Source: Bradymonas sediminis (lineage in GTDB: Bacteria; Myxococcota_A; Bradymonadia; Bradymonadales; Bradymonadaceae). From it: a stretch of DNA of 64,000 nt. The DNA lies in NCBI RefSeq assembly GCF_003258315.1, contig NZ_CP030032.1, positions 162,001-226,000 of the forward strand, written 5' to 3'. The translations under genes were made by a program, and so were the position numbers. Below the pieces are notes generated by a model. The model was not told where the DNA came from. It did no database searches and was given only the letters and a program-made list of their open reading frames with translations. This document shows, one piece after another, positions 1-64,000 of the stretch (position 1 is the first letter of the stretch; every line of letters begins with the position of its first letter).

Positions 1-1
1 G

Positions 2-259
2 ATCGGCCTGGTCACCGCGTCGGTGCCGCGGGCCGAATTGATGGACGCGGCGCGCGCGCTCGGGCGAAAGATGCTCGACTCCGCGCCGATCGCGCTGGCC
101 CAGGCCAAGATCGCCATCGACGCCGGCATGCAGACCGACCTGCACACCGGGCTCGAGATCGAGTCGCGCGCCTACGCGGTCACCCTGCCCACCGAGGACC
201 GCCTCGAGGGACTTGCCGCGTTCCGTGAAAAACGAAAACCAAATTTTCAGGGCAAATAA
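2..259 (+). CDS. Enoyl-CoA hydratase/isomerase family protein (C-terminal part)
   Basis: The frame is open from the window edge, so the N-terminal catalytic crotonase core is missing; only the last 85 or so residues are present. The visible part matches the C-terminal helical region of crotonases: an ALGRKMLDSAPIALAQAK helix followed by an EDRLEGLAAFREKRKPNFQG tail. That tail is typical of enoyl-CoA hydratases and methylglutaconyl-CoA hydratases, which add water to enoyl-CoA esters in beta-oxidation or leucine breakdown. The next gene, 72 bases downstream on the same strand, encodes an acyl-CoA carboxylase subunit, which fits a CoA-ester catabolic operon. The exact substrate cannot be told from this fragment. 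Confidence 0.85.
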   Translation: MGLVTASVPRAELMDAARALGRKMLDSAPIALAQAKIAIDAGMQTDLHTGLEIESRAYAVTLPTEDRLEGLAAFREKRKPNFQGK

Positions 260-331
260 CGCGCCCTATCCGCGCCTATTTCGCCCCTATTCGTAGCCCT
301 ATCATCCGAATTTTAATCCGTAGGAATCGCC

Positions 332-1894
332 ATGACAGAGCAAGCTGAGCGTAGCGCCAACCTCTCCGAGTTGGACCAAGAAGTTGTTGACCGTCGCAAA
401 GAGATCGAGCGCGGTGGCAAGGAGAAATACCACGAGAAGAACGCCGAGCGCGGCAAACTCTTTGTGCGTGAGCGCCTCGAATTGCTCTTCGATGATGGCC
501 TCAAGCTGGAGAACGGGCGCTGGGCCAATGTGCTCGCCGGCGATCTTCCGGCCGACGGCGTCGTCACCGGCATCGGCAAGATCAACGGGCGTCGGGTGGC
601 GGTGATCGCCAACGACTCCACGGTCAAGGCAGGCTCCTGGGGCTGGCGCACCGTCGAGAAGATCATCCGCATGCAGGAGCGCGTCGAGAAGTTGCGCATT
701 CCGCTGCTCTACCTGATCGACTCGGCCGGCGCGCGCATCACCGACCAGCTTGAGATGTTCCCGGGGCGCCGCGGCGCCGGCAAGATCTTCTATAATCAGG
801 TGCGCCTGTCGGGCTATGTGCCCCAGCTCTGCCTGCTCTTCGGGCCGTCGGCGGCAGGCGGCGCGTATATCCCGGCTTTTTGCGACGCCGTCGTCATGGT
901 CAAGGGCAACGCCTCGATGTACCTGGGCTCGCCGCGCATGGCCGAGATGGTCATCGGCGAGAAGGTCACGCTCGAGGAGATGGGCGGGGCGAGTATGCAT
1001 TGCAAGACCAGCGGTTGCGGCGACGTGCTGGTGAAGACCGAGCAGGAGGCGATCGCCTGGGCGCGCGGATATCTCGAGTTCTTCCCCTCCTATTGCCGCG
1101 ATACGCCGCCGCGCCGCGAGCCGGTCGCCCCGAAGCCGCAGAAGGAGACCCTCGATGAGATCATCCCGATCAACCAGAACAAATCCTTCGATGTGAAAAA
1201 GGTCATCCGCCACCTGGTCGACGACTCCGAGTTCGTCGAGATTAAGGAGAAATTCGCCAAGGAATTGGTCACCTGCCTGGCCCATATCGACGGGCAGCCG
1301 GTGGGCATCGTCGCCAGCCAGCCGCGCTATAAGGGCGGCGTGCTCTTCGTTGACTCGGCCGATAAGGCCGCGCGTTTCGTCGACCTGTGCGACGCCTTCG
1401 GGATCCCGTTGATCTTTTTGGCCGACGTGCCCGGGTTCATGATCGGCACGCGCGTGGAACAGCAGGGGATCATTCGCCACGGGGCGAAGATGGTGTCGGC
1501 GGTGAGCCAGGCGACGGTGCCGAAATTCTCGGTGGTACTGCGCAAAGCCTACGGCGCAGGGCTCTACGCCTTCTGCGGCCCGGGCTTTGAGCCCGACGCG
1601 ACGCTCGCGCTCCCCGAGGCGATGATCGCGGTGATGGGGCCCCAGGCGGCGATCAACGCGGTGTATGCGCGCAAGATTCAGGCGCTCCCCGAAGATGAGC
1701 AGCCCGCGTATGTTGAGGAGCTTCGCGCCGAATACGAGAAGGATATCGACATCTATCGGTTGGCCAGCGAGCTCATCGTCGACGAGGTCCTGACCAAAGA
1801 GGAGCTTCGCGACGAGCTTATCGCGCGCCTGGAGATGAGCGCCGGAAAGCATGTCGACCCGATCGACAAAAAACATAGCGTTCGCCCCGTCTAA
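332..1894 (+). CDS. Acyl-CoA carboxylase, carboxyltransferase (beta) subunit
   Basis: The 520-residue length is normal for biotin-dependent acyl-CoA carboxylase beta subunits, which move the carboxyl group from carboxybiotin to an acyl-CoA. Two crotonase-fold carboxyltransferase halves are visible. The N half has the acyl-CoA region with IDSAGARITDQ near residue 130 and GPSAAGGAYIPAFCD near 170. The C half has FVDSADKAARFVDLCDAFG, then ADVPGFMIG and a RKAYGAGLYAFCGPGFEPD segment. That last segment differs from the usual RKAYGGAYDVM of propionyl-CoA carboxylase, so I leave the substrate open (propionyl-, methylcrotonyl- or another acyl-CoA). An AGGA site sits 7 bases before the ATG. No biotin-carrier/carboxylase (alpha) gene is in the window. 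A strong terminator follows directly. Confidence 0.93.
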   Translation: MTEQAERSANLSELDQEVVDRRKEIERGGKEKYHEKNAERGKLFVRERLELLFDDGLKLENGRWANVLAGDLPADGVVTGIGKINGRRVAVIANDSTVKAGSWGWRTVEKIIRMQERVEKLRIPLLYLIDSAGARITDQLEMFPGRRGAGKIFYNQVRLSGYVPQLCLLFGPSAAGGAYIPAFCDAVVMVKGNASMYLGSPRMAEMVIGEKVTLEEMGGASMHCKTSGCGDVLVKTEQEAIAWARGYLEFFPSYCRDTPPRREPVAPKPQKETLDEIIPINQNKSFDVKKVIRHLVDDSEFVEIKEKFAKELVTCLAHIDGQPVGIVASQPRYKGGVLFVDSADKAARFVDLCDAFGIPLIFLADVPGFMIGTRVEQQGIIRHGAKMVSAVSQATVPKFSVVLRKAYGAGLYAFCGPGFEPDATLALPEAMIAVMGPQAAINAVYARKIQALPEDEQPAYVEELRAEYEKDIDIYRLASELIVDEVLTKEELRDELIARLEMSAGKHVDPIDKKHSVRPV

Positions 1895-1903
1895 ATCGTG
1901 CAT

Positions 1904-1930
1904 CGCCGCCGGAGATCCCGGCGGCGTTTT
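1904..1930 (+). terminator. Intrinsic terminator after the acyl-CoA carboxylase gene
   Basis: A perfect 9-bp GC-rich stem (CGCCGCCGG at 1904-1912, CCGGCGGCG at 1918-1926) with a 5-base loop is followed by TTTT. It lies 10 bases after the stop codon and ends the acyl-CoA operon before the histidine kinase gene. Confidence 0.85.
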
Positions 1931-1960
1931 CTTCGCCTAACCCGCTCAGGATAAGTTGTA

Positions 1961-4465
1961 ATGGGCCTATTGGACCGCTTAACGTCGCATTTCGCCTCCG
2001 ACGATATTTTGGAAGATATCGAAATGGCGTTTCGGGCAAAGGTAATTATCGCCTTTGCCTTTGCCGTGTCCGCTTGGGGACCGATCTACTCGCTTGTGCT
2101 CTATAACCTGGCCGACTCTCATGTGGTCGTAGGGGTGTTGCTGGCCGAGACCGTGCTGATCGGTGGCTCGCCATTTTGGATGAAGCTCGGCGTGCCGCTG
2201 CGCGCGTTGGGGCATTGGATCACGCTCAATACCTTTATCGTGGTCAATTCGGTGGCCTGGTTGGGGTTTGGCAGCGAGTCGGTCTGGTGGCAGGCGGTCG
2301 TCATGATCGTGGCGGTCCTGTTGTGCGGATTGCGCACGGGGGTGTTCTGGCTGGTGGCGTCGATGCTTAACCTGGTTCTGTTCTACCGCGCGGTGGCGGC
2401 AGGGGATTTGGTGGCCGTTGCCTTCGATGGCAATACCCAGCTGCTCTGGCAGGCCAGCGTGATGAGCGGGCTCTATGTGGTGGTGGGGCTTTTGATCCTC
2501 GCCTACGAATCCCTAAAAAATTGGGCGCTGGCCGGCATCCGGGCCCGGCAGGAGTTGACCGAAGCGATTTTGCTCGCCGCCCCCGATGCCATCGTGACGT
2601 TGGATAACGCCGGGCGTATTGATGTGGTCAACGACGCGGCCGCGGAGGTCTTTGACCGCAGCGACCGCGCCTCCCTGGTGGGCGCCGGGCTCGACACGCT
2701 GGTGCCGTCCGCGGCGCCCCCGGTGGCGCCCGGGGCCGAGACCGACCGGCAAGCGAATTCCTTCGTGCAGTGGAACCGCGCCAATCCCTGGCACCGCCAC
2801 GTGACCGAAGCTGTGCGCGGGGACAACACGGTCTTCCCGGCCGACGTCTCGGTGCGCGAGATTGGCCAGGACGGCCGGTTCGTCGTGGTCATGCGCGATA
2901 TCAGTGATTTGCAGCTCGCCCAGCGCACGCTCGAGGAGGCGCGCGACGCGGCGCTTCAGGCGAATCAAGCCAAGAGCTCGTTTTTGGCCAATATGAGCCA
3001 CGAGCTGCGCACCCCCCTGAACGCGATCATCGGCTATAGTGAGTTGCTCTGCGAAGACGCCGAGGATTCGGGGCAAGACGGGCTGGTGCCGGACCTGCAG
3101 AAGATCCGGGTCGCCGGGAAGCATTTGCTCAATCTGATCAATGATATCCTGGACATCTCGAAGATCGAGGCCGGCCATATGGACATCTATGTCGAGGAGC
3201 TCGACCTGCACGAGCTGCTCGACGAGGTCGCCTCGACGGTGCGGCCGGTGATCGAGAAGAAGGGGAGCGAGTTCCACATCGACACCGCCCAGGCGCCGCG
3301 CATGGTGCAGGCGGACGCGACGAAATTACGCCAGATTTTGCTCAATCTGCTGTCGAACGCCGCCAAATTCGCGGCGCAGAGTCAGGTGCGCCTGGGCGTG
3401 GTGATGGAGCTGGTCGACGATACTCAATATTGTATCTTCGAGGTCGAAGACCACGGGATTGGCATCGCCCCCGAGAAGGTCGACAAGCTCTTTGACGCCT
3501 TCGAGCAGGCCGACGTGTCGACGACCCGACTCTACGGCGGCACCGGGCTGGGTCTTGCGATTTCGAAGCGCTTTATCGAGATGATGGGCGGCGTGATCAC
3601 CGTGGAGAGCGCCCTCGGCGAGGGGACGGTCTTCCGCGTGCACCTGCCGATACAGCTCGAGAAGCCCATCAGCGACCCGACTGGCCTGGCCGAGGTCTCG
3701 ACCGCCAGCGAACGGACGCGCGAGGAGCACGACGGGCTGACGGTGTTGGTGATCGATGATGACCCGGTCGTGCATCAATTGATGGGAGAATTTCTGGGGC
3801 GCGAGGGTTTTCAGATGTACTCGGCCACCAGCGGCGCGATGGGGCTGGAGCTGGCGCGCGACCTGCAGCCCGACGTGATAACCCTCGACGTGATGATGTC
3901 GCAGATGGACGGGTGGGACGTGCTGAGCCGGCTTAAGCAAAACCCGGACACCGAAGCGATTCCCGTGGTGATGGTGACCATCGTCAACGATAAGAAGGCC
4001 GGCTTCTCGCTGGGCGCGGCCGACTATCTTGTCAAACCGGTGGACCGCCAGAAGTTGATTAAGGTGCTGAATCGGTACTCGCGCCGGATTCTGAAACAGC
4101 CGGTGATGTTGGTCGAGGATGACCCGATCACCCGGGAGATGATGACGCGCACGATTGAGCGAGAGGGCTGGGATTTGCGCAGCGCCTCCGATGGGGTTCA
4201 GGGGATCAAACTGCTCGAGGAGGGGCTGCGGCCCGGGGTGATCTTGCTCGACATTATGATGCCGAATATGGACGGTTTCGAGATGCTCAAGCGGCTAAAG
4301 GCGCACTCCGAGTGGGCTGAGATCCCGGTGGTGATTGTGTCCGCCGCGGTGTTGACCGCCGAGGAGCGTGAGCGCTTGGGAGCCCAGGTCGAGCTGATAC
4401 TAGAGAAGGGTGACTATTCGACCGCGCAGCTGCTGGCGGAGGTGCAGCGCGCGGTGGGCGCTTAA
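1961..4465 (+). CDS. Membrane hybrid sensor histidine kinase with two receiver domains
   Basis: 834 residues. About six hydrophobic segments fill residues 25-185. A PAS-like domain follows at about 200-320. The HisKA dimerisation helix carries NMSHELRTPLN, with His347 as phospho-acceptor. The HATPase domain shows LNLLSNAAKF (N box), DHGIGI (G1) and GGTGLGLAI (G2). Two response-regulator receivers follow: the first has IDDDP and phospho-acceptor Asp643 (LDVMM), the second has VEDDP and Asp764 (LDIMMPNMDG). The protein should sense a membrane or cytoplasmic signal through the PAS/TM part and pass phosphate to its own receivers. There is no HPt domain and no adjacent response regulator, so the final output is unknown. 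It stands alone between a terminator and a convergent gene. Confidence 0.93.
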   Translation: MGLLDRLTSHFASDDILEDIEMAFRAKVIIAFAFAVSAWGPIYSLVLYNLADSHVVVGVLLAETVLIGGSPFWMKLGVPLRALGHWITLNTFIVVNSVAWLGFGSESVWWQAVVMIVAVLLCGLRTGVFWLVASMLNLVLFYRAVAAGDLVAVAFDGNTQLLWQASVMSGLYVVVGLLILAYESLKNWALAGIRARQELTEAILLAAPDAIVTLDNAGRIDVVNDAAAEVFDRSDRASLVGAGLDTLVPSAAPPVAPGAETDRQANSFVQWNRANPWHRHVTEAVRGDNTVFPADVSVREIGQDGRFVVVMRDISDLQLAQRTLEEARDAALQANQAKSSFLANMSHELRTPLNAIIGYSELLCEDAEDSGQDGLVPDLQKIRVAGKHLLNLINDILDISKIEAGHMDIYVEELDLHELLDEVASTVRPVIEKKGSEFHIDTAQAPRMVQADATKLRQILLNLLSNAAKFAAQSQVRLGVVMELVDDTQYCIFEVEDHGIGIAPEKVDKLFDAFEQADVSTTRLYGGTGLGLAISKRFIEMMGGVITVESALGEGTVFRVHLPIQLEKPISDPTGLAEVSTASERTREEHDGLTVLVIDDDPVVHQLMGEFLGREGFQMYSATSGAMGLELARDLQPDVITLDVMMSQMDGWDVLSRLKQNPDTEAIPVVMVTIVNDKKAGFSLGAADYLVKPVDRQKLIKVLNRYSRRILKQPVMLVEDDPITREMMTRTIEREGWDLRSASDGVQGIKLLEEGLRPGVILLDIMMPNMDGFEMLKRLKAHSEWAEIPVVIVSAAVLTAEERERLGAQVELILEKGDYSTAQLLAEVQRAVGA

Positions 4466-4488
4466 ACCGCGCGCTGCCCGTCGGCGAC

Positions 4489-5397
4489 TCAGAGGGTCGT
4501 GGTGTAGGGGAAGCGCACGCGCAACTGAAGATATGCCTCGCCGATATGCCACAACGAGCGGTCTCCTTCGCCCATGTCGAGGATTCCGCCGCCGATCTCC
4601 TGGGGAATATAGAAGTTGGAGTTCCACCCGAGGCGCAGCCCAATGGTGTCGGTGAGCATCGCGCCGGCCGACAACCCAACCGACGCCCCCGGGCGCAGGA
4701 AGTGCGTGGAGGTATTCGGCAAGTCCGAGTCGATATACGCGTAGGTCGCCAGCAGCCCGGCGCCCACGTTCAGGTTCGCCTTGGGCGAGCTGAGCAGGTC
4801 AATTCCGATACCCAGCAGCTGCCAATTCGCGCCGTAGACGCCCGTGTCATTGAGCTTTGGCGAGATGATGATGTCGCGCGGGATGAGGGCGAGGATGCCC
4901 GGGGTGTAGCGAAACTCACTGCCTGGCTTGAACATCGAGCGGTATTTGCGCGGGACGAGGCGCGGGTATTTGCGCACGAAATCGTAGGTGATAATCGCCG
5001 CAATATCGATGCGCAAACCGTAGTGAAACATCTGCCCTTCGGTGAGCGGGCCGCCGAGGACCTCGCCGCCGCTGATGGGGTTTGAGAAGGCAAAGAATGC
5101 GGGGCCGACGCCGAGTTCCACCGGCACGGTGACCTGGCGGGGCGCGCGTTTGCGGGTCTTCGCCCCGCTTCGGGTGCTGCGGCGTCTTTGGCTGGACTTC
5201 GGGCGTGTTCCCCGCTTGCCCTGGGCGCGCGTGGTGATGGATTGTCCGGTCGAGCCGCCCGAGTCCTGGGCCGTCCTCTCGGTTCGGTCGGGCTCTCCGG
5301 CGGCCGCGAGTGTGGGGCTCCCAAGTCCAATCAACAGCAGGCTCAGCAGCAGGAGTGCCCGGGGGGAGATTTGCCGACAAACGCGCGGTGAGTTCAT
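4489..5397 (-). CDS. Putative outer-membrane beta-barrel protein
   Basis: I chose the ATG at 5397 because a GGAAG site precedes it and the protein then begins with a clear signal peptide (ISPRALLLLSLLLIGLGSPTLAAAG). The mature part starts with a Ser/Thr/Arg/Lys-rich basic linker, residues 40-90. It continues with alternating polar/hydrophobic segments rich in Gly and aromatic residues (GVGPAFFAF, LGIGIDLLSSP, LNVGAGLLATYAYID, LGWNSNFYIP) and ends in YLQLRVRFPYTTTL. This pattern is typical of small outer-membrane barrels, but there is no named family I can assign. It lies downstream of the first Flp pilin gene on the same strand, separated by a terminator. A role in surface or pilus biology is only a guess from position. 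Confidence 0.7.
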   Translation of the reverse strand: MNSPRVCRQISPRALLLLSLLLIGLGSPTLAAAGEPDRTERTAQDSGGSTGQSITTRAQGKRGTRPKSSQRRRSTRSGAKTRKRAPRQVTVPVELGVGPAFFAFSNPISGGEVLGGPLTEGQMFHYGLRIDIAAIITYDFVRKYPRLVPRKYRSMFKPGSEFRYTPGILALIPRDIIISPKLNDTGVYGANWQLLGIGIDLLSSPKANLNVGAGLLATYAYIDSDLPNTSTHFLRPGASVGLSAGAMLTDTIGLRLGWNSNFYIPQEIGGGILDMGEGDRSLWHIGEAYLQLRVRFPYTTTL

Positions 5398-5483
5398 AGC
5401 GACTTCCAACAGCATCAGTAAAGAAATTCGACGTGGAAAATGACGTAGCCCAAATATCAAAAATTGGCGCAGGAAAATCAATA

Positions 5484-5524
5484 AACAAAAAGGCCTGACC
5501 TGGCTTAAACGCCGGGTCAGGCCT
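5484..5524 (-). terminator. Intrinsic terminator after the first Flp pilin gene
   Basis: A 10-bp perfect stem (AGGCCTGACC at 5491-5500 with GGTCAGGCCT at 5515-5524) is followed on the minus strand by TTTTGTTT. It separates the pilin gene from the barrel-protein gene and explains very high pilin expression being kept from running on. Confidence 0.85.
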
Positions 5525-5599
5525 CGATGCGCATTTCAGTTGCCTGAAACTCCGGGTCGCAGCGCCCAACGGGGTGCGCGCTACGCTCCGAGGAAGGTC

Positions 5600-5788
5600 T
5601 TAGAACGTGACCTTACCTTTGACCGCGCTGTTGGCGGTGGAGAATTTCGAGCTGATCGTGGTACCGAACACTTTGACGATCGCGATGACGAAGCAGGCGA
5701 TCAGGATGAGGAGGATGATGTACTCGGTCGAGGTGGCACCGTCTTCATCGTTATTGAACGCGACCAACATGTCTTTGAAATTGTTCAT
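5600..5788 (-). CDS. Flp-family type IVb pilin (major-type)
   Basis: 62 residues. A short leader ends in DEDG and is followed by ATSTEYIILLILIACFVIAIV. This is the class III (Flp) prepilin signature: cleavage after Gly17 by a TadV/CpaA peptidase, with Glu at +5 and Tyr at +6, then a hydrophobic stalk and a short C-terminal tail. An AAGGAGAG ribosome site sits just upstream of the ATG. It should be the shaft subunit of the Tad pilus whose assembly genes lie at 38-48 kb. The gene is alone, flanked by terminators on both sides, as expected for a strongly expressed pilin. Confidence 0.93.
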   Translation of the reverse strand: MNNFKDMLVAFNNDEDGATSTEYIILLILIACFVIAIVKVFGTTISSKFSTANSAVKGKVTF

Positions 5789-5961
5789 TTTGCTCTCCTT
5801 TCGAGGGATTGATGACCTGGCCCCGACTCGCGAAAGTCTATAAATCAGGTCGATTTGGGTTTTCGTTTCTCAGGCAGCGCATCTACGCGACTGTCCTCAT
5901 TACACGAAACAAATAAAGCAACTTCCGATCCAACTTTGATAAAAAAACTAAACTATCTGCG

Positions 5962-5995
5962 AAAAACATCTTCAGGGACCTAAATTTTCCTGAAG
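5962..5995 (-). terminator. Possible terminator after the second Flp pilin gene
   Basis: A 7-bp stem (CTTCAGG at 5970-5976, CCTGAAG at 5989-5995) is followed on the minus strand by ATGTTTTTC. It is weaker and more AT-rich than the other terminators here, but it lies in the right place, 65 bases after the second pilin stop. Confidence 0.45.
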
Positions 5996-6060
5996 TTTGG
6001 AATCTGGCAGTTTTTGGTGTGTGACATTGTGTCGCAACACCGGGACTGCCGACCCCGGAG

Positions 6061-6276
6061 TCAAACCGCAGGATGTCCCAACCACCATACCAAGAAGTCT
6101 CGGTACGCCTTGATATAAACAGCGGTCCCGATCAACGCGATCGTGGCCCCGAAGCTGATCAGGGTAAAGACGATGATATATTCGGTCATCGCCACACCGG
6201 AATCATCCTGGTGGAAATTCGCGAACGCCGCCTTCAACGCTTCGAAGCTAAGCTGTGTTTTATCCATGTCATTCAT
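6061..6276 (-). CDS. Second Flp-family type IVb pilin
   Basis: About 71 residues. The leader ends in DDSG and is followed by VAMTEYIIVFTLISFGATIALIG, so the cleavage site and Glu(+5)-Tyr(+6) of Flp prepilins are intact. The start is uncertain: ATG at 6276 and 6267 and a TTG at 6282 are all in frame, and none has a clear ribosome site. The tail (AYRDFLVWWLGHPAV) differs from the other pilin and is Trp-rich. It may be a minor pilin or an alternative shaft subunit. It is transcribed in the same direction as the first pilin, but a hairpin lies between them. Confidence 0.88.
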   Translation of the reverse strand: MNDMDKTQLSFEALKAAFANFHQDDSGVAMTEYIIVFTLISFGATIALIGTAVYIKAYRDFLVWWLGHPAV

Positions 6277-6673
6277 AATCAAGCCGGTGTCGGTTAGGAC
6301 GGGTCAACATAACCCAGAGGAGTTACCATATCAAACTTTGGATCATGGCCTTGCCGAAATATACCGCAGTGTTTGAGGTGAATCAAGAAGACCCGGTCAG
6401 AAGTCTGTGTGCGAGATTCGGCGCCGCCAAGTCGAGCGATGAGCGTATCGAAGTGCCCAAAGACATCGAGGATATAGGGAATTGCAAGAAGTAGGCCGGG
6501 GGTGGAGGAATAGCGTGTGGGCTTCGTGCTTTCTCAAATGGTGGTCGCCGGCGCCGGGAGGCGCTCGCCTGATTGACAGCCATTGAGCCGGTGATTATTC
6601 CGAACGGCAACTGTTCGGGCCCGCTCTTTTTTGGGGTCGGCCGAATTCTCTTAGTGATAACGCGGAAGGCCTC
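6277..6673. other. Intergenic region between the Flp pilin gene and mfd
   Basis: This gap of nearly 400 bases holds the promoters of the divergent pilin and mfd genes. No confident promoter boxes could be picked. A 49-codon open frame on the plus strand (6345-6494, MALPKYTAVFEVNQEDP...) lacks a good ribosome site, and its third-codon GC looks lower than in the neighbouring genes, so I do not call it. A small hairpin (CCGAAC 6600-6605 with GTTCGG 6613-6618) lies just before a CTCTTTTTT run ending at 6632. It could terminate a short transcript ahead of mfd. Confidence 0.5.
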
Positions 6674-9600
6674 ATGAGCAGCGAAAATAGCAGTGATTAT
6701 CCCGAACAGCTCACCATGTCAGACGCACTCTTAGCGGGGAAGACGATGGCCACCGAGGCAGACGCGCAGCAGCTTGAGATCAAAGAGGCCCAACAGCAGC
6801 AGGAGCAGTCGCGCCTGGAGCCCGACTTCGAAGGGCGCTACCCGATCGACGATCTGATGGAGCGCCTGGGCGTGGATGGCGAGGACGCGGGGCCCGCGCA
6901 CCTGCAGATAAGCGGGGCGAGCGGGGCGCTGCGCGCGTGCATCCTGGCAGATTTGAGCCATCGGATTCATCGGCCGCTGGTGATCTTAAGCGCGTCGGAG
7001 GGCGACGCGCGCGAATTGGCTGACGACCTCGGGGTCTTCGTGCTCAGCGACAGCGAGCCCTACGAGGGGTTGTTGGACCAGGTCGTCCATTATCCCGACT
7101 TCGACATCGGCCCGTACCACAGCGCCTCGCCGGAGCGAAAGCTGATGATGCAACGCCTGGGGGTGCTGCATCTTCTGGGCGGGGAGCACCCGCCGCGCTA
7201 TACGGTGGCGCCGGTGGCGGCGGCGCTGCGAAAGACCATCGGGCGCGAGTCGATGCGCGCGTTTACGCGCCGCTACGAGCTGGGCGACGAGATGGCCAAC
7301 GAGGATCTTCGGGTCTATCTGGCCAATAGCGGCTACGGCGAGGTGGCGGTGGTCGAGGACCCGGGCACCTTCGCGATTCGTGGCGATATTATCGATATCT
7401 TCGTGCCCGCCAGCGCCTATCCGATGCGCGTGGAGCGCTGGGGCGACGAGGTGAACGAGATCCGCAGCTTCAACCCGGAGACCCAGCGCACCGTTGAGGA
7501 GCATCTGAGCGTCGAGATCATCCCCGCGCGCCAGGAGATCCTCGATGAGCAGCTGGTGCGCGACTCGCGCGGCCGGCTGCGCGCGTTGGCCGAGAGCCTG
7601 GGGTATTCGAGCCGCAAGGTGCGCGAGATCACCATGGATCTCGAGGCGGGCCTGCATTTTATCGGGATCGACGCGCTCTTGCCCGCGCTGCACGCCGAGG
7701 TAAATGACCTGCTCGACTATATCCCCGAGAACGCTCTGGTGGTGTTGGTCGAGCCGGAGGCGGCGCTGCAGGAGGCGCAGAATCTGATCGAGAACCAGCG
7801 CGCTGAATACGCCCGCGAGATCGAGAAGGGGGAGTTGGTCTTCCCGGTGGACCAATATTATCGCGAGGCGCCCGAGATGCTCGGGTGGGTCGAGGGGCGC
7901 ACGGAGCGCCTGGAGTTTCGCCGCGTGGCGATGCACCGGGCGAAGACGCCGAAGGCGACCGAAGAGATGGCGTTTGCCCTGGCCCGGCGCGAGGATTCGT
8001 TCGTGTTCTCGGCGCGCCCGAATACCGATGTGGTGCGCCTTCGCAAAGAGAATCGCGGGGTGCAGGCGACCATCGAGGCGCTGGTCGAGCAGCTGCAGCA
8101 GTGGAAGCAAAATTACGGGCGCATCTGTTTTGCCTGCCGCACCGCGGGTCAGGTCGACCGGCTGGTCTCGTTGCTCAAGAGCTACGGCGAGGACGCCATG
8201 GAGATGGAGCCGCCGATCGACGTCGGCGAGCCGGTGCCGCCGCCGGCGGGGCTCATTGAGGTCTATAAGGCCACGATTTCGGCGGGATTTCGCTCCGAGC
8301 ACCTGGGGCTATGTCTTATCTCGGGCGAGGAGGTCTTCGGGAAACGCGTGGCGACCCGTGAGACCAAGTCGATCACCGAGCACGCTGAGATCACCCATTT
8401 TAGGGATCTCAAGCCGGGTGATTATGTGGTGCACGTCGACTTCGGCATCGGTAAATACCACGGCCTGGTCAACCTCGAAGTGGCCGAAATAAACGCGGAC
8501 TTCCTGCACCTTGAGTACGCCGACGGGGCGAAGCTCTACATCCCGGTGCACCGGCTGGGGAAGGTGCAAAAATATATCGGCAGCGCCTCGGATTCGCTGC
8601 GCCTCGATAAGATGGGCGGGTCGAGTTGGGAGCGCACCAAAGATCGGGTCAAGGAGCAGATTCGCGAGATCGCCGGCGATCTTTTGCGCCTGTACGCCCA
8701 GCGTGACCTGGCGCGCGGGTACCGGTTCTCGGCCCCGGACGATTATTATCGCGAGTTCGAGGAGGACTTCCCCTTTGAGGAGACCCCGGACCAGGCGCGC
8801 GCGATTCGCGACACCCTCTCGGATATGCAGGGCAAGCGCCCCATGGACCGGCTGGTCTGCGGGGACGTCGGCTTTGGCAAGACCGAGGTGGCGATCCGCG
8901 CGGCGATGAAGGCGGTGATGGATGGCAAGCAGGTGGCGGTGCTGGTGCCGACGACGATCCTGTGCGAGCAGCACCGGATCTCGTTTCGAAAGCGCTGCGA
9001 GAAATTCGGCGCGCGGGTCGAGGCCATCAGCCGTTTTCGCACGCCCAAGGAGGCCAAGGAGATCATGGCCGACACGGCCGACGGCAAGGTCGACATCCTC
9101 ATCGGCACCCACCGCCTGCTGTCGGATAATGTGAATTTTCGCGACCTCGGCCTGCTGATCGTCGACGAGGAGCAGCGCTTCGGGGTGACGCACAAAGATA
9201 AGATCAAGAAGATGCGCACCAACATCGACGTGCTGACGCTGAGCGCCACGCCGATCCCGCGCACCCTGCAGATGAGCCTGCTGGGGATCCGGGACCTGTC
9301 GATCATCGCCACGCCCCCGCACAACCGGCTGGCGGTGCGCACGCACGTGGCGAAGTTGTCCGACGGGATTTTGCGCGAGGCGATCATGCGCGAGATCTCG
9401 CGCGGCGGGCAGGTCTTCGTGGTGCATAACCGCGTCAAGACCATCGACGCGCTGGCCGAGCGCATCGGCGAGCTGGTGCCGGAGGCCCGGATCTCGGTGG
9501 GGCACGGGCAGATGTCGGAGACCGCGCTGGAGGATGTGATGCTCTCGTATATCGAGGGCGAGACGAATGTGTTGGTGAGCACCGCGATCATCGAGAGCGG

Positions 9601-10408
9601 GCTGGATATCCCGAACGCGAATACCATCATCATCGACCGCTGCGACCTGTTCGGCCTAAGCCAACTGTATCAGTTGCGCGGGCGGGTCGGGCGCGGGTCG
9701 GAGCGCGCGTTCGCGTATCTGCTTATTCCGCCGAATCGCCTGCTCCCCAAGGATGCCCAGGCGCGCCTGGAGGTGATTCAGACGCACACCGAGTTGGGCA
9801 GCGGGTTCCAGGTCGCGACCTATGACCTGGAGATTCGCGGGGCGGGCAGCCTGCTCGGCGACAGCCAGTCGGGGCATGTGCAGGCGGTCGGGTTGGACCT
9901 GTATACCGAGCTTTTGGAGGAGACGATCAACGAGATGCGCGGGCTGGACGGGGACCAGGACATCGAGCCGGAGGTCAATATGCCGGTCGAGGCGTTTATC
10001 CCGTCGTCGTATATCGAGGCGACGTCGCTGCGCCTGATGTTCTACAAGCGCTTCTCGCTGGCGCGCACGCGCGACGAGCTCTTCGATGTGTTCGACGAGT
10101 TGGTGGACCGGTTCGGCAAGCCGCCCGAAGAGGTGCGCAACCTGCGCGACGTCATCGCGATCAAGGCGGCGTGTCGCCAGCTCAGCGCCACGCGCTTTGA
10201 CTGCGGGCCGAGCGCCATCAGCATCGAGCTCGACCCGCGCACGAGCCTCGCGCCCGAGAAGGTCGTCGCGTTTATCCACGAGACCCGCGGCCGGCTGCGC
10301 CTGACCGAGGAGATGAAGCTTATCTTCTCGCTGACCCCCGAGGAGTCGGCGCGCCCGCTGGAGACCAGCCGCGCGTTTGTGGAGAAGTTGCTTAATTACC
10401 GGGCGTAG
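6674..10408 (+). CDS. mfd: Transcription-repair coupling factor Mfd
   Basis: 1244 residues, slightly longer than the usual 1150 because of a Gln/Glu-rich N-terminal extension of about 50 residues. Mfd is a DNA translocase that removes RNA polymerase stalled at lesions and recruits UvrA. The UvrB-like N-terminal module comes first (VHYPDFDIGPYHSASPERK near 140). Next is the CarD-like RNA-polymerase-interaction domain, LKPGDYVVHVDFGIGKYHG near 580. The RecG-like motor has Walker A CGDVGFGKTE and motif II DEEQRFGV, followed by SATPIPRTLQ and QLRGRVGRG. The C-terminal TRCF domain ends the protein. A GGAAGG ribosome site precedes the ATG. It stands alone as its own unit. Confidence 0.97.
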   Translation: MSSENSSDYPEQLTMSDALLAGKTMATEADAQQLEIKEAQQQQEQSRLEPDFEGRYPIDDLMERLGVDGEDAGPAHLQISGASGALRACILADLSHRIHRPLVILSASEGDARELADDLGVFVLSDSEPYEGLLDQVVHYPDFDIGPYHSASPERKLMMQRLGVLHLLGGEHPPRYTVAPVAAALRKTIGRESMRAFTRRYELGDEMANEDLRVYLANSGYGEVAVVEDPGTFAIRGDIIDIFVPASAYPMRVERWGDEVNEIRSFNPETQRTVEEHLSVEIIPARQEILDEQLVRDSRGRLRALAESLGYSSRKVREITMDLEAGLHFIGIDALLPALHAEVNDLLDYIPENALVVLVEPEAALQEAQNLIENQRAEYAREIEKGELVFPVDQYYREAPEMLGWVEGRTERLEFRRVAMHRAKTPKATEEMAFALARREDSFVFSARPNTDVVRLRKENRGVQATIEALVEQLQQWKQNYGRICFACRTAGQVDRLVSLLKSYGEDAMEMEPPIDVGEPVPPPAGLIEVYKATISAGFRSEHLGLCLISGEEVFGKRVATRETKSITEHAEITHFRDLKPGDYVVHVDFGIGKYHGLVNLEVAEINADFLHLEYADGAKLYIPVHRLGKVQKYIGSASDSLRLDKMGGSSWERTKDRVKEQIREIAGDLLRLYAQRDLARGYRFSAPDDYYREFEEDFPFEETPDQARAIRDTLSDMQGKRPMDRLVCGDVGFGKTEVAIRAAMKAVMDGKQVAVLVPTTILCEQHRISFRKRCEKFGARVEAISRFRTPKEAKEIMADTADGKVDILIGTHRLLSDNVNFRDLGLLIVDEEQRFGVTHKDKIKKMRTNIDVLTLSATPIPRTLQMSLLGIRDLSIIATPPHNRLAVRTHVAKLSDGILREAIMREISRGGQVFVVHNRVKTIDALAERIGELVPEARISVGHGQMSETALEDVMLSYIEGETNVLVSTAIIESGLDIPNANTIIIDRCDLFGLSQLYQLRGRVGRGSERAFAYLLIPPNRLLPKDAQARLEVIQTHTELGSGFQVATYDLEIRGAGSLLGDSQSGHVQAVGLDLYTELLEETINEMRGLDGDQDIEPEVNMPVEAFIPSSYIEATSLRLMFYKRFSLARTRDELFDVFDELVDRFGKPPEEVRNLRDVIAIKAACRQLSATRFDCGPSAISIELDPRTSLAPEKVVAFIHETRGRLRLTEEMKLIFSLTPEESARPLETSRAFVEKLLNYRA

Positions 10409-10575
10409 GGGCGGGCGGCGCGCGCGTGGCCCGCGCGCTGCTTCACGTTTATCGCTCACTGGGCTAAACTCCGGGCGAGCTACGATTCTTTCAAAAATAT
10501 CCGATGCGTGGCGCGCGTTGATTGGGTAGACTATGCGCGCCCCTGAGATAACCAACTAAGCGATGAGGAATGCTC

Positions 10576-11568
10576 TTGAGTGCTGACAAGGTGAGCGGTG
10601 AGGCGAGTTTTTTGTCCGATGCGCAGATTGATGCGCTCGATTTTTCGGGGCTCGCGCCGGCGCACGCGCTCGAGGAAGACGAGCCTATCACGCGCGCCGA
10701 GGGCTTCTGGAATAGCTTCGATGATGTGCATCTTTTCTGGCAATCCTGGGCGCCCGAGGGCGGGCCGACGCGCGGGGTCATCGCGCTGATGCATGGGTTT
10801 GGGGAGCACTCGGCGCGCTATGAGCACGTGGCCGGGGCGTTGTGTCGGGCGGGCTATGCGGTGATGGCGATCGACGCGCGCGGGCATGGACGAAGCGGCG
10901 GAAAGCGCGCGCACGTGAAGTCATTCTCCGACTATGTGCGCGACTATGAGCTGCTTATTATGCATGCCCGGGCGCAGTGGCCGGCGCAGAAGCTCTTTAG
11001 CTTTGGGCATTCCAACGGCGGGTTGATCGTGTTGAGCTATGCGCTCACGCAGCCCAAGGATGTCAGCGGGTTTGTGGTCAGCAGCCCGGCCTGCAAATTG
11101 GCGGTCAAGGTCAACCCGATCAAGGCGGCGGCCGGACGATTGATGAGCGATATCTGGCCGTCGCTCACGCTGCCCAACGGCATTGACGCGGAGTGGGTCA
11201 GCCACCTCAAGGAAGTTACGGACGGCTATAAGGCCGATCCGCTGGGGCTGTCGGTCGTGTCGGCGCGCTGGTTTACCGAGGTGTTAAGCGCCCAGGAAGA
11301 GCTGATGAAGCGCGCGAATACGCTGACCCAACCGTTCCTCTTCTTGCTGGCCGGCACCGACCGCCTGGTCGACGTGAAGGCGGCCGAGGAGGTCTTTCAT
11401 AAGATGGGCAGCGACGAGCGCGAGCTGGAGATCTACCCGAAGCTCTATCACGAGATTTTGAACGAAGAGCCGTGGGCGGACATCTTGCGCCGGATGATTC
11501 GTTGGACGGAGAAATACCGTGAGAAGGCAGCCGACGCGCCGGGCGACGCCGCTGGGGAGAAAGGATGA
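10576..11568 (+). CDS. Alpha/beta hydrolase (monoacylglycerol-lipase-like)
   Basis: About 330 residues with an alpha/beta-hydrolase fold. The oxyanion region is LMHGFGEHSARY, the nucleophile elbow GHSNGG (Ser146 from this start), the acid AGTDRLVD and the catalytic His in LYHEILNE. The GxxHxxGRSGG segment (IDARGHGRSGG) and the HGFGEHSARYEHVA signature match lysophospholipase/monoacylglycerol lipase-type enzymes, so a lipid ester substrate is likely but not proven. I prefer the TTG at 10576, which has AGGA 6 bases upstream; an ATG at 10570 in the same frame has no room for a ribosome site. It overlaps the next gene by 4 bases (ATGA), so the two are co-translated. Confidence 0.88.
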   Translation: MSADKVSGEASFLSDAQIDALDFSGLAPAHALEEDEPITRAEGFWNSFDDVHLFWQSWAPEGGPTRGVIALMHGFGEHSARYEHVAGALCRAGYAVMAIDARGHGRSGGKRAHVKSFSDYVRDYELLIMHARAQWPAQKLFSFGHSNGGLIVLSYALTQPKDVSGFVVSSPACKLAVKVNPIKAAAGRLMSDIWPSLTLPNGIDAEWVSHLKEVTDGYKADPLGLSVVSARWFTEVLSAQEELMKRANTLTQPFLFLLAGTDRLVDVKAAEEVFHKMGSDERELEIYPKLYHEILNEEPWADILRRMIRWTEKYREKAADAPGDAAGEKG

Positions 11569-13184
11569 CTCAATTGGCGCCCAATATACGAATGAAGGCA
11601 CGGCTGTGGGCGGGGGGCGCGCGGCGCTGTCTGGTGGTGTGTTGTCTGCTCATCCTGTGCATCGGCGCCTTGAGTTGCGACCCGAAGACGTTCGGTGAAG
11701 CCGAGCGGCGCGAGGTCGACACCGTGTTGAGCACGGGCATTGGTTTCTCCTCCGACCCCTACGTGCAGGCGGAGACGCTGCGGGTGCTCGAGATCATCGG
11801 GAACCCGGCGCTCAATCATCACGCCGAGGCGTTGGTGGAGAGCAGCCCGTCGCCGATGGTGCGGGTCGCCGCGCTGCGTGTTTTATTGGCCAATGATTAT
11901 AAAGATATTCGGCGCGTGGCGGTGCGCAGTTTTAATGAGGCCAAGTCGCCCGAGAAGATGGCGATCCTGGAGGCGGTCTCGGAGTACGGCTCCGCCCAAC
12001 TTCGGCGGGTGCTGACCGGGCGCGCTCTTAATAGCAGCGACCCGAAGCTGCGCCGGGTGGCGTTTGAGCAGGGGCCGCTGAGCCGGCTGCGCCAGGCTCA
12101 GGCGCAGAAAAAAACGACCTACCTGCAGAACACGCTGTTCCCCGAGATCGGTCAATTTATCGATGACTCGGACCCGGTGCTCGGGGCGATGGCGCTGCGT
12201 GCGTTGGTGGAGGCGGGCGAGGAGGAGCGGGCGCAGCCGATGTTGGCGGCGCTGAGCGATCCGAAGGCGCCGCGGGCCAAACGCCTGGCGGCGGCCGAGA
12301 TCCTGGGGCGCGCGCGGGTGGCCGCGGCGAGCGATAGTTTTCAGGCGATCGTCGACTCGACTCAGATAGGCTCGACCGGCCTTCTGGTCGTGCCCGAGCG
12401 CATCGATAAGGCGTTGGTCCGCGCGGCAACGCTGGGGCTGGTGGCAAATGGCAATACCGACTTGCTGGTCCAGGCGCAGTCCTATCTGGAGAACGCCAGC
12501 GTCGCCGAAGCCATCGAGGTGCTCGAAGCGCTGAGCGCGAATCCGTCCGAAGACGCGGCCATTACGCTCAAGATTGCGATGCAGGATGCGCGCCCCGAAG
12601 TGCGCGACGTGGCGGTTGATTTCTACGCGGGCCATAAATTCGCCGAGGCGTCGGCGTTTATGGAGATTATGGCGCAGAGCGATTTCGCGACGCGCCGGCT
12701 TTTGGCCGAGGAGTTGGCGACCCACTATCCGAAGCAATGGGCCAAAGACCTGGCGGCGAAGCTCGGCGAGAAGGAAGGGCGCCTGGAGACGTTGGCGCTG
12801 CTGAGGGATGTGGTCGACAACGACGCTCAAAATAAGGTCCTGGAGCATCTTCTTGAGCCACTCAGCGCCCTCGCCGGGGCCGGCGAGGAAAAGGAGAACG
12901 CGTTGGCTGCGCTGCTGCTGCTGCGGGTTAAGGACGACGCCCAGACCCGGGCGTTGGTCGCGGCGGTCGAGGAGCCGGCGACGCATTACGCCTATCTTGA
13001 GCACCTTGTGCGCAGCGCGCCGCGCGAGAATGTGGAGTATTTCCGCGAGAACCTGCACTACGGCGACCTGTACGTGGTGCGCCTGATGAGCGCGGCGGGG
13101 ATGCTGTTGGCTTTTGAGGCGGGGGCAGCGCAGAAGGACGAGCCGGCCGAGGGGGCGCCGGGGTTGCCAGTGGCGGCCGAATAG
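11565..13184 (+). CDS. HEAT-repeat lipoprotein
   Basis: 539 residues. The N-terminal signal sequence ends in a lipobox, GALSC, with Cys38 as the lipidated residue. The rest is alpha-helical and rich in repeated units of about 30 residues of HEAT/armadillo type: VQAETLRVLEIIGNP, PMVRVAALRVLLAND, PVLGAMALRALVEAGE, PEVRDVAVDFYAGHKF. Such scaffolds bind other proteins; no enzymatic motif is visible. A GGGGAG...AGG ribosome site lies inside the end of the upstream hydrolase gene, which it overlaps by 4 bases. The pair probably acts together at the membrane, though the function is not known. A strong bidirectional terminator follows. Confidence 0.85.
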   Translation: MTQLAPNIRMKARLWAGGARRCLVVCCLLILCIGALSCDPKTFGEAERREVDTVLSTGIGFSSDPYVQAETLRVLEIIGNPALNHHAEALVESSPSPMVRVAALRVLLANDYKDIRRVAVRSFNEAKSPEKMAILEAVSEYGSAQLRRVLTGRALNSSDPKLRRVAFEQGPLSRLRQAQAQKKTTYLQNTLFPEIGQFIDDSDPVLGAMALRALVEAGEEERAQPMLAALSDPKAPRAKRLAAAEILGRARVAAASDSFQAIVDSTQIGSTGLLVVPERIDKALVRAATLGLVANGNTDLLVQAQSYLENASVAEAIEVLEALSANPSEDAAITLKIAMQDARPEVRDVAVDFYAGHKFAEASAFMEIMAQSDFATRRLLAEELATHYPKQWAKDLAAKLGEKEGRLETLALLRDVVDNDAQNKVLEHLLEPLSALAGAGEEKENALAALLLLRVKDDAQTRALVAAVEEPATHYAYLEHLVRSAPRENVEYFRENLHYGDLYVVRLMSAAGMLLAFEAGAAQKDEPAEGAPGLPVAAE

Positions 13185-13222
13185 ACGCCAGAGCAAATAG
13201 GGGCCGCTGAGCGTCCCAAGAT

Positions 13223-13262
13223 AAAAAGCCCCGCCACGTGTGCGAACGTGGCGGGGCTTTTT
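13223..13262. terminator. Bidirectional intrinsic terminator
   Basis: A long perfect stem (AAAAAGCCCCGCCACGT paired with ACGTGGCGGGGCTTTTT, loop GTGCGA region) has a T-run on both strands. It lies between the convergent HEAT lipoprotein and superoxide dismutase genes and can stop transcripts from both. Confidence 0.93.
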
Positions 13263-13293
13263 ATTGAGCGCAAATGCTCGCTAGGAGGGCCTA

Positions 13294-13923
13294 TTATTTC
13301 TTGGGAAAGTTATAGGCTTTTGCGTTCGCGAAGTTCTGCGCGACGTTCTCCCAGTTCACGATTTTGAAGAAGTTCTCAACATAATCGCCGCGCTTATTCT
13401 GGTATTTCAGGTAATAAGCATGCTCCCACACGTCGAGGACGAGCAGGGGGATCTGGTTGTTAACGAAGTTCTTCTGGTGGTTCTCAGCCGCCACGGTCGT
13501 GAGGTAGCCGCCTTCGGGGCTCCAGACCAGGAATCCCCACCCGTTGCCTTCGACCGTTTTAGCGGCGGCGGCGAATTGGGCTTTGAGGTTCTCAAGGCTG
13601 CCGAAGTCTTTTTCGATCTGCTTGGCGAGGTCGCCGGAGGGATCTTTATAGTCTCCCGGGGGGCACATATTGCGCCAGAAGAGCGTGTGATTGACGTGGC
13701 CCGAGCCGTGGAACGCCAGGCGGCGCTGGATATCGGCAATCTTCGAGAAATCGCCGGATTCACGCGCCGCAGCCAGGTCGGCCTCGGCCTTATTCAACCC
13801 ATTCACGTAGCCGTTATGATGGATATCGTGGTGCAAACGCATCGTTTGCTCGTCGATAAAGGGCTCAAGTGCGTCGTATGCGTAGGGAAGCTCAGGAAGT
13901 TTGTGTTCGCCGTAATGACCCAT
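13294..13923 (-). CDS. Superoxide dismutase (Fe/Mn family)
   Basis: 209 residues, the normal length. It converts superoxide to oxygen and hydrogen peroxide. All four metal ligands are present: His31 (LHHDIHHNGYV), His79 (NHTLFW), and Asp164 and His168 (DVWEHAYYLKYQNKR). The NGWGFLVW segment of the second domain is also intact. No signal peptide is visible, so it should be cytoplasmic. The metal (Fe or Mn) cannot be decided by eye. A GGAG site precedes the ATG. It is a single-gene unit ending at a shared terminator. Confidence 0.96.
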   Translation of the reverse strand: MGHYGEHKLPELPYAYDALEPFIDEQTMRLHHDIHHNGYVNGLNKAEADLAAARESGDFSKIADIQRRLAFHGSGHVNHTLFWRNMCPPGDYKDPSGDLAKQIEKDFGSLENLKAQFAAAAKTVEGNGWGFLVWSPEGGYLTTVAAENHQKNFVNNQIPLLVLDVWEHAYYLKYQNKRGDYVENFFKIVNWENVAQNFANAKAYNFPKK

Positions 13924-14159
13924 TCATTTTCTCCATTCAGTGTGGGTAAATTGTTAGTTCCAGGTGCGACGTGCAGGGAACATAAGCCGCGAAGCCTCGG
14001 AGTCAAGCGATGAGTGCAAAAAACTCGGTTCGCCCCGAAATCTCGGGACTTCCGGGCGCTTGTGACTAGCTTTGGCGTAACATTTTTTGCCACCCCGACT
14101 TATGCTATTGATAGGCCAATAATTTCGCAGTGGCGGCGCATCAATCGAATGGAGATAAG

Positions 14160-15683
14160 ATGAGTGTAATTAGGAAGACCAGTCCCGTCACCGGGGAGGT
14201 GTTGGGGGAGTTCGAGATCAGCACCCCCGAGCAGGTCAATGAGGCGGTGGCGCGGGCGCGCGAGGCGTCGGTGGCCTGGCGAAACCGCACGATGGACGAG
14301 CGCTTCGAGGTGCTCGAGCGGATGCGCGCGATTATTGACCGGCGCGGCGAGGAGTTCGCGCGTCGGATCAGCGAGGATACGGGCAAGGCGCTGCTGGACG
14401 CGCTGATGACCGAGATGCTGGTGGTGCCGCTATTTATCGACCATTATCGGCGCAACGCCGAGAAGATTCTCAAGACTGAGAAGGTCTGGCCGGGGATGCT
14501 CTTTCCGGGCAAAAAGGCGCATATCGAGTATTTTCCGATGGGCGTCATCGGCGTGATCGCGCCGTGGAACTTCCCATTTCAGTTGTCGATGGTGCCGGTG
14601 ATTTCGGCGATTATCGGCGGCAATACGGTTGTGCTTAAACCCTCGGAGGTCACGCCGCTGACCGGTGAGCTGATCCGCGAACTCTGCGAGGAAGCGAAGG
14701 TTCCCCGGGGCGTCATTGAAGTGGTGCAGGGCGATGGCAGCACCGGCGCGGCGCTGGTCGAGGCCGATATCGACATGGTCTTCTTCACCGGGTCGGTCAA
14801 CACGGGCCGAAAGGTAATGGCCGCGGCGTCGAAGAAGCCGATCCCGGTGGAGCTGGAGTTGGGCGGCAAGGACGCGATGATCGTGTGCGCCGACGCGAAC
14901 CTCAAACGCGCCGCCAAGGGCGCGATGTGGGGCGCGCTGGTCAACGGCGGGCAGATGTGCACCTCGGTGGAGCGCCTCTTTGTGGTCGAGTCGGTGCACG
15001 ACGAATTCGTCGAATTATTGCGCGCCGAAATGGAGGCGATCGTGGTCGGCGATACCCAGGACGTCGACATGGGCGCGATCACCTTCGCCCCGCAGCTCAA
15101 GACGATCGAGGAGCACCTGGCCGAGGCCAAGAAGGCCGGCGCCAATATCGTGTGCGGCGGCGAGCGCATCGACCGCCCAGGCATGTTCTTTTCGCCGACG
15201 CTGGTCACCGGCGTGGACCCCGAGATGTTGATCTACCGCGAAGAGACCTTCGGCCCGGTGCTGCCGGTCATCAAGGTGGCCAGCGAAGAGGAGGCGGTTC
15301 GCCTGGCCAATGACCACCAATACGGGCTGACCGGGTCGGTGTGGACCTCGGATATCGACAAGGGGCGGCGCATCGCGTCGCAGATGGAGTGCGGGCAGGT
15401 CGGCATCAACGACCTGGTGCAGTCGGTGGGCAATCCGAAGTTGCCCTTTGGCGGCGTGAAGTCTAGCGGCTTCGGGCGCTACCACGGCGACGAGGGTCTG
15501 CTGACCTTTATGCACGCCAAGGCGGTGATGATCTCGAGCGGGCGCTTCGATAGCGAGGCGGTCTGGTTCCCCTATCACGGAAAATATGGGGCGATGACGC
15601 GTCTCTTTCACTCGGTGCTTGGCGGGCAGCTATTGGGGATGGGGAAGGCTTTTGTCGACTTGCTGCGCACGCCCAAAGACTGA
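14160..15683 (+). CDS. NAD(P)-dependent aldehyde dehydrogenase
   Basis: About 507 residues. The ATG at 14160 is preceded by GGAG at a good distance, so I prefer it over an upstream GTG. Aldehyde dehydrogenases oxidise aldehydes to acids. The Rossmann part contains APWNFPFQLSMVPVISAI and the FFTGSVNTGRK cofactor loop. The general-base Glu is in LELGGKDAMIV and the catalytic Cys in NGGQMCTSVERLF. The EETFGPVLPVI and LPFGGVKSSGFGRYHGDEG segments complete the family signature. The C-terminal extension (about 40 residues after the G-Y-G motif, with a hydrophobic stretch LFHSVLGGQLLGMGKAF) suggests membrane association, as seen in fatty-aldehyde dehydrogenases. The physiological substrate is unknown. 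Confidence 0.94.
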   Translation: MSVIRKTSPVTGEVLGEFEISTPEQVNEAVARAREASVAWRNRTMDERFEVLERMRAIIDRRGEEFARRISEDTGKALLDALMTEMLVVPLFIDHYRRNAEKILKTEKVWPGMLFPGKKAHIEYFPMGVIGVIAPWNFPFQLSMVPVISAIIGGNTVVLKPSEVTPLTGELIRELCEEAKVPRGVIEVVQGDGSTGAALVEADIDMVFFTGSVNTGRKVMAAASKKPIPVELELGGKDAMIVCADANLKRAAKGAMWGALVNGGQMCTSVERLFVVESVHDEFVELLRAEMEAIVVGDTQDVDMGAITFAPQLKTIEEHLAEAKKAGANIVCGGERIDRPGMFFSPTLVTGVDPEMLIYREETFGPVLPVIKVASEEEAVRLANDHQYGLTGSVWTSDIDKGRRIASQMECGQVGINDLVQSVGNPKLPFGGVKSSGFGRYHGDEGLLTFMHAKAVMISSGRFDSEAVWFPYHGKYGAMTRLFHSVLGGQLLGMGKAFVDLLRTPKD

Positions 15684-15907
15684 CCCCTTCGTGAATCGCT
15701 TGCCCCTGAAGTCTGGCCTGCTGAGGCCGCGCTCGCCCCTGAAAGTATGGGGAAAGACCCACGAGTGCCTAGCTTTGAGGGGCGAGCGATTTATTTGCGT
15801 TCTGCAGGGAAAGCGGCATACTTCCGCGGTGTATTTGCCCCGAGAAATGGGCGCAATATTGTCCATATTTGCTTGAAATTTAAGATAATTCGGCATCCAG
15901 AATACGT

Positions 15908-16546
15908 ATGACTGCAAATGACGAAAAACTCAGCCGGCGCGAGCAACGACGCGAAGACCGGCGCGACGAGATCAAGGCGGCGGGTGTACATATCTTTGCC
16001 AAGCATGGGTATCATGCGGCTAAGGTCTCCCAGATCGTCAAGGAAGTCGGCGTCGCTCAGGGCACTTTCTACCTGTATTTCGAGGGGAAAGAGCCGCTGT
16101 TCGGCGAGATTTTAAACGACTTCTTGGCGATGGTGGTGGGGACGATCGCGGATTGGGAGCCGTCTGATCTCGACACCCGTGAGGCATTGCGCGGCGACCT
16201 GACTCGCGTCGGGTTGATGCTGACCGACGTGCTCACGGAGAACCCCGAGCACACTCAGATCTTCTTTCGCGAAGCCCTCACCGTGTCCAAAGAATTTAAG
16301 GAGATGATCCGCGAGTTCTACGAGACCCTGGGCGCGATGCTCAGCAGCTTCAACGCGATCCTCTTCGATCGTGGGCTTATCGCTCGGCGAAATAACCGCG
16401 TCCTGGCCTATATGACCATCGGCATGGTGGAGCGGGTGATTCAGGAATATGTGGTGCACGGCGTGCTGGATGATATTCCGGCGCGCGAGGTCGTGGAGAA
16501 TCTGGTGCTTCTGTATCTTGAAGGGACGGCACCTCCGGCTGAATAA
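15908..16546 (+). CDS. TetR/AcrR-family transcriptional regulator
   Basis: 212 residues. The N-terminal 60 residues form a TetR helix-turn-helix (IKAAGVHIFAKHGYHAAK, then VSQIVKEVGVAQGTFYLYF) and the rest is the helical ligand-binding and dimer domain. TetR proteins usually repress a neighbouring gene until a small hydrophobic molecule binds. The next gene starts only 25 bases downstream and encodes a rifampin-phosphotransferase-like enzyme, so the regulator probably controls this pair. A near-palindrome CTTGAAATTTAAG lies at 15872-15884, just upstream of the ATG, and could be its operator, but that is weak evidence. Confidence 0.93.
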   Translation: MTANDEKLSRREQRREDRRDEIKAAGVHIFAKHGYHAAKVSQIVKEVGVAQGTFYLYFEGKEPLFGEILNDFLAMVVGTIADWEPSDLDTREALRGDLTRVGLMLTDVLTENPEHTQIFFREALTVSKEFKEMIREFYETLGAMLSSFNAILFDRGLIARRNNRVLAYMTIGMVERVIQEYVVHGVLDDIPAREVVENLVLLYLEGTAPPAE

Positions 16547-16571
16547 TCTTGGCTAAAAATTAGGAAGCCCC

Positions 16572-19292
16572 ATGCGAGGCCCGGCGCGAATGAATCCGAA
16601 GGAACACGACGAAATCATGCCGCCCGGTGCGCAGGATTTTCGCTATAGCGCGCGCGTGGGCGGGGCGATCTGGCCGGCAGCGCGTGCCGGTGGCAAGGCG
16701 AACGGTCTGCACCTGCTGGTGCGCCAGGGGTTCGATGTGCCGCCGGCGTTTTGCATTTTAAGCGACGCCTTCGAGCAGGCGCTGGCGTGCTGTGTCCATC
16801 GGGTCGAGTCCCTCGACGAATTGCGCGAGAAGTTATTGGGATTCGAGCTGAGCGAGGAGCTTGTGGCCGAGGTCGACGCGCAGATGCGCGCCATTGAGCC
16901 CGGGTGGCCGGCGTCGGCGGATTCGCTCGGCTGGGCGGTGCGCTCCTCGGCGCTCGACGAAGACGCTGCCGGCCATAGTTTCGCCGGGCAGCAGAAGACC
17001 GTCCTGGGGGTTCAGACGCGCGACGAGATCTTCGGGGCGCTGCGCGAGGTATGGGCGAGCCTCTATGAGACGGGGGCGATGCTCTACAGTGACGGGCTCA
17101 CCCTGGGGGGCAAGCCGCGCTCGATGGCCGTGGTGATTCAGCGCATGATCGCGCCGGGCTGTGCCGGGGTGATGTTTAGCCAGAACCCGCTGTCGGCCGA
17201 GGCTGAGCAGATCGTGGTGAACGCCGCCAAAGGCATGGGCTTGCAGGTGGTGGAAGGGGGTTCGGCGCAGACCTATTACCTGGAAAAGTCCAGTGGTTAT
17301 GTCGAGGGCTATGAGTCCGGAGACGGGGCGGGTGATGAGGCCACGGCGAAGCCGCTGCTCGATGAGGGGCAGCTTAAGGAGCTGGCGGCCTGCGCGCGCC
17401 AGCTCGAATATACCTTCGCGGAGCCCATGGATATCGAGTGGGCGTATGCGCCGCGGGCGGTCTCGGCGTCGTCGGCGCGGGCCGAGAGTGCGCACGGAAT
17501 CCGGCCAACCCTATATCTATTGCAGGCGCGCCCGATTACGACTTCGGCCAAGCCGGCCGGGGCGGCGCCGGCGCCGGTCGCGGCGGTGTGGACCAATGTC
17601 AATGTCGGCGAGGCGCTGCCCGGGGTGGCGACGCCGCTGACCTGGAGCATTATTCGGGGCTTTAGTCGTCTGGGGTTTGAGCGCGCCTTTGGCTCCCTGG
17701 GGCTCGAGGTGCCCGAGGACTACGAGCTCGTCGGCGCTTTTCGGGGTCGCATTTACCTGAACCTATCCCAATTTATGAGCATCGCCAGCGCGATCCCGCT
17801 GCTGAAACCGCAGACCCTCTTCGAGATGGCGGGCGGGGGAGATATCGCGGCGCTCGACGGAAATTATGAGCAACGCGACTCGCGCGAGTTTCTCTTCCGG
17901 CTGCCCAGGACCGCGCTAAAGATCGCGGCCTCCCAGCTTACTACGCCGCTGGTCGCGCCGTTTTGGAGTCGGCATTTTAAGGATTGGCGAGACCAGTATT
18001 TTGAGCAGGATTTAAGCCAATTAAGTCACCTTGAGTTTCGCGACAAGCTCGATGAGATTGACCGGGTATTTGCGCGCACCGGGTTGGTGATGCTGGCGTG
18101 CAGTTCGAATTTCCTGATGAGCTATGTCTTGATGCGCGAGGCGATGCGCCTGTGGGCCGGGGAGGAGAGCGCGGGGCAGGAGCAAACCCTATTGGGGGCG
18201 CTCGACGTTGAGAGCGCTCAGGCGGGGTATGACCTGATGGAGTTGGGGCGGCTGGCGCGGCGTTCGCACCGGCTGCGCAATGCCATCACCGACCACGCGC
18301 CCGGTGAGGTCTTGGGGGTTCTCCGGGGGTTGAAGGGCCACGACGATGTCGATGGTTTTTTGGCTGCGTTCGCCAGGTTTCGCCAGCTGCATGGCCACCG
18401 CGCCCCCCGCGAGGCGGAGCTCGCCACGCCCCGCTGGCGCGAGGACGCCGGGTTCCTATTCGAGGTCATCGCCGGCTATATTCGCGCGCCGCGCCTGCCC
18501 AGCGCGCGCGAGTTAGAGCGGGTCAGAGCGCAGGCGCGCGCGCAAGTGCGCGCTGAGGTTGAGCGGTTTTTCCCGGCCGGGATCTCGGGCGTATTCCGCG
18601 GGCTGTTGCGCCTGACGCGCGCCCAGGCTCGCCAGCGCGAGGTGATGCGCGCGCGGGTGGTCGACTCGTTGGATATCTATCGGCGCTATTTTCTGGAGTG
18701 CGGGCGGCGCCTGGTGCTTCAGGAGGCGATCCGACAGCCCGAAGACGTCTTCTATCTGCGCGTCGAGGACCTGCAGAATTGGCTATACAATATGAGCAGC
18801 GCGACCGATCTCGCGATTCGCGTTTTGGTCGCGCGTGCGATGCACGAGGCGAACGCCGCGCTTCCCGACCCGCCGGATACCTTTGTCGCGACGGGGCAGC
18901 GCATCCAAGACGCGCACAAGTTCGAGGCTTCGGACCCTCGAGCGCCTGTCCACGCCCAGAGCCTCGACGAAATCCGCGGGCTCCCCGGAAGCGCTGGGCG
19001 CGTGACGGGGCGCGCGCGGATTATTCGAGACCCCAATAAAGACGCGTATCTTGAGCCGGGTGAGATTCTCGTGGCGCCCTACGCCGACATTGGCTGGACG
19101 CCGTTATTTCTGATCGCCGCGGGCATCGTGACGAGCCTGGGCGGGCCGCTGAGCCACGCGTGTATCGTGGCGCGCGAATACCAAATCCCCACGGTGGTCA
19201 ATGCCCAGGGGGCGACCGAGCGGATTAACACCGGTGATTTGATCACCTTGGATGCCGACCGTGGGATTATCTATATTCGGGAGCGAGCCTGA
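16572..19292 (+). CDS. PEP-synthase-like phosphotransferase (rifampin phosphotransferase-type architecture)
   Basis: 906 residues in three parts. The N-terminal ATP-grasp (PPDK-type) has GGKANGLHLLVRQGFDVP, AVRSSALDEDAAGHSFAGQQ and YLLQARPIT at about 315-325. A long helical middle region of about 500 residues resembles no enzyme I can name. The C-terminal swivelling phosphohistidine domain has GGPLSHACIVAREYQIPTVV, with His862 as phospho-carrier. The C-terminal PEP-binding barrel of true PEP synthase or PPDK is absent. The order ATP domain, substrate domain, His domain at the very end is that of rifampin phosphotransferase and related enzymes, which transfer the beta-phosphate of ATP to a substrate held in the middle domain. 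An AGGAAG site precedes the ATG. It is cotranscribed with the TetR gene. Confidence 0.82.
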   Translation: MRGPARMNPKEHDEIMPPGAQDFRYSARVGGAIWPAARAGGKANGLHLLVRQGFDVPPAFCILSDAFEQALACCVHRVESLDELREKLLGFELSEELVAEVDAQMRAIEPGWPASADSLGWAVRSSALDEDAAGHSFAGQQKTVLGVQTRDEIFGALREVWASLYETGAMLYSDGLTLGGKPRSMAVVIQRMIAPGCAGVMFSQNPLSAEAEQIVVNAAKGMGLQVVEGGSAQTYYLEKSSGYVEGYESGDGAGDEATAKPLLDEGQLKELAACARQLEYTFAEPMDIEWAYAPRAVSASSARAESAHGIRPTLYLLQARPITTSAKPAGAAPAPVAAVWTNVNVGEALPGVATPLTWSIIRGFSRLGFERAFGSLGLEVPEDYELVGAFRGRIYLNLSQFMSIASAIPLLKPQTLFEMAGGGDIAALDGNYEQRDSREFLFRLPRTALKIAASQLTTPLVAPFWSRHFKDWRDQYFEQDLSQLSHLEFRDKLDEIDRVFARTGLVMLACSSNFLMSYVLMREAMRLWAGEESAGQEQTLLGALDVESAQAGYDLMELGRLARRSHRLRNAITDHAPGEVLGVLRGLKGHDDVDGFLAAFARFRQLHGHRAPREAELATPRWREDAGFLFEVIAGYIRAPRLPSARELERVRAQARAQVRAEVERFFPAGISGVFRGLLRLTRAQARQREVMRARVVDSLDIYRRYFLECGRRLVLQEAIRQPEDVFYLRVEDLQNWLYNMSSATDLAIRVLVARAMHEANAALPDPPDTFVATGQRIQDAHKFEASDPRAPVHAQSLDEIRGLPGSAGRVTGRARIIRDPNKDAYLEPGEILVAPYADIGWTPLFLIAAGIVTSLGGPLSHACIVAREYQIPTVVNAQGATERINTGDLITLDADRGIIYIRERA

Positions 19293-21653
19293 TCATTCGG
19301 GCGGGTAGAGCGTCAGCCAATGCTGCATATCTTCTTGAGCGCGGATGCGCAGCTTCTCGGGCTGCTCCGGGTGGTAATTTAGGTCGAGGCGCTGGAAGCG
19401 CGAAATCTCTTCATACACCATCTCACGAATCTCGAGCGATGGGGCGTTTAGCGCGTCGACGATCCACTCGCCGCGCTCCTGAGCGTTGGTCTTGAGGCCG
19501 CGGGGGTTACTCCCACGCCAGCTATTCCACTCGATCGCGTAGGGTCCCAGGTCCAGGTAGGTGATGGTCTGCAATGCGCGCTGAATGCTTTCCTGGGTGC
19601 GCCCCTGAAAGCGGTCGAGGCTCTCGATTAAGATGTCGACCGATTGAGCGTCGCGTACCGCGCCGAGCAGGCCAGCGGCGACCTCGGTGCGCAACTCCTC
19701 GCCTTCGCTCGCCAGGGTGGCGTGCAGGAAGGGGCGAAGTTGGGTGTCGAGCCAGTTTTCCCCGCGCCGACGGGTGTGGTGATAATGGGCGAGGATGATA
19801 TTCCTCGCGCATTCTCGGGTCTGTTGGTCTCGGTCGAAGAGGCGCTCGAGCAAGGGCTCAACGGCCTGCTCCGCCGGGAGTTTGCTGAAGAGATAGGTCG
19901 CGTAAAAGCGCACTTCAATGCTGGTGTTTGTCAGGAATTTGCGCGCGATTTCAGCGCCTTGCGCTCCCATTGACGCGAGCTCGGCGAGCATCGGGCCGTG
20001 CGCTTCGACCGGCGGCAGGGTCGGCACCGTATATTGATAGCGATCGACCTTTACCGCGCCCGGGAAGTCCGCGAAGGCATCTTCGGAAGGCGCGAGTTCG
20101 GACGACGCGAGCGATGGCTCAGGCGCAAATGAGGGCTCGTCAGCGAGCGATGGTTCGGGCGCAAAAGACGGCTCTTGAGCGAGCGAAGGTTCAGAAGAAA
20201 CCGACCGCTCAAGCCCAAATGACGACTCCTCAGCGAATAACGGCTGCGACGACGAGGCGGCACCGAGTGACGCACGCTGCGCGCCGGTTTTACGTCCGTG
20301 CTTGAGGGAAATATGCCGCAGGATCTGGGCCTTCGGCGCGCCAGAGCCGCGCGTCGGCTTCGCGTCTTTTGCCGGGGCGACCTCGGGCTCCGCCGGGGTT
20401 TCGACCGCCTCCGCCGGGGTGTCCTGGTCGTCGGCATCATCGGCGGGTGGCGCGAAGTGATCGACGGTGAACCCACCTTCCATGGTGCTTGATTTTGGCG
20501 GGCTCAAGAGGGCGCTGGGGGGGCGCTCCGCGAAGGGATTCGCCTCGCGTGAGATATCGTCTTGCGGCTCGAAGATCGAATCGCTGAGTTCGCTAACTTC
20601 GCTAACCTCACTGGCTTCGCTAAGCTCGCTAATTTCGCTGACACTACTGGCTTCGCTAAGCTCGCTAACTTCGCTAACCTCGCGCCCGACCACGGGCGAT
20701 GCGTCCGCGCCTGGCTCACTCGTCTCTTCGACGACACTCTCGGGAGCTGAGAAGCGCGGAGGGTCGAGTTCATCTGGAATCTTTGCGTCGATAAACGGAA
20801 GGCCAAACGAGGTTGCCGCCGCCGCCGATTTCGGTTGCCCTGGCTTGTCCGCAAAAGGGAGGCCGTAGGCGGTGGCGCCGGGGTTCGGTGGGGCCTTGAA
20901 GACTTCTTCGGAGACCGAAGACTCCACGGCGAGGCCGGGGATGATCAGGTCGTCCTCCTCGAAGATATCTGGGGCCTCTTCTTGAGCTTCAAGCGCGGGC
21001 TGCGCAGCTTGCTCAGCCGGGGGCGCGGGGTCGACGAGCGGCGCCGCCGGGATGCGCTGTTCCGCGGGGGGGAGCGCGTCCGAGCGGGTCAGCCGTAGGA
21101 TCTCGGTGAGCTGCGCGCCGACAGCCTGGGCGCAGGTCTGAAGCTGTTCTCTTTTGTCGGCCGAGGCATCCTTGAGGGGCTCGCCAAAGAGGGCGATGGC
21201 CGGGAAGGCGCCAATGCGTACGGTTTGAAAGACGACACGTTCGGGCGGGAAGAGGGTCAGCTCGACAAAAAGTTGGCCAATGCCGATATCTTCGGGGCGC
21301 TTGGCCTCGGCGTAGCTCAATTGTTCTTCGGAGGCCGGCGTGTCTTCAAAAAACGGGGCGTCTTCGGCCAGGTCAATCTTTACGCCCACCAGGGTTTGGC
21401 GATCTCTAAATCGAGGGTCCAGCTCCGGCCAGCCCTGCAGGCGATAGGGTTTGGCCTGGTTTTTGCCCAATAATAGCACCATCCGGTTGCTCAGGCAGCG
21501 CTGGGAAAATCCGAGAAGCGTGTCGAGCAAGGCATCGCGATCGTAACAATTTTTGATAAACGTGAGCGTCTGCTCAACAGACCAATGCACGCCGAATCGC
21601 TCGCCATCTGCGGCCGAGCTGGGTGCGTCGGGTGCGGTGTTCGCCAAAGTCAT
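19293..21653 (-). CDS. Large protein of unknown function with low-complexity middle and HEAT-like C-terminus
   Basis: 786 residues from the ATG at 21653 (a TTG four codons upstream is possible; neither has a clear ribosome site). Residues 20-200 look globular, mixed alpha/beta, perhaps GAF-like: VHWSVEQTLTFIKNCYDRDALLDTLLGFSQ. Residues 200-560 are Pro/Ala/Glu/Ser-rich and disordered. They include a run of S-E-V-S-E-L units and tandem EPSFAPEPSLA units. The last 200 residues form HEAT-like helices (ARKFLTNTSIEVRFYATYLF, AVEPLLERLFDRDQQTREC). There is no signal peptide, so it is probably cytoplasmic. Similar N-globular/linker/HEAT layouts occur in social and predatory deltaproteobacteria, but no function is established. 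Its stop codon abuts that of the convergent gene. Confidence 0.8.
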   Translation of the reverse strand: MTLANTAPDAPSSAADGERFGVHWSVEQTLTFIKNCYDRDALLDTLLGFSQRCLSNRMVLLLGKNQAKPYRLQGWPELDPRFRDRQTLVGVKIDLAEDAPFFEDTPASEEQLSYAEAKRPEDIGIGQLFVELTLFPPERVVFQTVRIGAFPAIALFGEPLKDASADKREQLQTCAQAVGAQLTEILRLTRSDALPPAEQRIPAAPLVDPAPPAEQAAQPALEAQEEAPDIFEEDDLIIPGLAVESSVSEEVFKAPPNPGATAYGLPFADKPGQPKSAAAATSFGLPFIDAKIPDELDPPRFSAPESVVEETSEPGADASPVVGREVSEVSELSEASSVSEISELSEASEVSEVSELSDSIFEPQDDISREANPFAERPPSALLSPPKSSTMEGGFTVDHFAPPADDADDQDTPAEAVETPAEPEVAPAKDAKPTRGSGAPKAQILRHISLKHGRKTGAQRASLGAASSSQPLFAEESSFGLERSVSSEPSLAQEPSFAPEPSLADEPSFAPEPSLASSELAPSEDAFADFPGAVKVDRYQYTVPTLPPVEAHGPMLAELASMGAQGAEIARKFLTNTSIEVRFYATYLFSKLPAEQAVEPLLERLFDRDQQTRECARNIILAHYHHTRRRGENWLDTQLRPFLHATLASEGEELRTEVAAGLLGAVRDAQSVDILIESLDRFQGRTQESIQRALQTITYLDLGPYAIEWNSWRGSNPRGLKTNAQERGEWIVDALNAPSLEIREMVYEEISRFQRLDLNYHPEQPEKLRIRAQEDMQHWLTLYPPE
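20085..20230. repeat. Tandem repeat coding for EPSFAPEPSLA-type units
   Basis: The minus-strand protein contains several 11-residue units (EPSLAQEPSFAPEP, SLADEPSFAPEPSLA). The DNA carries recurring GGCTC...GGCGCAAAAGA/GAGGGCTC segments. It lies in the disordered linker of the unknown protein. Confidence 0.7.
20575..20682. repeat. Short tandem repeats coding for Ser-Glu-(Val/Leu/Ile) units
   Basis: About 100 bases are built from 9-base units of the type TCGCTAACT / TCGCTAAGC, giving S-E-V, S-E-L, S-E-A and S-E-I tripeptides in the minus-strand protein. The units are nearly identical in DNA, so they should be prone to expansion and contraction. Confidence 0.8.
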
Positions 21654-21998
21654 GATGCTACTCAAGGTGGGAATGTTTACAGCAATGCTACCGGGGATCG
21701 GTCGCGTTATCGACCGGCCAAGCTCAGGGCCTGGTGATGAAATCTACACGCCCGCGTTCGGGTCGTTTCGCAAAATAACTTGAATAGCCCCAGCATTCGA
21801 GCCGATGCCGTGTGGCATCTTCGCAAAATAGGCGATCGTAGAATTATTGTGAAGTGATCGAGGCATGATTGCAACCTTTATTATGATTCTAATCTGGGCC
21901 AGAATCGTTTCTTTTTGATACGATACACGCAGAATTTGGTTTTTTGGGGGTGAATTACAAATTTATTGGAAAATGCCGGTTAAATTGTAAAATACTTG
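21654..21998. other. AT-rich intergenic region before the small RNA
   Basis: This stretch is clearly more AT-rich than the genes around it, especially after 21840. It should carry the promoter of the minus-strand unknown protein. I see no open frame, hairpin or repeat in it that I would defend. Confidence 0.5.
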
Positions 21999-22026
21999 TT
22001 GACATACGCCCACGCTTCCATATGAT
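21999..22026 (+). promoter_or_regulatory. Strong sigma-70-type promoter for the small RNA
   Basis: A perfect -35 box TTGACA (21999-22004), a 16-base spacer and TATGAT (22021-22026, five of six matches to TATAAT) are present. It is the best housekeeping-type promoter I see in the window. The predicted start, about 7 bases downstream, is at the first base of the RNA stem at 22033. Confidence 0.8.
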
Positions 22027-22032
22027 GGCCAC

Positions 22033-22162
22033 GTAGCGTTCGGAGGACGGTCGACATGCAATCCCCCCAGGCCGTTAGTCAAGTTCATGTCCTATGACTA
22101 CGTCAACGTCCTCTGAGCGCTACTCTTTTTGTTTCGCCTCTTATTTCTAAGAGGCGTTTTTT
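22033..22162 (+). ncRNA. Orphan structured small RNA
   Basis: No open frame is apparent, but the segment is framed by a near-consensus promoter and intrinsic terminators. The 5' end GTAGCGTTCGGAGGACG (22033-22049) pairs without a bulge with CGTCCTCTGAGCGCTAC (22107-22123). This is a 17-bp closing stem with two G-U pairs. It encloses 57 bases that hold GACATG/CATGTC and TAGTCA/TGACTA alternatives and an unpaired CCCCCC tract at 22063-22068. A TCTTTTT run follows the stem directly, so a product of about 98 nucleotides is likely. A second terminator would give about 130. It does not match 6S, SRP, tmRNA or RNase P RNA features that I know. The C-rich loop could pair with Shine-Dalgarno sequences. 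Confidence 0.72.
22136..22162 (+). terminator. Second terminator of the small RNA
   Basis: A perfect 8-bp stem (GCCTCTTA 22136-22143, TAAGAGGC 22148-22155) with a TTTC loop is followed by GTTTTTT. It sits behind the T-run at 22126-22130 that follows the main RNA stem, giving two terminators in tandem. Confidence 0.9.
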
Positions 22163-22312
22163 GTTTCTTGGTCGAATTTTTCCACGACATTCTGGGGCAT
22201 GATGGCGGGCGGCTGCTGCGGGGCTTTCTGTTGGGAGTTTCGGGACTTCGGGCAGATCAGCGGGTCGCTGGCGTAGAATTTTTAGGGGAGCTCTGATATT
22301 GGCAATAGCGGA

Positions 22313-22318
22313 TATAAT
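22313..22318 (+). promoter_or_regulatory. Possible -10 box upstream of the sulfatase-fold gene
   Basis: A perfect TATAAT lies 39 bases before the ATG at 22358. No acceptable -35 box is found at 16-18 bases, so the site may need an activator or may not be real. Confidence 0.3.
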
Positions 22319-22357
22319 CGCGGCATTATCAGTAGCCTTCTCTTGTGACCGACTACC

Positions 22358-24583
22358 ATGAATTACCTGCTTCGCGGCCTTCGCGCCGGCATGTTCGCTG
22401 GACTTCTTTTGAGCATTTGGAGCTTCATCGCCACGCGTTCGGCGATGGGCGATGCGATGAGTGGAATCGGCCTCACCTACGCCGTGAGCGCCTATGGCCT
22501 GCTGGGCGCGCCGCAGATTATCTTCGGCGCGCTATTGGGTGGGTTCATCGGTGCGTGGGGCGGGGTGCTTGGCGAAGATTTTCGGGAGCGCCTGCGCCGC
22601 CCGAAGGTGGACCTGCGAAGCGCCGCGATCCTGCTGAGCGCGCCGGTGATGGCGGGCGTGTTGGGCGCGGGCGTGGGGCTTTTGCATCTGGCCGTGACCT
22701 CGAAATTTGTGCAGCCAACCTTTCAGGCGCTGGGCCTGGTCCTGGGGACGGTGTTGTTGTCGGTGGGTGTGATGGCGGCGTCTGCGCCGGTTTATCGAAT
22801 CTTCTATGCGATATTCTCGCGGCTCTTTCCGGTGCGCGACGCCGAGGCGTCGACCCCGCGGGCGACCTCGTTGGTCCTGGGCGTCTATGCCATTGGCCTG
22901 CTGGTGGCGGCGATCGTTGGGTACCAATACGCGATGGGGCTCAAGGTGTGGAGCGCGACGCTGGTGCGCATGGCGCTGGCGGCGATGTTGCTGACGCCGC
23001 TAGTTTTCGGGCTGATGCAGCGCGTCAAGATCGAGCATAAGGCGTGGCGGTTCAGCGGGCTGATCGGCGCGCTCGTCGCCTTTATTTGCCTGGGCGCGGC
23101 CTATGACGCGACGAGCTCCTCGGCCGCGATGCGCCGGGCGACCACGCGGGATTCGGCGCTCTTCTCCAAGACCGCGATGCTGCTGCAGCCGCTGGCGGAC
23201 CGAGACGGCGACGGCTTCGCCGGCGGCTTTGGCGGCAACGATTGCGACGACAGCAACCCCGATATCTACCCGGGCGCCCACGACATCCCAAACAACGGCA
23301 TCGATGAGAGCTGCTCGGGGGCCGACGCCGCGCCCCCCAAACTAAAGGATTCTCAGGGCTATAAGACGGTGCACCGCGCCATCAACACCGCGCACACCAA
23401 CGCGGCCAACGTCGCGGCGAATATCCCCGACCCGCCGCCGAACCTGGTGATGATCCTGGTCGACACGCTTCGCGTCGACCACCTGGGGTTCGCAGGCTAT
23501 GAGCGCGACACCAGCCCGAATATCGACGCGCTGGCCAGGGAATCGGTCTTCTTTGAGGACGCTTACGCCCCGGCGCCGCATACCCCGCGCAGCATCCCGA
23601 TGCTCTTCTTTAGCCGCTATCCGAACCGGCTGAAATGGTATCGGCATAATTGGAATTACCCGATTATTTTGCCCGAAAACCTCGGCTTTTTTGAGGTGCT
23701 CCAGGAGGCCGGGTATAAGAACGTGGGCATGAGCAGCCACTTCTATTTTAAGGAAGAGCAGGGCATTCGTCAGGGGTTCACCGAGTGGGATAACGAGGGC
23801 GCCGGCAGCATCTCGGAGTCCAACGACGCCATCGCCTCGCCGGCGATCTGGAAGAAGGTCGAGCCGAAGATCGAGGAGTTGGCCAAGGCCTGGCACGACG
23901 ATAAGGAGCAATTCTCGCTCTTCGTGCACCTCTTCGACCCGCACGCGCGCTGGATTCCGCACGCCGATTTTGATTTCGGCAAGGGGAGCAATACCTACGA
24001 GCGCCACGTCAACGCCTATGACTCCGAGATCGCCTTCTCCGACTCCTATGTGGGCGGGATTATCGAGAAGTTAAAATCCGAGAATCTCTACGAAGACACC
24101 ATCGTGGTGATCACCTCGGATCACGGCGAGGGCTTTAATGAGCATGGGTATTATTTCCACGGACAGACCCTTTATAATGAGATCTTAAAGGTGCCGCTGA
24201 TTATCCGCGTGCCGGGCTGGCATTCGCGTCGGGTCAAAGGCCCCGTGAGTCTGGTCGACGTCGCGCCGACCCTGCTTGAGCTCTTCAAGGTCTCGGTCCC
24301 CTCGGTCTTTGAGGGCCAGAGCCTGGTCGAGGCGATGCTCGGCCGAAGCGGCGCGCCCAAGCGCCCGGTCTTCGCCCAATTGCTCCCCTATACCAATTGG
24401 AAGGAGCATCACGAGGCGATCATTTTGGGCGACGAGAAGTTCATCATGGACCTGACCAACGGCGTCGAGGAGTATTATGACCTGGCCAATGACCCGGGTG
24501 AGCAGGAGAATTTGCGCACCAAGAAGAAGGAGCGCGCCGATGAGCTAAAGCAGATGCTCAACGATTTTATGCAGGCGAAATAA
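22358..24583 (+). CDS. Membrane-anchored sulfatase/phosphatase-superfamily enzyme with calcium loop
   Basis: 741 residues. About six hydrophobic helices occupy residues 10-250. Then comes a Ca-binding-like loop, DRDGDGFAGGFGGNDCDD (281-298), of the MopE/thrombospondin-3 sort. The sulfatase-fold domain runs from 361 (NLVMILVDTLRVDHLG) to about 690. The first metal site Asp369 and the second TSDHGEGFNEHG (Asp588, His589) are present. At the nucleophile position the sequence is APHTPRSIPML with Thr409; there is no Cys or Ser in a C/S-x-P-x-R motif. The formylglycine mechanism of true sulfatases is therefore unlikely. Thr at this place is used by LtaS-like phosphoglycerol and phosphoethanolamine transferases. 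An envelope-modifying role is inferred. The SpoIIAA-like gene follows after 22 bases. Confidence 0.88.
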   Translation: MNYLLRGLRAGMFAGLLLSIWSFIATRSAMGDAMSGIGLTYAVSAYGLLGAPQIIFGALLGGFIGAWGGVLGEDFRERLRRPKVDLRSAAILLSAPVMAGVLGAGVGLLHLAVTSKFVQPTFQALGLVLGTVLLSVGVMAASAPVYRIFYAIFSRLFPVRDAEASTPRATSLVLGVYAIGLLVAAIVGYQYAMGLKVWSATLVRMALAAMLLTPLVFGLMQRVKIEHKAWRFSGLIGALVAFICLGAAYDATSSSAAMRRATTRDSALFSKTAMLLQPLADRDGDGFAGGFGGNDCDDSNPDIYPGAHDIPNNGIDESCSGADAAPPKLKDSQGYKTVHRAINTAHTNAANVAANIPDPPPNLVMILVDTLRVDHLGFAGYERDTSPNIDALARESVFFEDAYAPAPHTPRSIPMLFFSRYPNRLKWYRHNWNYPIILPENLGFFEVLQEAGYKNVGMSSHFYFKEEQGIRQGFTEWDNEGAGSISESNDAIASPAIWKKVEPKIEELAKAWHDDKEQFSLFVHLFDPHARWIPHADFDFGKGSNTYERHVNAYDSEIAFSDSYVGGIIEKLKSENLYEDTIVVITSDHGEGFNEHGYYFHGQTLYNEILKVPLIIRVPGWHSRRVKGPVSLVDVAPTLLELFKVSVPSVFEGQSLVEAMLGRSGAPKRPVFAQLLPYTNWKEHHEAIILGDEKFIMDLTNGVEEYYDLANDPGEQENLRTKKKERADELKQMLNDFMQAK

Positions 24584-24605
24584 TCACGAACCGACAGGAG
24601 GCTTT

Positions 24606-24965
24606 ATGCTCACGATTCTGAAGATGGACGCTGAAAATACGGTGGGGATGCGCGTCGACGGCAAGATCGAGACGCCCGAATTCGAGGCGCTGATCGAGGT
24701 CCTGGAAGCCAAGATGAAGTCGCAGTCCGACCTGCGACTCTACGTTGAGCTGGTGTCGTTTAAGGGTTTTTCGCTCGACGCGTTTTTCAAAGATCTTAAA
24801 TTCGCGTTGAGCAATTTTAATCGCTTTAAGAAAAAGGCCTTGGTTACCGACGCCCGCTGGATGCAGAGAGTCTCGGGGGTGGGGGATAAGCTGACGCCGA
24901 ATATCGAGGTGAAGGCGTTTTCTTTTGAGGAGAAGGCGGCCGCCATAGAGTGGGCGCAGACCTGA
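24606..24965 (+). CDS. SpoIIAA-like (STAS-fold) protein
   Basis: 119 residues. The sequence follows the SpoIIAA-like family of small STAS-fold proteins: GMRVDGKIETPEFEALIEVLEAK, RLYVELVSFKGFSLDAFFKDLKF, KKALVTDARWMQRVSGVGDKLTP. The members are of unclear role and are often found as single-domain proteins outside sporulating bacteria. A strong AGGAGG ribosome site lies at a good distance from the ATG. It follows the sulfatase-fold gene by 22 bases and is probably cotranscribed with it. It converges with the anti-sigma gene, and no terminator is visible in the 37 bases between them. Confidence 0.88.
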   Translation: MLTILKMDAENTVGMRVDGKIETPEFEALIEVLEAKMKSQSDLRLYVELVSFKGFSLDAFFKDLKFALSNFNRFKKKALVTDARWMQRVSGVGDKLTPNIEVKAFSFEEKAAAIEWAQT

Positions 24966-25002
24966 GTGGCTGCGTCCTACCGGCCGAAATGTGGCGAGCC
25001 GC

Positions 25003-25473
25003 TTAGTTGCGGTGGGTGGCGGGGCTGGTGTGCAACTGCGGCGGCGTGGTGACGTCGACGTGTTTGATATGGTGGTCGCGCGGGGTTCCCAGGGCGATCC
25101 AGGCCGCGGCCATCAGCAAGATCATCGCCGCGGACACGGCCTCGTACGGGATAAACGAGCGGCGCGGCGCCTGTGGGTTGAAGAAGCGTCCGCCCGACTC
25201 GGCGCGGATGCGCGCCTGTACCTTGGTGAGAAAATCCGCGGGGAGCGGCTCGGCCGGCAGCGACTGCGTGGCGCCCATGATCTCACTGAAGGCGTCGAAT
25301 TCGCGGCGAAGTTCGGGGTCGCGCAGCAGTTCGGCGCGAAATTCATTTCGCTCCTGTGGGGTCATATCGTCTTCAAGATACGCGATAAATTGCATATCTT
25401 GGCGGGCGATATCCTCCAGGGAATCGAAGTCTTCGGGGAGTTCGGAGAGGTTGGATTTGGGTGATATGCTCAT
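25003..25473 (-). CDS. Anti-sigma factor (membrane-anchored)
   Basis: 156 residues. The N-terminal half (IARQDMQFIAYLEDDMTPQERNEF, ELLRDPELRREFDAF) has the helical layout of anti-sigma domains but lacks the zinc-binding His-x3-Cys-x2-Cys. It should therefore be a zinc-free anti-sigma factor. One membrane helix (YEAVSAAMILLMAAAWIALG) lies near residue 115, followed by a short His-rich periplasmic tail. It overlaps the upstream ECF sigma gene by 4 bases, the usual arrangement in which the membrane protein holds its sigma factor until a signal releases it. Confidence 0.86.
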   Translation of the reverse strand: MSISPKSNLSELPEDFDSLEDIARQDMQFIAYLEDDMTPQERNEFRAELLRDPELRREFDAFSEIMGATQSLPAEPLPADFLTKVQARIRAESGGRFFNPQAPRRSFIPYEAVSAAMILLMAAAWIALGTPRDHHIKHVDVTTPPQLHTSPATHRN

Positions 25474-26108
25474 GATTTACTCGCAGTATCAGTGAGTCCA
25501 GCGTTCTTCTTTTTAGCGCTCGCCGCGCCCGGGGCGTAGCGCGTGGCGACATAGTCTTTGAGCGCCGCGCGTGCCCGGTAGAGTCGGCTCTTTACGGTGC
25601 CCTCCGCGACCTCCAATGCCTCGGCGATCTCGGTGTAGCTCATATCCTCGACATCGCGCAGCACGACGACCGTGCGATGCTCTTCGGATAGGGTAGCCAG
25701 CCCGGCGTTGATGATGGTGTGCAGCTCGTTTCCCAGCGCGTGTTCATCGGGCTGGGCCATCGTATTCTGCGTGCCACTGGCCTGCAGGGTGGCGTCCGGG
25801 GTGTCTTCGAAATCCTGGTGCTTCTTATAGGAGCGCCGCTTTAGATATTTGACTCGATTGAGCGCTCGATTGCTCGCGATCCGGTAAATCCAGGTCGAGA
25901 ACTTCGACTCGCCGCGAAAAGAGTCAATATATTTAAAGACCGCTACGAAGACCTCCTGGGCCACATCCTCGGATTCCTCGCGGTCGCCCACGATGCGGTA
26001 GACGACGTTGAAGACCCGCTGCTGATACGCGGTCACCAGCTCGGTAAATGCGTCTTCGTCACGCTTTTTGAGCGCCGCAATTAATTGTCGCTCAGGTCGT
26101 GATATCAT
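25470..26108 (-). CDS. ECF (RpoE-type) RNA polymerase sigma factor
   Basis: 212 residues. Region 2 shows VTAYQQRVFNVVYRIVGDRE and ESEDVAQEVFVAVFKYIDSFRGE, with the STWIYRIASNRALNRVK -10 recognition segment. Region 4 shows LSEEHRTVVVLRDVEDMSYTEIAEALEVAEGTVKSRLYRARAALK. The linker is longer than average (about 40 residues, rich in Asp/Thr/Gln) and a Lys/Ala tail follows region 4. The downstream overlapping gene is its membrane anti-sigma factor. A GGAAC-N17-GTC site upstream suggests autoregulation. The likely trigger is envelope stress, by analogy. Confidence 0.95.
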   Translation of the reverse strand: MISRPERQLIAALKKRDEDAFTELVTAYQQRVFNVVYRIVGDREESEDVAQEVFVAVFKYIDSFRGESKFSTWIYRIASNRALNRVKYLKRRSYKKHQDFEDTPDATLQASGTQNTMAQPDEHALGNELHTIINAGLATLSEEHRTVVVLRDVEDMSYTEIAEALEVAEGTVKSRLYRARAALKDYVATRYAPGAASAKKKNAGLTDTASKS

Positions 26109-26163
26109 TTAGCGAGCCATCATCCATTCATCAGAGGCAATCGGTGACCACCACATGAAGGTA

Positions 26164-26188
26164 GACAGCGGTGGGGCGTCTGAGTTCC
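26164..26188 (-). promoter_or_regulatory. Putative ECF-type autoregulatory promoter
   Basis: On the minus strand GGAAC (26188-26184), a 17-base spacer and GTC (26166-26164, continuing GTCTAC) match the GGAAC...GTC boxes of many ECF promoters. The transcript would start about 45-50 bases before the sigma-factor ATG. The match is short and was found by eye, so it may be chance. Confidence 0.4.
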
Positions 26189-26197
26189 CAGGGGAGG

Positions 26198-26344
26198 TTA
26201 TGTTTTTTTGCGAGATTTCAGATATTCGAGCAGCAGGCGCAGCATAATATAGATGAAGATAAGCGCGCCCAGCCCGAGGGTGAACAGCGCCCACCGGGCG
26301 CTGATCTCCGATTTGGCGAGGATGGGGATGAGGTTTGGGAGCAT
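26198..26344 (-). CDS. Small single-pass membrane protein (48 residues)
   Basis: A 48-codon frame starts at ATG 26344. It has a short N-terminal part (MLPNLIPILAKSEISARWA), one hydrophobic helix (ALFTLGLGALIFIYIMLRLLL) and a basic tail (EYLKSRKKT). The helix plus positive tail is what a real bitopic microprotein looks like and is unlikely to arise by chance in out-of-frame GC-rich DNA. There is no clear ribosome site. It begins 39 bases after the stop of the CPBP protease gene on the same strand and may be coupled to it. No homologue is known to me. Confidence 0.5.
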   Translation of the reverse strand: MLPNLIPILAKSEISARWALFTLGLGALIFIYIMLRLLLEYLKSRKKT

Positions 26345-26383
26345 GGGGGCGTCCGGGGGCGAGGGGCTGTCGTCGATGAGACT

Positions 26384-27655
26384 TTAGAAAAAATGCGGCG
26401 CGGCGAGAAGGACCATCATATTGGCGGCGGCGTGGTAGACCACCGGCGCGACGATGGAGTCGGTACGCTCGCGCAGCCAACCAAAGGCGAGCGAGGGGAA
26501 GAAGACCGACGCCCGGCTGATGAGCAGCACCCCGCCGATGGGGATGAGCACGTGTCCCACCGCGAAGAGCAGGCTCACGGTGAGGTTCTCGGCCGAGATG
26601 CCCAGGATGCGCCGGCGCGGTTTGGGCGAGGGTTTATCGTCGCCCGCGGCGCTCTTTGCGCGCCTTAATACGCGCATATCAAAGAAATGTTTAAGCCGCG
26701 TCAGCAGGTAGCCGCGATAGAAGAACTCCTCGGGCAGGGCGATGAACATGATCTCGGTGAGCAGCCATAAGAGGACCCAGCCCAGGCCGCGTTTGACCGT
26801 GAGGATGCCGCTGCCGCGCGCCTCTTTGGGGCCCTGGAAGACCGCGATCGAGTCGCCGGTGTCGAGGTTTTTGGCGTGCACCTTGAGCATCTTCGGCACG
26901 GGCTCGCCCTTGCGGTGCTTGAAGATGATCTCGCTGTGCGCGTTCGCCTGGTCGAGGCGAATCGTCGCGCGGTTAGCGTCGGCGCTGTGCTCGCGCATGA
27001 GCTTTGCTGGGCCGCGGATATCGGGGGCGAGCGTCCGGTTTGCCTGCAAATACAGGTCGACCGGGCCGCTGCCGGAGGCCACGCCGATGCGCAGCGTCGA
27101 GCCCTGTGTCCACAGCCAGACCCGACCATTGCCGATCGCCGTGGTGGGGGTTTGGGCGCTCGTGTTGGCGGGGTTTGTGAGCGCGTCCCAACCCGCCGGG
27201 CGGCCCTTTATTTCGAGGGGCCATTGGTAAAAATTATCGCTCGAAAAATCGAGCTCATTGCCCAGGATCTGCTGCTGCCAGACGGCGTAGCCGATGGCGA
27301 ACGGGCCCAGGGTGAGCGCCGTGAAGAGTAGCCCCCAGAGGATGCCGCGCCCGGCGCGGGCGTAGGTCAGGCCGAAGTGGTCGAAGTCGGCGCGCAGGTG
27401 GCGCAGCCAAAAATACGGCACGCCCACGAAGATGCTGGCGACGAGCACGTAGAGGTTCTGCTGCACCAGCGGCACGACATTGCCCAGCAGCACGACGCCC
27501 AACACGAGCAGCAGGCTGAGCACGAAGATCAGGCTGACCTCGCGCGCGATGGTCTTGGGCTCCATCAGCTTCGACGGCGCGCCGGGGGCGCTCTCGTCGC
27601 TCGACGCGCTGAGGTCGGCTTCTTCGGCGGGGCTTAATTTATCGAAATCACTCAC
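26384..27655 (-). CDS. CPBP-family intramembrane metalloprotease with large inserted soluble domain
   Basis: 423 residues. Four or so membrane helices precede residue 130 and more follow residue 290. The three CPBP (Rce1/CAAX) motifs are intact: EEFFYRG with Glu309, Glu310 and Arg314; FAVGHVL with His368; and HAAAN with His408 and Asn412. Between the helices lies an insert of about 160 residues (130-290) with no membrane segment and a beta-rich look (GRVWLWTQGSTLRIGVA, AVFQGPKEARGSGILTV). The insert is not part of the core family and probably sits on the outer face. It overlaps the upstream lipoprotein gene by 4 bases. The substrate is unknown. Confidence 0.9.
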   Translation of the reverse strand: MSDFDKLSPAEEADLSASSDESAPGAPSKLMEPKTIAREVSLIFVLSLLLVLGVVLLGNVVPLVQQNLYVLVASIFVGVPYFWLRHLRADFDHFGLTYARAGRGILWGLLFTALTLGPFAIGYAVWQQQILGNELDFSSDNFYQWPLEIKGRPAGWDALTNPANTSAQTPTTAIGNGRVWLWTQGSTLRIGVASGSGPVDLYLQANRTLAPDIRGPAKLMREHSADANRATIRLDQANAHSEIIFKHRKGEPVPKMLKVHAKNLDTGDSIAVFQGPKEARGSGILTVKRGLGWVLLWLLTEIMFIALPEEFFYRGYLLTRLKHFFDMRVLRRAKSAAGDDKPSPKPRRRILGISAENLTVSLLFAVGHVLIPIGGVLLISRASVFFPSLAFGWLRERTDSIVAPVVYHAAANMMVLLAAPHFF

Positions 27656-28983
27656 GGCGTGGCCTCTTGAGAATCATCGTCCGAAAGGATGACTTGTTGC
27701 ACCGCGCGCACGCTGCGCAAGATGAGCGTATCTTCGATCTGTACCAGTGCCAGGGACCCGTACGAAACCGGTGAAAACCCTTTGATTTCGCCGGTTTCTG
27801 GGTCGAGCGCGAAGAGGCGATTGGGGCCCGACTCGCGGCGATGCAAGAGATATAGAGTGCCGTCGAGGGCCACCACCGGCGCCTGGTCCGGGCCGATCTT
27901 GGCCGCCCACAGGCGCTCGCCGGTTGTGGCGCGCAGGGCGTGAATGGTGTCGTCGATCTTTAGGAGTAAGAGGTCGAGAGCGGCCGAGACATAGCGCCAA
28001 TTTGGGTCGGGCGGGCCGGGCAATTCAAGCGTCCAGGCTTCGGAAAAATCGTCGAGATTATAGGCGCTCAGGTGCGGCGTCTCGGCGTGGGCGGAGGCGA
28101 AGAATAATTGCCCCGGGTGGGCGGCATAGAAGCTGGAGCGTCCGCCGACGTTGTCGAATTTGACCGCGCGCATTTCGACCCCGTTATAGGGATAGCGGCG
28201 CGTCAGGCGCTTGAGGGTCGCGCCGACGAGGCTGGTTGCGTTGGGCTGCGGCGTGATGCCCGACCAGAAGGGCATGATGCCGCTCCAGGTCACGCTGCCG
28301 GCCTCGGCGTCCACGCAGCTTGCCTGGGTGCCGCCCTGCCACAGGGTGCCGAAGCAGACCAGGCGCGGCAGCAGCGGCGCGATATAGGAGCTTCGGAAAT
28401 TCGCGCGGAAGTTCATCGCGTTGGCCGAGCGGTCCATCTGCGCGTGCCAGGCGAGTTGGCCGTCGGGGCCGTAGGCGAGCAGGCGCAGGTCCGAGGCCTC
28501 TTCGGGGTAGGCTTTTGTGGGGGAGTCGAGCTCGTCGTTCAACTTCGCCAGCGGCGTCGGGTAGGCGATATAGCGCGTGCCATCTTCGAGGCGCTCATAG
28601 GCCTCGGGGGCGCAGCCGGCGATGTGCAGCGCCCGGCGCGGACCATCTTTAAGCGGGAATTCTTGTTTAAGATGCCCGTCTTCTTCAAAAAGTTCGGCGC
28701 AGCCGGGGAATTTCTGGCTGGGCGTAAGCTTCAGCTGGGTGCGCAGCAACGGGTCGGGCGCGCGCAGATCGCGGGCCTCAAGGGGCGCGTCGGCCTGGGA
28801 CCATTTGAGCATCTTAAGCTTGGTTGAGCCCTCGGCGCTCGACTCGGCGTCCGCTGCGCGTGCGCTCTTTTGGGCGTCTTTTTTGCAGGCTGTCAGCGAA
28901 AACGCCGTCGCGAGCAAGGCGAGGCCGACGACGGCGCGAAGGCGGTGGGCGCGGGGCAACTTTGGGGGACTGAGCGCTTTCAA
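27652..28983 (-). CDS. Lipoprotein with PQQ-like beta-propeller features
   Basis: 443 residues. A signal sequence ends with the lipobox SLTACKK (Cys33). The C-terminal half carries repeated beta-propeller-type strands with the usual phrasing of PQQ-like repeats: TIHALRATTGERLWAAK, VVALDGTLYLLHRRESG, RLFALDPETGEIKGFSPVS. Conserved Cys pairs (FPGCAELF, IAGCAPEA, LVCFGTLW, ASCVDAE) suggest disulfides outside the cytoplasm. Such propellers often act as binding scaffolds. The gene overlaps the CPBP protease gene by 4 bases, so the lipoprotein and the membrane protease are made together. Whether it is a substrate or a partner is not known. Confidence 0.83.
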   Translation of the reverse strand: MKALSPPKLPRAHRLRAVVGLALLATAFSLTACKKDAQKSARAADAESSAEGSTKLKMLKWSQADAPLEARDLRAPDPLLRTQLKLTPSQKFPGCAELFEEDGHLKQEFPLKDGPRRALHIAGCAPEAYERLEDGTRYIAYPTPLAKLNDELDSPTKAYPEEASDLRLLAYGPDGQLAWHAQMDRSANAMNFRANFRSSYIAPLLPRLVCFGTLWQGGTQASCVDAEAGSVTWSGIMPFWSGITPQPNATSLVGATLKRLTRRYPYNGVEMRAVKFDNVGGRSSFYAAHPGQLFFASAHAETPHLSAYNLDDFSEAWTLELPGPPDPNWRYVSAALDLLLLKIDDTIHALRATTGERLWAAKIGPDQAPVVALDGTLYLLHRRESGPNRLFALDPETGEIKGFSPVSYGSLALVQIEDTLILRSVRAVQQVILSDDDSQEATP

Positions 28984-28984
28984 A

Positions 28985-31900
28985 TCAACGACTCCAATTT
29001 ACGAAATAAGTCTCGGGCTGTTCGATCAGCGAGCGGTACATCGGGTTGAGCGCCAGGCAGGCGTGACTGCCGAAGACCACGAGTTTTTGGCGCGCCCGGG
29101 TGAGGGTGACGTTGAGGCGGCGCTCGTCGGCCAAAAAATCACCCGCGCGCCCGGTTTTGACAAGGCTCACCAGGATGATATCGCGCTCACTGCCCTGAAA
29201 ACGCTCGACGGTGTCGACGTCGATGCGCCCGGCGTCGTCGGGGATGCGCTCGGTGAGCAGGTTTCGGAGCAGCTGCACCTGCGCGCGGAAGGGGCTGACG
29301 ATGCCGATCGAGAGCGGGTTGGCAGTGTCTTCGCCGGCCGCCGGCATTGCTTTGAGCATCGCCTCAACGGTCTCGATGATGGCCTCGGCCTCGCTCTCGT
29401 TATGCCGCGAGTTGTGGCGTTTGGTGAGCAGGGGGATGTCGCGATTGCCCGTGTCCGAAAGTTGGTCGGCCACGGGGTCGACGTTGACAAAGAGCAGGGC
29501 GTAGTCGGGTTGGAGCAGCTGTTGGGTGGCGTCGCGATCGGGCGTGGCGGCCAGGGTGTCGAAGGCGATTTGGCGAGCGCTGACCGAGGTGTGGGCGCGA
29601 AGGTTGCCGCCGTAAAAGGCGGCGTTGGAGAACGCCATGATCTGGGCGTGCATGCGGTATTGCTCGTCGAGCATGACGTAGGGAAGCCGGGTGATAAGGC
29701 GCTCAAAGAGGCTCTGGTTGAGCCCGGCGCACCCCAGCGTTTCGAGGTCGCGCGCGTCGGCCGCGGGCAGATCTTTGGGGCGCATCTCGGCCACAAAATT
29801 CGAGTGCGCCTGCTCGTTCTCGACGATCGGGGGAAGTTGGCGGTGGTCGCCGACCAGCACAAATCGCGCGCCCAGGTTAATCGCGGCGAGGGTCATGGGC
29901 TCGGTGATCTGGCCGGCCTCGTCGACGATGGCGACGTCGAAGGGGAGGTCGCCGCGCTGCTCGCGCAAGAAGCTCATCATCGGCGAGTTGGCGCAGCGAT
30001 GCGCGGTGCTCGCGATGACGTTGGCGTTGAGAAGATCGTCGGCGAGCAGGTCGAGTGAGACGATCTCTTCGGCCATCTCGGTGGTGAAAAATCGGCTCGG
30101 CGTGCGCCCGGAGTCGCGCAGTTTTCGCGCCAGATCGGGGCTCTTTTCAATGCCGCCGACGCGCACAAAATCATCGAAACCGATCTCGAGCAATTTTAGC
30201 AAGATCGTGTCGACGGCGGTGTTTGTGAACGCGGAGAGCAGCACCTTTTTGCCGCGCGCGACGAGCTCGCGCACCGCGTGGGCGATAACGGTGGTTTTGC
30301 CGGTGCCGGGCGGGCCCTGGATCAGCGCGCCGCCGGCGGTGCTCACCGCGCGCGCGACCGCCTGCTGCTGGCTGGGGTTGAGCTGGGCGGTCTTGGCGTC
30401 GGGGCGAAAGCGCGGGTCGGTCTCGGACAGGAGTTTCTGGGCCTGCGCGGACTCCGGTTTGAAGAGGATCGTGCGCCGCTCGGCGCTGCTTCGCTCCAGC
30501 GCGGCGTAGAGCGCGTGGTGGGCCTGACTAAAGCCGATGCGCGCCGGCAATTTATCGAGGATCCAGCCGTCGCCCAGCAGTTCGGAGGCGATGGGGGCGC
30601 CGCGCGTGGACATCGTGATCTGGGTGTCGGTGTGCGAGGCGTCGCGCTCGACCGAGACGACGCGGCCGCGCAGAATATGCGAGGTGTTAAAGTCGCCGCG
30701 GTGGGCCAGCACATAGTCGCCGGGGCGAAAGATGCGCGGGTCGTCTTCGCCGTTGGGTTTGTGGCGAAACGCGATGGAGCCGAATTCGGGGTAGGCCGCG
30801 ACCAATTCAAGGTTGTCGATCGCGTCGTAATTTTTCTTTCGCTCCTCAAGCCTGGCCGGGTGCAGCACCGCGCCGAGTTTGACGGTCGCCGCCCAGCGCT
30901 CCATCTCGATGAGGCGCACAAAATGGCGGTGCCAGGCCCAGGCGCGGGTCTCCAGGGTGTCGACCGCGTATTGGGCGTCGCCTTGGGTCGAGTAGGCTTG
31001 CTGGCGGTGGGCCAGGCCCAGGACCGAGGTTTGTTGCTCGCAGCGGTCGCGGCGGAATTTGCAGCCCGCGGAGTTACAGGCGCGCGGGTTCTGCATAAAA
31101 TACGGGACGTCGTAGCTATAATTCGGGTCAACGAAGCTGCGCAGGCAGGCGATGAGTTCGTTGCGCGCGCGCAGGATGCGCCGCTCGCGCGCGGTGTCCT
31201 GCATGGGCGCGGCTTTGAGGTTGCTAAAGCGCGAGTAGAGAAGATGGCCGGTGATCTCGAGGTCGCGCTCTTCGGCCAGGCCCTCCCACAAGAAACGGTA
31301 GAATTGGAGCTGGCTAAAATGGCCGTCCCAGGCGCGCCCGGTCTTGAGCTCGATGATCTGCAGCCCGTCGCGCGGGTCCTGTGAGACCAGGTCGACGCGG
31401 CCCTCGATGCCGTAGCGGGTCGAGTAGCGCGTGACCTCGACGTTGCGCCCGCTCCAGCCGACGCGATCTTCGTCGCTGGAGTTGGCGGTGCGCTTGGAGG
31501 TGAAGCGCTCGATATTGGCGAAATGCTGGCGCGCATCTTCGTAGAGCTCTTTTAGGTCGGAGTCCTGCAGGCCCGCGGCGAGCATATCGAGGCGAAGCTC
31601 GGCGACGCGCGTCTGGTAGGCGGTGTCGAAGTCGGGCGGGTTGGGCTCGACCAGATCGTCGAGCAATCCGTGGACGAGGTTACCGAAGACGAGCGGGCGA
31701 CTCGACGGTCCGCGGCTTCGCTGGTCGACCAGGAATCGGCTCGTGCAACCCTCGGCCTTGAGCACATCGCTGACGCTCATCGGCATATGTGGCTCGAGCA
31801 CCGGCAGCGTATTCTCCTGGCCGGTCAAAAACGGTTCGCCGGCCGAGTTGGTGATGACGCGGGCGTCCAGGAGGTTGAGCTCGCAGCCCTCCCACACCCA

Positions 31901-32995
31901 TTTGACGCTCTCAAAGACCTCGGGGGTCTGTTTTTGGTAGAAGAACGCCCCGATGCGACCCTCGTCGCGGGTCATATAAAATTTGATGCCCGCGCCAAGT
32001 TTGGGGTGCTCGAGCAGCTCGATCTCGGAGACGCGCGCGTGGAGCAATGAGATGGTCGTCGCGCCGCGTTCTAACTCGGCTTCGACCGAGTTGACCGGGG
32101 CGGCGGGCTCGGCCTCGGCGTCGGCTGGCTCGGCGGGGGCGCCGGTATAAAAAGGTTGGGGGACCGTGGCCGTGATGAGATCGGCGACGCGCCCGGGGCG
32201 GCGGGTCGGATCTTCGTGGAGGGCGTTATTGAGGGCCGGGATGGCGAAGGCGGGGAGGCCGGTGAAGCTCGGTCGCATCGCGCGCGCCTGGTCGGGCGTG
32301 AGCAGCAAACGCAGCAGCAGCCGTGCCAATCCGTAGATATCGCTGGCGGGCGTGGCGTGGCGCATCGCGACCTCGCAGCGCAGCTCCGGGGCGATCCATT
32401 CGGCGTGCGGGCCGCCGGTGAGCGCGGCGAAGTCGTCGCCAATCCAGCAGCCGGCGTCGAGGGTGCTCAACTCGGCGTTCGAGGCGTCGAGCCAGGTATT
32501 CCACGGGGCGATTGACCCGTGGACCAGGCCGCGGCGGTGCAGCCGCGCGGTGCTCTCGGCGATCGGGCGCCATAATTCGAGGGCCTGCGCCCAGCTCAAT
32601 CGCCAGGCGTCGGGGTGCTCGACGTGGTCGCAGCCCAGGAGTTTTCCCGGCGGCATTTGCGAGGCGATCCAGACCATATCGCCGTCTTTTTTCCAATAAC
32701 TCGGGCCCCACATATTCGGGTGATCGACCCGCGAGATCTCGGCCAATAGCGGCGAGATGCGCAGCATCGACTTGCCCAGGGGCAGGCGTCGCAAGAGGAA
32801 GTCGTGCCCATGGCGCTCCGAATCGCCCCGGATCGCGGCGCCCCTCACTCGCCAGACCGGACCGGTCGGGGCGATATAGAAGGGGGCGGTTTCGGCGAGG
32901 TTTTCTGGAATTGAAAAGGTGGAGAGCATCGGGCCACGAGGTGCAAAAGTGGTGATTAACATCGCAGTTTGAATCGCGTATTCATCGCAAACCAT
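28985..32995 (-). CDS. Pseudokinase - Dna2/Cas4-type nuclease - SF1 helicase fusion protein
   Basis: 1336 residues from the ATG at 32995, chosen for its AAGGAGG site. Residues 50-275 resemble a protein kinase but look inactive: HGSIAPWNTWLD replaces the HRDxxxxN loop, with Ser for the catalytic Asp. TLDAG stands for DFG, and APEL and SDIYGLARLLLRLL are kept. Residues 410-655 form a Dna2/Cas4-like PD-(D/E)xK nuclease with His442, Asp535 (GRVDLVS) and Glu549-x-Lys551 (IIELKTG). Cys417, Cys640, Cys645 and Cys652 probably hold an Fe-S cluster. Residues 870-1335 are an SF1 helicase: GPPGTGKTT, DEAGQI, VGDHRQLPP, LDEQYRMH, VERFQGSERDI, NVTLTRARQK. It begins one base after the lipoprotein start codon region and likely acts in DNA processing or defence. 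Confidence 0.88.
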   Translation of the reverse strand: MVCDEYAIQTAMLITTFAPRGPMLSTFSIPENLAETAPFYIAPTGPVWRVRGAAIRGDSERHGHDFLLRRLPLGKSMLRISPLLAEISRVDHPNMWGPSYWKKDGDMVWIASQMPPGKLLGCDHVEHPDAWRLSWAQALELWRPIAESTARLHRRGLVHGSIAPWNTWLDASNAELSTLDAGCWIGDDFAALTGGPHAEWIAPELRCEVAMRHATPASDIYGLARLLLRLLLTPDQARAMRPSFTGLPAFAIPALNNALHEDPTRRPGRVADLITATVPQPFYTGAPAEPADAEAEPAAPVNSVEAELERGATTISLLHARVSEIELLEHPKLGAGIKFYMTRDEGRIGAFFYQKQTPEVFESVKWVWEGCELNLLDARVITNSAGEPFLTGQENTLPVLEPHMPMSVSDVLKAEGCTSRFLVDQRSRGPSSRPLVFGNLVHGLLDDLVEPNPPDFDTAYQTRVAELRLDMLAAGLQDSDLKELYEDARQHFANIERFTSKRTANSSDEDRVGWSGRNVEVTRYSTRYGIEGRVDLVSQDPRDGLQIIELKTGRAWDGHFSQLQFYRFLWEGLAEERDLEITGHLLYSRFSNLKAAPMQDTARERRILRARNELIACLRSFVDPNYSYDVPYFMQNPRACNSAGCKFRRDRCEQQTSVLGLAHRQQAYSTQGDAQYAVDTLETRAWAWHRHFVRLIEMERWAATVKLGAVLHPARLEERKKNYDAIDNLELVAAYPEFGSIAFRHKPNGEDDPRIFRPGDYVLAHRGDFNTSHILRGRVVSVERDASHTDTQITMSTRGAPIASELLGDGWILDKLPARIGFSQAHHALYAALERSSAERRTILFKPESAQAQKLLSETDPRFRPDAKTAQLNPSQQQAVARAVSTAGGALIQGPPGTGKTTVIAHAVRELVARGKKVLLSAFTNTAVDTILLKLLEIGFDDFVRVGGIEKSPDLARKLRDSGRTPSRFFTTEMAEEIVSLDLLADDLLNANVIASTAHRCANSPMMSFLREQRGDLPFDVAIVDEAGQITEPMTLAAINLGARFVLVGDHRQLPPIVENEQAHSNFVAEMRPKDLPAADARDLETLGCAGLNQSLFERLITRLPYVMLDEQYRMHAQIMAFSNAAFYGGNLRAHTSVSARQIAFDTLAATPDRDATQQLLQPDYALLFVNVDPVADQLSDTGNRDIPLLTKRHNSRHNESEAEAIIETVEAMLKAMPAAGEDTANPLSIGIVSPFRAQVQLLRNLLTERIPDDAGRIDVDTVERFQGSERDIILVSLVKTGRAGDFLADERRLNVTLTRARQKLVVFGSHACLALNPMYRSLIEQPETYFVNWSR

Positions 32996-33141
32996 GCGGT
33001 TCGCCCCTCCTTGTATGATACCGGAGGCGCGATGCAAAGTGCGGCGGCCGGGATTTCGCGGGATGACGCGGGTGGATGGCACATTCCGCCGGGCTATGGC
33101 ATGAAAAGCCTGCTGATAATCTGAAGATTTAGGACCGAATT

Positions 33142-34062
33142 ATGATTAGGCGCGCGTTGGTAGTCGGGGCGACCGGGTTTGTGGGTCGACATATCGTGAA
33201 GGCTCTTCGGGAAAGTGAGTTTGAGGTCGACGCGCTGCGCCGGTGGGATAGCGACCCGGCGGCGGTGGCGAATCTGCAGGTGAATACGGTCGTGGGGGAC
33301 CTGGTCGATCGGGAGCGGCTCGTTGAGATTCTTCCGGGCTATAATTGCGTCTTTATGGCGGCCGCGCCGCGTCTTGATCGCCCCGGGCCGGAATATCTGC
33401 GCGACAGTGTGCAGGGCATCCGTAATTTGTTGGCGGTGAGTCGGGCGGTGGATGTTGAGCGTGTGGTGGTGACGAGTTGTGCGACGACGGTCGCGCGCTC
33501 GTCGGTCGAGGCGATGTCGAGCGCCGAAGAGGTCTATTTGCCCGGCAGTGGCATCGGCGCGGAGCTCGCGGAGTCGCCGTTTCGTCCTGCGTTGCTAGCC
33601 TCGCTTGAGAACCAGGTCGAGGCGCAATATGCGGTCGAGTTGGAGTGTTTTCGCCAGGCCGCCGATGGCATGGATTTGATCCTGTTATGCCCGGGGATTT
33701 GTGTCGGTGAAGGGGCGGTGTTGCCCACCCGGGAGCTCCTCGCCGGGTTGCCTGACGAGGCGCGTATTAACGTCGTGGATGTCGACGCGGTGGCGCAGGC
33801 GCACCTGGCGGCCGCGACCGAGCCGACGCGCCAGCCCTTTGGCGGCGATCGGCGCTGTCTCGGCGGCGAGAATACGACGGTGGGTGAGCTTTATAAGCGG
33901 CTGAAGCCGAAGGGGGAGGGCGAGCGCACGCTGGGGCGCTACCAGGTGCGGCTGAGCGATGACGTGCACCGTCTTCGCGCGCTTGCGCTCTTCGGCGCGA
34001 ATACCTGGCTCGACTCGACGCGGGCTCAGCAGGAGTTCGGATTCCGGCCGCGCCCGCTTTGA
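33142..34062 (+). CDS. Epimerase-like SDR with degenerate active site
   Basis: 306 residues of the extended short-chain dehydrogenase (NAD-dependent epimerase) fold. The dinucleotide site VVGATGFVGRHIV is intact, and VERVVVTSCATTV carries the usual Ser/Thr. Aligned with its paralogue at 37068-38156, the catalytic Tyr-x3-Lys (YFEAK there) is QVEAQ here (Gln158, Gln162). The protein therefore probably binds NAD(P) without normal dehydrogenase or epimerase chemistry. It is divergent from the nuclease-helicase gene, and its stop codon touches that of the convergent diguanylate cyclase gene. Confidence 0.82.
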   Translation: MIRRALVVGATGFVGRHIVKALRESEFEVDALRRWDSDPAAVANLQVNTVVGDLVDRERLVEILPGYNCVFMAAAPRLDRPGPEYLRDSVQGIRNLLAVSRAVDVERVVVTSCATTVARSSVEAMSSAEEVYLPGSGIGAELAESPFRPALLASLENQVEAQYAVELECFRQAADGMDLILLCPGICVGEGAVLPTRELLAGLPDEARINVVDVDAVAQAHLAAATEPTRQPFGGDRRCLGGENTTVGELYKRLKPKGEGERTLGRYQVRLSDDVHRLRALALFGANTWLDSTRAQQEFGFRPRPL

Positions 34063-35418
34063 TCAGTTGATCTGCGGGGTTCGAATGATGCGATTTCGCC
34101 CCGCGGCTTTGGCGGCGTAGAGGTGGCGATCGGCGGTGCTAAAGATCGCCTCGACGTCGCGGCCATGGGTCGGAAACTCCGCGATACCGGCGCTAAACGA
34201 TACCCGAAAGTTCTCGCCGTTGACGGCCTGGAAGTCGAGCTCCGCGAATTCCCTGCGGATGCGCTCCAGGATAGTCCGCGCGTTATGCATCCCCTCATTG
34301 GCCATCACCACGACAAATTCCTCGCCGCCCCAGCGCCCGCGCAGGTCCTCGACGCGAAATCGATTTTGTAGGAGCCGGCCGAGCCCGGCGAGCACCCGGT
34401 CGCCGGCGAGGTGGCCGTGGGTGTCGTTGATGCGCTTAAAGTGGTCGAGGTCGAGCAGGCAGAAGGCGAGATTTTGCTTCTTTCGGCTCACCTCAGAGAG
34501 ACGCGCGGCCAGGGATTCGAGCAGGGCGCGGCGGGTGAGCAGGCCGGTGAGCGGGTCGCGGTCGGCGCGCTCGCGCATCATGCGGGAGCGCTCAATATGG
34601 GTCTGAATGCGGACCAAAAATTCTGCGGGCGCGCTGTGACGCGGCAGGAAGTCGTCGCTGCCGGCCTCAAAGGCGGCCAGACGAGCGCCGAGTCGGTTGT
34701 CGCGCCCCATGATGAGCACGGGGAGGTCCTGCCAGCGCGAGTGGGTGCGCAGGACACGACACAGGTCGAAGCCATTGATGTCGGGGGTTTGGGCGTCGAC
34801 GATCACGGCGTCGGGATCGCTGCATTGAAGTTGGGTGAGCAGTTGGCTTGCGTCATCGAGCGCGACGCTCTGCATCCCGTAGGCGTTGAGTTGGTCGCTC
34901 AGGGCGCCGGCGAAGTCGCGGTCTTCGTCGACGATCAGAATGGAGGGGCGCGCGGCGCGGCGAAGCGCGACGAGTTGGTTGATGGCCTGGCTAAGCTCGG
35001 TGGGGTCGACCGGGGTGTTGAGGAAGAGTCGCGCGCCCTCGTGGGCGGCCCAGACGCGGGTGCGCAGGTCGTCGCGCGCCGACAGAAAGGCCAGCGGAAT
35101 GCGGCGGGCCTTGGGGTGGGCGCGGGTTTCGGTCAGCCACGCTTCGGTCGAGGGCTCCCCGAGCAGGTCGATATTCAGGAATCCCGCCACGATTTCACTG
35201 CCATAGATGGCGACAATCTCTGAGGCTTCGTCTGGTGTTCGGGCGACGTGAAGGTGGAGCAGTGATTGTTCGGCGAGGGTGCGCGCACGCGCGGTGAATT
35301 GCGGATCATCGTCGACCCAGAGCACCCCGGCGGGGCGGTCGAGTATGGGCAGAGAGGGCTCGGCGTCGAGTCCCGTATGGCTTCGGGAGCGCGTGGCATC
35401 GCGCGGCAAGATCCTCAT
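34063..35418 (-). CDS. Diguanylate cyclase with two N-terminal receiver domains
   Basis: 451 residues. Receiver 1 (about 30-150) keeps the acidic pocket VDDDP, but its phospho-acceptor position is Asn82 (FLNIDLLG), so it is probably not phosphorylated. Receiver 2 (about 158-275) has VDEDRD and Asp208 (VIVDAQTPD). The GGDEF domain follows (290-450) with DLDHFKRINDTHGH and an active-type WGGEEF at 364-368. An RxxD inhibitory site (RVED, 355-358) lies five residues before it. It should make cyclic di-GMP under phosphorelay control and be feedback-inhibited by product. A GGGAGG site precedes the ATG. It may well govern the Tad pilus nearby, but that is inference. Confidence 0.92.
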   Translation of the reverse strand: MRILPRDATRSRSHTGLDAEPSLPILDRPAGVLWVDDDPQFTARARTLAEQSLLHLHVARTPDEASEIVAIYGSEIVAGFLNIDLLGEPSTEAWLTETRAHPKARRIPLAFLSARDDLRTRVWAAHEGARLFLNTPVDPTELSQAINQLVALRRAARPSILIVDEDRDFAGALSDQLNAYGMQSVALDDASQLLTQLQCSDPDAVIVDAQTPDINGFDLCRVLRTHSRWQDLPVLIMGRDNRLGARLAAFEAGSDDFLPRHSAPAEFLVRIQTHIERSRMMRERADRDPLTGLLTRRALLESLAARLSEVSRKKQNLAFCLLDLDHFKRINDTHGHLAGDRVLAGLGRLLQNRFRVEDLRGRWGGEEFVVVMANEGMHNARTILERIRREFAELDFQAVNGENFRVSFSAGIAEFPTHGRDVEAIFSTADRHLYAAKAAGRNRIIRTPQIN

Positions 35419-35526
35419 ATTCCCTCCCAGTCGATTGCGTGCGTATCAACAAATACACGAGCTTGAGCGATAGCGATGAGACATACTCAGGCAGGCCAAT
35501 CGGGTCGTGTAAACAGACAATAAAAA

Positions 35527-35562
35527 AAGGTGCGCCGATGAATAACTCATCGGCGCACCTTG
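35527..35562 (-). terminator. Intrinsic terminator after the hppD gene
   Basis: A perfect 15-bp stem (AAGGTGCGCCGATGA and TCATCGGCGCACCTT, loop ATAAC) is followed on the minus strand by a T-run of seven. It ends the 4-hydroxyphenylpyruvate dioxygenase transcript before the diguanylate cyclase gene. Confidence 0.9.
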
Positions 35563-35625
35563 AAACCTGTTCACATTTCCTCAAATTTCAACCCGAAAGT
35601 TGAAATTAAAGGTCTTGTGCGCTGC

Positions 35626-36780
35626 TTATTCTGCTTTGGTGCCCGCCAGGTCGCCGAGCTGGTCGCGCTCGATGGCCTCGAAGAGGGCGCGGAAGTTGCC
35701 GCCGCCGAAGCCGCGGTCGCCTTTGCGCTGGATCAGCTCGATGAAGAACGGGCCGGCTTCCGGCTCATCATAAAGAAGGGCGGCTTCTTTCATGAAGATC
35801 TGGAGCAAATACCCATCTTCGGAGCCGTCGATGGCGATCTCGAGGTCTTCCAGGACCTGCCAATCTTCGTCGATCTCGGGCACGCCCTGCTCGGCCAGCG
35901 TCGCGGGGCGCGCGGCGTAGTAGGAGTGGGGCGTGTGCAAGAAGACCACGCCGCGCTCGCGCATCTCGCGCACGACCGTGATGATGTCCTCGACTTCGAA
36001 GGCCGCGTGCTGGATGCCCGGGCCGCCGAAGTCTTCCAGGTATTTCTGGATCTGCGAGCGATGGAAATACGGGCGAAGCGGCTCATTATTGGCAAATTTG
36101 ACGCCGCTTTCGGGGTCTTTGGCCACGATCGATTTCAGGCCGGACCCGGAGCCCGCGCCGGGGTTGATGTCGCTGGTGTGGAAGTCGATCTCCCAGAACT
36201 TCTCCATGCCCAGGACGTTCTTGTACCAGTCAATATACGGCTTAAGCGTGCTCATATTGACGGTGAGATGGTCGATGCCGCCGATGCCGAATTCGTTGTG
36301 CACGTCGGTCTCGACCACGTCGAATCCGGGGGCGTATCCCGGGTACTCAGCGCGCTCGACGAAGCCGAAGGTCGCGTTGCCAAGCGGGGTGGCGATCTCG
36401 AAGCGACGGTAGCGTCCGCCGTCGATCTCGTCGGTCTGGATGTCGGCGATAAAGGTCGCGCCGCGCTCCTCAAGGTGCTTCCAGGCGGCTTCGATGTCGC
36501 GCACGCGGAAGTTGACGGTGGCGATACCGGCGGCGTGGAAATGGCGGTGGTAGCTGCCGAAGGAGCCGTCGCGGTTGGGCTCGATGACTTCGATGGTGAC
36601 GTCGCCAGCCTGGTAAACCGCGGCGGTATCGCCGGTCTCTTCGGTCCAGGCGTCGCTGGATTTCGCGATCTGCGTAAAGCCGACTTTCTTGGTGTAGAAG
36701 TCGTGGCTTCGCTTCAGGTCAAGCGTGACAAAGCGCAATCCGTCGTAGCCGAGAATGCCGAGATTCGTGATGTCCGTCAT
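35626..36780 (-). CDS. hppD: 4-hydroxyphenylpyruvate dioxygenase
   Basis: 384 residues, the normal length. The enzyme converts 4-hydroxyphenylpyruvate to homogentisate in tyrosine breakdown. Two vicinal-oxygen-chelate domains are visible. The iron ligands are His171 (IDHLTVN), His258 (GIQHAAF) and Glu348 (FFIELIQRKG). The C-terminal GFGGGNFRALFEAIERDQ gate helix is typical. A GAGGA site precedes the ATG, and the gene is a single unit with its own terminator. Homogentisate dioxygenase and fumarylacetoacetase are not in the window, so the rest of the pathway must lie elsewhere or the product serves another use such as quinone or pigment formation. Confidence 0.97.
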   Translation of the reverse strand: MTDITNLGILGYDGLRFVTLDLKRSHDFYTKKVGFTQIAKSSDAWTEETGDTAAVYQAGDVTIEVIEPNRDGSFGSYHRHFHAAGIATVNFRVRDIEAAWKHLEERGATFIADIQTDEIDGGRYRRFEIATPLGNATFGFVERAEYPGYAPGFDVVETDVHNEFGIGGIDHLTVNMSTLKPYIDWYKNVLGMEKFWEIDFHTSDINPGAGSGSGLKSIVAKDPESGVKFANNEPLRPYFHRSQIQKYLEDFGGPGIQHAAFEVEDIITVVREMRERGVVFLHTPHSYYAARPATLAEQGVPEIDEDWQVLEDLEIAIDGSEDGYLLQIFMKEAALLYDEPEAGPFFIELIQRKGDRGFGGGNFRALFEAIERDQLGDLAGTKAE

Positions 36781-37067
36781 GATAGTCCTCGCGGTTGAAA
36801 ATAGAGAGGACTCCCCGTGTGTGGAGGGTCCCGATGAAATGAAAGTACTCTGCCTGATTGACCGACTAGCGGACTTGCGCCCTCCTGTAAAGTCACGGAG
36901 ATGCCTTGGGAATCCTCGGCGGGATTTCGCGCTTTGGAGGGGCGGTTTCGCCGTTTTTGGGCAGCGATTGAGCGCTGCTCAATGCCCTTGCAGAACGGCG
37001 AGGCAGGGGCCAAGATGGCGGCGATTATAAGGGTTGAATATTAAATGTGTCGAGTTGAGCGAAATCT

Positions 37068-38156
37068 ATGAGCGAAAATACGAATTCACAGCCCGAGACC
37101 CCGGCGCGCCCCACCATTCTTGTGACGGGTGCCACCGGGTTCATCGGGCAGCATATCGTGCAAACGCTGCTCAAGCGCGGCTATTCGGTGCGCGCGATGC
37201 GCCGCGCCGGGCGTGATTTGCCCGGGATCGCTGCGTCGAAGGTCGAGTGGGTGGACGGCGATCTCGACGCGCCAGAGACCCTTCGCGCGGCGATGCGCGG
37301 GTGCCCCGGGGTGATCCATTGCGCCGGGTTCTATCCTCGCGATGGCCTCGATATGCAGGCCGCGCGGCAAAAGGGGGTCGGCCAGATTCGCAACCTATTC
37401 GACGAATGCCTGGCCCAGCGGGTGGCGCGGGTGGTCTATATTTCGAGCCCGGCGACCCTCGGGGTGGGGGATGTGTCGAAGCTGACGCGCGAGGATAAGA
37501 CCGGCATGCTTCGCCCCGACCCGGAGCGTCAGGCGCCGGAGCGCCGCGGCCTCAATGAGACCGATTTCTATGTGCCCGGGACCGTGCAAAACGCCTATTT
37601 CGAGGCGAAGTGGGCGATGGAGGCCGAGGTCTATCGCTATATGCTGCGCGGGTTGGCTGCGGTGGTCCTGGTCCCAAGCGCGGTCTTTGGACCAGGCGAT
37701 CATAAGCCCACCAGCGGCGAGATCATCCTGCGCATCGCGCGTGGCAAGATGCCGGCGCTGATCGGCGATACCTTTAATATGGTTGATGTGCGCGATGTCG
37801 CGGATTCTGCGGTGACGGCGATGGAGCGCGGGCGGCCGGGGCGGCGCTATATCCTGGGCGGGAGTAATTTGAGCGTCGCTGATTTTGGCGAGGCCGTCAG
37901 TCACCTGGCCGGGGTCGACGCGCCGCGCTTTCATCTGCCCTCGGCCCCGGTGCGCGGGGTCGCGCGGGCCGCCGAGAAGATCGGTCGGCGCATCGGCGCG
38001 AACCCGCCGGCCTGGGTGGTGGGCACCGATTTAATGGCGCTCTGTCGCCCGCTGCTCGATGAGCGCGCGCGCGCCGAAATCGACCACACGGCGCGCCCTT
38101 ACCGTCAAACGCTAACGGACTCGATCGCGTGGTTTCGTGAAAATAACTATCTTTAA
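37068..38156 (+). CDS. NAD-dependent epimerase/dehydratase family protein
   Basis: 362 residues of the extended SDR fold. It has TGATGFIGQHIV at 21-31 for NAD(P) binding, the VVYISSPATLG segment with the active-site Ser, and a proper catalytic Tyr177-x3-Lys181 (YFEAK). VRDVADSAVTAME is the usual C-terminal substrate-domain segment. It most resembles hopanoid-associated sugar epimerases and dihydroflavonol-reductase-like proteins, so a sugar-nucleotide or sterol-like substrate is possible; I cannot choose. It is a paralogue of the inactive-looking SDR at 33142-34062. It is divergent from hppD and lies upstream of the Tad locus by about 190 bases. Confidence 0.87.
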   Translation: MSENTNSQPETPARPTILVTGATGFIGQHIVQTLLKRGYSVRAMRRAGRDLPGIAASKVEWVDGDLDAPETLRAAMRGCPGVIHCAGFYPRDGLDMQAARQKGVGQIRNLFDECLAQRVARVVYISSPATLGVGDVSKLTREDKTGMLRPDPERQAPERRGLNETDFYVPGTVQNAYFEAKWAMEAEVYRYMLRGLAAVVLVPSAVFGPGDHKPTSGEIILRIARGKMPALIGDTFNMVDVRDVADSAVTAMERGRPGRRYILGGSNLSVADFGEAVSHLAGVDAPRFHLPSAPVRGVARAAEKIGRRIGANPPAWVVGTDLMALCRPLLDERARAEIDHTARPYRQTLTDSIAWFRENNYL

Positions 38157-38345
38157 GATGTTGTAATTTATGGGCGATTTTTCTGAACCGCCAGGGAATA
38201 TCGGCTGGACCAACTTTTATAGGTCTGGTATTGTTTTGACCGTCAACAGATTCAAAGCGGCAACCACGCGGCATTCGCTCGCCGATACCATTGCAGCACG
38301 ATTGATTATTTGGGCTTGAGCTCACCTTCCGAGAGGATTTTCCAG

Positions 38346-39215
38346 ATGGCAAAAAAGAAGCTACTAATTGCGGCAGTTATCGTCGGCGCGTTTGCAGCGC
38401 TTTTGGTCTATCTTTTCTCTCAGCAGCAGACTGAAAAGCTGGAGGCGATTAAGGCCGATGAGGTTGAGGTTATCTATTCGGCGACTGACGTGCCCGAGGG
38501 TGCGGCGCTGACCAAAGATAACGTGACCGTCAAGAAGGTGCCTCGCAGCAACCTTCCGCCCAACCCGATTTATCAGAGCGAGTTCTCCGATTATGTCGGC
38601 GCTCCGGTAAACCGTCGTATCCAGGCCGGCGATATGCTCCTGTCGAGCGACATCGCGTCGGTTCAGTCCGCGAACACCCTGTCGAGCCGCATTCCCCCGG
38701 GAGAGCGCGCCATGTCGTTGCCGGTCGATACGATCAGCGGCGTCTCGGGGCTGCTTCGCCCCGGCGATCGCGTCGATATCCTGGGCACCTTCCCGGTCGC
38801 CGGCGAAGAGCAGACCATTCAGGACGCCGGCGGTGGTGCCAGCACCGGTTATATGACCATTACCCTGCTGCAGAGCGTGACGCTGCTGGCCGTTGGTCAG
38901 GAGATCTCGGGAATCAGCGCGGGCGGCCAGGACGGTTCGGGTCGGGCACGCGGCGGATATAGCACCATCACCCCGTCGGTCACGATCAGTGAGGCCGAAC
39001 TGCTCACCATCGCGCAGACCCGCGGCGAGCTGATGATTCTTCTGCGTAACTCCGAAGACGTCGAGCAGGGAACGATCAAGAGCACGACCCTACGCCGCGT
39101 GCTGGAGGACCTCGAGGTCATCAACACGATCCGCCACACGCGTCAGAAGACCAAGCGTCCGGCGAAAAAGAAAGAGCCGGAAGGACCGGTCATCTTCCGC
39201 GGCTCGGATCGCTAA
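38346..39215 (+). CDS. cpaB: Flp pilus assembly protein CpaB
   Basis: About 289 residues from the ATG at 38346, chosen for a GAGGA site 8 bases upstream. CpaB/RcpC is a periplasmic component that works with the secretin in Tad pilus export. A single N-terminal membrane helix (KLLIAAVIVGAFAALLVYLF) is followed by a SAF-type domain (YSATDVPEGAALTKDNVTVKKV, NRRIQAGDMLLSSDI). The RcpC-type region has SLPVDTISGVSGLLRPGDRVDI. A positively charged tail (RQKTKRPAKKKEPEGP) ends the protein. It is the first gene of the Tad locus. A terminator-like hairpin lies between it and the secretin gene. Confidence 0.93.
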   Translation: MAKKKLLIAAVIVGAFAALLVYLFSQQQTEKLEAIKADEVEVIYSATDVPEGAALTKDNVTVKKVPRSNLPPNPIYQSEFSDYVGAPVNRRIQAGDMLLSSDIASVQSANTLSSRIPPGERAMSLPVDTISGVSGLLRPGDRVDILGTFPVAGEEQTIQDAGGGASTGYMTITLLQSVTLLAVGQEISGISAGGQDGSGRARGGYSTITPSVTISEAELLTIAQTRGELMILLRNSEDVEQGTIKSTTLRRVLEDLEVINTIRHTRQKTKRPAKKKEPEGPVIFRGSDR

Positions 39216-39541
39216 GCAAACGTTCATAATATATGAACTTACAATCGAAAACACGGCGTGGATCGACTCCCCCTTACCCCTGTATAGAGGCAGGAGGGGG
39301 TAGCCCACCCCGTGTTTTTGAGTTTTAAGGCGCGAAATTTGCGCTCGCGCCGCGCGAGAAATGCAGTAACTGGAAAATAAGCGGGCATACCAGGGGCAAC
39401 ATAGCTTACAAGATAGCTAATCTTGATGTATGCTCGGGCAGAACGCTTGAATGTTTATTGAAATTATGGTGCCCCACAGCGGGCTACTGATATGGCTCAC
39501 CCGAAACCGGGCTGGGTTTTTGGATGGAATCGAGGAGTGAT
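39216..39541. other. Intergenic region between cpaB and cpaC
   Basis: This 326-base gap holds the large hairpin described separately and, after it, a likely leader region of cpaC. In the leader, CAAGAT (39409-39414) can pair with ATCTTG (39420-39425). An outer GCATAC/GTATGC pair (39385-39390, 39428-39433) encloses it. The nested structure could be regulatory. No open frame is seen. Confidence 0.5.
39248..39319 (+). terminator. Hairpin with T-run between cpaB and cpaC
   Basis: AAAACACGGCGTGG (39248-39261) pairs with CCACCCCGTGTTTT (39305-39318) with one mismatch. The enclosed part holds a further CCCCCT/AGGGGG pairing. The T-run continues to 39319. It could be a full terminator, making cpaC start a second transcript, or a partial one that sets the CpaB to secretin ratio. 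Confidence 0.65.
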
Positions 39542-40963
39542 ATGCGGCAGTACAAACGGTTGGGACTACTCTTAGTGATGTTGCTTGCGAGTTCGGCAGT
39601 CGTGGTGACCCACGCGCCGAGTGAAGTTCATGCACAGGCGCCGGACAAAGAGTTTAATCTCGCGGTCGGCGAGACGCTGACCTTCAGTGGTCGTGGTGTG
39701 CGTTCGGTAAGTATCGGACTTCCCAATATCGCGGACGCCCAGGTCATCAGCAACGGACAACTCTTGGTGACCGCCAAGCAGCCCGGCACGACCACCATCA
39801 ATATCAACGGCAGCAGCGGACAGCGCACCCTCTTGGTCCGCGTCGTCGGCACCAACCCGCAGTCGCTGGCCGAAGAGGTCCGCGAGGTGCTCGGGTCGGC
39901 CTCGGGCGTCGAAGTTCGCGTGGTGAAGGGGCGCGTCCTGCTCGAGGGCGAGGTGTCCGGCGAGCAGTTTAAGCGCAAGATCGACGTGATGACGGGGCTT
40001 TACCCCAACCAACTGCTTAACTTCACGACCTATCGCGAGGCGTTCGTTGAGGACGCTCGCATGGTCGCCGTGGACCTCTACTTCGTCCAACTCGCCACCG
40101 TGAATCGTGACGAGCTTGGCGTGAAGTGGGGCCAGTTTGTCGGGGCGAACTATACGTTCGGCACCGGCGATGTGCCGCTGTATTACGGCAATAACGCTCA
40201 GCTCGAGTCGGGCGTGCTGCCCGGTAAGACCGGCACCCTGCTCTCGGAGCCGGCCCGGCTCACCGGCGGCGACGGCCTGACCTCCTATTTCTCGATGGTC
40301 GGCCAGGTCAACGTTGCCCTGGACTTCCTGGTCTCCAACGGCCTGGTCAAGACCATCAACCATGGCAAGATCATCACCGAGGCAGGCAAGGCCGCCGAGT
40401 ATCATAACGGTGGTACGCTGCTGATTAAGATCGCCGGCACGCAGGTCGCGACCCTCGAAGAGATCCCGTACGGGCTCGAGGTCAAAGTCACGCCGGTTAT
40501 CGACGTAAATGACCAGGTGAAGCTCGACATCGTCATGGACTTCAGCGAGCTGGATTACTCCAACGCCGTCGACAATATCCCCGCGCTGCGAAACACCTCG
40601 GTCGTCAGCGTGGTCAACACCGTGGCTGACCAGTCGGTGCTGATCTCGAGCCAGATGAATATCAACGATACCTCCAACACCAGCGGTATCTGGATGCTCT
40701 CGCGCATTCCGATCCTCGGCTGGATGTTCAAGAGCCGCAACTTCCTGGGCAGCTCCCTGGATAACGCGCTCTTCGTGACGCCGCGGGTCTACAAGCCGGG
40801 CAAGCAGGTTCATGAAGAGATGATCGACGGCGTCTTTAAGGGACTGATGGACGCCGGCGCGGAACCCGAGGACCTGCCGGACCTTATGACCCAAAAGGCA
40901 TCTCGTAGTGCTGCCCCTGCGGCGCCTGCTGAGACGCAAGAGGACCCGGCGCTTCTGGAGTAA
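39542..40963 (+). CDS. cpaC: Flp pilus secretin CpaC (RcpA)
   Basis: About 473 residues from the ATG at 39542, which has a GAGGAG site; the protein then begins with a signal peptide (LGLLLVMLLASSAVVVTHA). The N-terminal pilus-assembly domain (NLAVGETLTFSGRGVRSVSIG) and a BON-like segment (GVEVRVVKGRVLLEGEVSG) come first. The secretin core follows (VDLYFVQLATVNRDELGVKWGQ, GTQVATLEEIPYGLEVKV, VPALRNTSVVSVVNT type strands, LFVTPRVYKP). It should form the outer-membrane channel of the Tad pilus. A Pro/Ala-rich tail follows the secretin domain. Confidence 0.94.
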   Translation: MRQYKRLGLLLVMLLASSAVVVTHAPSEVHAQAPDKEFNLAVGETLTFSGRGVRSVSIGLPNIADAQVISNGQLLVTAKQPGTTTININGSSGQRTLLVRVVGTNPQSLAEEVREVLGSASGVEVRVVKGRVLLEGEVSGEQFKRKIDVMTGLYPNQLLNFTTYREAFVEDARMVAVDLYFVQLATVNRDELGVKWGQFVGANYTFGTGDVPLYYGNNAQLESGVLPGKTGTLLSEPARLTGGDGLTSYFSMVGQVNVALDFLVSNGLVKTINHGKIITEAGKAAEYHNGGTLLIKIAGTQVATLEEIPYGLEVKVTPVIDVNDQVKLDIVMDFSELDYSNAVDNIPALRNTSVVSVVNTVADQSVLISSQMNINDTSNTSGIWMLSRIPILGWMFKSRNFLGSSLDNALFVTPRVYKPGKQVHEEMIDGVFKGLMDAGAEPEDLPDLMTQKASRSAAPAAPAETQEDPALLE

Positions 40964-40972
40964 AAGAGTAAA

Positions 40973-41014
40973 GCGCGCGGCATCGGTCGGCTCCTGTTGG
41001 CCGGTGCCGCGCGC
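40973..41014. repeat. GC-rich hairpin between cpaC and cpaF
   Basis: GCGCGCGGCA (40973-40982) pairs with TGCCGCGCGC (41005-41014), and further inner pairs give a very stable stem. There is no T-run behind it. It may be an mRNA-stabilising or attenuating element rather than a terminator. Confidence 0.6.
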
Positions 41015-41065
41015 CTAAATAGTCCGACCCGCCGGCCAAACCCCCTTTGACCACAGTATGGAAAG

Positions 41066-42934
41066 ATGAAGCAAATACGTGTGCTCGATAGTAATGGGCA
41101 GGAATATCTCTACCCGGTCGACAAAGCGGTCGCCGAAGTCTCGTTGGGGCGCAGTAAGAGCAACGATATTGTCTTGAGCAGCAAGGCAGTAAGCCGGCGC
41201 CACGCGATCATTAAGGTGATGGGGGAGCGCATTGTGCTGGTGAACCAGTCCGCCAACGGCGTTCTGGTGGGTAACCAGCGGGTCGATCGCGTCCACGAAC
41301 TGGCCCTCGGCGAATTCGCGGCCATCGACACCTATCAATTTTGTGTCGAGGATGTCGCCGGGCAGGTCGGCCATCAGCGCGCGCCACGCCGGCGTGACCG
41401 CGTCGCCGGGCGACGGGAATCCCGAGGCAGCGCAAGCACCACCGCGCATATGCCGGCCCAGAGCCGCCCGCGCGCTACCTCCCGCCCCGCGATCAGCGAG
41501 GGCGCCGCGCTGGCAGCCGCGCCGTCCCCCCCGCTGGCGTCGGCCTCCCCGCTCGGCAACCACCGTGATCTCGACAGTTATCTTGGCAAAATTGCCCCGG
41601 CGACCGACTTCGAGGAGCCGCGCATAAACCTCTCCGGGCAGCCGGTGCAGGTGATCGACCGCGCCAAGCGTATGGCCCTGGTCGAGGTTAAGGCGATGTT
41701 GCACGACGCGCTTAAAGAGCGTCTTGACCTCCATAGTTTTGAAATTACCGACTATCGTACTCCGCGCACGGTCCGCCAGGTTTCGGAGCGACTCAAGCAG
41801 TTGCTCGAGATTCACGCCCACGCGATCCCGCCCCCTTACAGCCGCGATGACGTCTTCAAGGAGTTGATGGACGAGGTCTGCGGGCTTGGCCCGATTGAGG
41901 ACCTTATTAAGCACCGAAAGGTCACCGAGATTATGGTCGTCGACCGCGACCATATCTACGCCGAGCTCAACGGGGACATCGTGCTGACGGACCGCTTCTT
42001 CAATGACGAGAAGTCGATGATGACCGTCATCGAGCGAATCGTTATCCCGCGCGGCCGCCGCATCGATGAGTCGAACCCGCTGGTCGATACCCGACTCGCC
42101 GACGGTTCGCGTGTGAACGCCGTCATTCCGCCGCTCGCCCTTAAAGACCCCTGCCTGACGATTCGTAAATTCCCCGAAGATCGCCTCGGCGTCGGGGACC
42201 TGGTGGGCTTTAAGAGTATGACCCCGGAGATGGCTAAATTCCTGGGTCGCTCGGTGCGCGCGCGCAAAAATATCGTCATTTCGGGTGGTACCGGTTCCGG
42301 TAAGACGACGCTGCTCAACGTGTTGTCCAGCTTTATTGGGGTGACCGAGCGTGTTGTCACCATTGAGGATGCCGCCGAGCTCCAGATGCAGCAGGAGCAC
42401 GTGGTCAGCCTTGAGACCAAGCCGCCCAACCTCGAGGGCAAGGGCGAGGTGTCGATCCGTGACCTGGTGAAGAACGCCCTGCGTATGCGCCCCGACCGGA
42501 TTGTCGTCGGTGAGTGTCGTGGCGGCGAGGCGCTCGACATGCTCCAGGCGATGAACACGGGCCATGACGGCTCGATGACCACGGTCCATAGCAATAGTCC
42601 GACCGAGGCGATTTCGCGTCTGGAAACCCTGGTGCTGATGAGCGGCATGGAGCTGCCATCGCGCGCCATCCGCCAGCAGATCGCCAACTCTATCGACCTC
42701 ATCGTGCAGCAGTCGCGCTTCAGCGACGGCAGCCGGCGCATCTCATATATCACCGAGGTCTGCGGGATCGACGAGGACGAGCATATTCGCCTCGAGGATA
42801 TCTATCGCTACCGTCAGACCCACGTGGATCAGGATATGAAGGTTCACGGCTACCACCTGGCGACAGGGTATCTGCCGAGCTTTCTCAACACCTTCTTGGT
42901 GCAGGGCTTGGCCGATGAGGACGATTTTTTCTAA
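41066..42934 (+). CDS. cpaF: FHA-domain CpaF (TadA) secretion ATPase
   Basis: 622 residues. Residues 24-95 are a forkhead-associated domain (LGRSKSNDIVLSSKAVSRRHA, NGVLVGNQRV), which binds phosphothreonine. A disordered Ala/Pro/Arg linker runs to about 180. The CpaF ATPase follows: GPIEDLIKHRKVTEIMV, ADGSRVNAVIPPLAL, Walker A GGTGSGKTTLLN, Asp box TIEDAAELQM, Walker B RIVVGECRGGEALDMLQAM, and HDGSMTTVHSNSP. Ordinary CpaF lacks the FHA part, so assembly of the pilus here may depend on Ser/Thr phosphorylation. A GGAAAG site precedes the ATG. Confidence 0.95.
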   Translation: MKQIRVLDSNGQEYLYPVDKAVAEVSLGRSKSNDIVLSSKAVSRRHAIIKVMGERIVLVNQSANGVLVGNQRVDRVHELALGEFAAIDTYQFCVEDVAGQVGHQRAPRRRDRVAGRRESRGSASTTAHMPAQSRPRATSRPAISEGAALAAAPSPPLASASPLGNHRDLDSYLGKIAPATDFEEPRINLSGQPVQVIDRAKRMALVEVKAMLHDALKERLDLHSFEITDYRTPRTVRQVSERLKQLLEIHAHAIPPPYSRDDVFKELMDEVCGLGPIEDLIKHRKVTEIMVVDRDHIYAELNGDIVLTDRFFNDEKSMMTVIERIVIPRGRRIDESNPLVDTRLADGSRVNAVIPPLALKDPCLTIRKFPEDRLGVGDLVGFKSMTPEMAKFLGRSVRARKNIVISGGTGSGKTTLLNVLSSFIGVTERVVTIEDAAELQMQQEHVVSLETKPPNLEGKGEVSIRDLVKNALRMRPDRIVVGECRGGEALDMLQAMNTGHDGSMTTVHSNSPTEAISRLETLVLMSGMELPSRAIRQQIANSIDLIVQQSRFSDGSRRISYITEVCGIDEDEHIRLEDIYRYRQTHVDQDMKVHGYHLATGYLPSFLNTFLVQGLADEDDFF

Positions 42935-42965
42935 GATTTCGGTGTTTTTCGCGCCGGGAACGTGG

Positions 42966-42994
42966 TTGCGCTACCCCGGGCTCAGCGATACAAT
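42966..42994 (+). promoter_or_regulatory. Possible promoter ahead of tadB
   Basis: TTGCGC (42966-42971), a 17-base spacer and TACAAT (42989-42994) lie about 50 bases before the tadB start. The -35 box matches only three of six bases, so the site is tentative. Confidence 0.3.
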
Positions 42995-43046
42995 CGGAGT
43001 TGTTGAGGACGTATAATTTTAGGACGAAGGTACGTGCTCACGAAAC

Positions 43047-43949
43047 GTGGCGCGTGACGCCGTTATTTCGAAGTTTTCTCAATCGGGAGTCACGAAAGTG
43101 CTCTATCTTTGGTTAGCACTCATCGCAGTTTTTCTAGCCTGTGTCTTGGCCGTCATCGGCGGTGGAGACTGGGTGGCCGGCCGAGTTGCTCAGGAGCGAG
43201 GCGTCTACGAGCGCATCGTGGGTAAGGAACTCTACCGGCTCTTCTTGAACGTGACTCCGCAAGAGTTCGTTCTGATCCATATTTTCATCACCCTGGCCGG
43301 CGCTGGCATCGGCGTGCTCGCCCTGGGCGGCGTGATCGGCGGTGTGGGCGGGTTGGTCGCCGGGTTCTTCGCGCCGCGCCTGTGGCTCAAGCGCGAGTGG
43401 TCCGCGCGAATCCGTCAGATCGACGAGCAGATCGAGGAAGCCATGATCTATATGGCCAACTCCTTTAAGGCGAACCCGTCGCTGCCTGAGGCGATGGCCG
43501 ACGTCACCACGGCGATGCCTGCGCCTATCAGCCAGGAGCTGCAGGTTATGCTGCGCGAGTACAAACTCGGCACCCCATTGGATGACTGCCTGATTCGCCT
43601 GCAGCAGCGCATGCCCGCCCGAAACCTCGAATTGGCGATCTCGGCGCTCCTGGTCGGACGTACCGTCGGCGGCGATATCCCCAAGATTCTTGAAGACATT
43701 GGTTCCACCATCCGCGAGAGCTACCGGCTTGAGCGCGTCATCGATACTCAGACCGCCCAGGGTAAAATGCAGGCGTGGGTCATGGGGTCGATGCCCGCCA
43801 TCGTCGTCACGGTGTTCTACCTGATGGACCCGGAGCTCATCGGTCCGCTCTTCAACACCCTGACCGGCTATCTTATTTTGTCGGTCGCCATCGTTCTCAA
43901 TATCATCGGTGTGATTCTAATTCTTAAAATCGTCAACATTCGCGTCTAA
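43047..43949 (+). CDS. tadB: Flp pilus inner-membrane platform protein TadB
   Basis: 300 residues, starting at GTG with a weak ribosome site. It belongs to the type II secretion F (GspF-like) family. The N-terminal hydrophobic segments (VLYLWLALIAVFLACVLAVIGG, LAGAGIGVLALGGVIGGVGGLVAG) precede the cytoplasmic T2SSF domain (QIEEAMIYMANSFKANPSLPEAM, EYKLGTPLDDCLIRLQQRM, IGSTIRESYRLERVIDTQTAQGKMQAW). Two C-terminal helices end the protein. It should work with TadC and the CpaF ATPase to extrude pilins. Confidence 0.93.
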   Translation: MARDAVISKFSQSGVTKVLYLWLALIAVFLACVLAVIGGGDWVAGRVAQERGVYERIVGKELYRLFLNVTPQEFVLIHIFITLAGAGIGVLALGGVIGGVGGLVAGFFAPRLWLKREWSARIRQIDEQIEEAMIYMANSFKANPSLPEAMADVTTAMPAPISQELQVMLREYKLGTPLDDCLIRLQQRMPARNLELAISALLVGRTVGGDIPKILEDIGSTIRESYRLERVIDTQTAQGKMQAWVMGSMPAIVVTVFYLMDPELIGPLFNTLTGYLILSVAIVLNIIGVILILKIVNIRV

Positions 43950-43964
43950 GACCGGGATTTCATC

Positions 43965-44906
43965 GTGGACTTATTGTTAAGCCTGAACCCAACCATACTC
44001 ATCGTCAGCGCGGCGGCGCTGATGTTCCTATCTTTCGCGCTTCTGACCTACGGCTTTGTGCCCGACGAGGTCCAAGAAGATGAGATTTACGGTTATCGGC
44101 TCACCAAGCGCGCCCGTTTGCTCCAGGAGGAGACGCTCTACGCCCTGGCGTTGCCGATGATTAAGGTGTTCGCGCATTATTTCCGGATGGTGCCCGAGAC
44201 CGATAACTTCATCGAGCGGATTCGCAAGAACCTGCGCACCGAGCTGCCGCGCTCGGGCTATATGGGCGCGTTTACCCCGAACGAGTTCCTGGGCACCTGC
44301 TGCACCGTGGGCCTGGGGGCTTTCACCTTCGTGCTGGTTTTCTCGACCCTCTTTGCCGAGTCCGCGAATATTCCGATCGCCATCATCTTCGGCATCGCCT
44401 CGCTCTATTTTCCGTTTCTTAGCCTCAGCGGCGCGATCGCCAACCGGCTCATCGAGATCGACCGACGACTGCCCTATACCATCGACCTGATGGTCCTCTC
44501 GATGCGCGCAGGCCTCGACTTCATGACCGCGTTGGACCGCGTCGTGACCCGCGGCCAGCAGCAGAACCCGGATGACCCGATGATCCAAGAGTTCGGCGTG
44601 GTTCTCCAGGAGATGCGCGTCGGTACGTCGAAATCCGACGCCCTGCTCAACCTGTGTGAGCGGGTCGACTCCGACTATCTCAACTCCATGGTCGGCGCGA
44701 TCATTCAGTCCGAGAAGCGTGGTACCCCGCTGGCCACGGTCCTCGAAATCCAGATCGACACCATTCGAAATAAGCGTACGCAGAAGATCGAGAAAGCGGC
44801 CAGTGAGGCTGCGGTTAAGGTCCTATTTCCGTTGATGTTCATTTTCGCGGCGGTTGTCGTCGTGGTCATGGGCGCCATGATCTTGAAAGTCAAAGGATCT
44901 TCCTAA
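43965..44906 (+). CDS. tadC: Flp pilus inner-membrane platform protein TadC
   Basis: 313 residues, GTG start 16 bases after the tadB stop, so cotranscribed. It is a second T2SSF-family protein. It has an N-terminal helix, a paired hydrophobic region near 115-165, the cytoplasmic domain (RLPYTIDLMVLSMRAGLDFMTALDRVV, EFGVVLQEMRVGTSKSDALLNLCERV) and a C-terminal helix (VLFPLMFIFAAVVVVVMGAMIL). TadB and TadC usually occur as such an adjacent pair. Confidence 0.93.
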   Translation: MDLLLSLNPTILIVSAAALMFLSFALLTYGFVPDEVQEDEIYGYRLTKRARLLQEETLYALALPMIKVFAHYFRMVPETDNFIERIRKNLRTELPRSGYMGAFTPNEFLGTCCTVGLGAFTFVLVFSTLFAESANIPIAIIFGIASLYFPFLSLSGAIANRLIEIDRRLPYTIDLMVLSMRAGLDFMTALDRVVTRGQQQNPDDPMIQEFGVVLQEMRVGTSKSDALLNLCERVDSDYLNSMVGAIIQSEKRGTPLATVLEIQIDTIRNKRTQKIEKAASEAAVKVLFPLMFIFAAVVVVVMGAMILKVKGSS

Positions 44907-44953
44907 TACGAAGAACTCCGGAAGCCGATTACTTTTAATAAGGTATAATCACG

Positions 44954-46306
44954 ATGCCGTCTTTTTGGCTCGAGCACGAAGAACACGGGCAAACACGAGA
45001 TTTCAGTTTTCAGTCCACGACGGTCTCGATTGGGCGCGATAAAGCGTCGGATTTTGTCCTAGACCACCCCACCGTATCGCGAAAACACGCCGTCATTGCC
45101 TATAAGCACGGCTCGTTCTATCTCGTCGTGCTGTCTCGTAGCGGGCTGACCGCGATCGACGGGCAGCCGGTGCAGGGCGAGGTGTTGCTTTATGATTCGA
45201 GCGTGCTCCACGTTGGCCAGTTGGAGTTTCGTTTTCGTTCGGACGACGCGCCGCTTAAGCCGGCTGCGCCCGCTCACTCGGGCGGCATGACCGGTGGGGC
45301 CTCGGGCCTTCAGGGTGGATTTGGGGCGGCGGTGAATACGCCGGTGCCCCAGGCCGGATTCGGCCAGACGCCAGGCTTTGGCCAGGCGCCAGGGCTCGGA
45401 CAGCCGCAGGGATTCGGCCAGGCGCCAGGGCTCGGACAACCGCAGGGCTTCGGTCAGGCGCCGGGGCTCGGACAACCGCAGGGCTTCGGCCAGGCGCCCG
45501 GGATGGGCGACGCGCCGGGACTCGGTCAGCAGCAAGGTATGGGCGGATTTGGCTCACCCCTGTCGGCAGGCCTCGGCCAGGCCGGTGGCGCGCCGCAACT
45601 TAACGGCGCCAATACCCCGGCCCCGAAGAAGGCCGGCGACGCGGGCGCCAGCTGGGACCAGATCGCCAATAGCTCCGAGGCGATGCTCGATGCCTCCGGC
45701 GCGAAACAGGAGACGATCCACGACCGTCTCAATAGCTCCAAGAAGGAAGAGAAGACCAACCCCGTGTTGATCCTCGTGGCGGGTGCCGCGATCCTCGGTT
45801 TGGTGTATTTTAGCTTCTTTAGCGGTGGCGGAGACCAGTCCTCCGAGGCGGTTCAGGAAATTCCGGTGCTCGAGCAAACGCCCGTTGAGATCAACGTGAG
45901 TTGCCTGGGCCAGTCCGCGTGTGTGCAAAGAGCGGAGCAAGCCTATAAGGTGGGCACCGAGAAGATCCAGCAGAAGACCGTCGCCATTCCCAACCTCTTT
46001 GAGGGGTATAAGAAATTGCTGGAGGCCGAGGCCTATTTGGCCAAGGCCGGCGACGTCGCGCCTCCTGCTTCGATGGCGGGTCTGGCCGCGAAAAAGGACG
46101 CGACCCGCGCCGAACTCAACACCATCTGGACGAATTATCGCGTCGGCTTCGCCAAGGCGAAGAAGCGCAATGAATACCGCGAGATGGCGCGCCAGTTGAC
46201 CGCTCTGCAGGACTATTTCCCGGACCGCACGGCCCGAGAGAACCGGTGGAGCACTCAGCAGGCTCAGAAAATGAAAGAGGATGGCATTTATCCTAAACGT
46301 TTTTAG
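44954..46306 (+). CDS. FHA-domain membrane protein with Gly/Gln/Pro repeats
   Basis: 450 residues. An FHA domain lies at about 20-95 ([23 protein letters not shown]). Residues 135-200 are tandem units of [12 protein letters not shown], and residues 270-290 form one membrane helix ([20 protein letters not shown]). The C-terminal 150 residues, probably outside the cytoplasm, are helical ([20 protein letters not shown]) with one Cys pair. It lies within the Tad locus and could link phosphorylated proteins in the cytoplasm to the pilus machine. No family name is known to me beyond FHA. Confidence 0.85.
45374..45481. repeat. Tandem 36-base repeat in the FHA protein gene
   Basis: Three adjacent 36-base units encode [12 protein letters not shown]. 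Related but degenerate units extend to about 45541. The DNA units are nearly identical, so repeat number is likely to vary between strains. Confidence 0.85.
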
Positions 46307-46362
46307 CGCGCCGGCGGTGGCGTCGCGCGCTCGCTCGACGACCTCCAAATAGATATTTTTAC

Positions 46363-47685
46363 ATGACCTCCAAAACATCAGTAACCCCCTCGACTTCGAC
46401 TCGCACCCAACGCTCGTGGCGCTGGGTGCGCGTCGCCCTGTGCACTGGCGCGCTTTGCGTCGCCGCGGGGTGCGTGAGCACTCAGCAGCGCGGCGATCGT
46501 GCGTTCAAGGCTGGCCTCTATACCGAGGCGCTCGACCACTATGAGCGCGCCATCGATGGCGGGGATAATTCGGCCCAGATCTACGCAAATGCCGCTCAGG
46601 CGGCGCTTCGTATCGGCGACTTCTCCCTGGCCGAGCGGTATTTTAACCGCGCCATGGGCTTTGGCGGCGGAGAAGATGTCGCGCGTGAGTTGGCCGACTT
46701 CTATATCGCGACCAGCAACTATACCAAGGCTGTGCGGGTGTTGCAGACTGTGCTCGAGACCACCGATGACCCTCAGACCGTATTTAACGACCTGGGGGCC
46801 GCGTTGATGTACGCCGGCTCGCCGCTCAACGCCGAGTCCTACCTGATGGTGGCTCAGCAGATGAAGCCCAGCGACCCGGTGCCCTACGTCAACCTCGGCG
46901 TGCTCTATGATAAGCACCTCAATAACCCGCGTTTGGCCTACGGCTTTTATAATTGTTTTCTGGAATTGAGCCCCAATTCTCGCCAGAGCGGCAAGGTTCG
47001 GGCGCGGGTGAAATCGTTGGAGTCGAGCTTCGACGGCGATGGCCTGGGGCCCGCTGAGGTGTCGTGTTCGGCGCCGTACCAACCGGTGATGACTGAACCG
47101 GGCGCCATGAAGGGCGAGTTGGCCCGACGGCTCGGCCAGGGCGCGGAACCCGCCGAGGTGAAGCCCTCCGGGGACGCCACCGATTTGCCGGAGCAGACGG
47201 GCGAGCAACCCGGCGAAGAAGGCGGCGAGATAACCATCGACCGCGGTGTTGTGGAGCCGCCAGCGGCCGCGTCGTCGGCGCAGCAGAATCCGGCCGAGGC
47301 TGGAAAACTTCGCGATGAACAGGTGGTCGCCCTTGCCGAAAGTGCCTTCGCCAATCACAATCATCAGGAAGTTGTTAATTTGCTAAAAGGCCTGCCGGCC
47401 GATGCGCTGACCACGCCCTTGATGGGCATTTATGGTCAGTCGCTGGCGGAGGTCAAAGAGTATGACCGCGCGCGGCGGTGGCTAAGCGCTACGATCGCCG
47501 AGAAGCCCGCGCCCGCCGAGGTTCAGGCGTTGTGGACTGTGTACCGCGCGTTGGGCGAGCCGCAGGCTGCAGACGCGTTGTGCGAGCGGTTCGAAGGCGC
47601 GAAGGGCTATGGGGAATTCCTCAAAGCCTGCGCCTCGGCGGCTGACCTCGGCGAGGCGAAGACGTCGGGGAATCCGGCAGAATAA
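46363..47685 (+). CDS. TPR lipoprotein, TadD-like
   Basis: 440 residues. The signal sequence ends in AAGC (Cys37). TPR units follow (GDRAFKAGLYTEALDHYERAIDGG, QIYANAAQAALRIGDFSLAERYFNRAM, TVFNDLGAALMYAGSPLNAESYLMVAQ, VPYVNLGVLYDKHLNNPRLAYGFYNCFLEL). Next is an acidic Pro/Glu linker at 245-300 and a second TPR group at the C-terminus. TadD proteins of Tad loci are TPR lipoproteins that help place the secretin in the outer membrane, and this gene holds the same position. It lies 57 bases after the FHA gene. Confidence 0.87.
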   Translation: MTSKTSVTPSTSTRTQRSWRWVRVALCTGALCVAAGCVSTQQRGDRAFKAGLYTEALDHYERAIDGGDNSAQIYANAAQAALRIGDFSLAERYFNRAMGFGGGEDVARELADFYIATSNYTKAVRVLQTVLETTDDPQTVFNDLGAALMYAGSPLNAESYLMVAQQMKPSDPVPYVNLGVLYDKHLNNPRLAYGFYNCFLELSPNSRQSGKVRARVKSLESSFDGDGLGPAEVSCSAPYQPVMTEPGAMKGELARRLGQGAEPAEVKPSGDATDLPEQTGEQPGEEGGEITIDRGVVEPPAAASSAQQNPAEAGKLRDEQVVALAESAFANHNHQEVVNLLKGLPADALTTPLMGIYGQSLAEVKEYDRARRWLSATIAEKPAPAEVQALWTVYRALGEPQAADALCERFEGAKGYGEFLKACASAADLGEAKTSGNPAE

Positions 47686-47770
47686 CCTGGCTTTTGGTGC
47701 CAAGGGTGTCCCGAAGACGGCTCGTGGGATGACCGATAAGGCGAAGTTCGACTCCAATTTGGATGCCTCT

Positions 47771-48241
47771 ATGAAGACTCAACTTCACCGCAGTTTGCGC
47801 CGGGGCGTGGGAGCCACGACGACCGAAACGGTGATGTTGCTTGTCCTCGTCGCGATGGTTGTCGTGGCAGGCCTTAAGGTCTTTGGCGGGGGCGTGGGGC
47901 AGAAGGTCGAGTTTGCCAACGACTCGGTCGGCGCGGTGAGCATTCAGGATAACGAGATGGATCGGCTGCGCGCCAATCAGCGGCGCGCCGACGCAAAGCG
48001 CGCCTCGCAGGGACGCGGAGCCGCTGCGGCTCCGAGCGGCGCTGCGGGCACGCCTCAGGCCGAGGGCGCCGCGACCGAAGGTGCCACGGACAAGAAATCG
48101 GGCGCCCCCGCCCCCGCTCAGACGAACGCTGCGGTGGCGCCAACCGGTGGTTGCGGCGGCTTTAATCCGTTCGCGATTCCCATCATCCTGGGGCTGCTCG
48201 GGTTGCTTGGCTATGTCGTAGTAAAATCACGCAAGGGGTAG
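47771..48241 (+). CDS. Flp-pilin-like protein with MYXO-CTERM-like C-terminal anchor
   Basis: 156 residues from the ATG at 47771; an ATG at 47729 would add 14. The leader ends RRGVG and is followed by ATTTETVMLLVLVAMVVVAGLKVFG, a class III prepilin pattern with Glu at +5 but Thr instead of Tyr at +6. After a disordered Ala/Gly/Arg stretch, the C-terminus is TGGCGGFNPFAIPIILGLLG-type: Cys128, a hydrophobic helix (134-151) and a VKSRKG basic end. That Cys-helix-basic layout resembles MYXO-CTERM sorting tails. A pilin-like head with a second anchor is unusual. It may be a tip or base minor pilin. Confidence 0.72.
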   Translation: MKTQLHRSLRRGVGATTTETVMLLVLVAMVVVAGLKVFGGGVGQKVEFANDSVGAVSIQDNEMDRLRANQRRADAKRASQGRGAAAAPSGAAGTPQAEGAATEGATDKKSGAPAPAQTNAAVAPTGGCGGFNPFAIPIILGLLGLLGYVVVKSRKG

Positions 48242-48244
48242 CAG

Positions 48245-49852
48245 TTGAAGCAAATTCCTGAGTCCAATGACGCCTCGCCGGCCGCGGCGACTTCGCTTCG
48301 CGCGCTCTTTCGATGGCCGATACCCCTGGCGCTCATCTGGCTGCTCGCCCCGGTGGTGGGCCTGTCGCTGCGACTCGCGCTCGCGCCCATCACTCCGCAC
48401 GACTATTGGTGGTCGCTGGCGATGGGGAACCTGATCGCGTCGGGCGCGGGGATTCCGCATGAAAACCTCTTTCTCTATACGATGCCGGCAGATGCGCCGT
48501 TCTTCAACCAACCCTGGTTGAGCCAGTTGATGATGGCGAAGTTGCTCGATAATTTCGGGCATGCCGGGCTCCTTATCCTGCGAAATATTACGACGGTTCT
48601 GACGACCACCGCGCTGCTTGGGTTGGCGCTTTGGCGGGTGCGGGAGCCGCGCATCGTCGGTGGGCTGGCGCTCTTGGCGGTCGCCGCCGGGGCGCCGGTC
48701 TTCGCCGTGCGCACCCAGATGTTTGCGTTTCTTCCCTTCATGTTGTTGCTGGGCGTGCTCTTTGGCGTCGCCGATAGGCGACTCAGTCGGCGCTGGCTTC
48801 TGCTATTGATTCCGCTGACCGCCTTGTGGGGTAATCTGCACGGGACCTTTATTCTGGTGCCCATTCTCGTTGGGCTATGCGGCGGGGCGCTGGTCGTCCA
48901 GGAGTGGCTGGAGACGCGGCGGATGCCGATGCGCGAGGCGCTGGTCTGGGGTGGCACGAGCGTTATGACCGCGCTCGCCGCCCTGCTTAACCCGCAGGGG
49001 GTGGGCATCTATACCTATGTCCATCAGCTGACGGTCGTCTCGCCGGTCTCCCAAAGCGTGAGTGAATGGCAGCCGCCGGATATCTCCGAGCCCTACGGCC
49101 TGCTTGTGTTTTTGGTGTTGGTCGTGGGCCTGAGTCTGCTGGCCCGTGACCGAAAGAACCTGAAGCTCTATGAAGTCGCGCTCTTTGCCGCCACCACGTA
49201 CCTCGCCTTCGGCTCGATTCGGCATATGTTCTGGTGGGCGGCGATGATGATGCTGGTCCTTCCTGGCCCGCTGAGTCGAGCGCTCAAGCTTGATGATTGG
49301 CGCGAGTCCGCTACCACCGGCGCCCAGGGGGCGCTGCACATGGTGCTCGCCGTCGTGATGGTCGGCGGCCTGGTGCTGAGTCAGCCGGGGCTTCCCGTGC
49401 ATCAGACGGGCGTGGAATTGTTGAGCGGGGCGACGCGCCGGGCTGGCCCGGGAAAGGGCATGATCGACACGGATACGCCGACCCAGATCATGGAGGGGAT
49501 GTTGCGCGACGGCTATCCGGGGCGCATCTTTCATAGCCAGAGCGTCGGCGGTTATCTTGCGTATGCGCTGGCGACGCCCGTGCCCCGGCAGGTCGCGTTT
49601 GTGGACCAGCGTATGGAGATGATCCCCGAGTCCCTATGGGAGGTCTATTTCGAGATCGCTGGGGCAAAAGACGGCTGGCAGGAGGTGCTCGACGGGTATG
49701 GCGTGCGGACGCTCTTGCTCAGCCCAGGCGAGCAGAGTGGGCTGATTCGCGCCGCCCAGGCGGACCCTGACTGGGTCCTTGTCGCCGTCGACGAGGGGCA
49801 CCTGCTCTTCTTCCGCGCCGACCAGCGCGACCATCTTATTCGATGGCGCTGA
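48245..49852 (+). CDS. Multi-pass membrane protein, GT-C glycosyltransferase-like
   Basis: 535 residues, TTG start with AAGGGG upstream and only 3 bases after the pilin-like gene. About ten hydrophobic helices fill the first 410 residues. An early periplasmic loop has PHDYWWSLAMGNLI with an Asp, the place of the catalytic acidic residue in GT-C enzymes, and ALWGNLHGTFIL follows later. The C-terminal 130 residues are soluble (GKGMIDTDTPTQIMEGMLRDGYPGRIFHSQ). The family is widespread but uncharacterised. Its place at the end of the Tad locus suggests glycosylation of pilins or surface sugars, which is inference. Confidence 0.75.
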   Translation: MKQIPESNDASPAAATSLRALFRWPIPLALIWLLAPVVGLSLRLALAPITPHDYWWSLAMGNLIASGAGIPHENLFLYTMPADAPFFNQPWLSQLMMAKLLDNFGHAGLLILRNITTVLTTTALLGLALWRVREPRIVGGLALLAVAAGAPVFAVRTQMFAFLPFMLLLGVLFGVADRRLSRRWLLLLIPLTALWGNLHGTFILVPILVGLCGGALVVQEWLETRRMPMREALVWGGTSVMTALAALLNPQGVGIYTYVHQLTVVSPVSQSVSEWQPPDISEPYGLLVFLVLVVGLSLLARDRKNLKLYEVALFAATTYLAFGSIRHMFWWAAMMMLVLPGPLSRALKLDDWRESATTGAQGALHMVLAVVMVGGLVLSQPGLPVHQTGVELLSGATRRAGPGKGMIDTDTPTQIMEGMLRDGYPGRIFHSQSVGGYLAYALATPVPRQVAFVDQRMEMIPESLWEVYFEIAGAKDGWQEVLDGYGVRTLLLSPGEQSGLIRAAQADPDWVLVAVDEGHLLFFRADQRDHLIRWR

Positions 49853-50525
49853 GCACCCAGCGGAACATAAAAAACGAGCCGAGCAAAAAGGCGATATCGA
49901 TCATGAGCATCACGACCGCCCAGGTCTGAACGCCGGTTGGGTCGCCCCCGGGCATCAGCAACCCGGTCGCCTTTACCCCCCCGATCAGCAGCGGCACCAC
50001 CAGCGGAAAGAGCACCAGCGGCAGGAGCACGTCCTTGAGGCTATTGTGCACGAGCATGGCCGAAATAAGCGTGCCGAGGATGGCAAAGCCAAGCGTCCCT
50101 GCGCCCAAAATCACCACAAACCAGCCGAAATGCTCGAAGATATTGACCGAAAAGGCCAGGGCGAGCATGGGGACCAGCGCCAACTCGAAGACGCCCATAA
50201 AGATGAGGTTGACCAGCAGCTTCGAGGTGTAGAGTGAGGTCTGGGTCCCCGGGATCAGCGCCAGCGCGCGCAGGCATCCGCTCTCTTGCTCCTGGGCAAA
50301 TGTGCGCCCGATCGCCAGCATCCCCGAGAAGATGATCGCCACCCATAGGATGCCCGGGAAGACCAACGCCACGGTCTCGTCGCGCTGGTAGAATGCGAAG
50401 GTAAAGATCAGCATCAGCAGCAGCGAGAAGGAGGTGGTCGTCACCAGGGTCTCGCCGCTGCGCAGCTCGCGCCGCAGGTCTTTTCGAACCAGGGCCGTCA
50501 CCTGTGTCGCAAACGATGGGTTCAT
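49836..50525 (-). CDS. ccmB: Heme exporter subunit CcmB-like ABC permease
   Basis: 229 residues from the ATG at 50525. Six membrane helices and the CcmB phrasing are visible: GILWVAIIFSGMLAIGRTFA, EQESGCLRALALIPG, LLPLVLFPLVVPLLIGGVKA. CcmB is the permease of the CcmABC complex in cytochrome c maturation. The expected partners ccmA (ATPase) and ccmC are not next to it, so either they are encoded elsewhere or this is a related ABC permease. Its 3' end overlaps that of the convergent membrane protein gene by 17 bases. Confidence 0.82.
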   Translation of the reverse strand: MNPSFATQVTALVRKDLRRELRSGETLVTTTSFSLLLMLIFTFAFYQRDETVALVFPGILWVAIIFSGMLAIGRTFAQEQESGCLRALALIPGTQTSLYTSKLLVNLIFMGVFELALVPMLALAFSVNIFEHFGWFVVILGAGTLGFAILGTLISAMLVHNSLKDVLLPLVLFPLVVPLLIGGVKATGLLMPGGDPTGVQTWAVVMLMIDIAFLLGSFFMFRWVLSAIE

Positions 50526-50600
50526 TGTCGTGGGTCGGGTTGAGTGTGGAGGAGTCAGTTGCGCGCGGGCGGGCGCAGAAGCGGTATACCAAGAAAGCAC

Positions 50601-50627
50601 CGAGCCGGCACTTAACGCGCCGGCTCG
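50601..50627 (-). terminator. Possible terminator after the outer-membrane protein gene
   Basis: A perfect 9-bp stem (CGAGCCGGC 50601-50609, GCCGGCTCG 50619-50627) lies 30 bases after the stop. The minus-strand tail is GTGCTTTCTT, so the T-run is imperfect. Confidence 0.55.
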
Positions 50628-50656
50628 ATTTATTCGATTGTCCCGGCTGCTCGGGT

Positions 50657-52234
50657 TTAGAACTGCAGCGCGGCGTTCACCAGGAAGGACCAGGTGTTAT
50701 ATTCCTGCACGCGGAAGCGGTTGCCCGAGGAGTCGAAGGTCGCGTTATAGACCGGGTTGCGCTCAAGCGCGGCGTCCGGGCCGGTGAGGTCGACGGTGTC
50801 GTCGGGGGTGACCTCAAGCGCGTCGTCCGCGTCGCGTCCCGTGCGGGAGTTCGTCAGGAAGTGCTCCTGGCGATGCTTGAGGGCGACCAATGCCTTAATC
50901 TGGAAATACTCGGTCGGCTGAAGATACACGCCGAGCTGTCCGGCGAAGGTCGCGTAGTCCTCGACCGTCATCAAGCCGTCGGTCTGGAACGGGGTCGACT
51001 TCGACGTGGTGCTCAGGTCGTAGGCGGCGTTGGGCGAGGCGTTGCCCGGCTCTTGCACGATCCAGGCGCAGGCCACGTCGGCCGGGTTGGTCAGGTTGCC
51101 GTTGGTGTCGAATTGCGGCATCACGTCGCCGAGCGTCTTCCGGTTACACTGGCTGTTGGCGAGGTGGTCGAACAGCGGCGTATAGTCACGCCCCTCGCTG
51201 ACATAGCCCATGGTGAAGCGCAGGTCGATCGCGTAGCGCGCGCCGGTCTCTGCATCTTCGAAGGGGATGAACTCGGTGCCGATGGTGATGTCACCGCGCA
51301 TCGGCGCGTTCTCGATCACCTGACCCTGGTTGCCCGGGTAGGATTTGCGCATCGGCGAGTCGCTGGCAAGCAGCGGCAAGAAGTATTCGAGGCCGAAATA
51401 GGGGTTGATCCAGTCGAATTGGCGCGAGGAAGCCAGCTTCCAATGCAGCATATGCTGGCCCTGACCCACGGCGTCGTTATCGGCGCGCTTAATCGGCGCG
51501 ATCGGCATGGTATAATCCATGCCAATGAGCAGCGTCGCTTTGGTGTCATCGCGTTGGTCGTTGAACGGCGCCCATGCCAGGCCGATCGTCGGATCCGCAA
51601 ACCCCGAGCGCTCGTAGGTCGAGCCTTCGTTGGCGAGGTCAAAATAGCGGTACATGCTGAAGCCATCCAACTCGCGGAGGTTGACGTCGTTGGGGTTGCC
51701 GCGCGTGAAGACATTGCGGGCGTCCGCGTTCACGCGGTCATTGGACGGGTCCACCGACGAGTTAGCCGCGTCGACGCCGTCGGCATATTTCAGGGTCGCG
51801 GAGCTGCCGATGACGAAGGGGACGTCGATGCGCAATTCCAGGTCCTTATACAGACCCGCGCGCAGCGCCAGGTTAAGGGTGCTCTGCGAGTATTCGTAGT
51901 CCATCTCGCGGTTGTAGACCATCTCGGGCGTGGAACAACGGCCCTGTCCTTCGACAAGTCGCGGGTTGTTCATGACCCCGGGTTGTCCCGCATAATCGGC
52001 TCGATTCGGCACGCAGGGGGCTTCACGCGAGATCTTCGCGCTGGATATATCGTATTGGAACGAGGGTTCCAGATTAAAATCGAAAGGATTGTAGGTGTCC
52101 TTATCGAAATCATCAAAGTCATCGGCCGCATCAAGCAGATCGGTATATTCAGCCGCGTTCGCGGACAGCACCGGCAACGAAATGGCCACAGCCGTCGCGC
52201 AAAACAAGGAGGAACTCAGAAAAAAACGACGCAT
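50657..52234 (-). CDS. Outer-membrane beta-barrel protein, function unknown
   Basis: 525 residues. A signal peptide ends in LSANA-AEY. The mature part contains many amphipathic strands (LNLALRAGLYKDLELRIDVPF, KATLLIGMDYTMPIAP, INPYFGLEYFLPLLAS, EYFQIKALVALKHRQEHFL) and ends in a terminal Phe (SFLVNAALQF), the usual last residue of outer-membrane barrels. Four Cys residues lie in two loops. An acidic N-terminal segment (LLDAADDFDDFDKDTYNPF) follows the signal. An AGGAG site precedes the ATG. I do not recognise a transport substrate. Confidence 0.82.
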   Translation of the reverse strand: MRRFFLSSSLFCATAVAISLPVLSANAAEYTDLLDAADDFDDFDKDTYNPFDFNLEPSFQYDISSAKISREAPCVPNRADYAGQPGVMNNPRLVEGQGRCSTPEMVYNREMDYEYSQSTLNLALRAGLYKDLELRIDVPFVIGSSATLKYADGVDAANSSVDPSNDRVNADARNVFTRGNPNDVNLRELDGFSMYRYFDLANEGSTYERSGFADPTIGLAWAPFNDQRDDTKATLLIGMDYTMPIAPIKRADNDAVGQGQHMLHWKLASSRQFDWINPYFGLEYFLPLLASDSPMRKSYPGNQGQVIENAPMRGDITIGTEFIPFEDAETGARYAIDLRFTMGYVSEGRDYTPLFDHLANSQCNRKTLGDVMPQFDTNGNLTNPADVACAWIVQEPGNASPNAAYDLSTTSKSTPFQTDGLMTVEDYATFAGQLGVYLQPTEYFQIKALVALKHRQEHFLTNSRTGRDADDALEVTPDDTVDLTGPDAALERNPVYNATFDSSGNRFRVQEYNTWSFLVNAALQF

Positions 52235-52709
52235 AAAAAACTCCTGCAGGCGCGTAAATCACGATCACTAATATTCAAAAAAGCACCTAGTACAATAAGC
52301 TCGAAAATCACCCGGATTGCTACCAGCAAGCCCCCCAGAGTGTCAAGTTTAGCAAGGGGATAGGTGTCTGCGTGGGCCGGGCGATTTTGGGAGGACGGCT
52401 GGCGCAGACAATCGAGCCCCGCCGGGGCGCGCGAAGTTAATTTTAGCGGCCTAAGCGCGCCGATTCTTTTGACAAGTGCAGAAAAGCGAGGCCATGGCAA
52501 ATCTTAAACTAATTCATTGACAATATGCCCATTGGTATGGTTGAATCGGGGCGTTGAGTAACCTCGCCGAAATTAAGATGTAAGCTCGTGGCATCCCCAT
52601 GTAAAACTCGTCTTTACGGCCTTCGGTATCAGAACCTTTTTTGAGTACGTTTCGTCCGCATGAAACGTTTGCCCAGGTTTCCCACCGCCTTAGACATAGT
52701 TATCGTAGT
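52235..52709. other. Intergenic region between the outer-membrane protein and HTH genes
   Basis: This 475-base AT-richer stretch separates two divergent genes. On the minus strand TTGACA (52346-52341), an 18-base spacer and TAGCAA (52322-52317) could form the outer-membrane protein promoter, with a leader of about 80 bases. On the plus strand TTGACA at 52517-52522 could serve the HTH gene, but no convincing -10 follows. A TTG at 52641 would extend the HTH protein by 23 residues. No other open frame or repeat is supported. Confidence 0.45.
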
Positions 52710-53309
52710 ATGAGTCGCGACGTCGAAAAATTATCGCCAGGCAGCATCCTCAAGAACGCACGCCTCGCTATGGGGCTAAGCCTGCAGGAAGTGGCTGCGA
52801 TCTCGCGTATTACTCAGACCATGCTCGGTAATCTTGAAGCCAATCGCTTCGATGAATACAGCGCAGACGTCTTTTTACGCGGCCATTTGCGTGGATACGC
52901 CCGGGAGTTGCGTCTTGACCCCGAGGTCGTGATCCAGGCGTTTGAGCGCTATACCGGCGCTCAAAGCAACTCGCGTGTCGAGCTTCCCGAGCGCCGCACC
53001 GCCGCGCTGAAGTCGATCTCGAAGGCGAAGAACAGCGCGCGCAAGCAGGTCGCTGGTTTCGGCTCGCAGATCACGAATCTTAGCCGCGGACTCCAACTGA
53101 CGCATCTCGTCGCGGTTGGTCTGGTGCTCGTCGTTCTGGTCCTGGTGGTCAACGTCGTAAATAGTGGCCGCGCGACCGCAAAAGACTCCGTCGAATTCCC
53201 CACCGCCGGTGAAGAGCAGTGGGAAGTCGAGCAGGCCGCGCAGGAAACGCGCTGGGCGCTGGAGCAACCCGTCGAAGCGGCGCCCGTTGAGACGGACGAC
53301 CTCCGCTGA
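52710..53309 (+). CDS. RodZ-like helix-turn-helix membrane protein
   Basis: 199 residues from the ATG at 52710 (a TTG at 52641 is possible). The N-terminal 80 residues form a RodZ-type HTH_25 domain: SPGSILKNARLAMGLSLQEVA, AISRITQTMLGNLEANRFDEY, VFLRGHLRGYARELRLDPE. A basic linker is followed by one membrane helix (LTHLVAVGLVLVVLVLVVNVVNS) and a short acidic tail. RodZ links MreB to the cell wall machinery. The large periplasmic RodZ domain is absent here, so this may be a shorter relative with another role. It ends at a strong terminator. Confidence 0.85.
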   Translation: MSRDVEKLSPGSILKNARLAMGLSLQEVAAISRITQTMLGNLEANRFDEYSADVFLRGHLRGYARELRLDPEVVIQAFERYTGAQSNSRVELPERRTAALKSISKAKNSARKQVAGFGSQITNLSRGLQLTHLVAVGLVLVVLVLVVNVVNSGRATAKDSVEFPTAGEEQWEVEQAAQETRWALEQPVEAAPVETDDLR

Positions 53310-53343
53310 TTCTAGCAGCACGCGGACGCTACAGATGATACAC

Positions 53344-53385
53344 AAAAAAGCCGGCGATCTCCGAGGAGATCGCCGGCTTTTTTGT
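53344..53385. terminator. Bidirectional intrinsic terminator
   Basis: A long perfect stem with AAAAAAGCCGGCGATCTCC on the left and its complement ending CCGGCTTTTTT on the right has T-runs for both strands. It lies between the convergent HTH and exonuclease III genes. Confidence 0.93.
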
Positions 53386-53427
53386 GCGCGTTGTGTCGCC
53401 GTGATTGCTCATGGCGACACAGTCGGC

Positions 53428-54237
53428 TTAGCCCAGCACGTCGCGGTGCAGCGTCACGCTCACCGGGCAATGGTCGGAGCCCATCACGTCGGGGTGAATC
53501 TCGGCGGCCATCAAGAATTCCATCGCCCCCGGGGAGGCCAGCACATAGTCGATACGCCAGCCGACATTGCGCGCGCGGCAATTTCCCCGGTAGGTCCACC
53601 AGGTATAGTGCTCGGGCTCAGCGCAAAAATGGCGGAAGGTGTCGGTCCAACCCGCGTCGAGCCACTGCTGGAATGAGGCGCGCTCTTCGGGGCGAAAACC
53701 GCTGGTCTCGCGATTGGTCGTCGGGTTCGCCAGGTCGATATCCTGGTGCGCGGTGTTGAAGTCGCCCATCACCAGCACCGGCTCGCCGCGCTCGAGCGCT
53801 GGTTGAAGCATTTCGCGCAAGCGGTCATAGAAGTCGAGCTTATAGGGGATGCGGCTCAGGTCGCGATTGGTGCCGCTGCCGTTGGGGAAATACACATTCG
53901 CAATGGTCAACTTCCCGAGCTTGGCGATTTGAGTGCGCCCCTCGCGGTCGAATCGCTCCTCCCCCATCGTGGTGGAGACCTCGTCAAACGCCTTGCGTGA
54001 ATACAGGCCGACGCCGCTATATCCCTTCTTAAACTCTGCCGGGAAGAAATGCGTCTGCCAGCCCTCGGGTTGGCTCACCTTTTTGGTGAGCTGCTCCTCG
54101 AGCGCGCGCACCTCTTGGAGGCCGACGACGTCGGCGTCGCTGCCGTGCAGCCAGTCGAGGTAGCCCTTGCGCGCGCAGGCGCGCAGTCCGTTGACATTCC
54201 ATGCGTAGATTTTGAGAAGATCAGCTGAGTCAGTCAT
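53428..54237 (-). CDS. xthA: Exodeoxyribonuclease III (AP endonuclease family)
   Basis: 269 residues, the normal length. It cuts abasic DNA sites and trims 3' ends in base-excision repair. Motifs of the ExoIII/APE1 family are intact: AWNVNGLRA at the N-terminus, GLQEVRA with the metal-binding Glu, NVYFPNG, VMGDFNTAHQDID with the catalytic Asp and Asn, WRIDYVLAS, and GSDHCPVSV with the catalytic Asp-His at the end. No signal peptide. It is a single gene ending at a shared terminator. Confidence 0.96.
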   Translation of the reverse strand: MTDSADLLKIYAWNVNGLRACARKGYLDWLHGSDADVVGLQEVRALEEQLTKKVSQPEGWQTHFFPAEFKKGYSGVGLYSRKAFDEVSTTMGEERFDREGRTQIAKLGKLTIANVYFPNGSGTNRDLSRIPYKLDFYDRLREMLQPALERGEPVLVMGDFNTAHQDIDLANPTTNRETSGFRPEERASFQQWLDAGWTDTFRHFCAEPEHYTWWTYRGNCRARNVGWRIDYVLASPGAMEFLMAAEIHPDVMGSDHCPVSVTLHRDVLG

Positions 54238-54348
54238 TTTTAGAGGTCACTGCGGGGAGATGAATTCGCGGATTTCACGGACTCTTGCTCGCTTGAACCG
54301 CCGCGAAGGTCAAGTGGAATTGAGCTTTAGGTGCGCGGTGTCTCCCCG

Positions 54349-55194
54349 TCAAAAGAGGTGAAACTCACCGCGGGCGAGTAGGGCGAAGACATCCATGGCG
54401 ACCGCCACGCTCACGTGAATGGCCACCCCCAGCCAGATGCTTCGCGTGTAGAGAGAGAGCACGCCCAGCGCGATGCCGGCGAACACCGCGCCCAGCGTTT
54501 CGGGCAGGGGTTTGCCGAAGTGGATCATGCAATAGGGGATGACCGACAGCAGCACCGAATAGATGCCAAAGCGCTTCTTTGTCGCGTGCAAGAGCACGCC
54601 GCGAAAGAAGAACTCGAGGCTCATAAATTGCAGGGCATAGGTCAGCTCCCAGACCACAAATTCGGCGGGGCTTCGCCCGGCGAGTTTGTAGAAGGGGTAG
54701 GTGTTCTGAAAGCTGTCGGTGAGCGACATCAGGTAGACGAAGGGCAGGACGATAAGAAAGAGACCCACATAGATCCACCAATGCTTGAGCGCCCCCTTCA
54801 GGCTCAGCCCCATATCGCGCAGACGCTCGCCCATCACGAATTTGACGTAGAGCGCGGGGATCAGCATATAGCCGACGAAGGTGCAGCCGGACCAATACAT
54901 CAGCCGCGCGAGCCGGGCGTACTCGCCGGTGCGAAAGGTGTAGATGATGCGCTCGTTGGCGTTGTCGACGAAGAGTGACAGGGGCGCCTGAAGCGTGGTG
55001 TATTTTCCGGAGCCGCCGAAATACTCCAAAAAGCTCAGCACAAAACAGGCAAGCGCGACCAGCCCGAGCAGGCGCCAGTCGACGCGGCGCCGATTCTCGG
55101 CGAGCCACTCGAAGCTGTCGTTTTCGACCTGCTCGAAGGCGTCCATAAAGTCGGTCTTGCAGCGCTGCAGCGTGTTTTTTATCGATGGGGGCAT
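54349..55194 (-). CDS. CPBP-family membrane protein with altered motifs
   Basis: 281 residues with about seven hydrophobic helices. The CPBP motif 1 is LEFFFRG (Leu193, Glu194, Arg198), so the first of the two usual Glu residues is replaced. Motif 2 is YCMIHFGKP with His225. Motif 3 is HVSVA, where the usual Asn of HxxxN is Ala264. Other bacterial members with a (W/L)EFFFRG motif exist, so it may be a natural subfamily that is either inactive or uses other residues. It stands alone on the minus strand, divergent from mutL. The ATG at 55194 has no clear ribosome site. Confidence 0.85.
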   Translation of the reverse strand: MPPSIKNTLQRCKTDFMDAFEQVENDSFEWLAENRRRVDWRLLGLVALACFVLSFLEYFGGSGKYTTLQAPLSLFVDNANERIIYTFRTGEYARLARLMYWSGCTFVGYMLIPALYVKFVMGERLRDMGLSLKGALKHWWIYVGLFLIVLPFVYLMSLTDSFQNTYPFYKLAGRSPAEFVVWELTYALQFMSLEFFFRGVLLHATKKRFGIYSVLLSVIPYCMIHFGKPLPETLGAVFAGIALGVLSLYTRSIWLGVAIHVSVAVAMDVFALLARGEFHLF

Positions 55195-55377
55195 GCCAAT
55201 GCGGCTCGTAAGGGCTAGGGGTTGGGGCGGCTTTGGAAGATTCTGCTGTTCTATCTCGTTCTAATTGATAGCGTTTGCGTCCTGAGATTCGCAAATGTTG
55301 GATAAGCTGTTAGAAGTGAGATTGACAAGTGTACGCTACCCAAGCGTCGTTTCTTATCATCAAAATGTGATTGAATT

Positions 55378-57402
<2,025 letters not shown>

Positions 57403-57456
57403 CCCGCCGCTTCGAGACGTCCATCATCAAGGCCAATCATCAAGGCAAGCCACACG

Positions 57457-57930
57457 ATGCTCCACTTCACCAAAGAGTCGCCCATCAACGCCACGCCCCG
57501 CCAGCTCTGGCGGTGGCATCTGCAGCCCGATGCCTTTGATAAGCTCGTGCCGCCCTGGCAGAAGGTAAAGGTCTTAAAGCGCCCCGAGCGTTTCGAAGAC
57601 GGCGCAATTTTAGTGATGAAGGTCTACGCCATCGGGCCCGTCGGCATGCGCTGGGTCGCCAAACATCGTGACTTTATCGAGGGTGAGCAATTCGTCGACG
57701 AGCAGCTCAGCGGGCCGTTTCGCGCCTGGGTGCACACGCATCAATTTGTGCCGGCGGACCCGGCGCTTGGGCTCGATGAGGGCACGAGCATCCTGCGTGA
57801 TTCCATCGAATACGACCTGCCGCTGGGCCCGCTGGGCGCGGCGCTCGGCGGCGGCATCGCCGAGCGCATGCTCGAGAAGATGTTCGACTACCGCCACAAG
57901 GTGACCGCCGAGGCGCTCGACGGGCGCTAA
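57457..57930 (+). CDS. SRPBCC (START-like) family protein
   Basis: 157 residues. The sequence fits the SRPBCC ligand-binding fold of the cyclase/dehydrase kind: STKESPI-type first strand (LHFTKESPINATPRQLWRWH), DAFDKLVPPWQKVKVL, RWVAKHRDFIEGEQFVDEQ, GPFRAWVHTHQFVP, and a long C-terminal helix (GGIAERMLEKMFDYRHKVT). Members bind hydrophobic ligands; the ligand is unknown here. It follows mutL by about 55 bases and converges with the beta-helix lipoprotein gene with 3 bases between stops. Confidence 0.88.
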   Translation: MLHFTKESPINATPRQLWRWHLQPDAFDKLVPPWQKVKVLKRPERFEDGAILVMKVYAIGPVGMRWVAKHRDFIEGEQFVDEQLSGPFRAWVHTHQFVPADPALGLDEGTSILRDSIEYDLPLGPLGAALGGGIAERMLEKMFDYRHKVTAEALDGR

Positions 57931-57933
57931 ACC

Positions 57934-59370
57934 TCACTTCGCCTCGTCGGCGCCGAGGTCCGGCGCGGCGCCTTTATCATGCGTCTCCCCGTCGATATCC
58001 AGGCCAGCTTCGCTCACCGAAACCCCCTTATCAATCGCCTCGTTTGCCCCGTCGGCCAGGTGGAAATCAAGGTTCGAGGCGTCGACGAAATAGCTCGCGT
58101 CGATGCCTTCTTTATTATTCTCGACCCGCCCCGACGCCCCGCCGCGCACGGTGATGCGCCGGGTGAGGTTATTGCGGATGTCGACGTCGGTGTTGGCGAA
58201 GCGGTAGTCGATGGAGCTGAAGAACCCGGTCGCCGCGTCGGTCGAGAAGACGGTGTTATGGTAGACCTTGGCGCCCCGGGCCTGGGCCAGCTCGATGCCG
58301 GTGTCATACCAGGGGATGTCGGCGTAGATCACGTTATTTCGGATGACGCCGTCATAGTGTCCGATATGTCCGACCCCCGGATAGGGGTCGTCGGCGTAGG
58401 CGCGGCCCTGGCCATTTTCGACCAGGCCGAAGCCGATGCCGCGGGCGCAATTGACGATGAGGTTGTTTTCGACGAGCGTGTCGCGCGGGCCCTTCCAGAA
58501 GTGAATTGCGTGCTCCGCGAGTCCTTCGCCGGCGCAATAGATCCCGTGAAACTCGTTATGGCGCACCACCCATCCGCGGGCGGAGTGCACGTCTATGCCG
58601 CCGGTATAGCAGCCGCCCGGGTTGCGCTCGACGTTGGGGCGCCCGGCGTCGGTCATCTCGAAATACGAGCATTCGACGCGCCCGTAATCGACCCAGGCAT
58701 CGCGCGCCGAGTTCGAATTGACCTTCACAAATTGCTCGCCAGCGTCGATAAGGCGCAGGCCGTAGAGCACGGTTCCCGTGACGTCGACCCCCGCGCTGCC
58801 GGGGGTGACGTGGACCGGATGATCGACCGCGCGGGTGATCGTGATATGGGCGAGCGTGACGTCTGAGGCGGTGATAAAGGCGACTTCGTTGACGCTATAA
58901 TTGGCGTCGATGATGACAGCGCTCGCGTCGTCGGAGGCCGAGCGAAGGGTGACGCCGGGGGTGCGAAATTGCAGCGGCGCCCCGAGCATATAGGTGCCGT
59001 CTTCCAGCAAGATGGTCGTGCCAGAGGCGGCGTCGCGCACGATCTGCGGCAGCTCGCCGACCTGGGCGGGGCTCACGCGCACCTCGGTTCCGGCGCTCGC
59101 CGGCAGCGGGGCGCAGCCGGTCGGGTCGACGGGCTCACTCGTGTCTGCGTCCGGCGTCGCGTCGCTTTCGGCGTCGGTTGATATTTCGGCGTCCGAGCCC
59201 GCGTCGGGCGACGCGGTGTCTTCGTCGGCGGCGGTGTCCAGGGTAGAGGCGTCCTGATTTGAGGCGTCGACGCTGGACGCATCCCCCGTGTTATCGCTAG
59301 GACTGCCGGAGTCATCCGAGCAGCCGGCGAAGATGGCGAGGGCGACGAGAAGGATGCTGAGTTTTTTCAT
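57934..59370 (-). CDS. Lipoprotein with Asp-rich linker and right-handed beta-helix
   Basis: 478 residues from the ATG at 59370. The lipobox is IFAGC (Cys17). Residues 20-85 are a Ser/Asp/Ala-rich linker (DASSVDASNQDASTLDT and similar), common in surface lipoproteins of Myxococcota-like bacteria. The rest reads as a pectate-lyase-like parallel beta-helix: GTTILLEDGTYMLG, VTLRSASDDASAVIID, GWVVRHNEFHGIYCAG, TLVENNLIVNCARGIGFG, VIRNNVIYADIPW, VYHNTVFSTDA, VDIRNNLTRRI. Such helices bind or cut polysaccharides; catalytic residues cannot be assigned by eye. It is a single gene. Confidence 0.86.
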   Translation of the reverse strand: MKKLSILLVALAIFAGCSDDSGSPSDNTGDASSVDASNQDASTLDTAADEDTASPDAGSDAEISTDAESDATPDADTSEPVDPTGCAPLPASAGTEVRVSPAQVGELPQIVRDAASGTTILLEDGTYMLGAPLQFRTPGVTLRSASDDASAVIIDANYSVNEVAFITASDVTLAHITITRAVDHPVHVTPGSAGVDVTGTVLYGLRLIDAGEQFVKVNSNSARDAWVDYGRVECSYFEMTDAGRPNVERNPGGCYTGGIDVHSARGWVVRHNEFHGIYCAGEGLAEHAIHFWKGPRDTLVENNLIVNCARGIGFGLVENGQGRAYADDPYPGVGHIGHYDGVIRNNVIYADIPWYDTGIELAQARGAKVYHNTVFSTDAATGFFSSIDYRFANTDVDIRNNLTRRITVRGGASGRVENNKEGIDASYFVDASNLDFHLADGANEAIDKGVSVSEAGLDIDGETHDKGAAPDLGADEAK

Positions 59371-59529
59371 GGATCGATCACTCGAAGACACGTAAAGAAT
59401 GAAGATGGCGCGTAGCATTTTGGAATAACGTCGCGCACTATCGCATATCGGCGCGCCGGCTAAAAGTCTTTGGGCCGCCTAAGCCCTGAGTTGCGAACTG
59501 ACGCACCCTCATATTGAGCAAATTATTCT

Positions 59530-60570
59530 ATGGACATCGCCAATATCTCGACCCACGGACTGCCTCGCATCATCGTGCTCGGCGGGCCCACCGCTGTGGG
59601 GAAGACGCGCTTTTCGCTCGCCCTGGCCGAGGCCTTCGGCGCCGAGATCGTCAATTACGATAGCGTCCAATTATACCGCCACCTCGACATCGGCACCGCC
59701 AAGCCGAGCGCCGAGGAGCGCGCGCGGGTGCCGCATCATCTCTTCGACGTGCTCGACCCGGATCAGGAGAGCAACGTCGCCGATTATATGGCGATGGCGC
59801 ACGCGACCATCGCCGAGATCGTGGGGCGCGGAAAAGTTCCCCTATTGGTCGGCGGCACCGGGATGTACGCGCGCATTCTGGTCCATGGGATCTTCGAGGC
59901 GCCGCCGGCCGACCCCGAGATTCGCGCGCGCCACCGCGAACTCGTCGACGCCCACGGCGAGGCGCATTTGCACGCGATGCTCGCCGAGGTGGACCCGGAG
60001 CTTGCCCAGAAATTCCACGAGAACGATGTCCTCCGGGTGAGCCGGGGGCTTGAGATCTACGAGCAAACCGGTAAGGCGCTCAGCGTACATCAGCGTGAGC
60101 ATCGCTTCCGCGAGCCGAATTACGACGCCCTGAAAATAGGGCTTCTTCGCCCGCGCGAAGAGCTCTATGATCGCATCAACCAACGCGTCGATCAGATGAT
60201 GGCGCAGGGGCTCCTTGACGAGTATAAGGAGCTGATCTCGCGTGGCTACGATCGGCGGTTGAAACCCTTGCAGTCTCTGGGGTATCGCCAGATGCAACAA
60301 CATCTCTTCGAAGATGTGCCGCTCGATGAGGCGGTTGAAGATATGAAGGTATCGACGCGCCGCTACGCCAAGCAGCAGATCAGCTGGTTCCGCAAGGAGC
60401 CGCGACTTCATTGGGCGCTCGCTCCTATCCTGGAGCAGGGGGCCCAGCAGGATGAGTGGCGGTTGCCCGCGACGGTGCGCGACGACATCGAGGCATTCAT
60501 CGCCGGCGCCCCCACCGACCAGCTCGACCTCTCCTGGGCCCAGCTCGACTCGCACAACGTCGAGCGCTGA
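59530..60570 (+). CDS. miaA: tRNA dimethylallyltransferase
   Basis: 346 residues. MiaA adds a dimethylallyl group to A37 of tRNAs that read codons starting with U. The P-loop GGPTAVGKTRFS is at the N-terminus. NYDSVQLYRHLDIGTAKPS, DVLDPDQESNVADYM and LVGGTGMYARIL are the family signature segments, and RRYAKQQISWFRKE is the C-terminal tRNA-binding segment. A tail of about 40 residues follows the core. It starts the housekeeping run miaA, hisC, cmk, galU. Confidence 0.96.
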   Translation: MDIANISTHGLPRIIVLGGPTAVGKTRFSLALAEAFGAEIVNYDSVQLYRHLDIGTAKPSAEERARVPHHLFDVLDPDQESNVADYMAMAHATIAEIVGRGKVPLLVGGTGMYARILVHGIFEAPPADPEIRARHRELVDAHGEAHLHAMLAEVDPELAQKFHENDVLRVSRGLEIYEQTGKALSVHQREHRFREPNYDALKIGLLRPREELYDRINQRVDQMMAQGLLDEYKELISRGYDRRLKPLQSLGYRQMQQHLFEDVPLDEAVEDMKVSTRRYAKQQISWFRKEPRLHWALAPILEQGAQQDEWRLPATVRDDIEAFIAGAPTDQLDLSWAQLDSHNVER

Positions 60571-60626
60571 TAATGACGCTTTGATGACCTCAAGATTTTG
60601 CCCCAAACTACGTGACGGAAACGACT

Positions 60627-61766
60627 ATGAAGCCACTTGTCTCACCCTATATTATGCAGGTTAAACCCTATGTCGCGGGCAAGCCGATCGAGGAGCTTCA
60701 GCGCGAGTTGGGCCTGAGCGATATCATCAAATTGGCCAGCAATGAGAACCCGCTTGGGACCAGCGAGAAGGTGCGCGAGGTGGTGCGAAAATCGGCCGAG
60801 CGCCTTCATATTTATCCGGACGGCGCGGCCTTTGAGCTCAAGCAGGCGATCTGTGATTTCCACGGCGTTCAGATGAACGAGGTCGCCACCGGGGCGGGCT
60901 CCGACGAGCTCTTGATGCTCGCCATCGACACCTTTATCGACGCGGGCGCGTCGCCCAAAGACCAGGGTGTGGTGGCCGAGTATTCCTTCGGCTCCTACCC
61001 CATCTCGCTTATCGGCCACGGCGCAGAAGTTGTGACCGCGCCGGGTCTCGACGGCTTTCAGGTCGACGTGGACGCGATGATCGCGGCCTGCGGCGACGCC
61101 ACGAAATTGCTCTTCTTGGCCAACCCCAATAATCCCACCGGCACCTATGTCTCCGAAGACAAGCTGCGCAAATTGCTCGTCGAAGTGCCCGAGCATGTCG
61201 TGGTGGTGATCGATGAGGCTTATCACGACTATATTCAGGCCGATGACTACGCCACGGCCCTGGATTTTCGCGACCTGCGCGAGCGCCTGATCATCACGCG
61301 CACCTTCAGTAAATGCTACGGGCTGGCCGGGCTTCGGGTCGGCTATGCGGTGAGCACGCCCGAGATTACCGACGTGATGAACCGCATCCGCAAACCCTTT
61401 AATACGAGCCTGGTCGCCCAAGAGGCGGCCATCGCGGCGCTGGCGGACCGCGAATTTGTCGCCGAGTCGGTGCGCGTTAATAATGAGGGTCGCGCGCAAT
61501 ATGAGAAGGGCTTTGCGCAGATGAAGGAGCTCGGCCTTGAGTGGGTGCCGAGCCAGACCAACTTTATGTTGGTGAAGTTGCCCGTCCCGGGGCGCGCGGT
61601 CTATGACGCGATGCTCGCCCTCGGCGTGATTTTGCGCCCGATGGATGGCTACGGATTGCCGAATTATTTGAGAATTTCAATTGGAACACAGGCCGAAAAT
61701 GCGCGCTGCTTGCGCGGGTTGAAAGAGGTCATCCCCACGCTTTGTGCGCAAGGAGTAGATGCATGA
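60627..61766 (+). CDS. hisC: Histidinol-phosphate aminotransferase
   Basis: 379 residues from the ATG at 60627 (an in-frame GTG lies 15 bases upstream). It is a fold-type I PLP aminotransferase of histidine biosynthesis that may also act on aromatic amino acids. KLASNENPLGTS at the N-terminus, FLANPNNPTGTYVS, VIDEAYHDY and RTFSKCYGLAGLRVGYA with the PLP-binding Lys are typical of HisC. NYLRISIGTQAEN near the end holds the substrate-binding Arg. No other his gene lies nearby. It overlaps cmk by 4 bases. Confidence 0.94.
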   Translation: MKPLVSPYIMQVKPYVAGKPIEELQRELGLSDIIKLASNENPLGTSEKVREVVRKSAERLHIYPDGAAFELKQAICDFHGVQMNEVATGAGSDELLMLAIDTFIDAGASPKDQGVVAEYSFGSYPISLIGHGAEVVTAPGLDGFQVDVDAMIAACGDATKLLFLANPNNPTGTYVSEDKLRKLLVEVPEHVVVVIDEAYHDYIQADDYATALDFRDLRERLIITRTFSKCYGLAGLRVGYAVSTPEITDVMNRIRKPFNTSLVAQEAAIAALADREFVAESVRVNNEGRAQYEKGFAQMKELGLEWVPSQTNFMLVKLPVPGRAVYDAMLALGVILRPMDGYGLPNYLRISIGTQAENARCLRGLKEVIPTLCAQGVDA

Positions 61767-62440
61767 TTGTAGCCATCGACGGGCCGGCTGGCGCCGGGAA
61801 ATCGACCATCGCGCGCCGCGTCGCGCGGCGCCTGGACTTCCAACTTATCGACACCGGCGCGATCTATCGCACGGTCGCCTGGCGCGCGGTCGAGGCCGAG
61901 ATGAACCTCGAAGACGCCCCGGCCATCGCCGAATTGGCGGCGTCGCTTCATTTCGACTTCAAGCGCGACGAGCAGGGCGAGAATCGCCTGATCTGCGACG
62001 GTCGGGTGATGGGCAATGAGATTCGCACGCCCGAGATCAGCCTGGCGTCGAGCCAAATCTCGAGCCACCCGGAGCTTCGCCAGGCGCTGCTGCAGATCCA
62101 GCGCGACCTGGGCGAGCGTGCGTCCAGCGTGTTGGAGGGGCGAGATATCGGCACGGTGGTCTTTCCCAGGGCCGACGTGAAGATCTTTTTGACCGCGTCC
62201 AATGAGATTCGCGCCCAGCGCCGGGTCGACCAGATGCGCGAGCGCGGCGAGGCCGCTGAGCTGGAGCAGGTCCTGGCCGAGATCGTCGAGCGCGACCGCC
62301 GCGACTCCGAGCGCGCCGCCGCGCCGCTCAAGCGCGCCGATGACGCCGTCGACATTGACACGTCGACGCTCGATATCGACCAGGTCGTGGCGAAAATACT
62401 CGAGGTGGTCACCAATGGCGGGTTTGCAGATCAGCGCTGA
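61763..62440 (+). CDS. cmk: Cytidylate kinase
   Basis: 225 residues. The enzyme phosphorylates CMP and dCMP. The P-loop is GPAGAGKST, and LIDTGAIYRTVAW, VLEGRDIGTVVFPRADVKIFLTA and ERDRRDSERAAAPLKRADDA are the family segments. I start at the ATG at 61763, which has a GGAG site and overlaps the hisC stop (ATGA), rather than at an upstream GTG. An aminotransferase-cmk gene order is common in bacteria. Confidence 0.96.
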   Translation: MIVAIDGPAGAGKSTIARRVARRLDFQLIDTGAIYRTVAWRAVEAEMNLEDAPAIAELAASLHFDFKRDEQGENRLICDGRVMGNEIRTPEISLASSQISSHPELRQALLQIQRDLGERASSVLEGRDIGTVVFPRADVKIFLTASNEIRAQRRVDQMRERGEAAELEQVLAEIVERDRRDSERAAAPLKRADDAVDIDTSTLDIDQVVAKILEVVTNGGFADQR

Positions 62441-62507
62441 GTTGATTACAACCAGCCATTGATTTCTAATTTGCTGAAATATATTTGCCGCTTAAAGGAG
62501 CGCTTTT

Positions 62508-63395
62508 ATGAATAAAAAACCCGTACGCAAGGCTGTTATCCCTGTCGCTGGCTTCGGAACGCGCTTACTTCCGGTGACCAAAGCGGTGCCCAAAGAGCTG
62601 CTTCCCATCGTCGACCTTCCGGCCATTCAGGTCATCGTCGAGGAGTGCATTCAGTCCGGGATCGAAGAGGTCATCTTCATCACGGGGCGCGGCAAGGGCG
62701 GGATCGAGGACCATTTCGACTATAATTACGAGCTTGAGAGCCTGCTGGAGGAGCGCGGAAAGCTCAAAGAGCTTGAGCGTGTGCGCGAGATCAGCGGCAT
62801 GATTCGCACGATCGCGGTGCGCCAGAAGAAGCCTCTTGGGCTGGGCCACGCCATCTTCTGCGCGCGTGAGTTGGTCGGCGACGAGCATTTTATGGTGCTG
62901 CTGCCCGACGATATTATCTCCAGCACGCCCACCTGTACTCGCCAGATGATCGACGTCTTTGAGCGTTACGGACAGGCGGTCGTGAGCCTGATGCGCGTGC
63001 CCAAGACACAGACCCATCATTATGGCATCGTCACCGGCGAGGCCTGGTCGCCCGGGCTGCACCGTATTCGCACGTTGGTCGAGAAGCCGGCGCCCGAGAT
63101 CGCGCCCTCCGACCTGGCGATTATCGGCCGCTATTTGCTGCCGCCAGATATCTTCAAATATCTCGAAGGCGCGCGCCCCGATGAGTCCGGCGAGATTCAG
63201 CTCACCGACGCCCTCGCTCGCCTCGCGCGTGAGCGCGCTCTGGTCGGCTTTGAGTTCGAGGGCCTGCGCCACGACGTCGGCGATAAGCTCGGATTCCTGA
63301 CCGCGAATATCAGCTACGGCCTGCAGCATCCCGAGATCGGTCCGCGCTTTCGTGAGTATATGAAGGAGCGCATCGCTGCTGGAGATTTCGATTGA
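62508..63395 (+). CDS. galU: UTP--glucose-1-phosphate uridylyltransferase
   Basis: 295 residues. It makes UDP-glucose for polysaccharide and glycan synthesis. The nucleotidyl-transfer motif is GFGTRLLPVTKAVPKELLPIVD; ITGRGKGGIEDHFDYNYELE, PLGLGHAIFCARELVGDE and GRYLLPPDIFKYLE follow in the usual order. An AAAGGAG site precedes the ATG. It stands 67 bases after cmk and overlaps the start of the next, exported protein. Confidence 0.96.
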   Translation: MNKKPVRKAVIPVAGFGTRLLPVTKAVPKELLPIVDLPAIQVIVEECIQSGIEEVIFITGRGKGGIEDHFDYNYELESLLEERGKLKELERVREISGMIRTIAVRQKKPLGLGHAIFCARELVGDEHFMVLLPDDIISSTPTCTRQMIDVFERYGQAVVSLMRVPKTQTHHYGIVTGEAWSPGLHRIRTLVEKPAPEIAPSDLAIIGRYLLPPDIFKYLEGARPDESGEIQLTDALARLARERALVGFEFEGLRHDVGDKLGFLTANISYGLQHPEIGPRFREYMKERIAAGDFD

Positions 63396-64000
63396 GTTTG
63401 AGCCCGACCGCGACGCGCCTGGCGACTCTATTGCTGGCAGCGCTGCTCCTATGGGCGGCGCCTGCCGGGGCGGCGATGCCTCCCTTAGATGTTGCTCAGG
63501 CGCGTCAGGCGTCTCTTCGTGGGGCGCTAAAATCGGGAGCTTCGGTCGATATTTCGGTCACCGTTCTCGGCACGAAACTACAGAGTTTCAGCGCCTCGAG
63601 CCTGCGTTTGGGCGCGTCTAAAAAGCTTGAATTAGCGGCATCCGCTTCGGATCCCGAAAAGAAACCATCGACCCTGGTCATCGACGCGAATGCGCCGATG
63701 CCCTGGTCGGTGGTTTTTTCGTTGCTCTCGGCCGCCGATCCCCTGGCCTCACTCCAGACGACGCATGGCGCGATTGACGCCGGACAGCGCAAAATCGACA
63801 CGCTCGAAGATGGTTTTGTCTACCATTATGGCGCGTCGCCGCAGGTTGTATTGAGCCGGGACTTCTCCCTGATGCGCCGCGTCCTCGTGCATGCGCAGGG
63901 CGTCGATTGGGAGTTTAGGCTCAGCGGTGATTTAGGCGTCGGCGGGCTCCCGGAGCGCGTCGATATTTTGCGCGCCGGGGCCCCCTTTGCCAATATGCGC
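63392..64000 (+). CDS. Exported protein of unknown function (5' part, runs off the window)
   Basis: A frame opens at TTG 63392, inside the galU stop, with GGAG 7 bases upstream, and stays open for 203 codons to the window edge. It begins with a signal peptide (ATRLATLLLAALLLWAAPAGAA) and continues with strand-rich sequence (SVDISVTVLGTKLQSFSA, TLVIDANAPMPWSVVFSLLSA, FVYHYGASPQVVLSRDFSLMRRVLVHAQG). It looks like a secreted or outer-membrane-associated protein. No family could be assigned from this part. Confidence 0.75.
   Translation, partial: MSLSPTATRLATLLLAALLLWAAPAGAAMPPLDVAQARQASLRGALKSGASVDISVTVLGTKLQSFSASSLRLGASKKLELAASASDPEKKPSTLVIDANAPMPWSVVFSLLSAADPLASLQTTHGAIDAGQRKIDTLEDGFVYHYGASPQVVLSRDFSLMRRVLVHAQGVDWEFRLSGDLGVGGLPERVDILRAGAPFANMR

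Follow-up and report, generated by a model that had tools for sequence, protein, structure and literature searches.

Among described bacterial small RNAs (sRNAs), the nearest in kind to the RNA reported here are those with C-rich loops. Mycobacterial 6C/B11 is trans-encoded, and its host bacteria have no identified RNA chaperone of the Hfq or ProQ kind; B11 carries two C-rich loops and represses a target whose leader holds a six-G tract (PMC10470900). RepG of Helicobacter pylori is an abundant free-standing sRNA whose C/U-rich loop pairs with a G-repeat in an mRNA leader (PMC8295292). The alpha-r14/NfeR1 RNAs of Alphaproteobacteria (the 'cuckoo' RNA family) combine ultraconserved C-rich anti-Shine-Dalgarno loops with divergent stems (PMC10746234). 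From Myxococcota, Pxr of Myxococcus xanthus is a trans-acting sRNA that works without Hfq (PMC5684412), and paralogues of it are reported in some species (PMC5568312).

Members of the bradymonad group have genomes of 5.0–8.0 Mb, and stranded RNA-seq data for Bradymonas sediminis FA350 are public (PRJNA559243, PRJNA559253; PMC7460792). Our literature search found no paper joining Bradymonadales with a small RNA, and the main text of two genome-wide ncRNA surveys does not mention them.

Promoter, terminators and coding potential of the locus

We analyzed a 64 kb stretch of the B. sediminis genome (5.05 Mb, one contig), referred to below as the window. On its plus strand, positions 21999–22026 carry a sigma-70-type promoter made up of a -35 box TTGACA (21999–22004), a 16-nt spacer and a -10 box TATGAT (22021–22026), matching the consensus at 11 of 12 positions. 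The promoter scan returned four such sites against 1.0 expected from shuffled sequence, and this one scores best; its boxes are homologous in most copies of the RNA. Downstream lies the predicted mature small RNA of about 98 nt (22033–22130, plus strand), recognized both by its fold and by our covariance model R1, which scores the window copy at 97.9 bits (E = 4.3e-27 in a search of its own genome). The minimum-energy fold of the 101-nt stretch has -39.1 kcal/mol (z = -4.97), and none of 200 shuffles was as good.

The RNA ends in a U-tract, TCTTTTT (22124–22130), that follows the closing stem P1 and completes the first terminator; most copies likewise have T-runs after P1. This P1 terminator would both end the RNA and stabilize it. 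A second terminator (22135–22168, plus strand), supported by folding, by the terminator scan and by similar tails elsewhere, consists of a 9-bp hairpin at 22135–22156 with TTTTTTGTTT (z = -4.9 against shuffles) and a T-run with a TTTTTTGTTTCTTG tail, the hairpin plus T-run covering 22135–22162; read-through past the first terminator is predicted to give a transcript of about 130 nt. Only short mechanical open reading frames of 30–55 aa overlap the RNA, none of them convincing. The first-pass annotation had named a near-consensus promoter, a TCTTTTT run, a second terminator and the lack of a reading frame at this site, all of which agree with our scans. It had also drawn a 17-bp closing stem (22033–22049/22107–22123), which does form in the minimum-energy fold, but its innermost 3 bp (22047–22049/22107–22109) compete with helix P2 and are not conserved across the family.

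Among copies, a long, T-rich tail with CTTG or CTAG at its end is seen repeatedly, and the CTTG form also stands after the terminal hairpin of others (for example L033 and L038). The tail after the T-run often reads TTTTCTTTTCTTG or TTTTTTGTTTCTTG, as at 22157–22170 in the window, and tails of this type are also seen at L031, L032, L034, L035, L036, L039, L040 and L186. A looser tail pattern often follows T-runs (25%), which leaves just the exact forms as telling; these are rare in 1.226 Mb of the window genome, with TTTGTTTCTTG found once and TTTCTTTTCTTG not at all.

Distribution and novelty of the RNA family

Two covariance models, R1 built from 26 copies and R2 from 41, were used to search 377 sampled Myxococcota genomes with a match threshold of E ≤ 0.001. 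Together they recover 46 copies in 25 genomes, at one to six per genome, of which 15 found by R1 and five more found by R2 lie outside the source alignment of R1. Every one of the 21 examined genomes from the window's family (in Bradymonadales, close to Lujinxingiaceae) is a carrier, and the other four carriers all belong to one genus of a different family in the same class; the remaining 352 Myxococcota genomes have no copy at this threshold. Plain blastn against 57 relatives detects a core (approximately 22041–22100) in most of the genomes that share the window's family. The window genome itself holds two copies, at 184,033 and 2,924,266; the RNA is thus no orphan, as it had first been called. 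A genome elsewhere in the phylum (G189) reached E = 0.001 with R1 but only 15.1 bits with R2 and was rejected, as were weak blastn matches within the class at L019, L025, L026 and L028–L030, which are chance matches of 18–30 bases in other sequence. Phage, plasmid and viral collections gave no credible match, three viral contigs that fit a loose pattern scoring at most 19.4 bits.

One genome, G003, has a tandem pair of copies 135 nt apart (L036:4648–4882), which differ in kissing sequence (UGUGCA/UGCAUA and CAUGGA/UCCAUG). A subfamily (L081, L082, L083, L084 and L087) has a P1 with a conserved sequence of its own (ACGGAGUG...UUCGAC); its promoter boxes are less clear, and it spans more than one genus with unrelated neighboring genes.

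The covariance-model search against known RNA families that had been suggested as a check left the locus without a relative: Rfam 15 matches nothing at gathering score across the whole 64 kb, and relaxing the threshold to E = 10 around the site (21850–22300) brings up no credible family. The matches seen in lax Rfam searches, such as Acido-1 (E = 0.047, opposite strand) and a miRNA hairpin model (E = 0.29), are due to chance. This agrees with the earlier statement that the RNA does not resemble 6S, SRP, tmRNA or RNase P RNA. At the site, neither 6S (RF00013, a long hairpin with a central bubble) nor bacterial small SRP RNA (RF00169) is matched. Separate 6S candidates lie at other positions in 13 of 24 relatives, and the SRP RNA proper sits elsewhere in L044, distinct from the C6-loop RNA. 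In the window genome the Rfam 6S model gives nothing at E ≤ 0.001, and its 6S may be highly diverged.

The comparative sequence evidence makes it nearly certain that the copies constitute a conserved, structured, free-standing RNA family. Neither Rfam nor the literature searched contains the family; its kind, the C-loop sRNA, is known, and its scaffold is not.

A three-way junction with kissing loops

By sequence comparison, the family fold is a closing stem P1 that encloses two hairpins, P2 and P3, whose loops are joined by a loop–loop (kissing) pseudoknot. The 5′ strand of P1 (22033–22046) pairs with 22110–22123, which together with the following U-run makes terminator 1, and all 14 pairs show two-sided changes. 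P2 is formed by ACGGUC (22047–22052) and GGCCGU (22070–22075); it is paired in 98.9% of cells and nearly invariant, its outer CG/GC pairs being fixed and covariation confined to the inner (last) two. P3 joins UAGUCA (22076–22081) to UGACUA (22095–22100), with two-sided changes at all six pairs and 99.6% of cells paired. The kissing helix connects GACAUG of loop 2 (22053–22058) with CAUGUC of loop 3 (22086–22091); across the family it measures 5–9 bp, the first 5–9 nt of loop 2 pairing with loop 3. The structured RNA of the first-pass annotation thus stands, with its promoter and terminators, and gains a pseudoknot that had gone unseen; ACGGUC/GGCCGU, listed there as one of two 'alternative' 6-bp helices, is the conserved helix P2 and no alternative.

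Among 45 distinct copies, 91.3% of cells are paired, against 65.0 ± 0.8% in shuffled and 35–40% in slid controls. For covariation, the score of 0.714 compares with 0.218 for shuffled and 0.09–0.16 for slid alignments, and none of 500 shuffles reached it. Two-sided changes are found at every pair of P1, P3 and the kissing helix (seven of seven tested pairs in the latter). Pair counts for P1–P3 lean towards the model, because the model used for alignment contained these helices; it did not contain the kissing helix, whose covariation is therefore independent. Loop 2 scores 15.7 with its own loop 3, while partners permuted among copies score 10.5 ± 0.45, with a maximum of 12.2 in 2000 permutations, although kinship among copies makes this control, like the shuffles, generous. 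Descent alone is an insufficient explanation, since divergent kissing pairs such as CACUGCC/GGUAGUG, CUCGACA/UGUCGAG, GACCGUCAU/AUGACGGUC and UCGUUAC/GUAACGA are mutually unrelated. The kissing match is weak in the second copy of the window genome and likewise in a few others.

Conservation with compensatory stem changes, the test on which the small RNA had been staked at the outset, is thus seen family-wide. The same covariation bears on whether the locus might be an inverted repeat that arose by chance, or no more than a pair of terminators with no RNA function. Hairpins followed by a T-run are indeed common, and our scan found three terminator-like sites where 1.8 are expected; however, covariation over four helices, a pseudoknot included, already refutes chance, and we give this explanation practically no weight.

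An invariant C6 run in loop 2

The near-invariant unpaired positions are few. Loop 2 carries CCCCCCA (22063–22069 in the window, the C6 run itself at 22063–22068), with the six cytosines complete in 44 of 46 copies, as often as the adjoining A is kept (44/46); besides these, there is an A preceding the 3′ strand of P3 (45/46) and, less fixed than C6A, a G as the first base of loop 3 (40/46). The kissing strand directly follows P2 on one continuous strand, so that P2 and the kissing helix can stack, and such stacking would leave the rest of loop 2 (N2–3, CCCCCC, A) as a short bridge on which, by this model, C6 should be exposed. Because the kissing pairs and the scaffold vary freely while C6 stays constant, we infer that contacts inside the RNA do not hold C6 in place. 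On this comparative evidence C6 most likely contacts something outside the RNA in a sequence-specific manner, and the run is likely to be the recognition site.

The family has the invariant C-run of C-rich-loop sRNAs (44 of 46 copies), which the covarying fold predicts to be exposed. It resembles 6C/B11 of Actinobacteria in the C-run of an exposed loop, in being trans-encoded and in a host without an identified chaperone. However, 6C/B11 presents two separate C-rich hairpins, whereas the Bradymonadales RNA has a single C6 run, in loop 2 only, within a closed kissing three-way junction. The two belong to different phyla and show no sequence or covariance-model match: the Rfam 6C model is without a match in 21850–22300 (E up to 10) and in seven loci that hold divergent copies (E up to 1). 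RepG shares the C-rich loop, which in RepG pairs with homopolymeric G tracts, but there the loop is that of the terminator hairpin, a kissing pseudoknot is not described and the sequence is unrelated. A fixed unpaired C-rich motif on stems of diverging sequence is also the hallmark of alpha-r14/NfeR1, in which CCUCCUCCC recurs in three hairpins and complements the normal Shine-Dalgarno sequence, in contrast to the single C6A found here. Pxr differs in having three consecutive stem-loops and in being known only from myxobacteria, and the available text on it does not describe a kissing junction.

Genomic context of the copies

Most copies have -35 (TTGAC-type) and -10 boxes at matching distance, with a mean best score of 9.1 of 12 against 7.4 in shuffled sequence, and the -10 box usually ends about 2–7 nt upstream of the RNA start. 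Downstream of copies come T-runs or else a further hairpin followed by its own T-run; some copies are without a clear promoter or without a U-tract directly after P1. In the window, the RNA is followed on the same strand by a gene for a membrane sulfatase-family protein (22358–24583; Pfam Sulfatase, 9e-45), which lies outside the RNA, and a same-strand sulfatase gene stands downstream of one RNA copy in 12 genomes. Farther along, window positions 25003–26108 hold a gene for an ECF-type sigma factor together with a small, overlapping gene downstream of it; the 156-aa product of the latter, for which Pfam gives no match, may act as the anti-sigma factor.

Paralogues have unrelated genes beside them, often in convergent orientation (other or convergent neighbors stand at L031, L037, L082, L090, L092 and L094), which argues that the action of the RNA is not confined to cis. 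As the neighbors vary between copies, a trans-acting RNA is favored over a riboswitch. An own promoter and terminator in non-uniform context are what trans-acting sRNAs of the C-rich-loop kind display, and the RNA is most likely a trans-acting unit. The free-standing small RNA of the first-pass annotation, its transcript a prediction, fits this picture.

Purine riboswitches are built on a junction of P1 and two hairpins with kissing loops. The three-way junction of the family recalls them and, taken together with the sulfatase gene lying 3′ of one copy in 12 genomes and with a P1 that doubles as terminator stem, could speak for a cis-acting attenuator or riboswitch in which a ligand at the kissing junction sets read-through into that gene. 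The likeness is one of architecture only: the Bradymonadales RNA is without the conserved aptamer core, is free-standing under its own promoter, has its U-tract directly after P1, and the neighbors of its paralogues are not conserved. A fixed place before co-oriented pathway genes is seen for one copy in those 12 genomes and not for the paralogues in the same genomes, whose neighbors are other or convergent genes, so that the family as a whole lacks it. A second strong terminator follows in this window and in others, no alternative anti-terminator pairing is conserved, and the well-conserved unpaired sequence (C6A plus two positions) is too little for a typical aptamer core. We therefore regard cis-regulation of the sulfatase gene as improbable.

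The scatter of several copies per genome over unrelated sites, together with the compact pseudoknotted fold, might also suggest a self-cleaving ribozyme or a mobile-element RNA spread through copying. Most copies, however, carry their own promoter and terminator and have ordinary genes as neighbors, the primary copies stay beside the sulfatase gene, no Rfam ribozyme is matched and the collections of phages, plasmids and viruses are empty of credible relatives, which makes such an origin very improbable indeed.

Possible partners of the C6 run

How would a trans-acting C6 run operate? In the reading we prefer, to which we give about an even chance on the strength of analogy with the C-loop sRNAs, the RNA is a trans-acting sRNA whose C6 loop would pair with G-tracts of mRNAs independently of a chaperone: C6(A) would bind tracts of the (U)GGGGGG type in the leaders of mRNAs, with neither Hfq nor ProQ involved, and so alter translation or mRNA stability. 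Both chaperones went undetected in all 24 clade genomes, with positive controls detected; C-loop sRNAs are known to act without help in such a setting, which supports chaperone-independent pairing.

The first-pass annotation had proposed that the CCCCCC loop is able to pair with Shine-Dalgarno sequences. The run is complementary to G-runs and not to the usual GGAGG of the window genome. Around 845 predicted starts (1.226 Mb, about 24% of one genome), G5/G6 shows no enrichment. GGAGG does peak at the same starts, but as the choice of starts favored GGAGG-like motifs, this peak serves as a sanity check only. The flat G-run profiles at these starts led us to reject a global anti-Shine-Dalgarno action; specific targets need not yield a global peak at starts. 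Two individual candidates, at 1224619 (DsbA-family) and 663106 (aldo/keto reductase), were discarded when the G6 proved missing from the readable orthologue leaders, and G-runs in the leader of the sulfatase gene are not conserved either. In the first 1.226 Mb of the window genome, GGGGGG occurs 257 times on the plus strand and 96 times on the minus strand (2.7 times), a bias that is probably replication-strand skew. At about 644000–646600 of the same genome, outside the window, short open reading frame calls hold a repeated GGACTATCCCCGCGTCTGCGGGGGAACCG unit that looks like a CRISPR array.

A point against the antisense reading is that a covarying kissing scaffold exceeds what plain antisense sRNAs need. 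Strong promoters, the deep structural constraint, a C6 that stays constant whatever the scaffold sequence and G-tract targets that are neither enriched nor conserved are in keeping with a protein-binding, housekeeping-type RNA, whose pseudoknot scaffold would display CCCCCCA as a dock for a clade-specific RNA-binding protein without any mRNA pairing; the invariant A that precedes P3's 3′ strand might join the dock, or the RNA might titrate such a protein as 6S or Csr-type RNAs do. We consider this rather unlikely: there is no candidate protein, the known C6-loop RNAs work through base pairing (PMC10470900, PMC8295292), and the separate 6S RNA in 13 of 24 relatives and SRP RNA in L044 mean that those jobs are already filled. 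Only tentatively might the family be a new class of compact, pseudoknotted non-coding RNA, and not an antisense sRNA, in which the kissing three-way junction serves to hold out a constant CCCCCCA bridge for a dedicated protein or ligand. Were this so, the CCCCCCA-presenting RNA would be a lineage-specific housekeeping regulator of the predatory Bradymonadales.

Significance

The analysis adds a well-supported RNA family, absent from Rfam 15, to predatory bacteria for which the literature searched holds no small RNA. So far as we have checked, this fold has not been seen in a C-loop sRNA before; its covarying kissing pseudoknot apparently keeps a fixed C6 open. The predictions are precise: they specify the promoter, both ends of the RNA, its four helices and a recognition run of six bases. 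With neither Hfq nor ProQ detectable in Bradymonadales, the family would offer a handle on chaperone-free base-pairing RNAs.

Follow-up and report, generated by a model that had tools for sequence, protein, structure and literature searches.

The closest characterised enzymes to the protein studied here are eukaryotic DNA2 and its bacterial relative Bad, and the closest fusion of a kinase to an SF1 helicase is MkoA of the type I Mokosh systems. Bad, from Geobacillus stearothermophilus, is an Fe-S single-stranded DNA (ssDNA) endonuclease and a 5'-3' helicase (PMC7430649). Eukaryotic DNA2 has no kinase domain, and none is mentioned for Bad in PMC7430649. Mokosh type I, including its kinase domain, has been described (PMC11672841); its MkoA joins a Ser/Thr-kinase fold to an SF1 (Upf1-like) helicase in one chain, and a PLD protein encoded separately, MkoB, supplies the nuclease. 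In a 64,000-nucleotide stretch of the Bradymonas sediminis genome (the window), we characterised a gene encoding a kinase-nuclease-helicase fusion, hereafter KNH. Like Bad, KNH carries an Fe-S nuclease followed by an SF1B helicase, but it also has a kinase fold and lies in an operon with envelope proteins. Like MkoA, it combines a kinase fold with an SF1 helicase, but its nuclease is of the Dna2 type and in cis. We know of no other Dna2-type enzyme with a kinase fold in cis.

KNH is a single minus-strand gene of 1336 codons plus a stop (Table 1). The original prediction had proposed the three-part polypeptide without stating its strand, and this architecture is borne out: the plus-strand translation of the interval contains many stops, whereas the minus-strand frame is open over 28985..33082. 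The start is an ATG at 32995 with a Shine-Dalgarno-like AAGGAGG upstream, although a slightly later start is possible because similarity within the family sets in at about residue 20-25. The family has been catalogued before, and on its profile score KNH is a full member: NF040671 (PLuB_AAA, "PLuB system helicase-like protein") matches it end to end with 2434 bits (profile positions 1-1256 of 1256; curated cut-off, 999 bits). The window's protein agrees with this model in everything, but the model's name mentions neither a kinase nor a nuclease. A literature search with partial coverage found no use of the term "PLuB system"; the acronym probably stands for Persicimonas, Lujinxingia and Bradymonas. 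Neither the build of the family nor the stepwise manner in which its kinase was lost seems to have been reported so far.

Table 1. Features of the KNH locus (positions in the window; residues refer to KNH).
Feature	Position	Strand	Basis
KNH, 1336 aa, NCBIfam NF040671 PLuB_AAA	28985..32995	-	ORF and NCBIfam profile match
Pseudokinase domain, ~residues 40-290	32126..32878	-	Profile comparisons; MkoA profile positions 64-265
Degenerate catalytic loop HGSIAPWN, residues 159-166, HRD Asp replaced by Ser	32498..32521	-	Sequence, family alignment
Strand-rich domain between pseudokinase and nuclease, ~residues 314-400	31796..32056	-	Structure model
Fe-S PD-(D/E)xK (Dna2/Cas4 type) nuclease, ~residues 401-660	31016..31795	-	Pfam, alignment, structure match
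SF1 (Upf1/Dna2-like) helicase core, ~residues 861-1336	28988..30415	-	Pfam, alignment, structure match
Walker A GPPGTGKT, residues 894-901	30293..30316	-	Sequence
Operon gene 2: PQQ/BamB-like repeat protein, NF040673 PLuB_PQQ_rpt; lipobox-like N-terminus LLATAFSLTAC	27652..28983	-	NCBIfam
Operon gene 3: CPBP intramembrane protease, NF040674 myxosortase MrtP	26384..27655	-	NCBIfam

The fusion recurs well beyond this genome. KNH was found in 28 of the 57 genomes of the class, with the same three-domain order that the original prediction had suggested looking for: in 19/21 genomes of the window's own family (f1), in 3/5 and 6/6 genomes of two outgroup families (f2 and f3) and in 0/25 elsewhere, many of the searched genomes being fragmented assemblies in which absences are soft. 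These bacteria form a small group, the Bradymonadales and their relatives. Across 284 genomes of the phylum, the Dna2-type nuclease occurs solely within the fused protein; in one genome outside the class (G220), the match is cut by a contig end. That the fusion is an artefact of assembly or sequencing, with separate genes joined by error, can be dismissed with near certainty, since the domain order is common to 28 genomes of 18 genera, single-contig assemblies among them, and nothing was found in its favour. The window's own genome, assembled as a single contig of 5.05 Mb, contains one full-length KNH gene.

The nuclease and helicase parts appear fully equipped. The nuclease matches Pfam PDDEXK_1 (3.3e-13) and Dna2 (2.5e-6), and ten residues (C417, H442, D535, E549, K551, Q562, Y566, C640, C645 and C652) are invariant in all homologues that cover them, in agreement with the prediction that every acidic and Cys position is present. 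They include the four Cys of the iron-staple cluster (C417, C640, C645 and C652) and the E549-x-K551 pair. The helicase, proposed to be complete, matches Pfam AAA_11/AAA_12, and its tested residues are likewise identical in all homologues covering them. As in Dna2 and Bad, the PD-(D/E)xK nuclease lies N-terminal to the SF1 helicase in one chain. A predicted structure of residues 301-1336 (pLDDT 81.6, pTM 0.86) has as its best PDB matches three crystal structures of Dna2 (5EAN, 5EAW and 5EAX; E 3e-51, TM ~0.68), and this match spans the whole nuclease-helicase; DNA2 is also the best sequence match, at ~22% identity. KNH keeps the residues that Bad-type chemistry requires, for an Fe-S ssDNA endonuclease and a 5'-3' helicase, and should work like these enzymes.

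The N-terminal region is more divergent. Pfam Pkinase matches the window's single sequence only marginally (E 0.029), and an AlphaFold model of residues 26-320, built on an alignment of two sequences only, has too low a confidence (pLDDT 40) to be of use; its Foldseek matches, all kinases, are not counted as evidence because their TM is ~0.2. A profile built from 13 f1 homologues, none of which has a complete kinase active site, finds Ser/Thr kinases in the PDB (PknG, 1.4e-9), with 361 chains below 0.01, and the 60 listed of these 361 are all kinases or kinase-containing proteins. The same profile aligns with the canonical kinases of f3 at an hhalign probability of 98.7%. Profile comparisons, together with the evolutionary series across the three families, therefore confirm the kinase fold at the level of sequence.

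In the window's protein, the VAIK Lys is replaced by Arg, the HRD Asp by Ser, giving the loop HGSIAPWN as predicted, and DFG reads DAG. This loss is graded across the class. All six f3 kinases keep every motif in canonical form (G-loop, VALK, HRDLKPHN, DFG and APE; Pkinase 1.9e-41), the f2 kinases keep the Lys and DFG with the HRD Asp replaced by Gly, and all 18 f1 sequences (18/18) have lost both the HRD Asp and the Lys, which is replaced by Arg, Trp or His, some of them retaining DFG. The description of the kinase as dead thus holds for f1 but not for the fusion as such, which has a canonical kinase in f3. In the tree, 22 near-complete KNH proteins form one clade (100/99) in which f1, f2 and f3 are each monophyletic, with a long-branch warning at the outer join of the clade and no branching order set among the three; kinase-less Dna2-like proteins of Chloroflexota, Bacteroidota and Cloacimonadota fall outside it. 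The simplest reading of these sequences is that the kinase was active first and died later. The claim that such a domain lies outside the known enzyme family holds for DNA2, which lacks a kinase, but the family is catalogued as NF040671 and a kinase-SF1 fusion is known in MkoA.

Could the domain be a functionless remnant of evolution? It is the fastest-changing and least conserved part of KNH over longer distances, as a remnant would be. Nevertheless, it is present in every homologue that covers the N-terminal end, has conserved residues specific to the family and, in a trio of close relatives (G010-G012), shows a dN/dS of 0.11-0.17, similar to the 0.10-0.18 of the helicase (0.02-0.05 in the nuclease); purifying selection thus maintains it. 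We therefore regard the remnant explanation as very improbable. The proposal that the dead kinase senses a nucleotide is also unlikely for f1, since 18/18 sequences lack the ATP-binding Lys and the Gly-rich loop is unrecognisable. The proposed gating of the nuclease by the pseudokinase is plausible.

KNH opens a compact operon of three genes, followed by the PQQ-repeat lipoprotein and by MrtP, whose gene overlaps the PQQ gene by 4 bases, and it is this joint presence of a helicase-like protein, a PQQ-repeat protein and MrtP that characterises the PLuB system. In all 13 fully assembled f1 loci (13/13) the order is the same, and neighbouring genes either overlap or lie no more than 5 bases apart. 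MrtP was reportedly proposed as a myxosortase by D. Haft (2024). Cleavage of MYXO-CTERM proteins has been demonstrated for the related MrtX (PMC11980579). Distances of the three proteins co-vary (Mantel 0.89-0.94), as is also expected from simple linkage and is compatible with transfer of the whole operon inside the family. Just downstream of MrtP, an ECF sigma factor and anti-sigma factor pair (25003-26108, minus strand) lies outside the operon conserved in relatives.

This setting raises the possibility that KNH and its partners serve envelope or surface-protein sorting, in which case the nuclease-helicase would act on nucleic acid associated with the production or release of surface proteins. 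The conserved operon, the restriction of the PQQ protein to f1 (20/21 genomes, with no occurrence in the rest of the class) and 23 MYXO-CTERM matches in the window's genome are all in line with it. However, MrtP occurs in 56/57 genomes of the class and outside f1 does not adjoin KNH, and genus g3 lacks KNH, yet one of its genomes (G002) keeps PQQ and MrtP and another (G003) MrtP alone. In G002, no KNH sequence was found in the ~300 bases upstream of PQQ-MrtP, where the contig ends. Since g3 keeps them without KNH, PQQ and MrtP do not need it, and KNH itself is dispensable. We consider a sorting function improbable.

A second alternative is that KNH acts as an effector against phages, a Mokosh-like sensor of the kinase-SF1 type whose Dna2-type nuclease in cis replaces MkoB and degrades invading DNA. 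An immune role is possible because the kinase and helicase parts of KNH score against a defence protein, the PADLOC MkoA profile PDLC03920. A Mokosh type I pair from a rumen metagenome bin (L105:8231-12767; MkoA 8e-202, MkoB 1.9e-56) shares this layout, and its MkoA kinase loop, HGNINPKN, also lacks the catalytic Asp, so that Mokosh kinases, too, may be dead in some members. True MkoAs, in contrast, match PDLC03920 in one piece and have no Dna2-type nuclease in the middle, whereas KNH matches in two pieces with the nuclease between. No MkoB/PLD nuclease was found among the neighbours of KNH, and the HKD motif had no match in the window in any reading frame. On these sequence features, KNH does not appear to be a Mokosh protein, though Mokosh remains the main precedent for joining a kinase to an SF1 helicase. 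The original prediction had also raised the question of defence islands and held that the architecture would suit defence; none of the 10 neighbours of KNH has a PADLOC match below 1e-10, and the locus is not in a defence island. The gene appears to be vertically inherited, because it is single-copy, its tree follows the families and it is present in 19/21 genomes of its family; its operon is unchanged in 13/13 assembled loci and includes a myxosortase, and the genome encodes RecBCD. The genomic context thus lends the defence proposal no support and argues against a mobile gene of this kind, and we regard such a role, kept open by the resemblance to MkoA, as doubtful.

The reading that we prefer, with about an even chance of being correct, is that KNH is a chromosomal Bad-like enzyme of DNA repair or replication with an allosteric or docking pseudokinase. 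By analogy with Bad and DNA2, KNH would load on ssDNA and move 5' to 3', and its Fe-S-stapled nuclease domain would cut ssDNA. Its kinase fold may have been fused once, in an ancestor within the class, as a real Ser/Thr kinase that placed the enzyme under phospho-control; in f1 it would then have turned catalytically dead and been retained as a module for docking or allosteric control. The enzyme would most likely act in chromosomal DNA processing, such as the trimming of flaps, gaps or stalled forks, beside RecBCD. The operon indicates that the lipoprotein and myxosortase partners share its expression. That these partners have no obvious DNA role and that genus g3 does without KNH count against a function in repair. 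A replacement of RecBCD or AddAB by KNH was rejected, as the genome carries the genes for RecC, RecB and RecD at another locus (G000:C1:102612-112267), and for the same reason KNH need not be the main engine of end resection.

Other kinase-like proteins occur in these and other genomes. Several f1 genomes encode a second kinase-fold protein of ~530-620 aa within ~7 kb of KNH (L042:13615-15432, L043:9039-10865, L045:14633-16486, L049:14624-16450, L041:4890-6473 and L047:16-1815); a simple search found no standard H-x-x-x-x-P-x-N catalytic loop in them, and they could be further pseudokinases. The window's genome also encodes, at L145 (region of G000:C1:131714-132313), a ~605 aa kinase-fold protein with the loop HGNLKPEN, apparently without the HRD Asp. 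A possible unfused counterpart occurs in Thermogemmatispora, where an SF1 helicase ORF is immediately preceded by a kinase-like ORF (L099:7472-9037).

A bolder version of these ideas, which we hold to be rather unlikely, is that an active kinase once controlled a Dna2-type helicase-nuclease in cis and then died, leaving either a fixed allosteric gate or a site at which a separate kinase docks, in an enzyme tied to an envelope-sorting operon. If true, such a kinase-captured Dna2 would link DNA processing to the cell surface in a way not known elsewhere. Since one family presents intact, intermediate and dead kinases on the same nuclease-helicase, what a pseudokinase retains or gains when catalysis is lost is directly testable here, and a catalogued but unexplained family gains a concrete mechanism to test.
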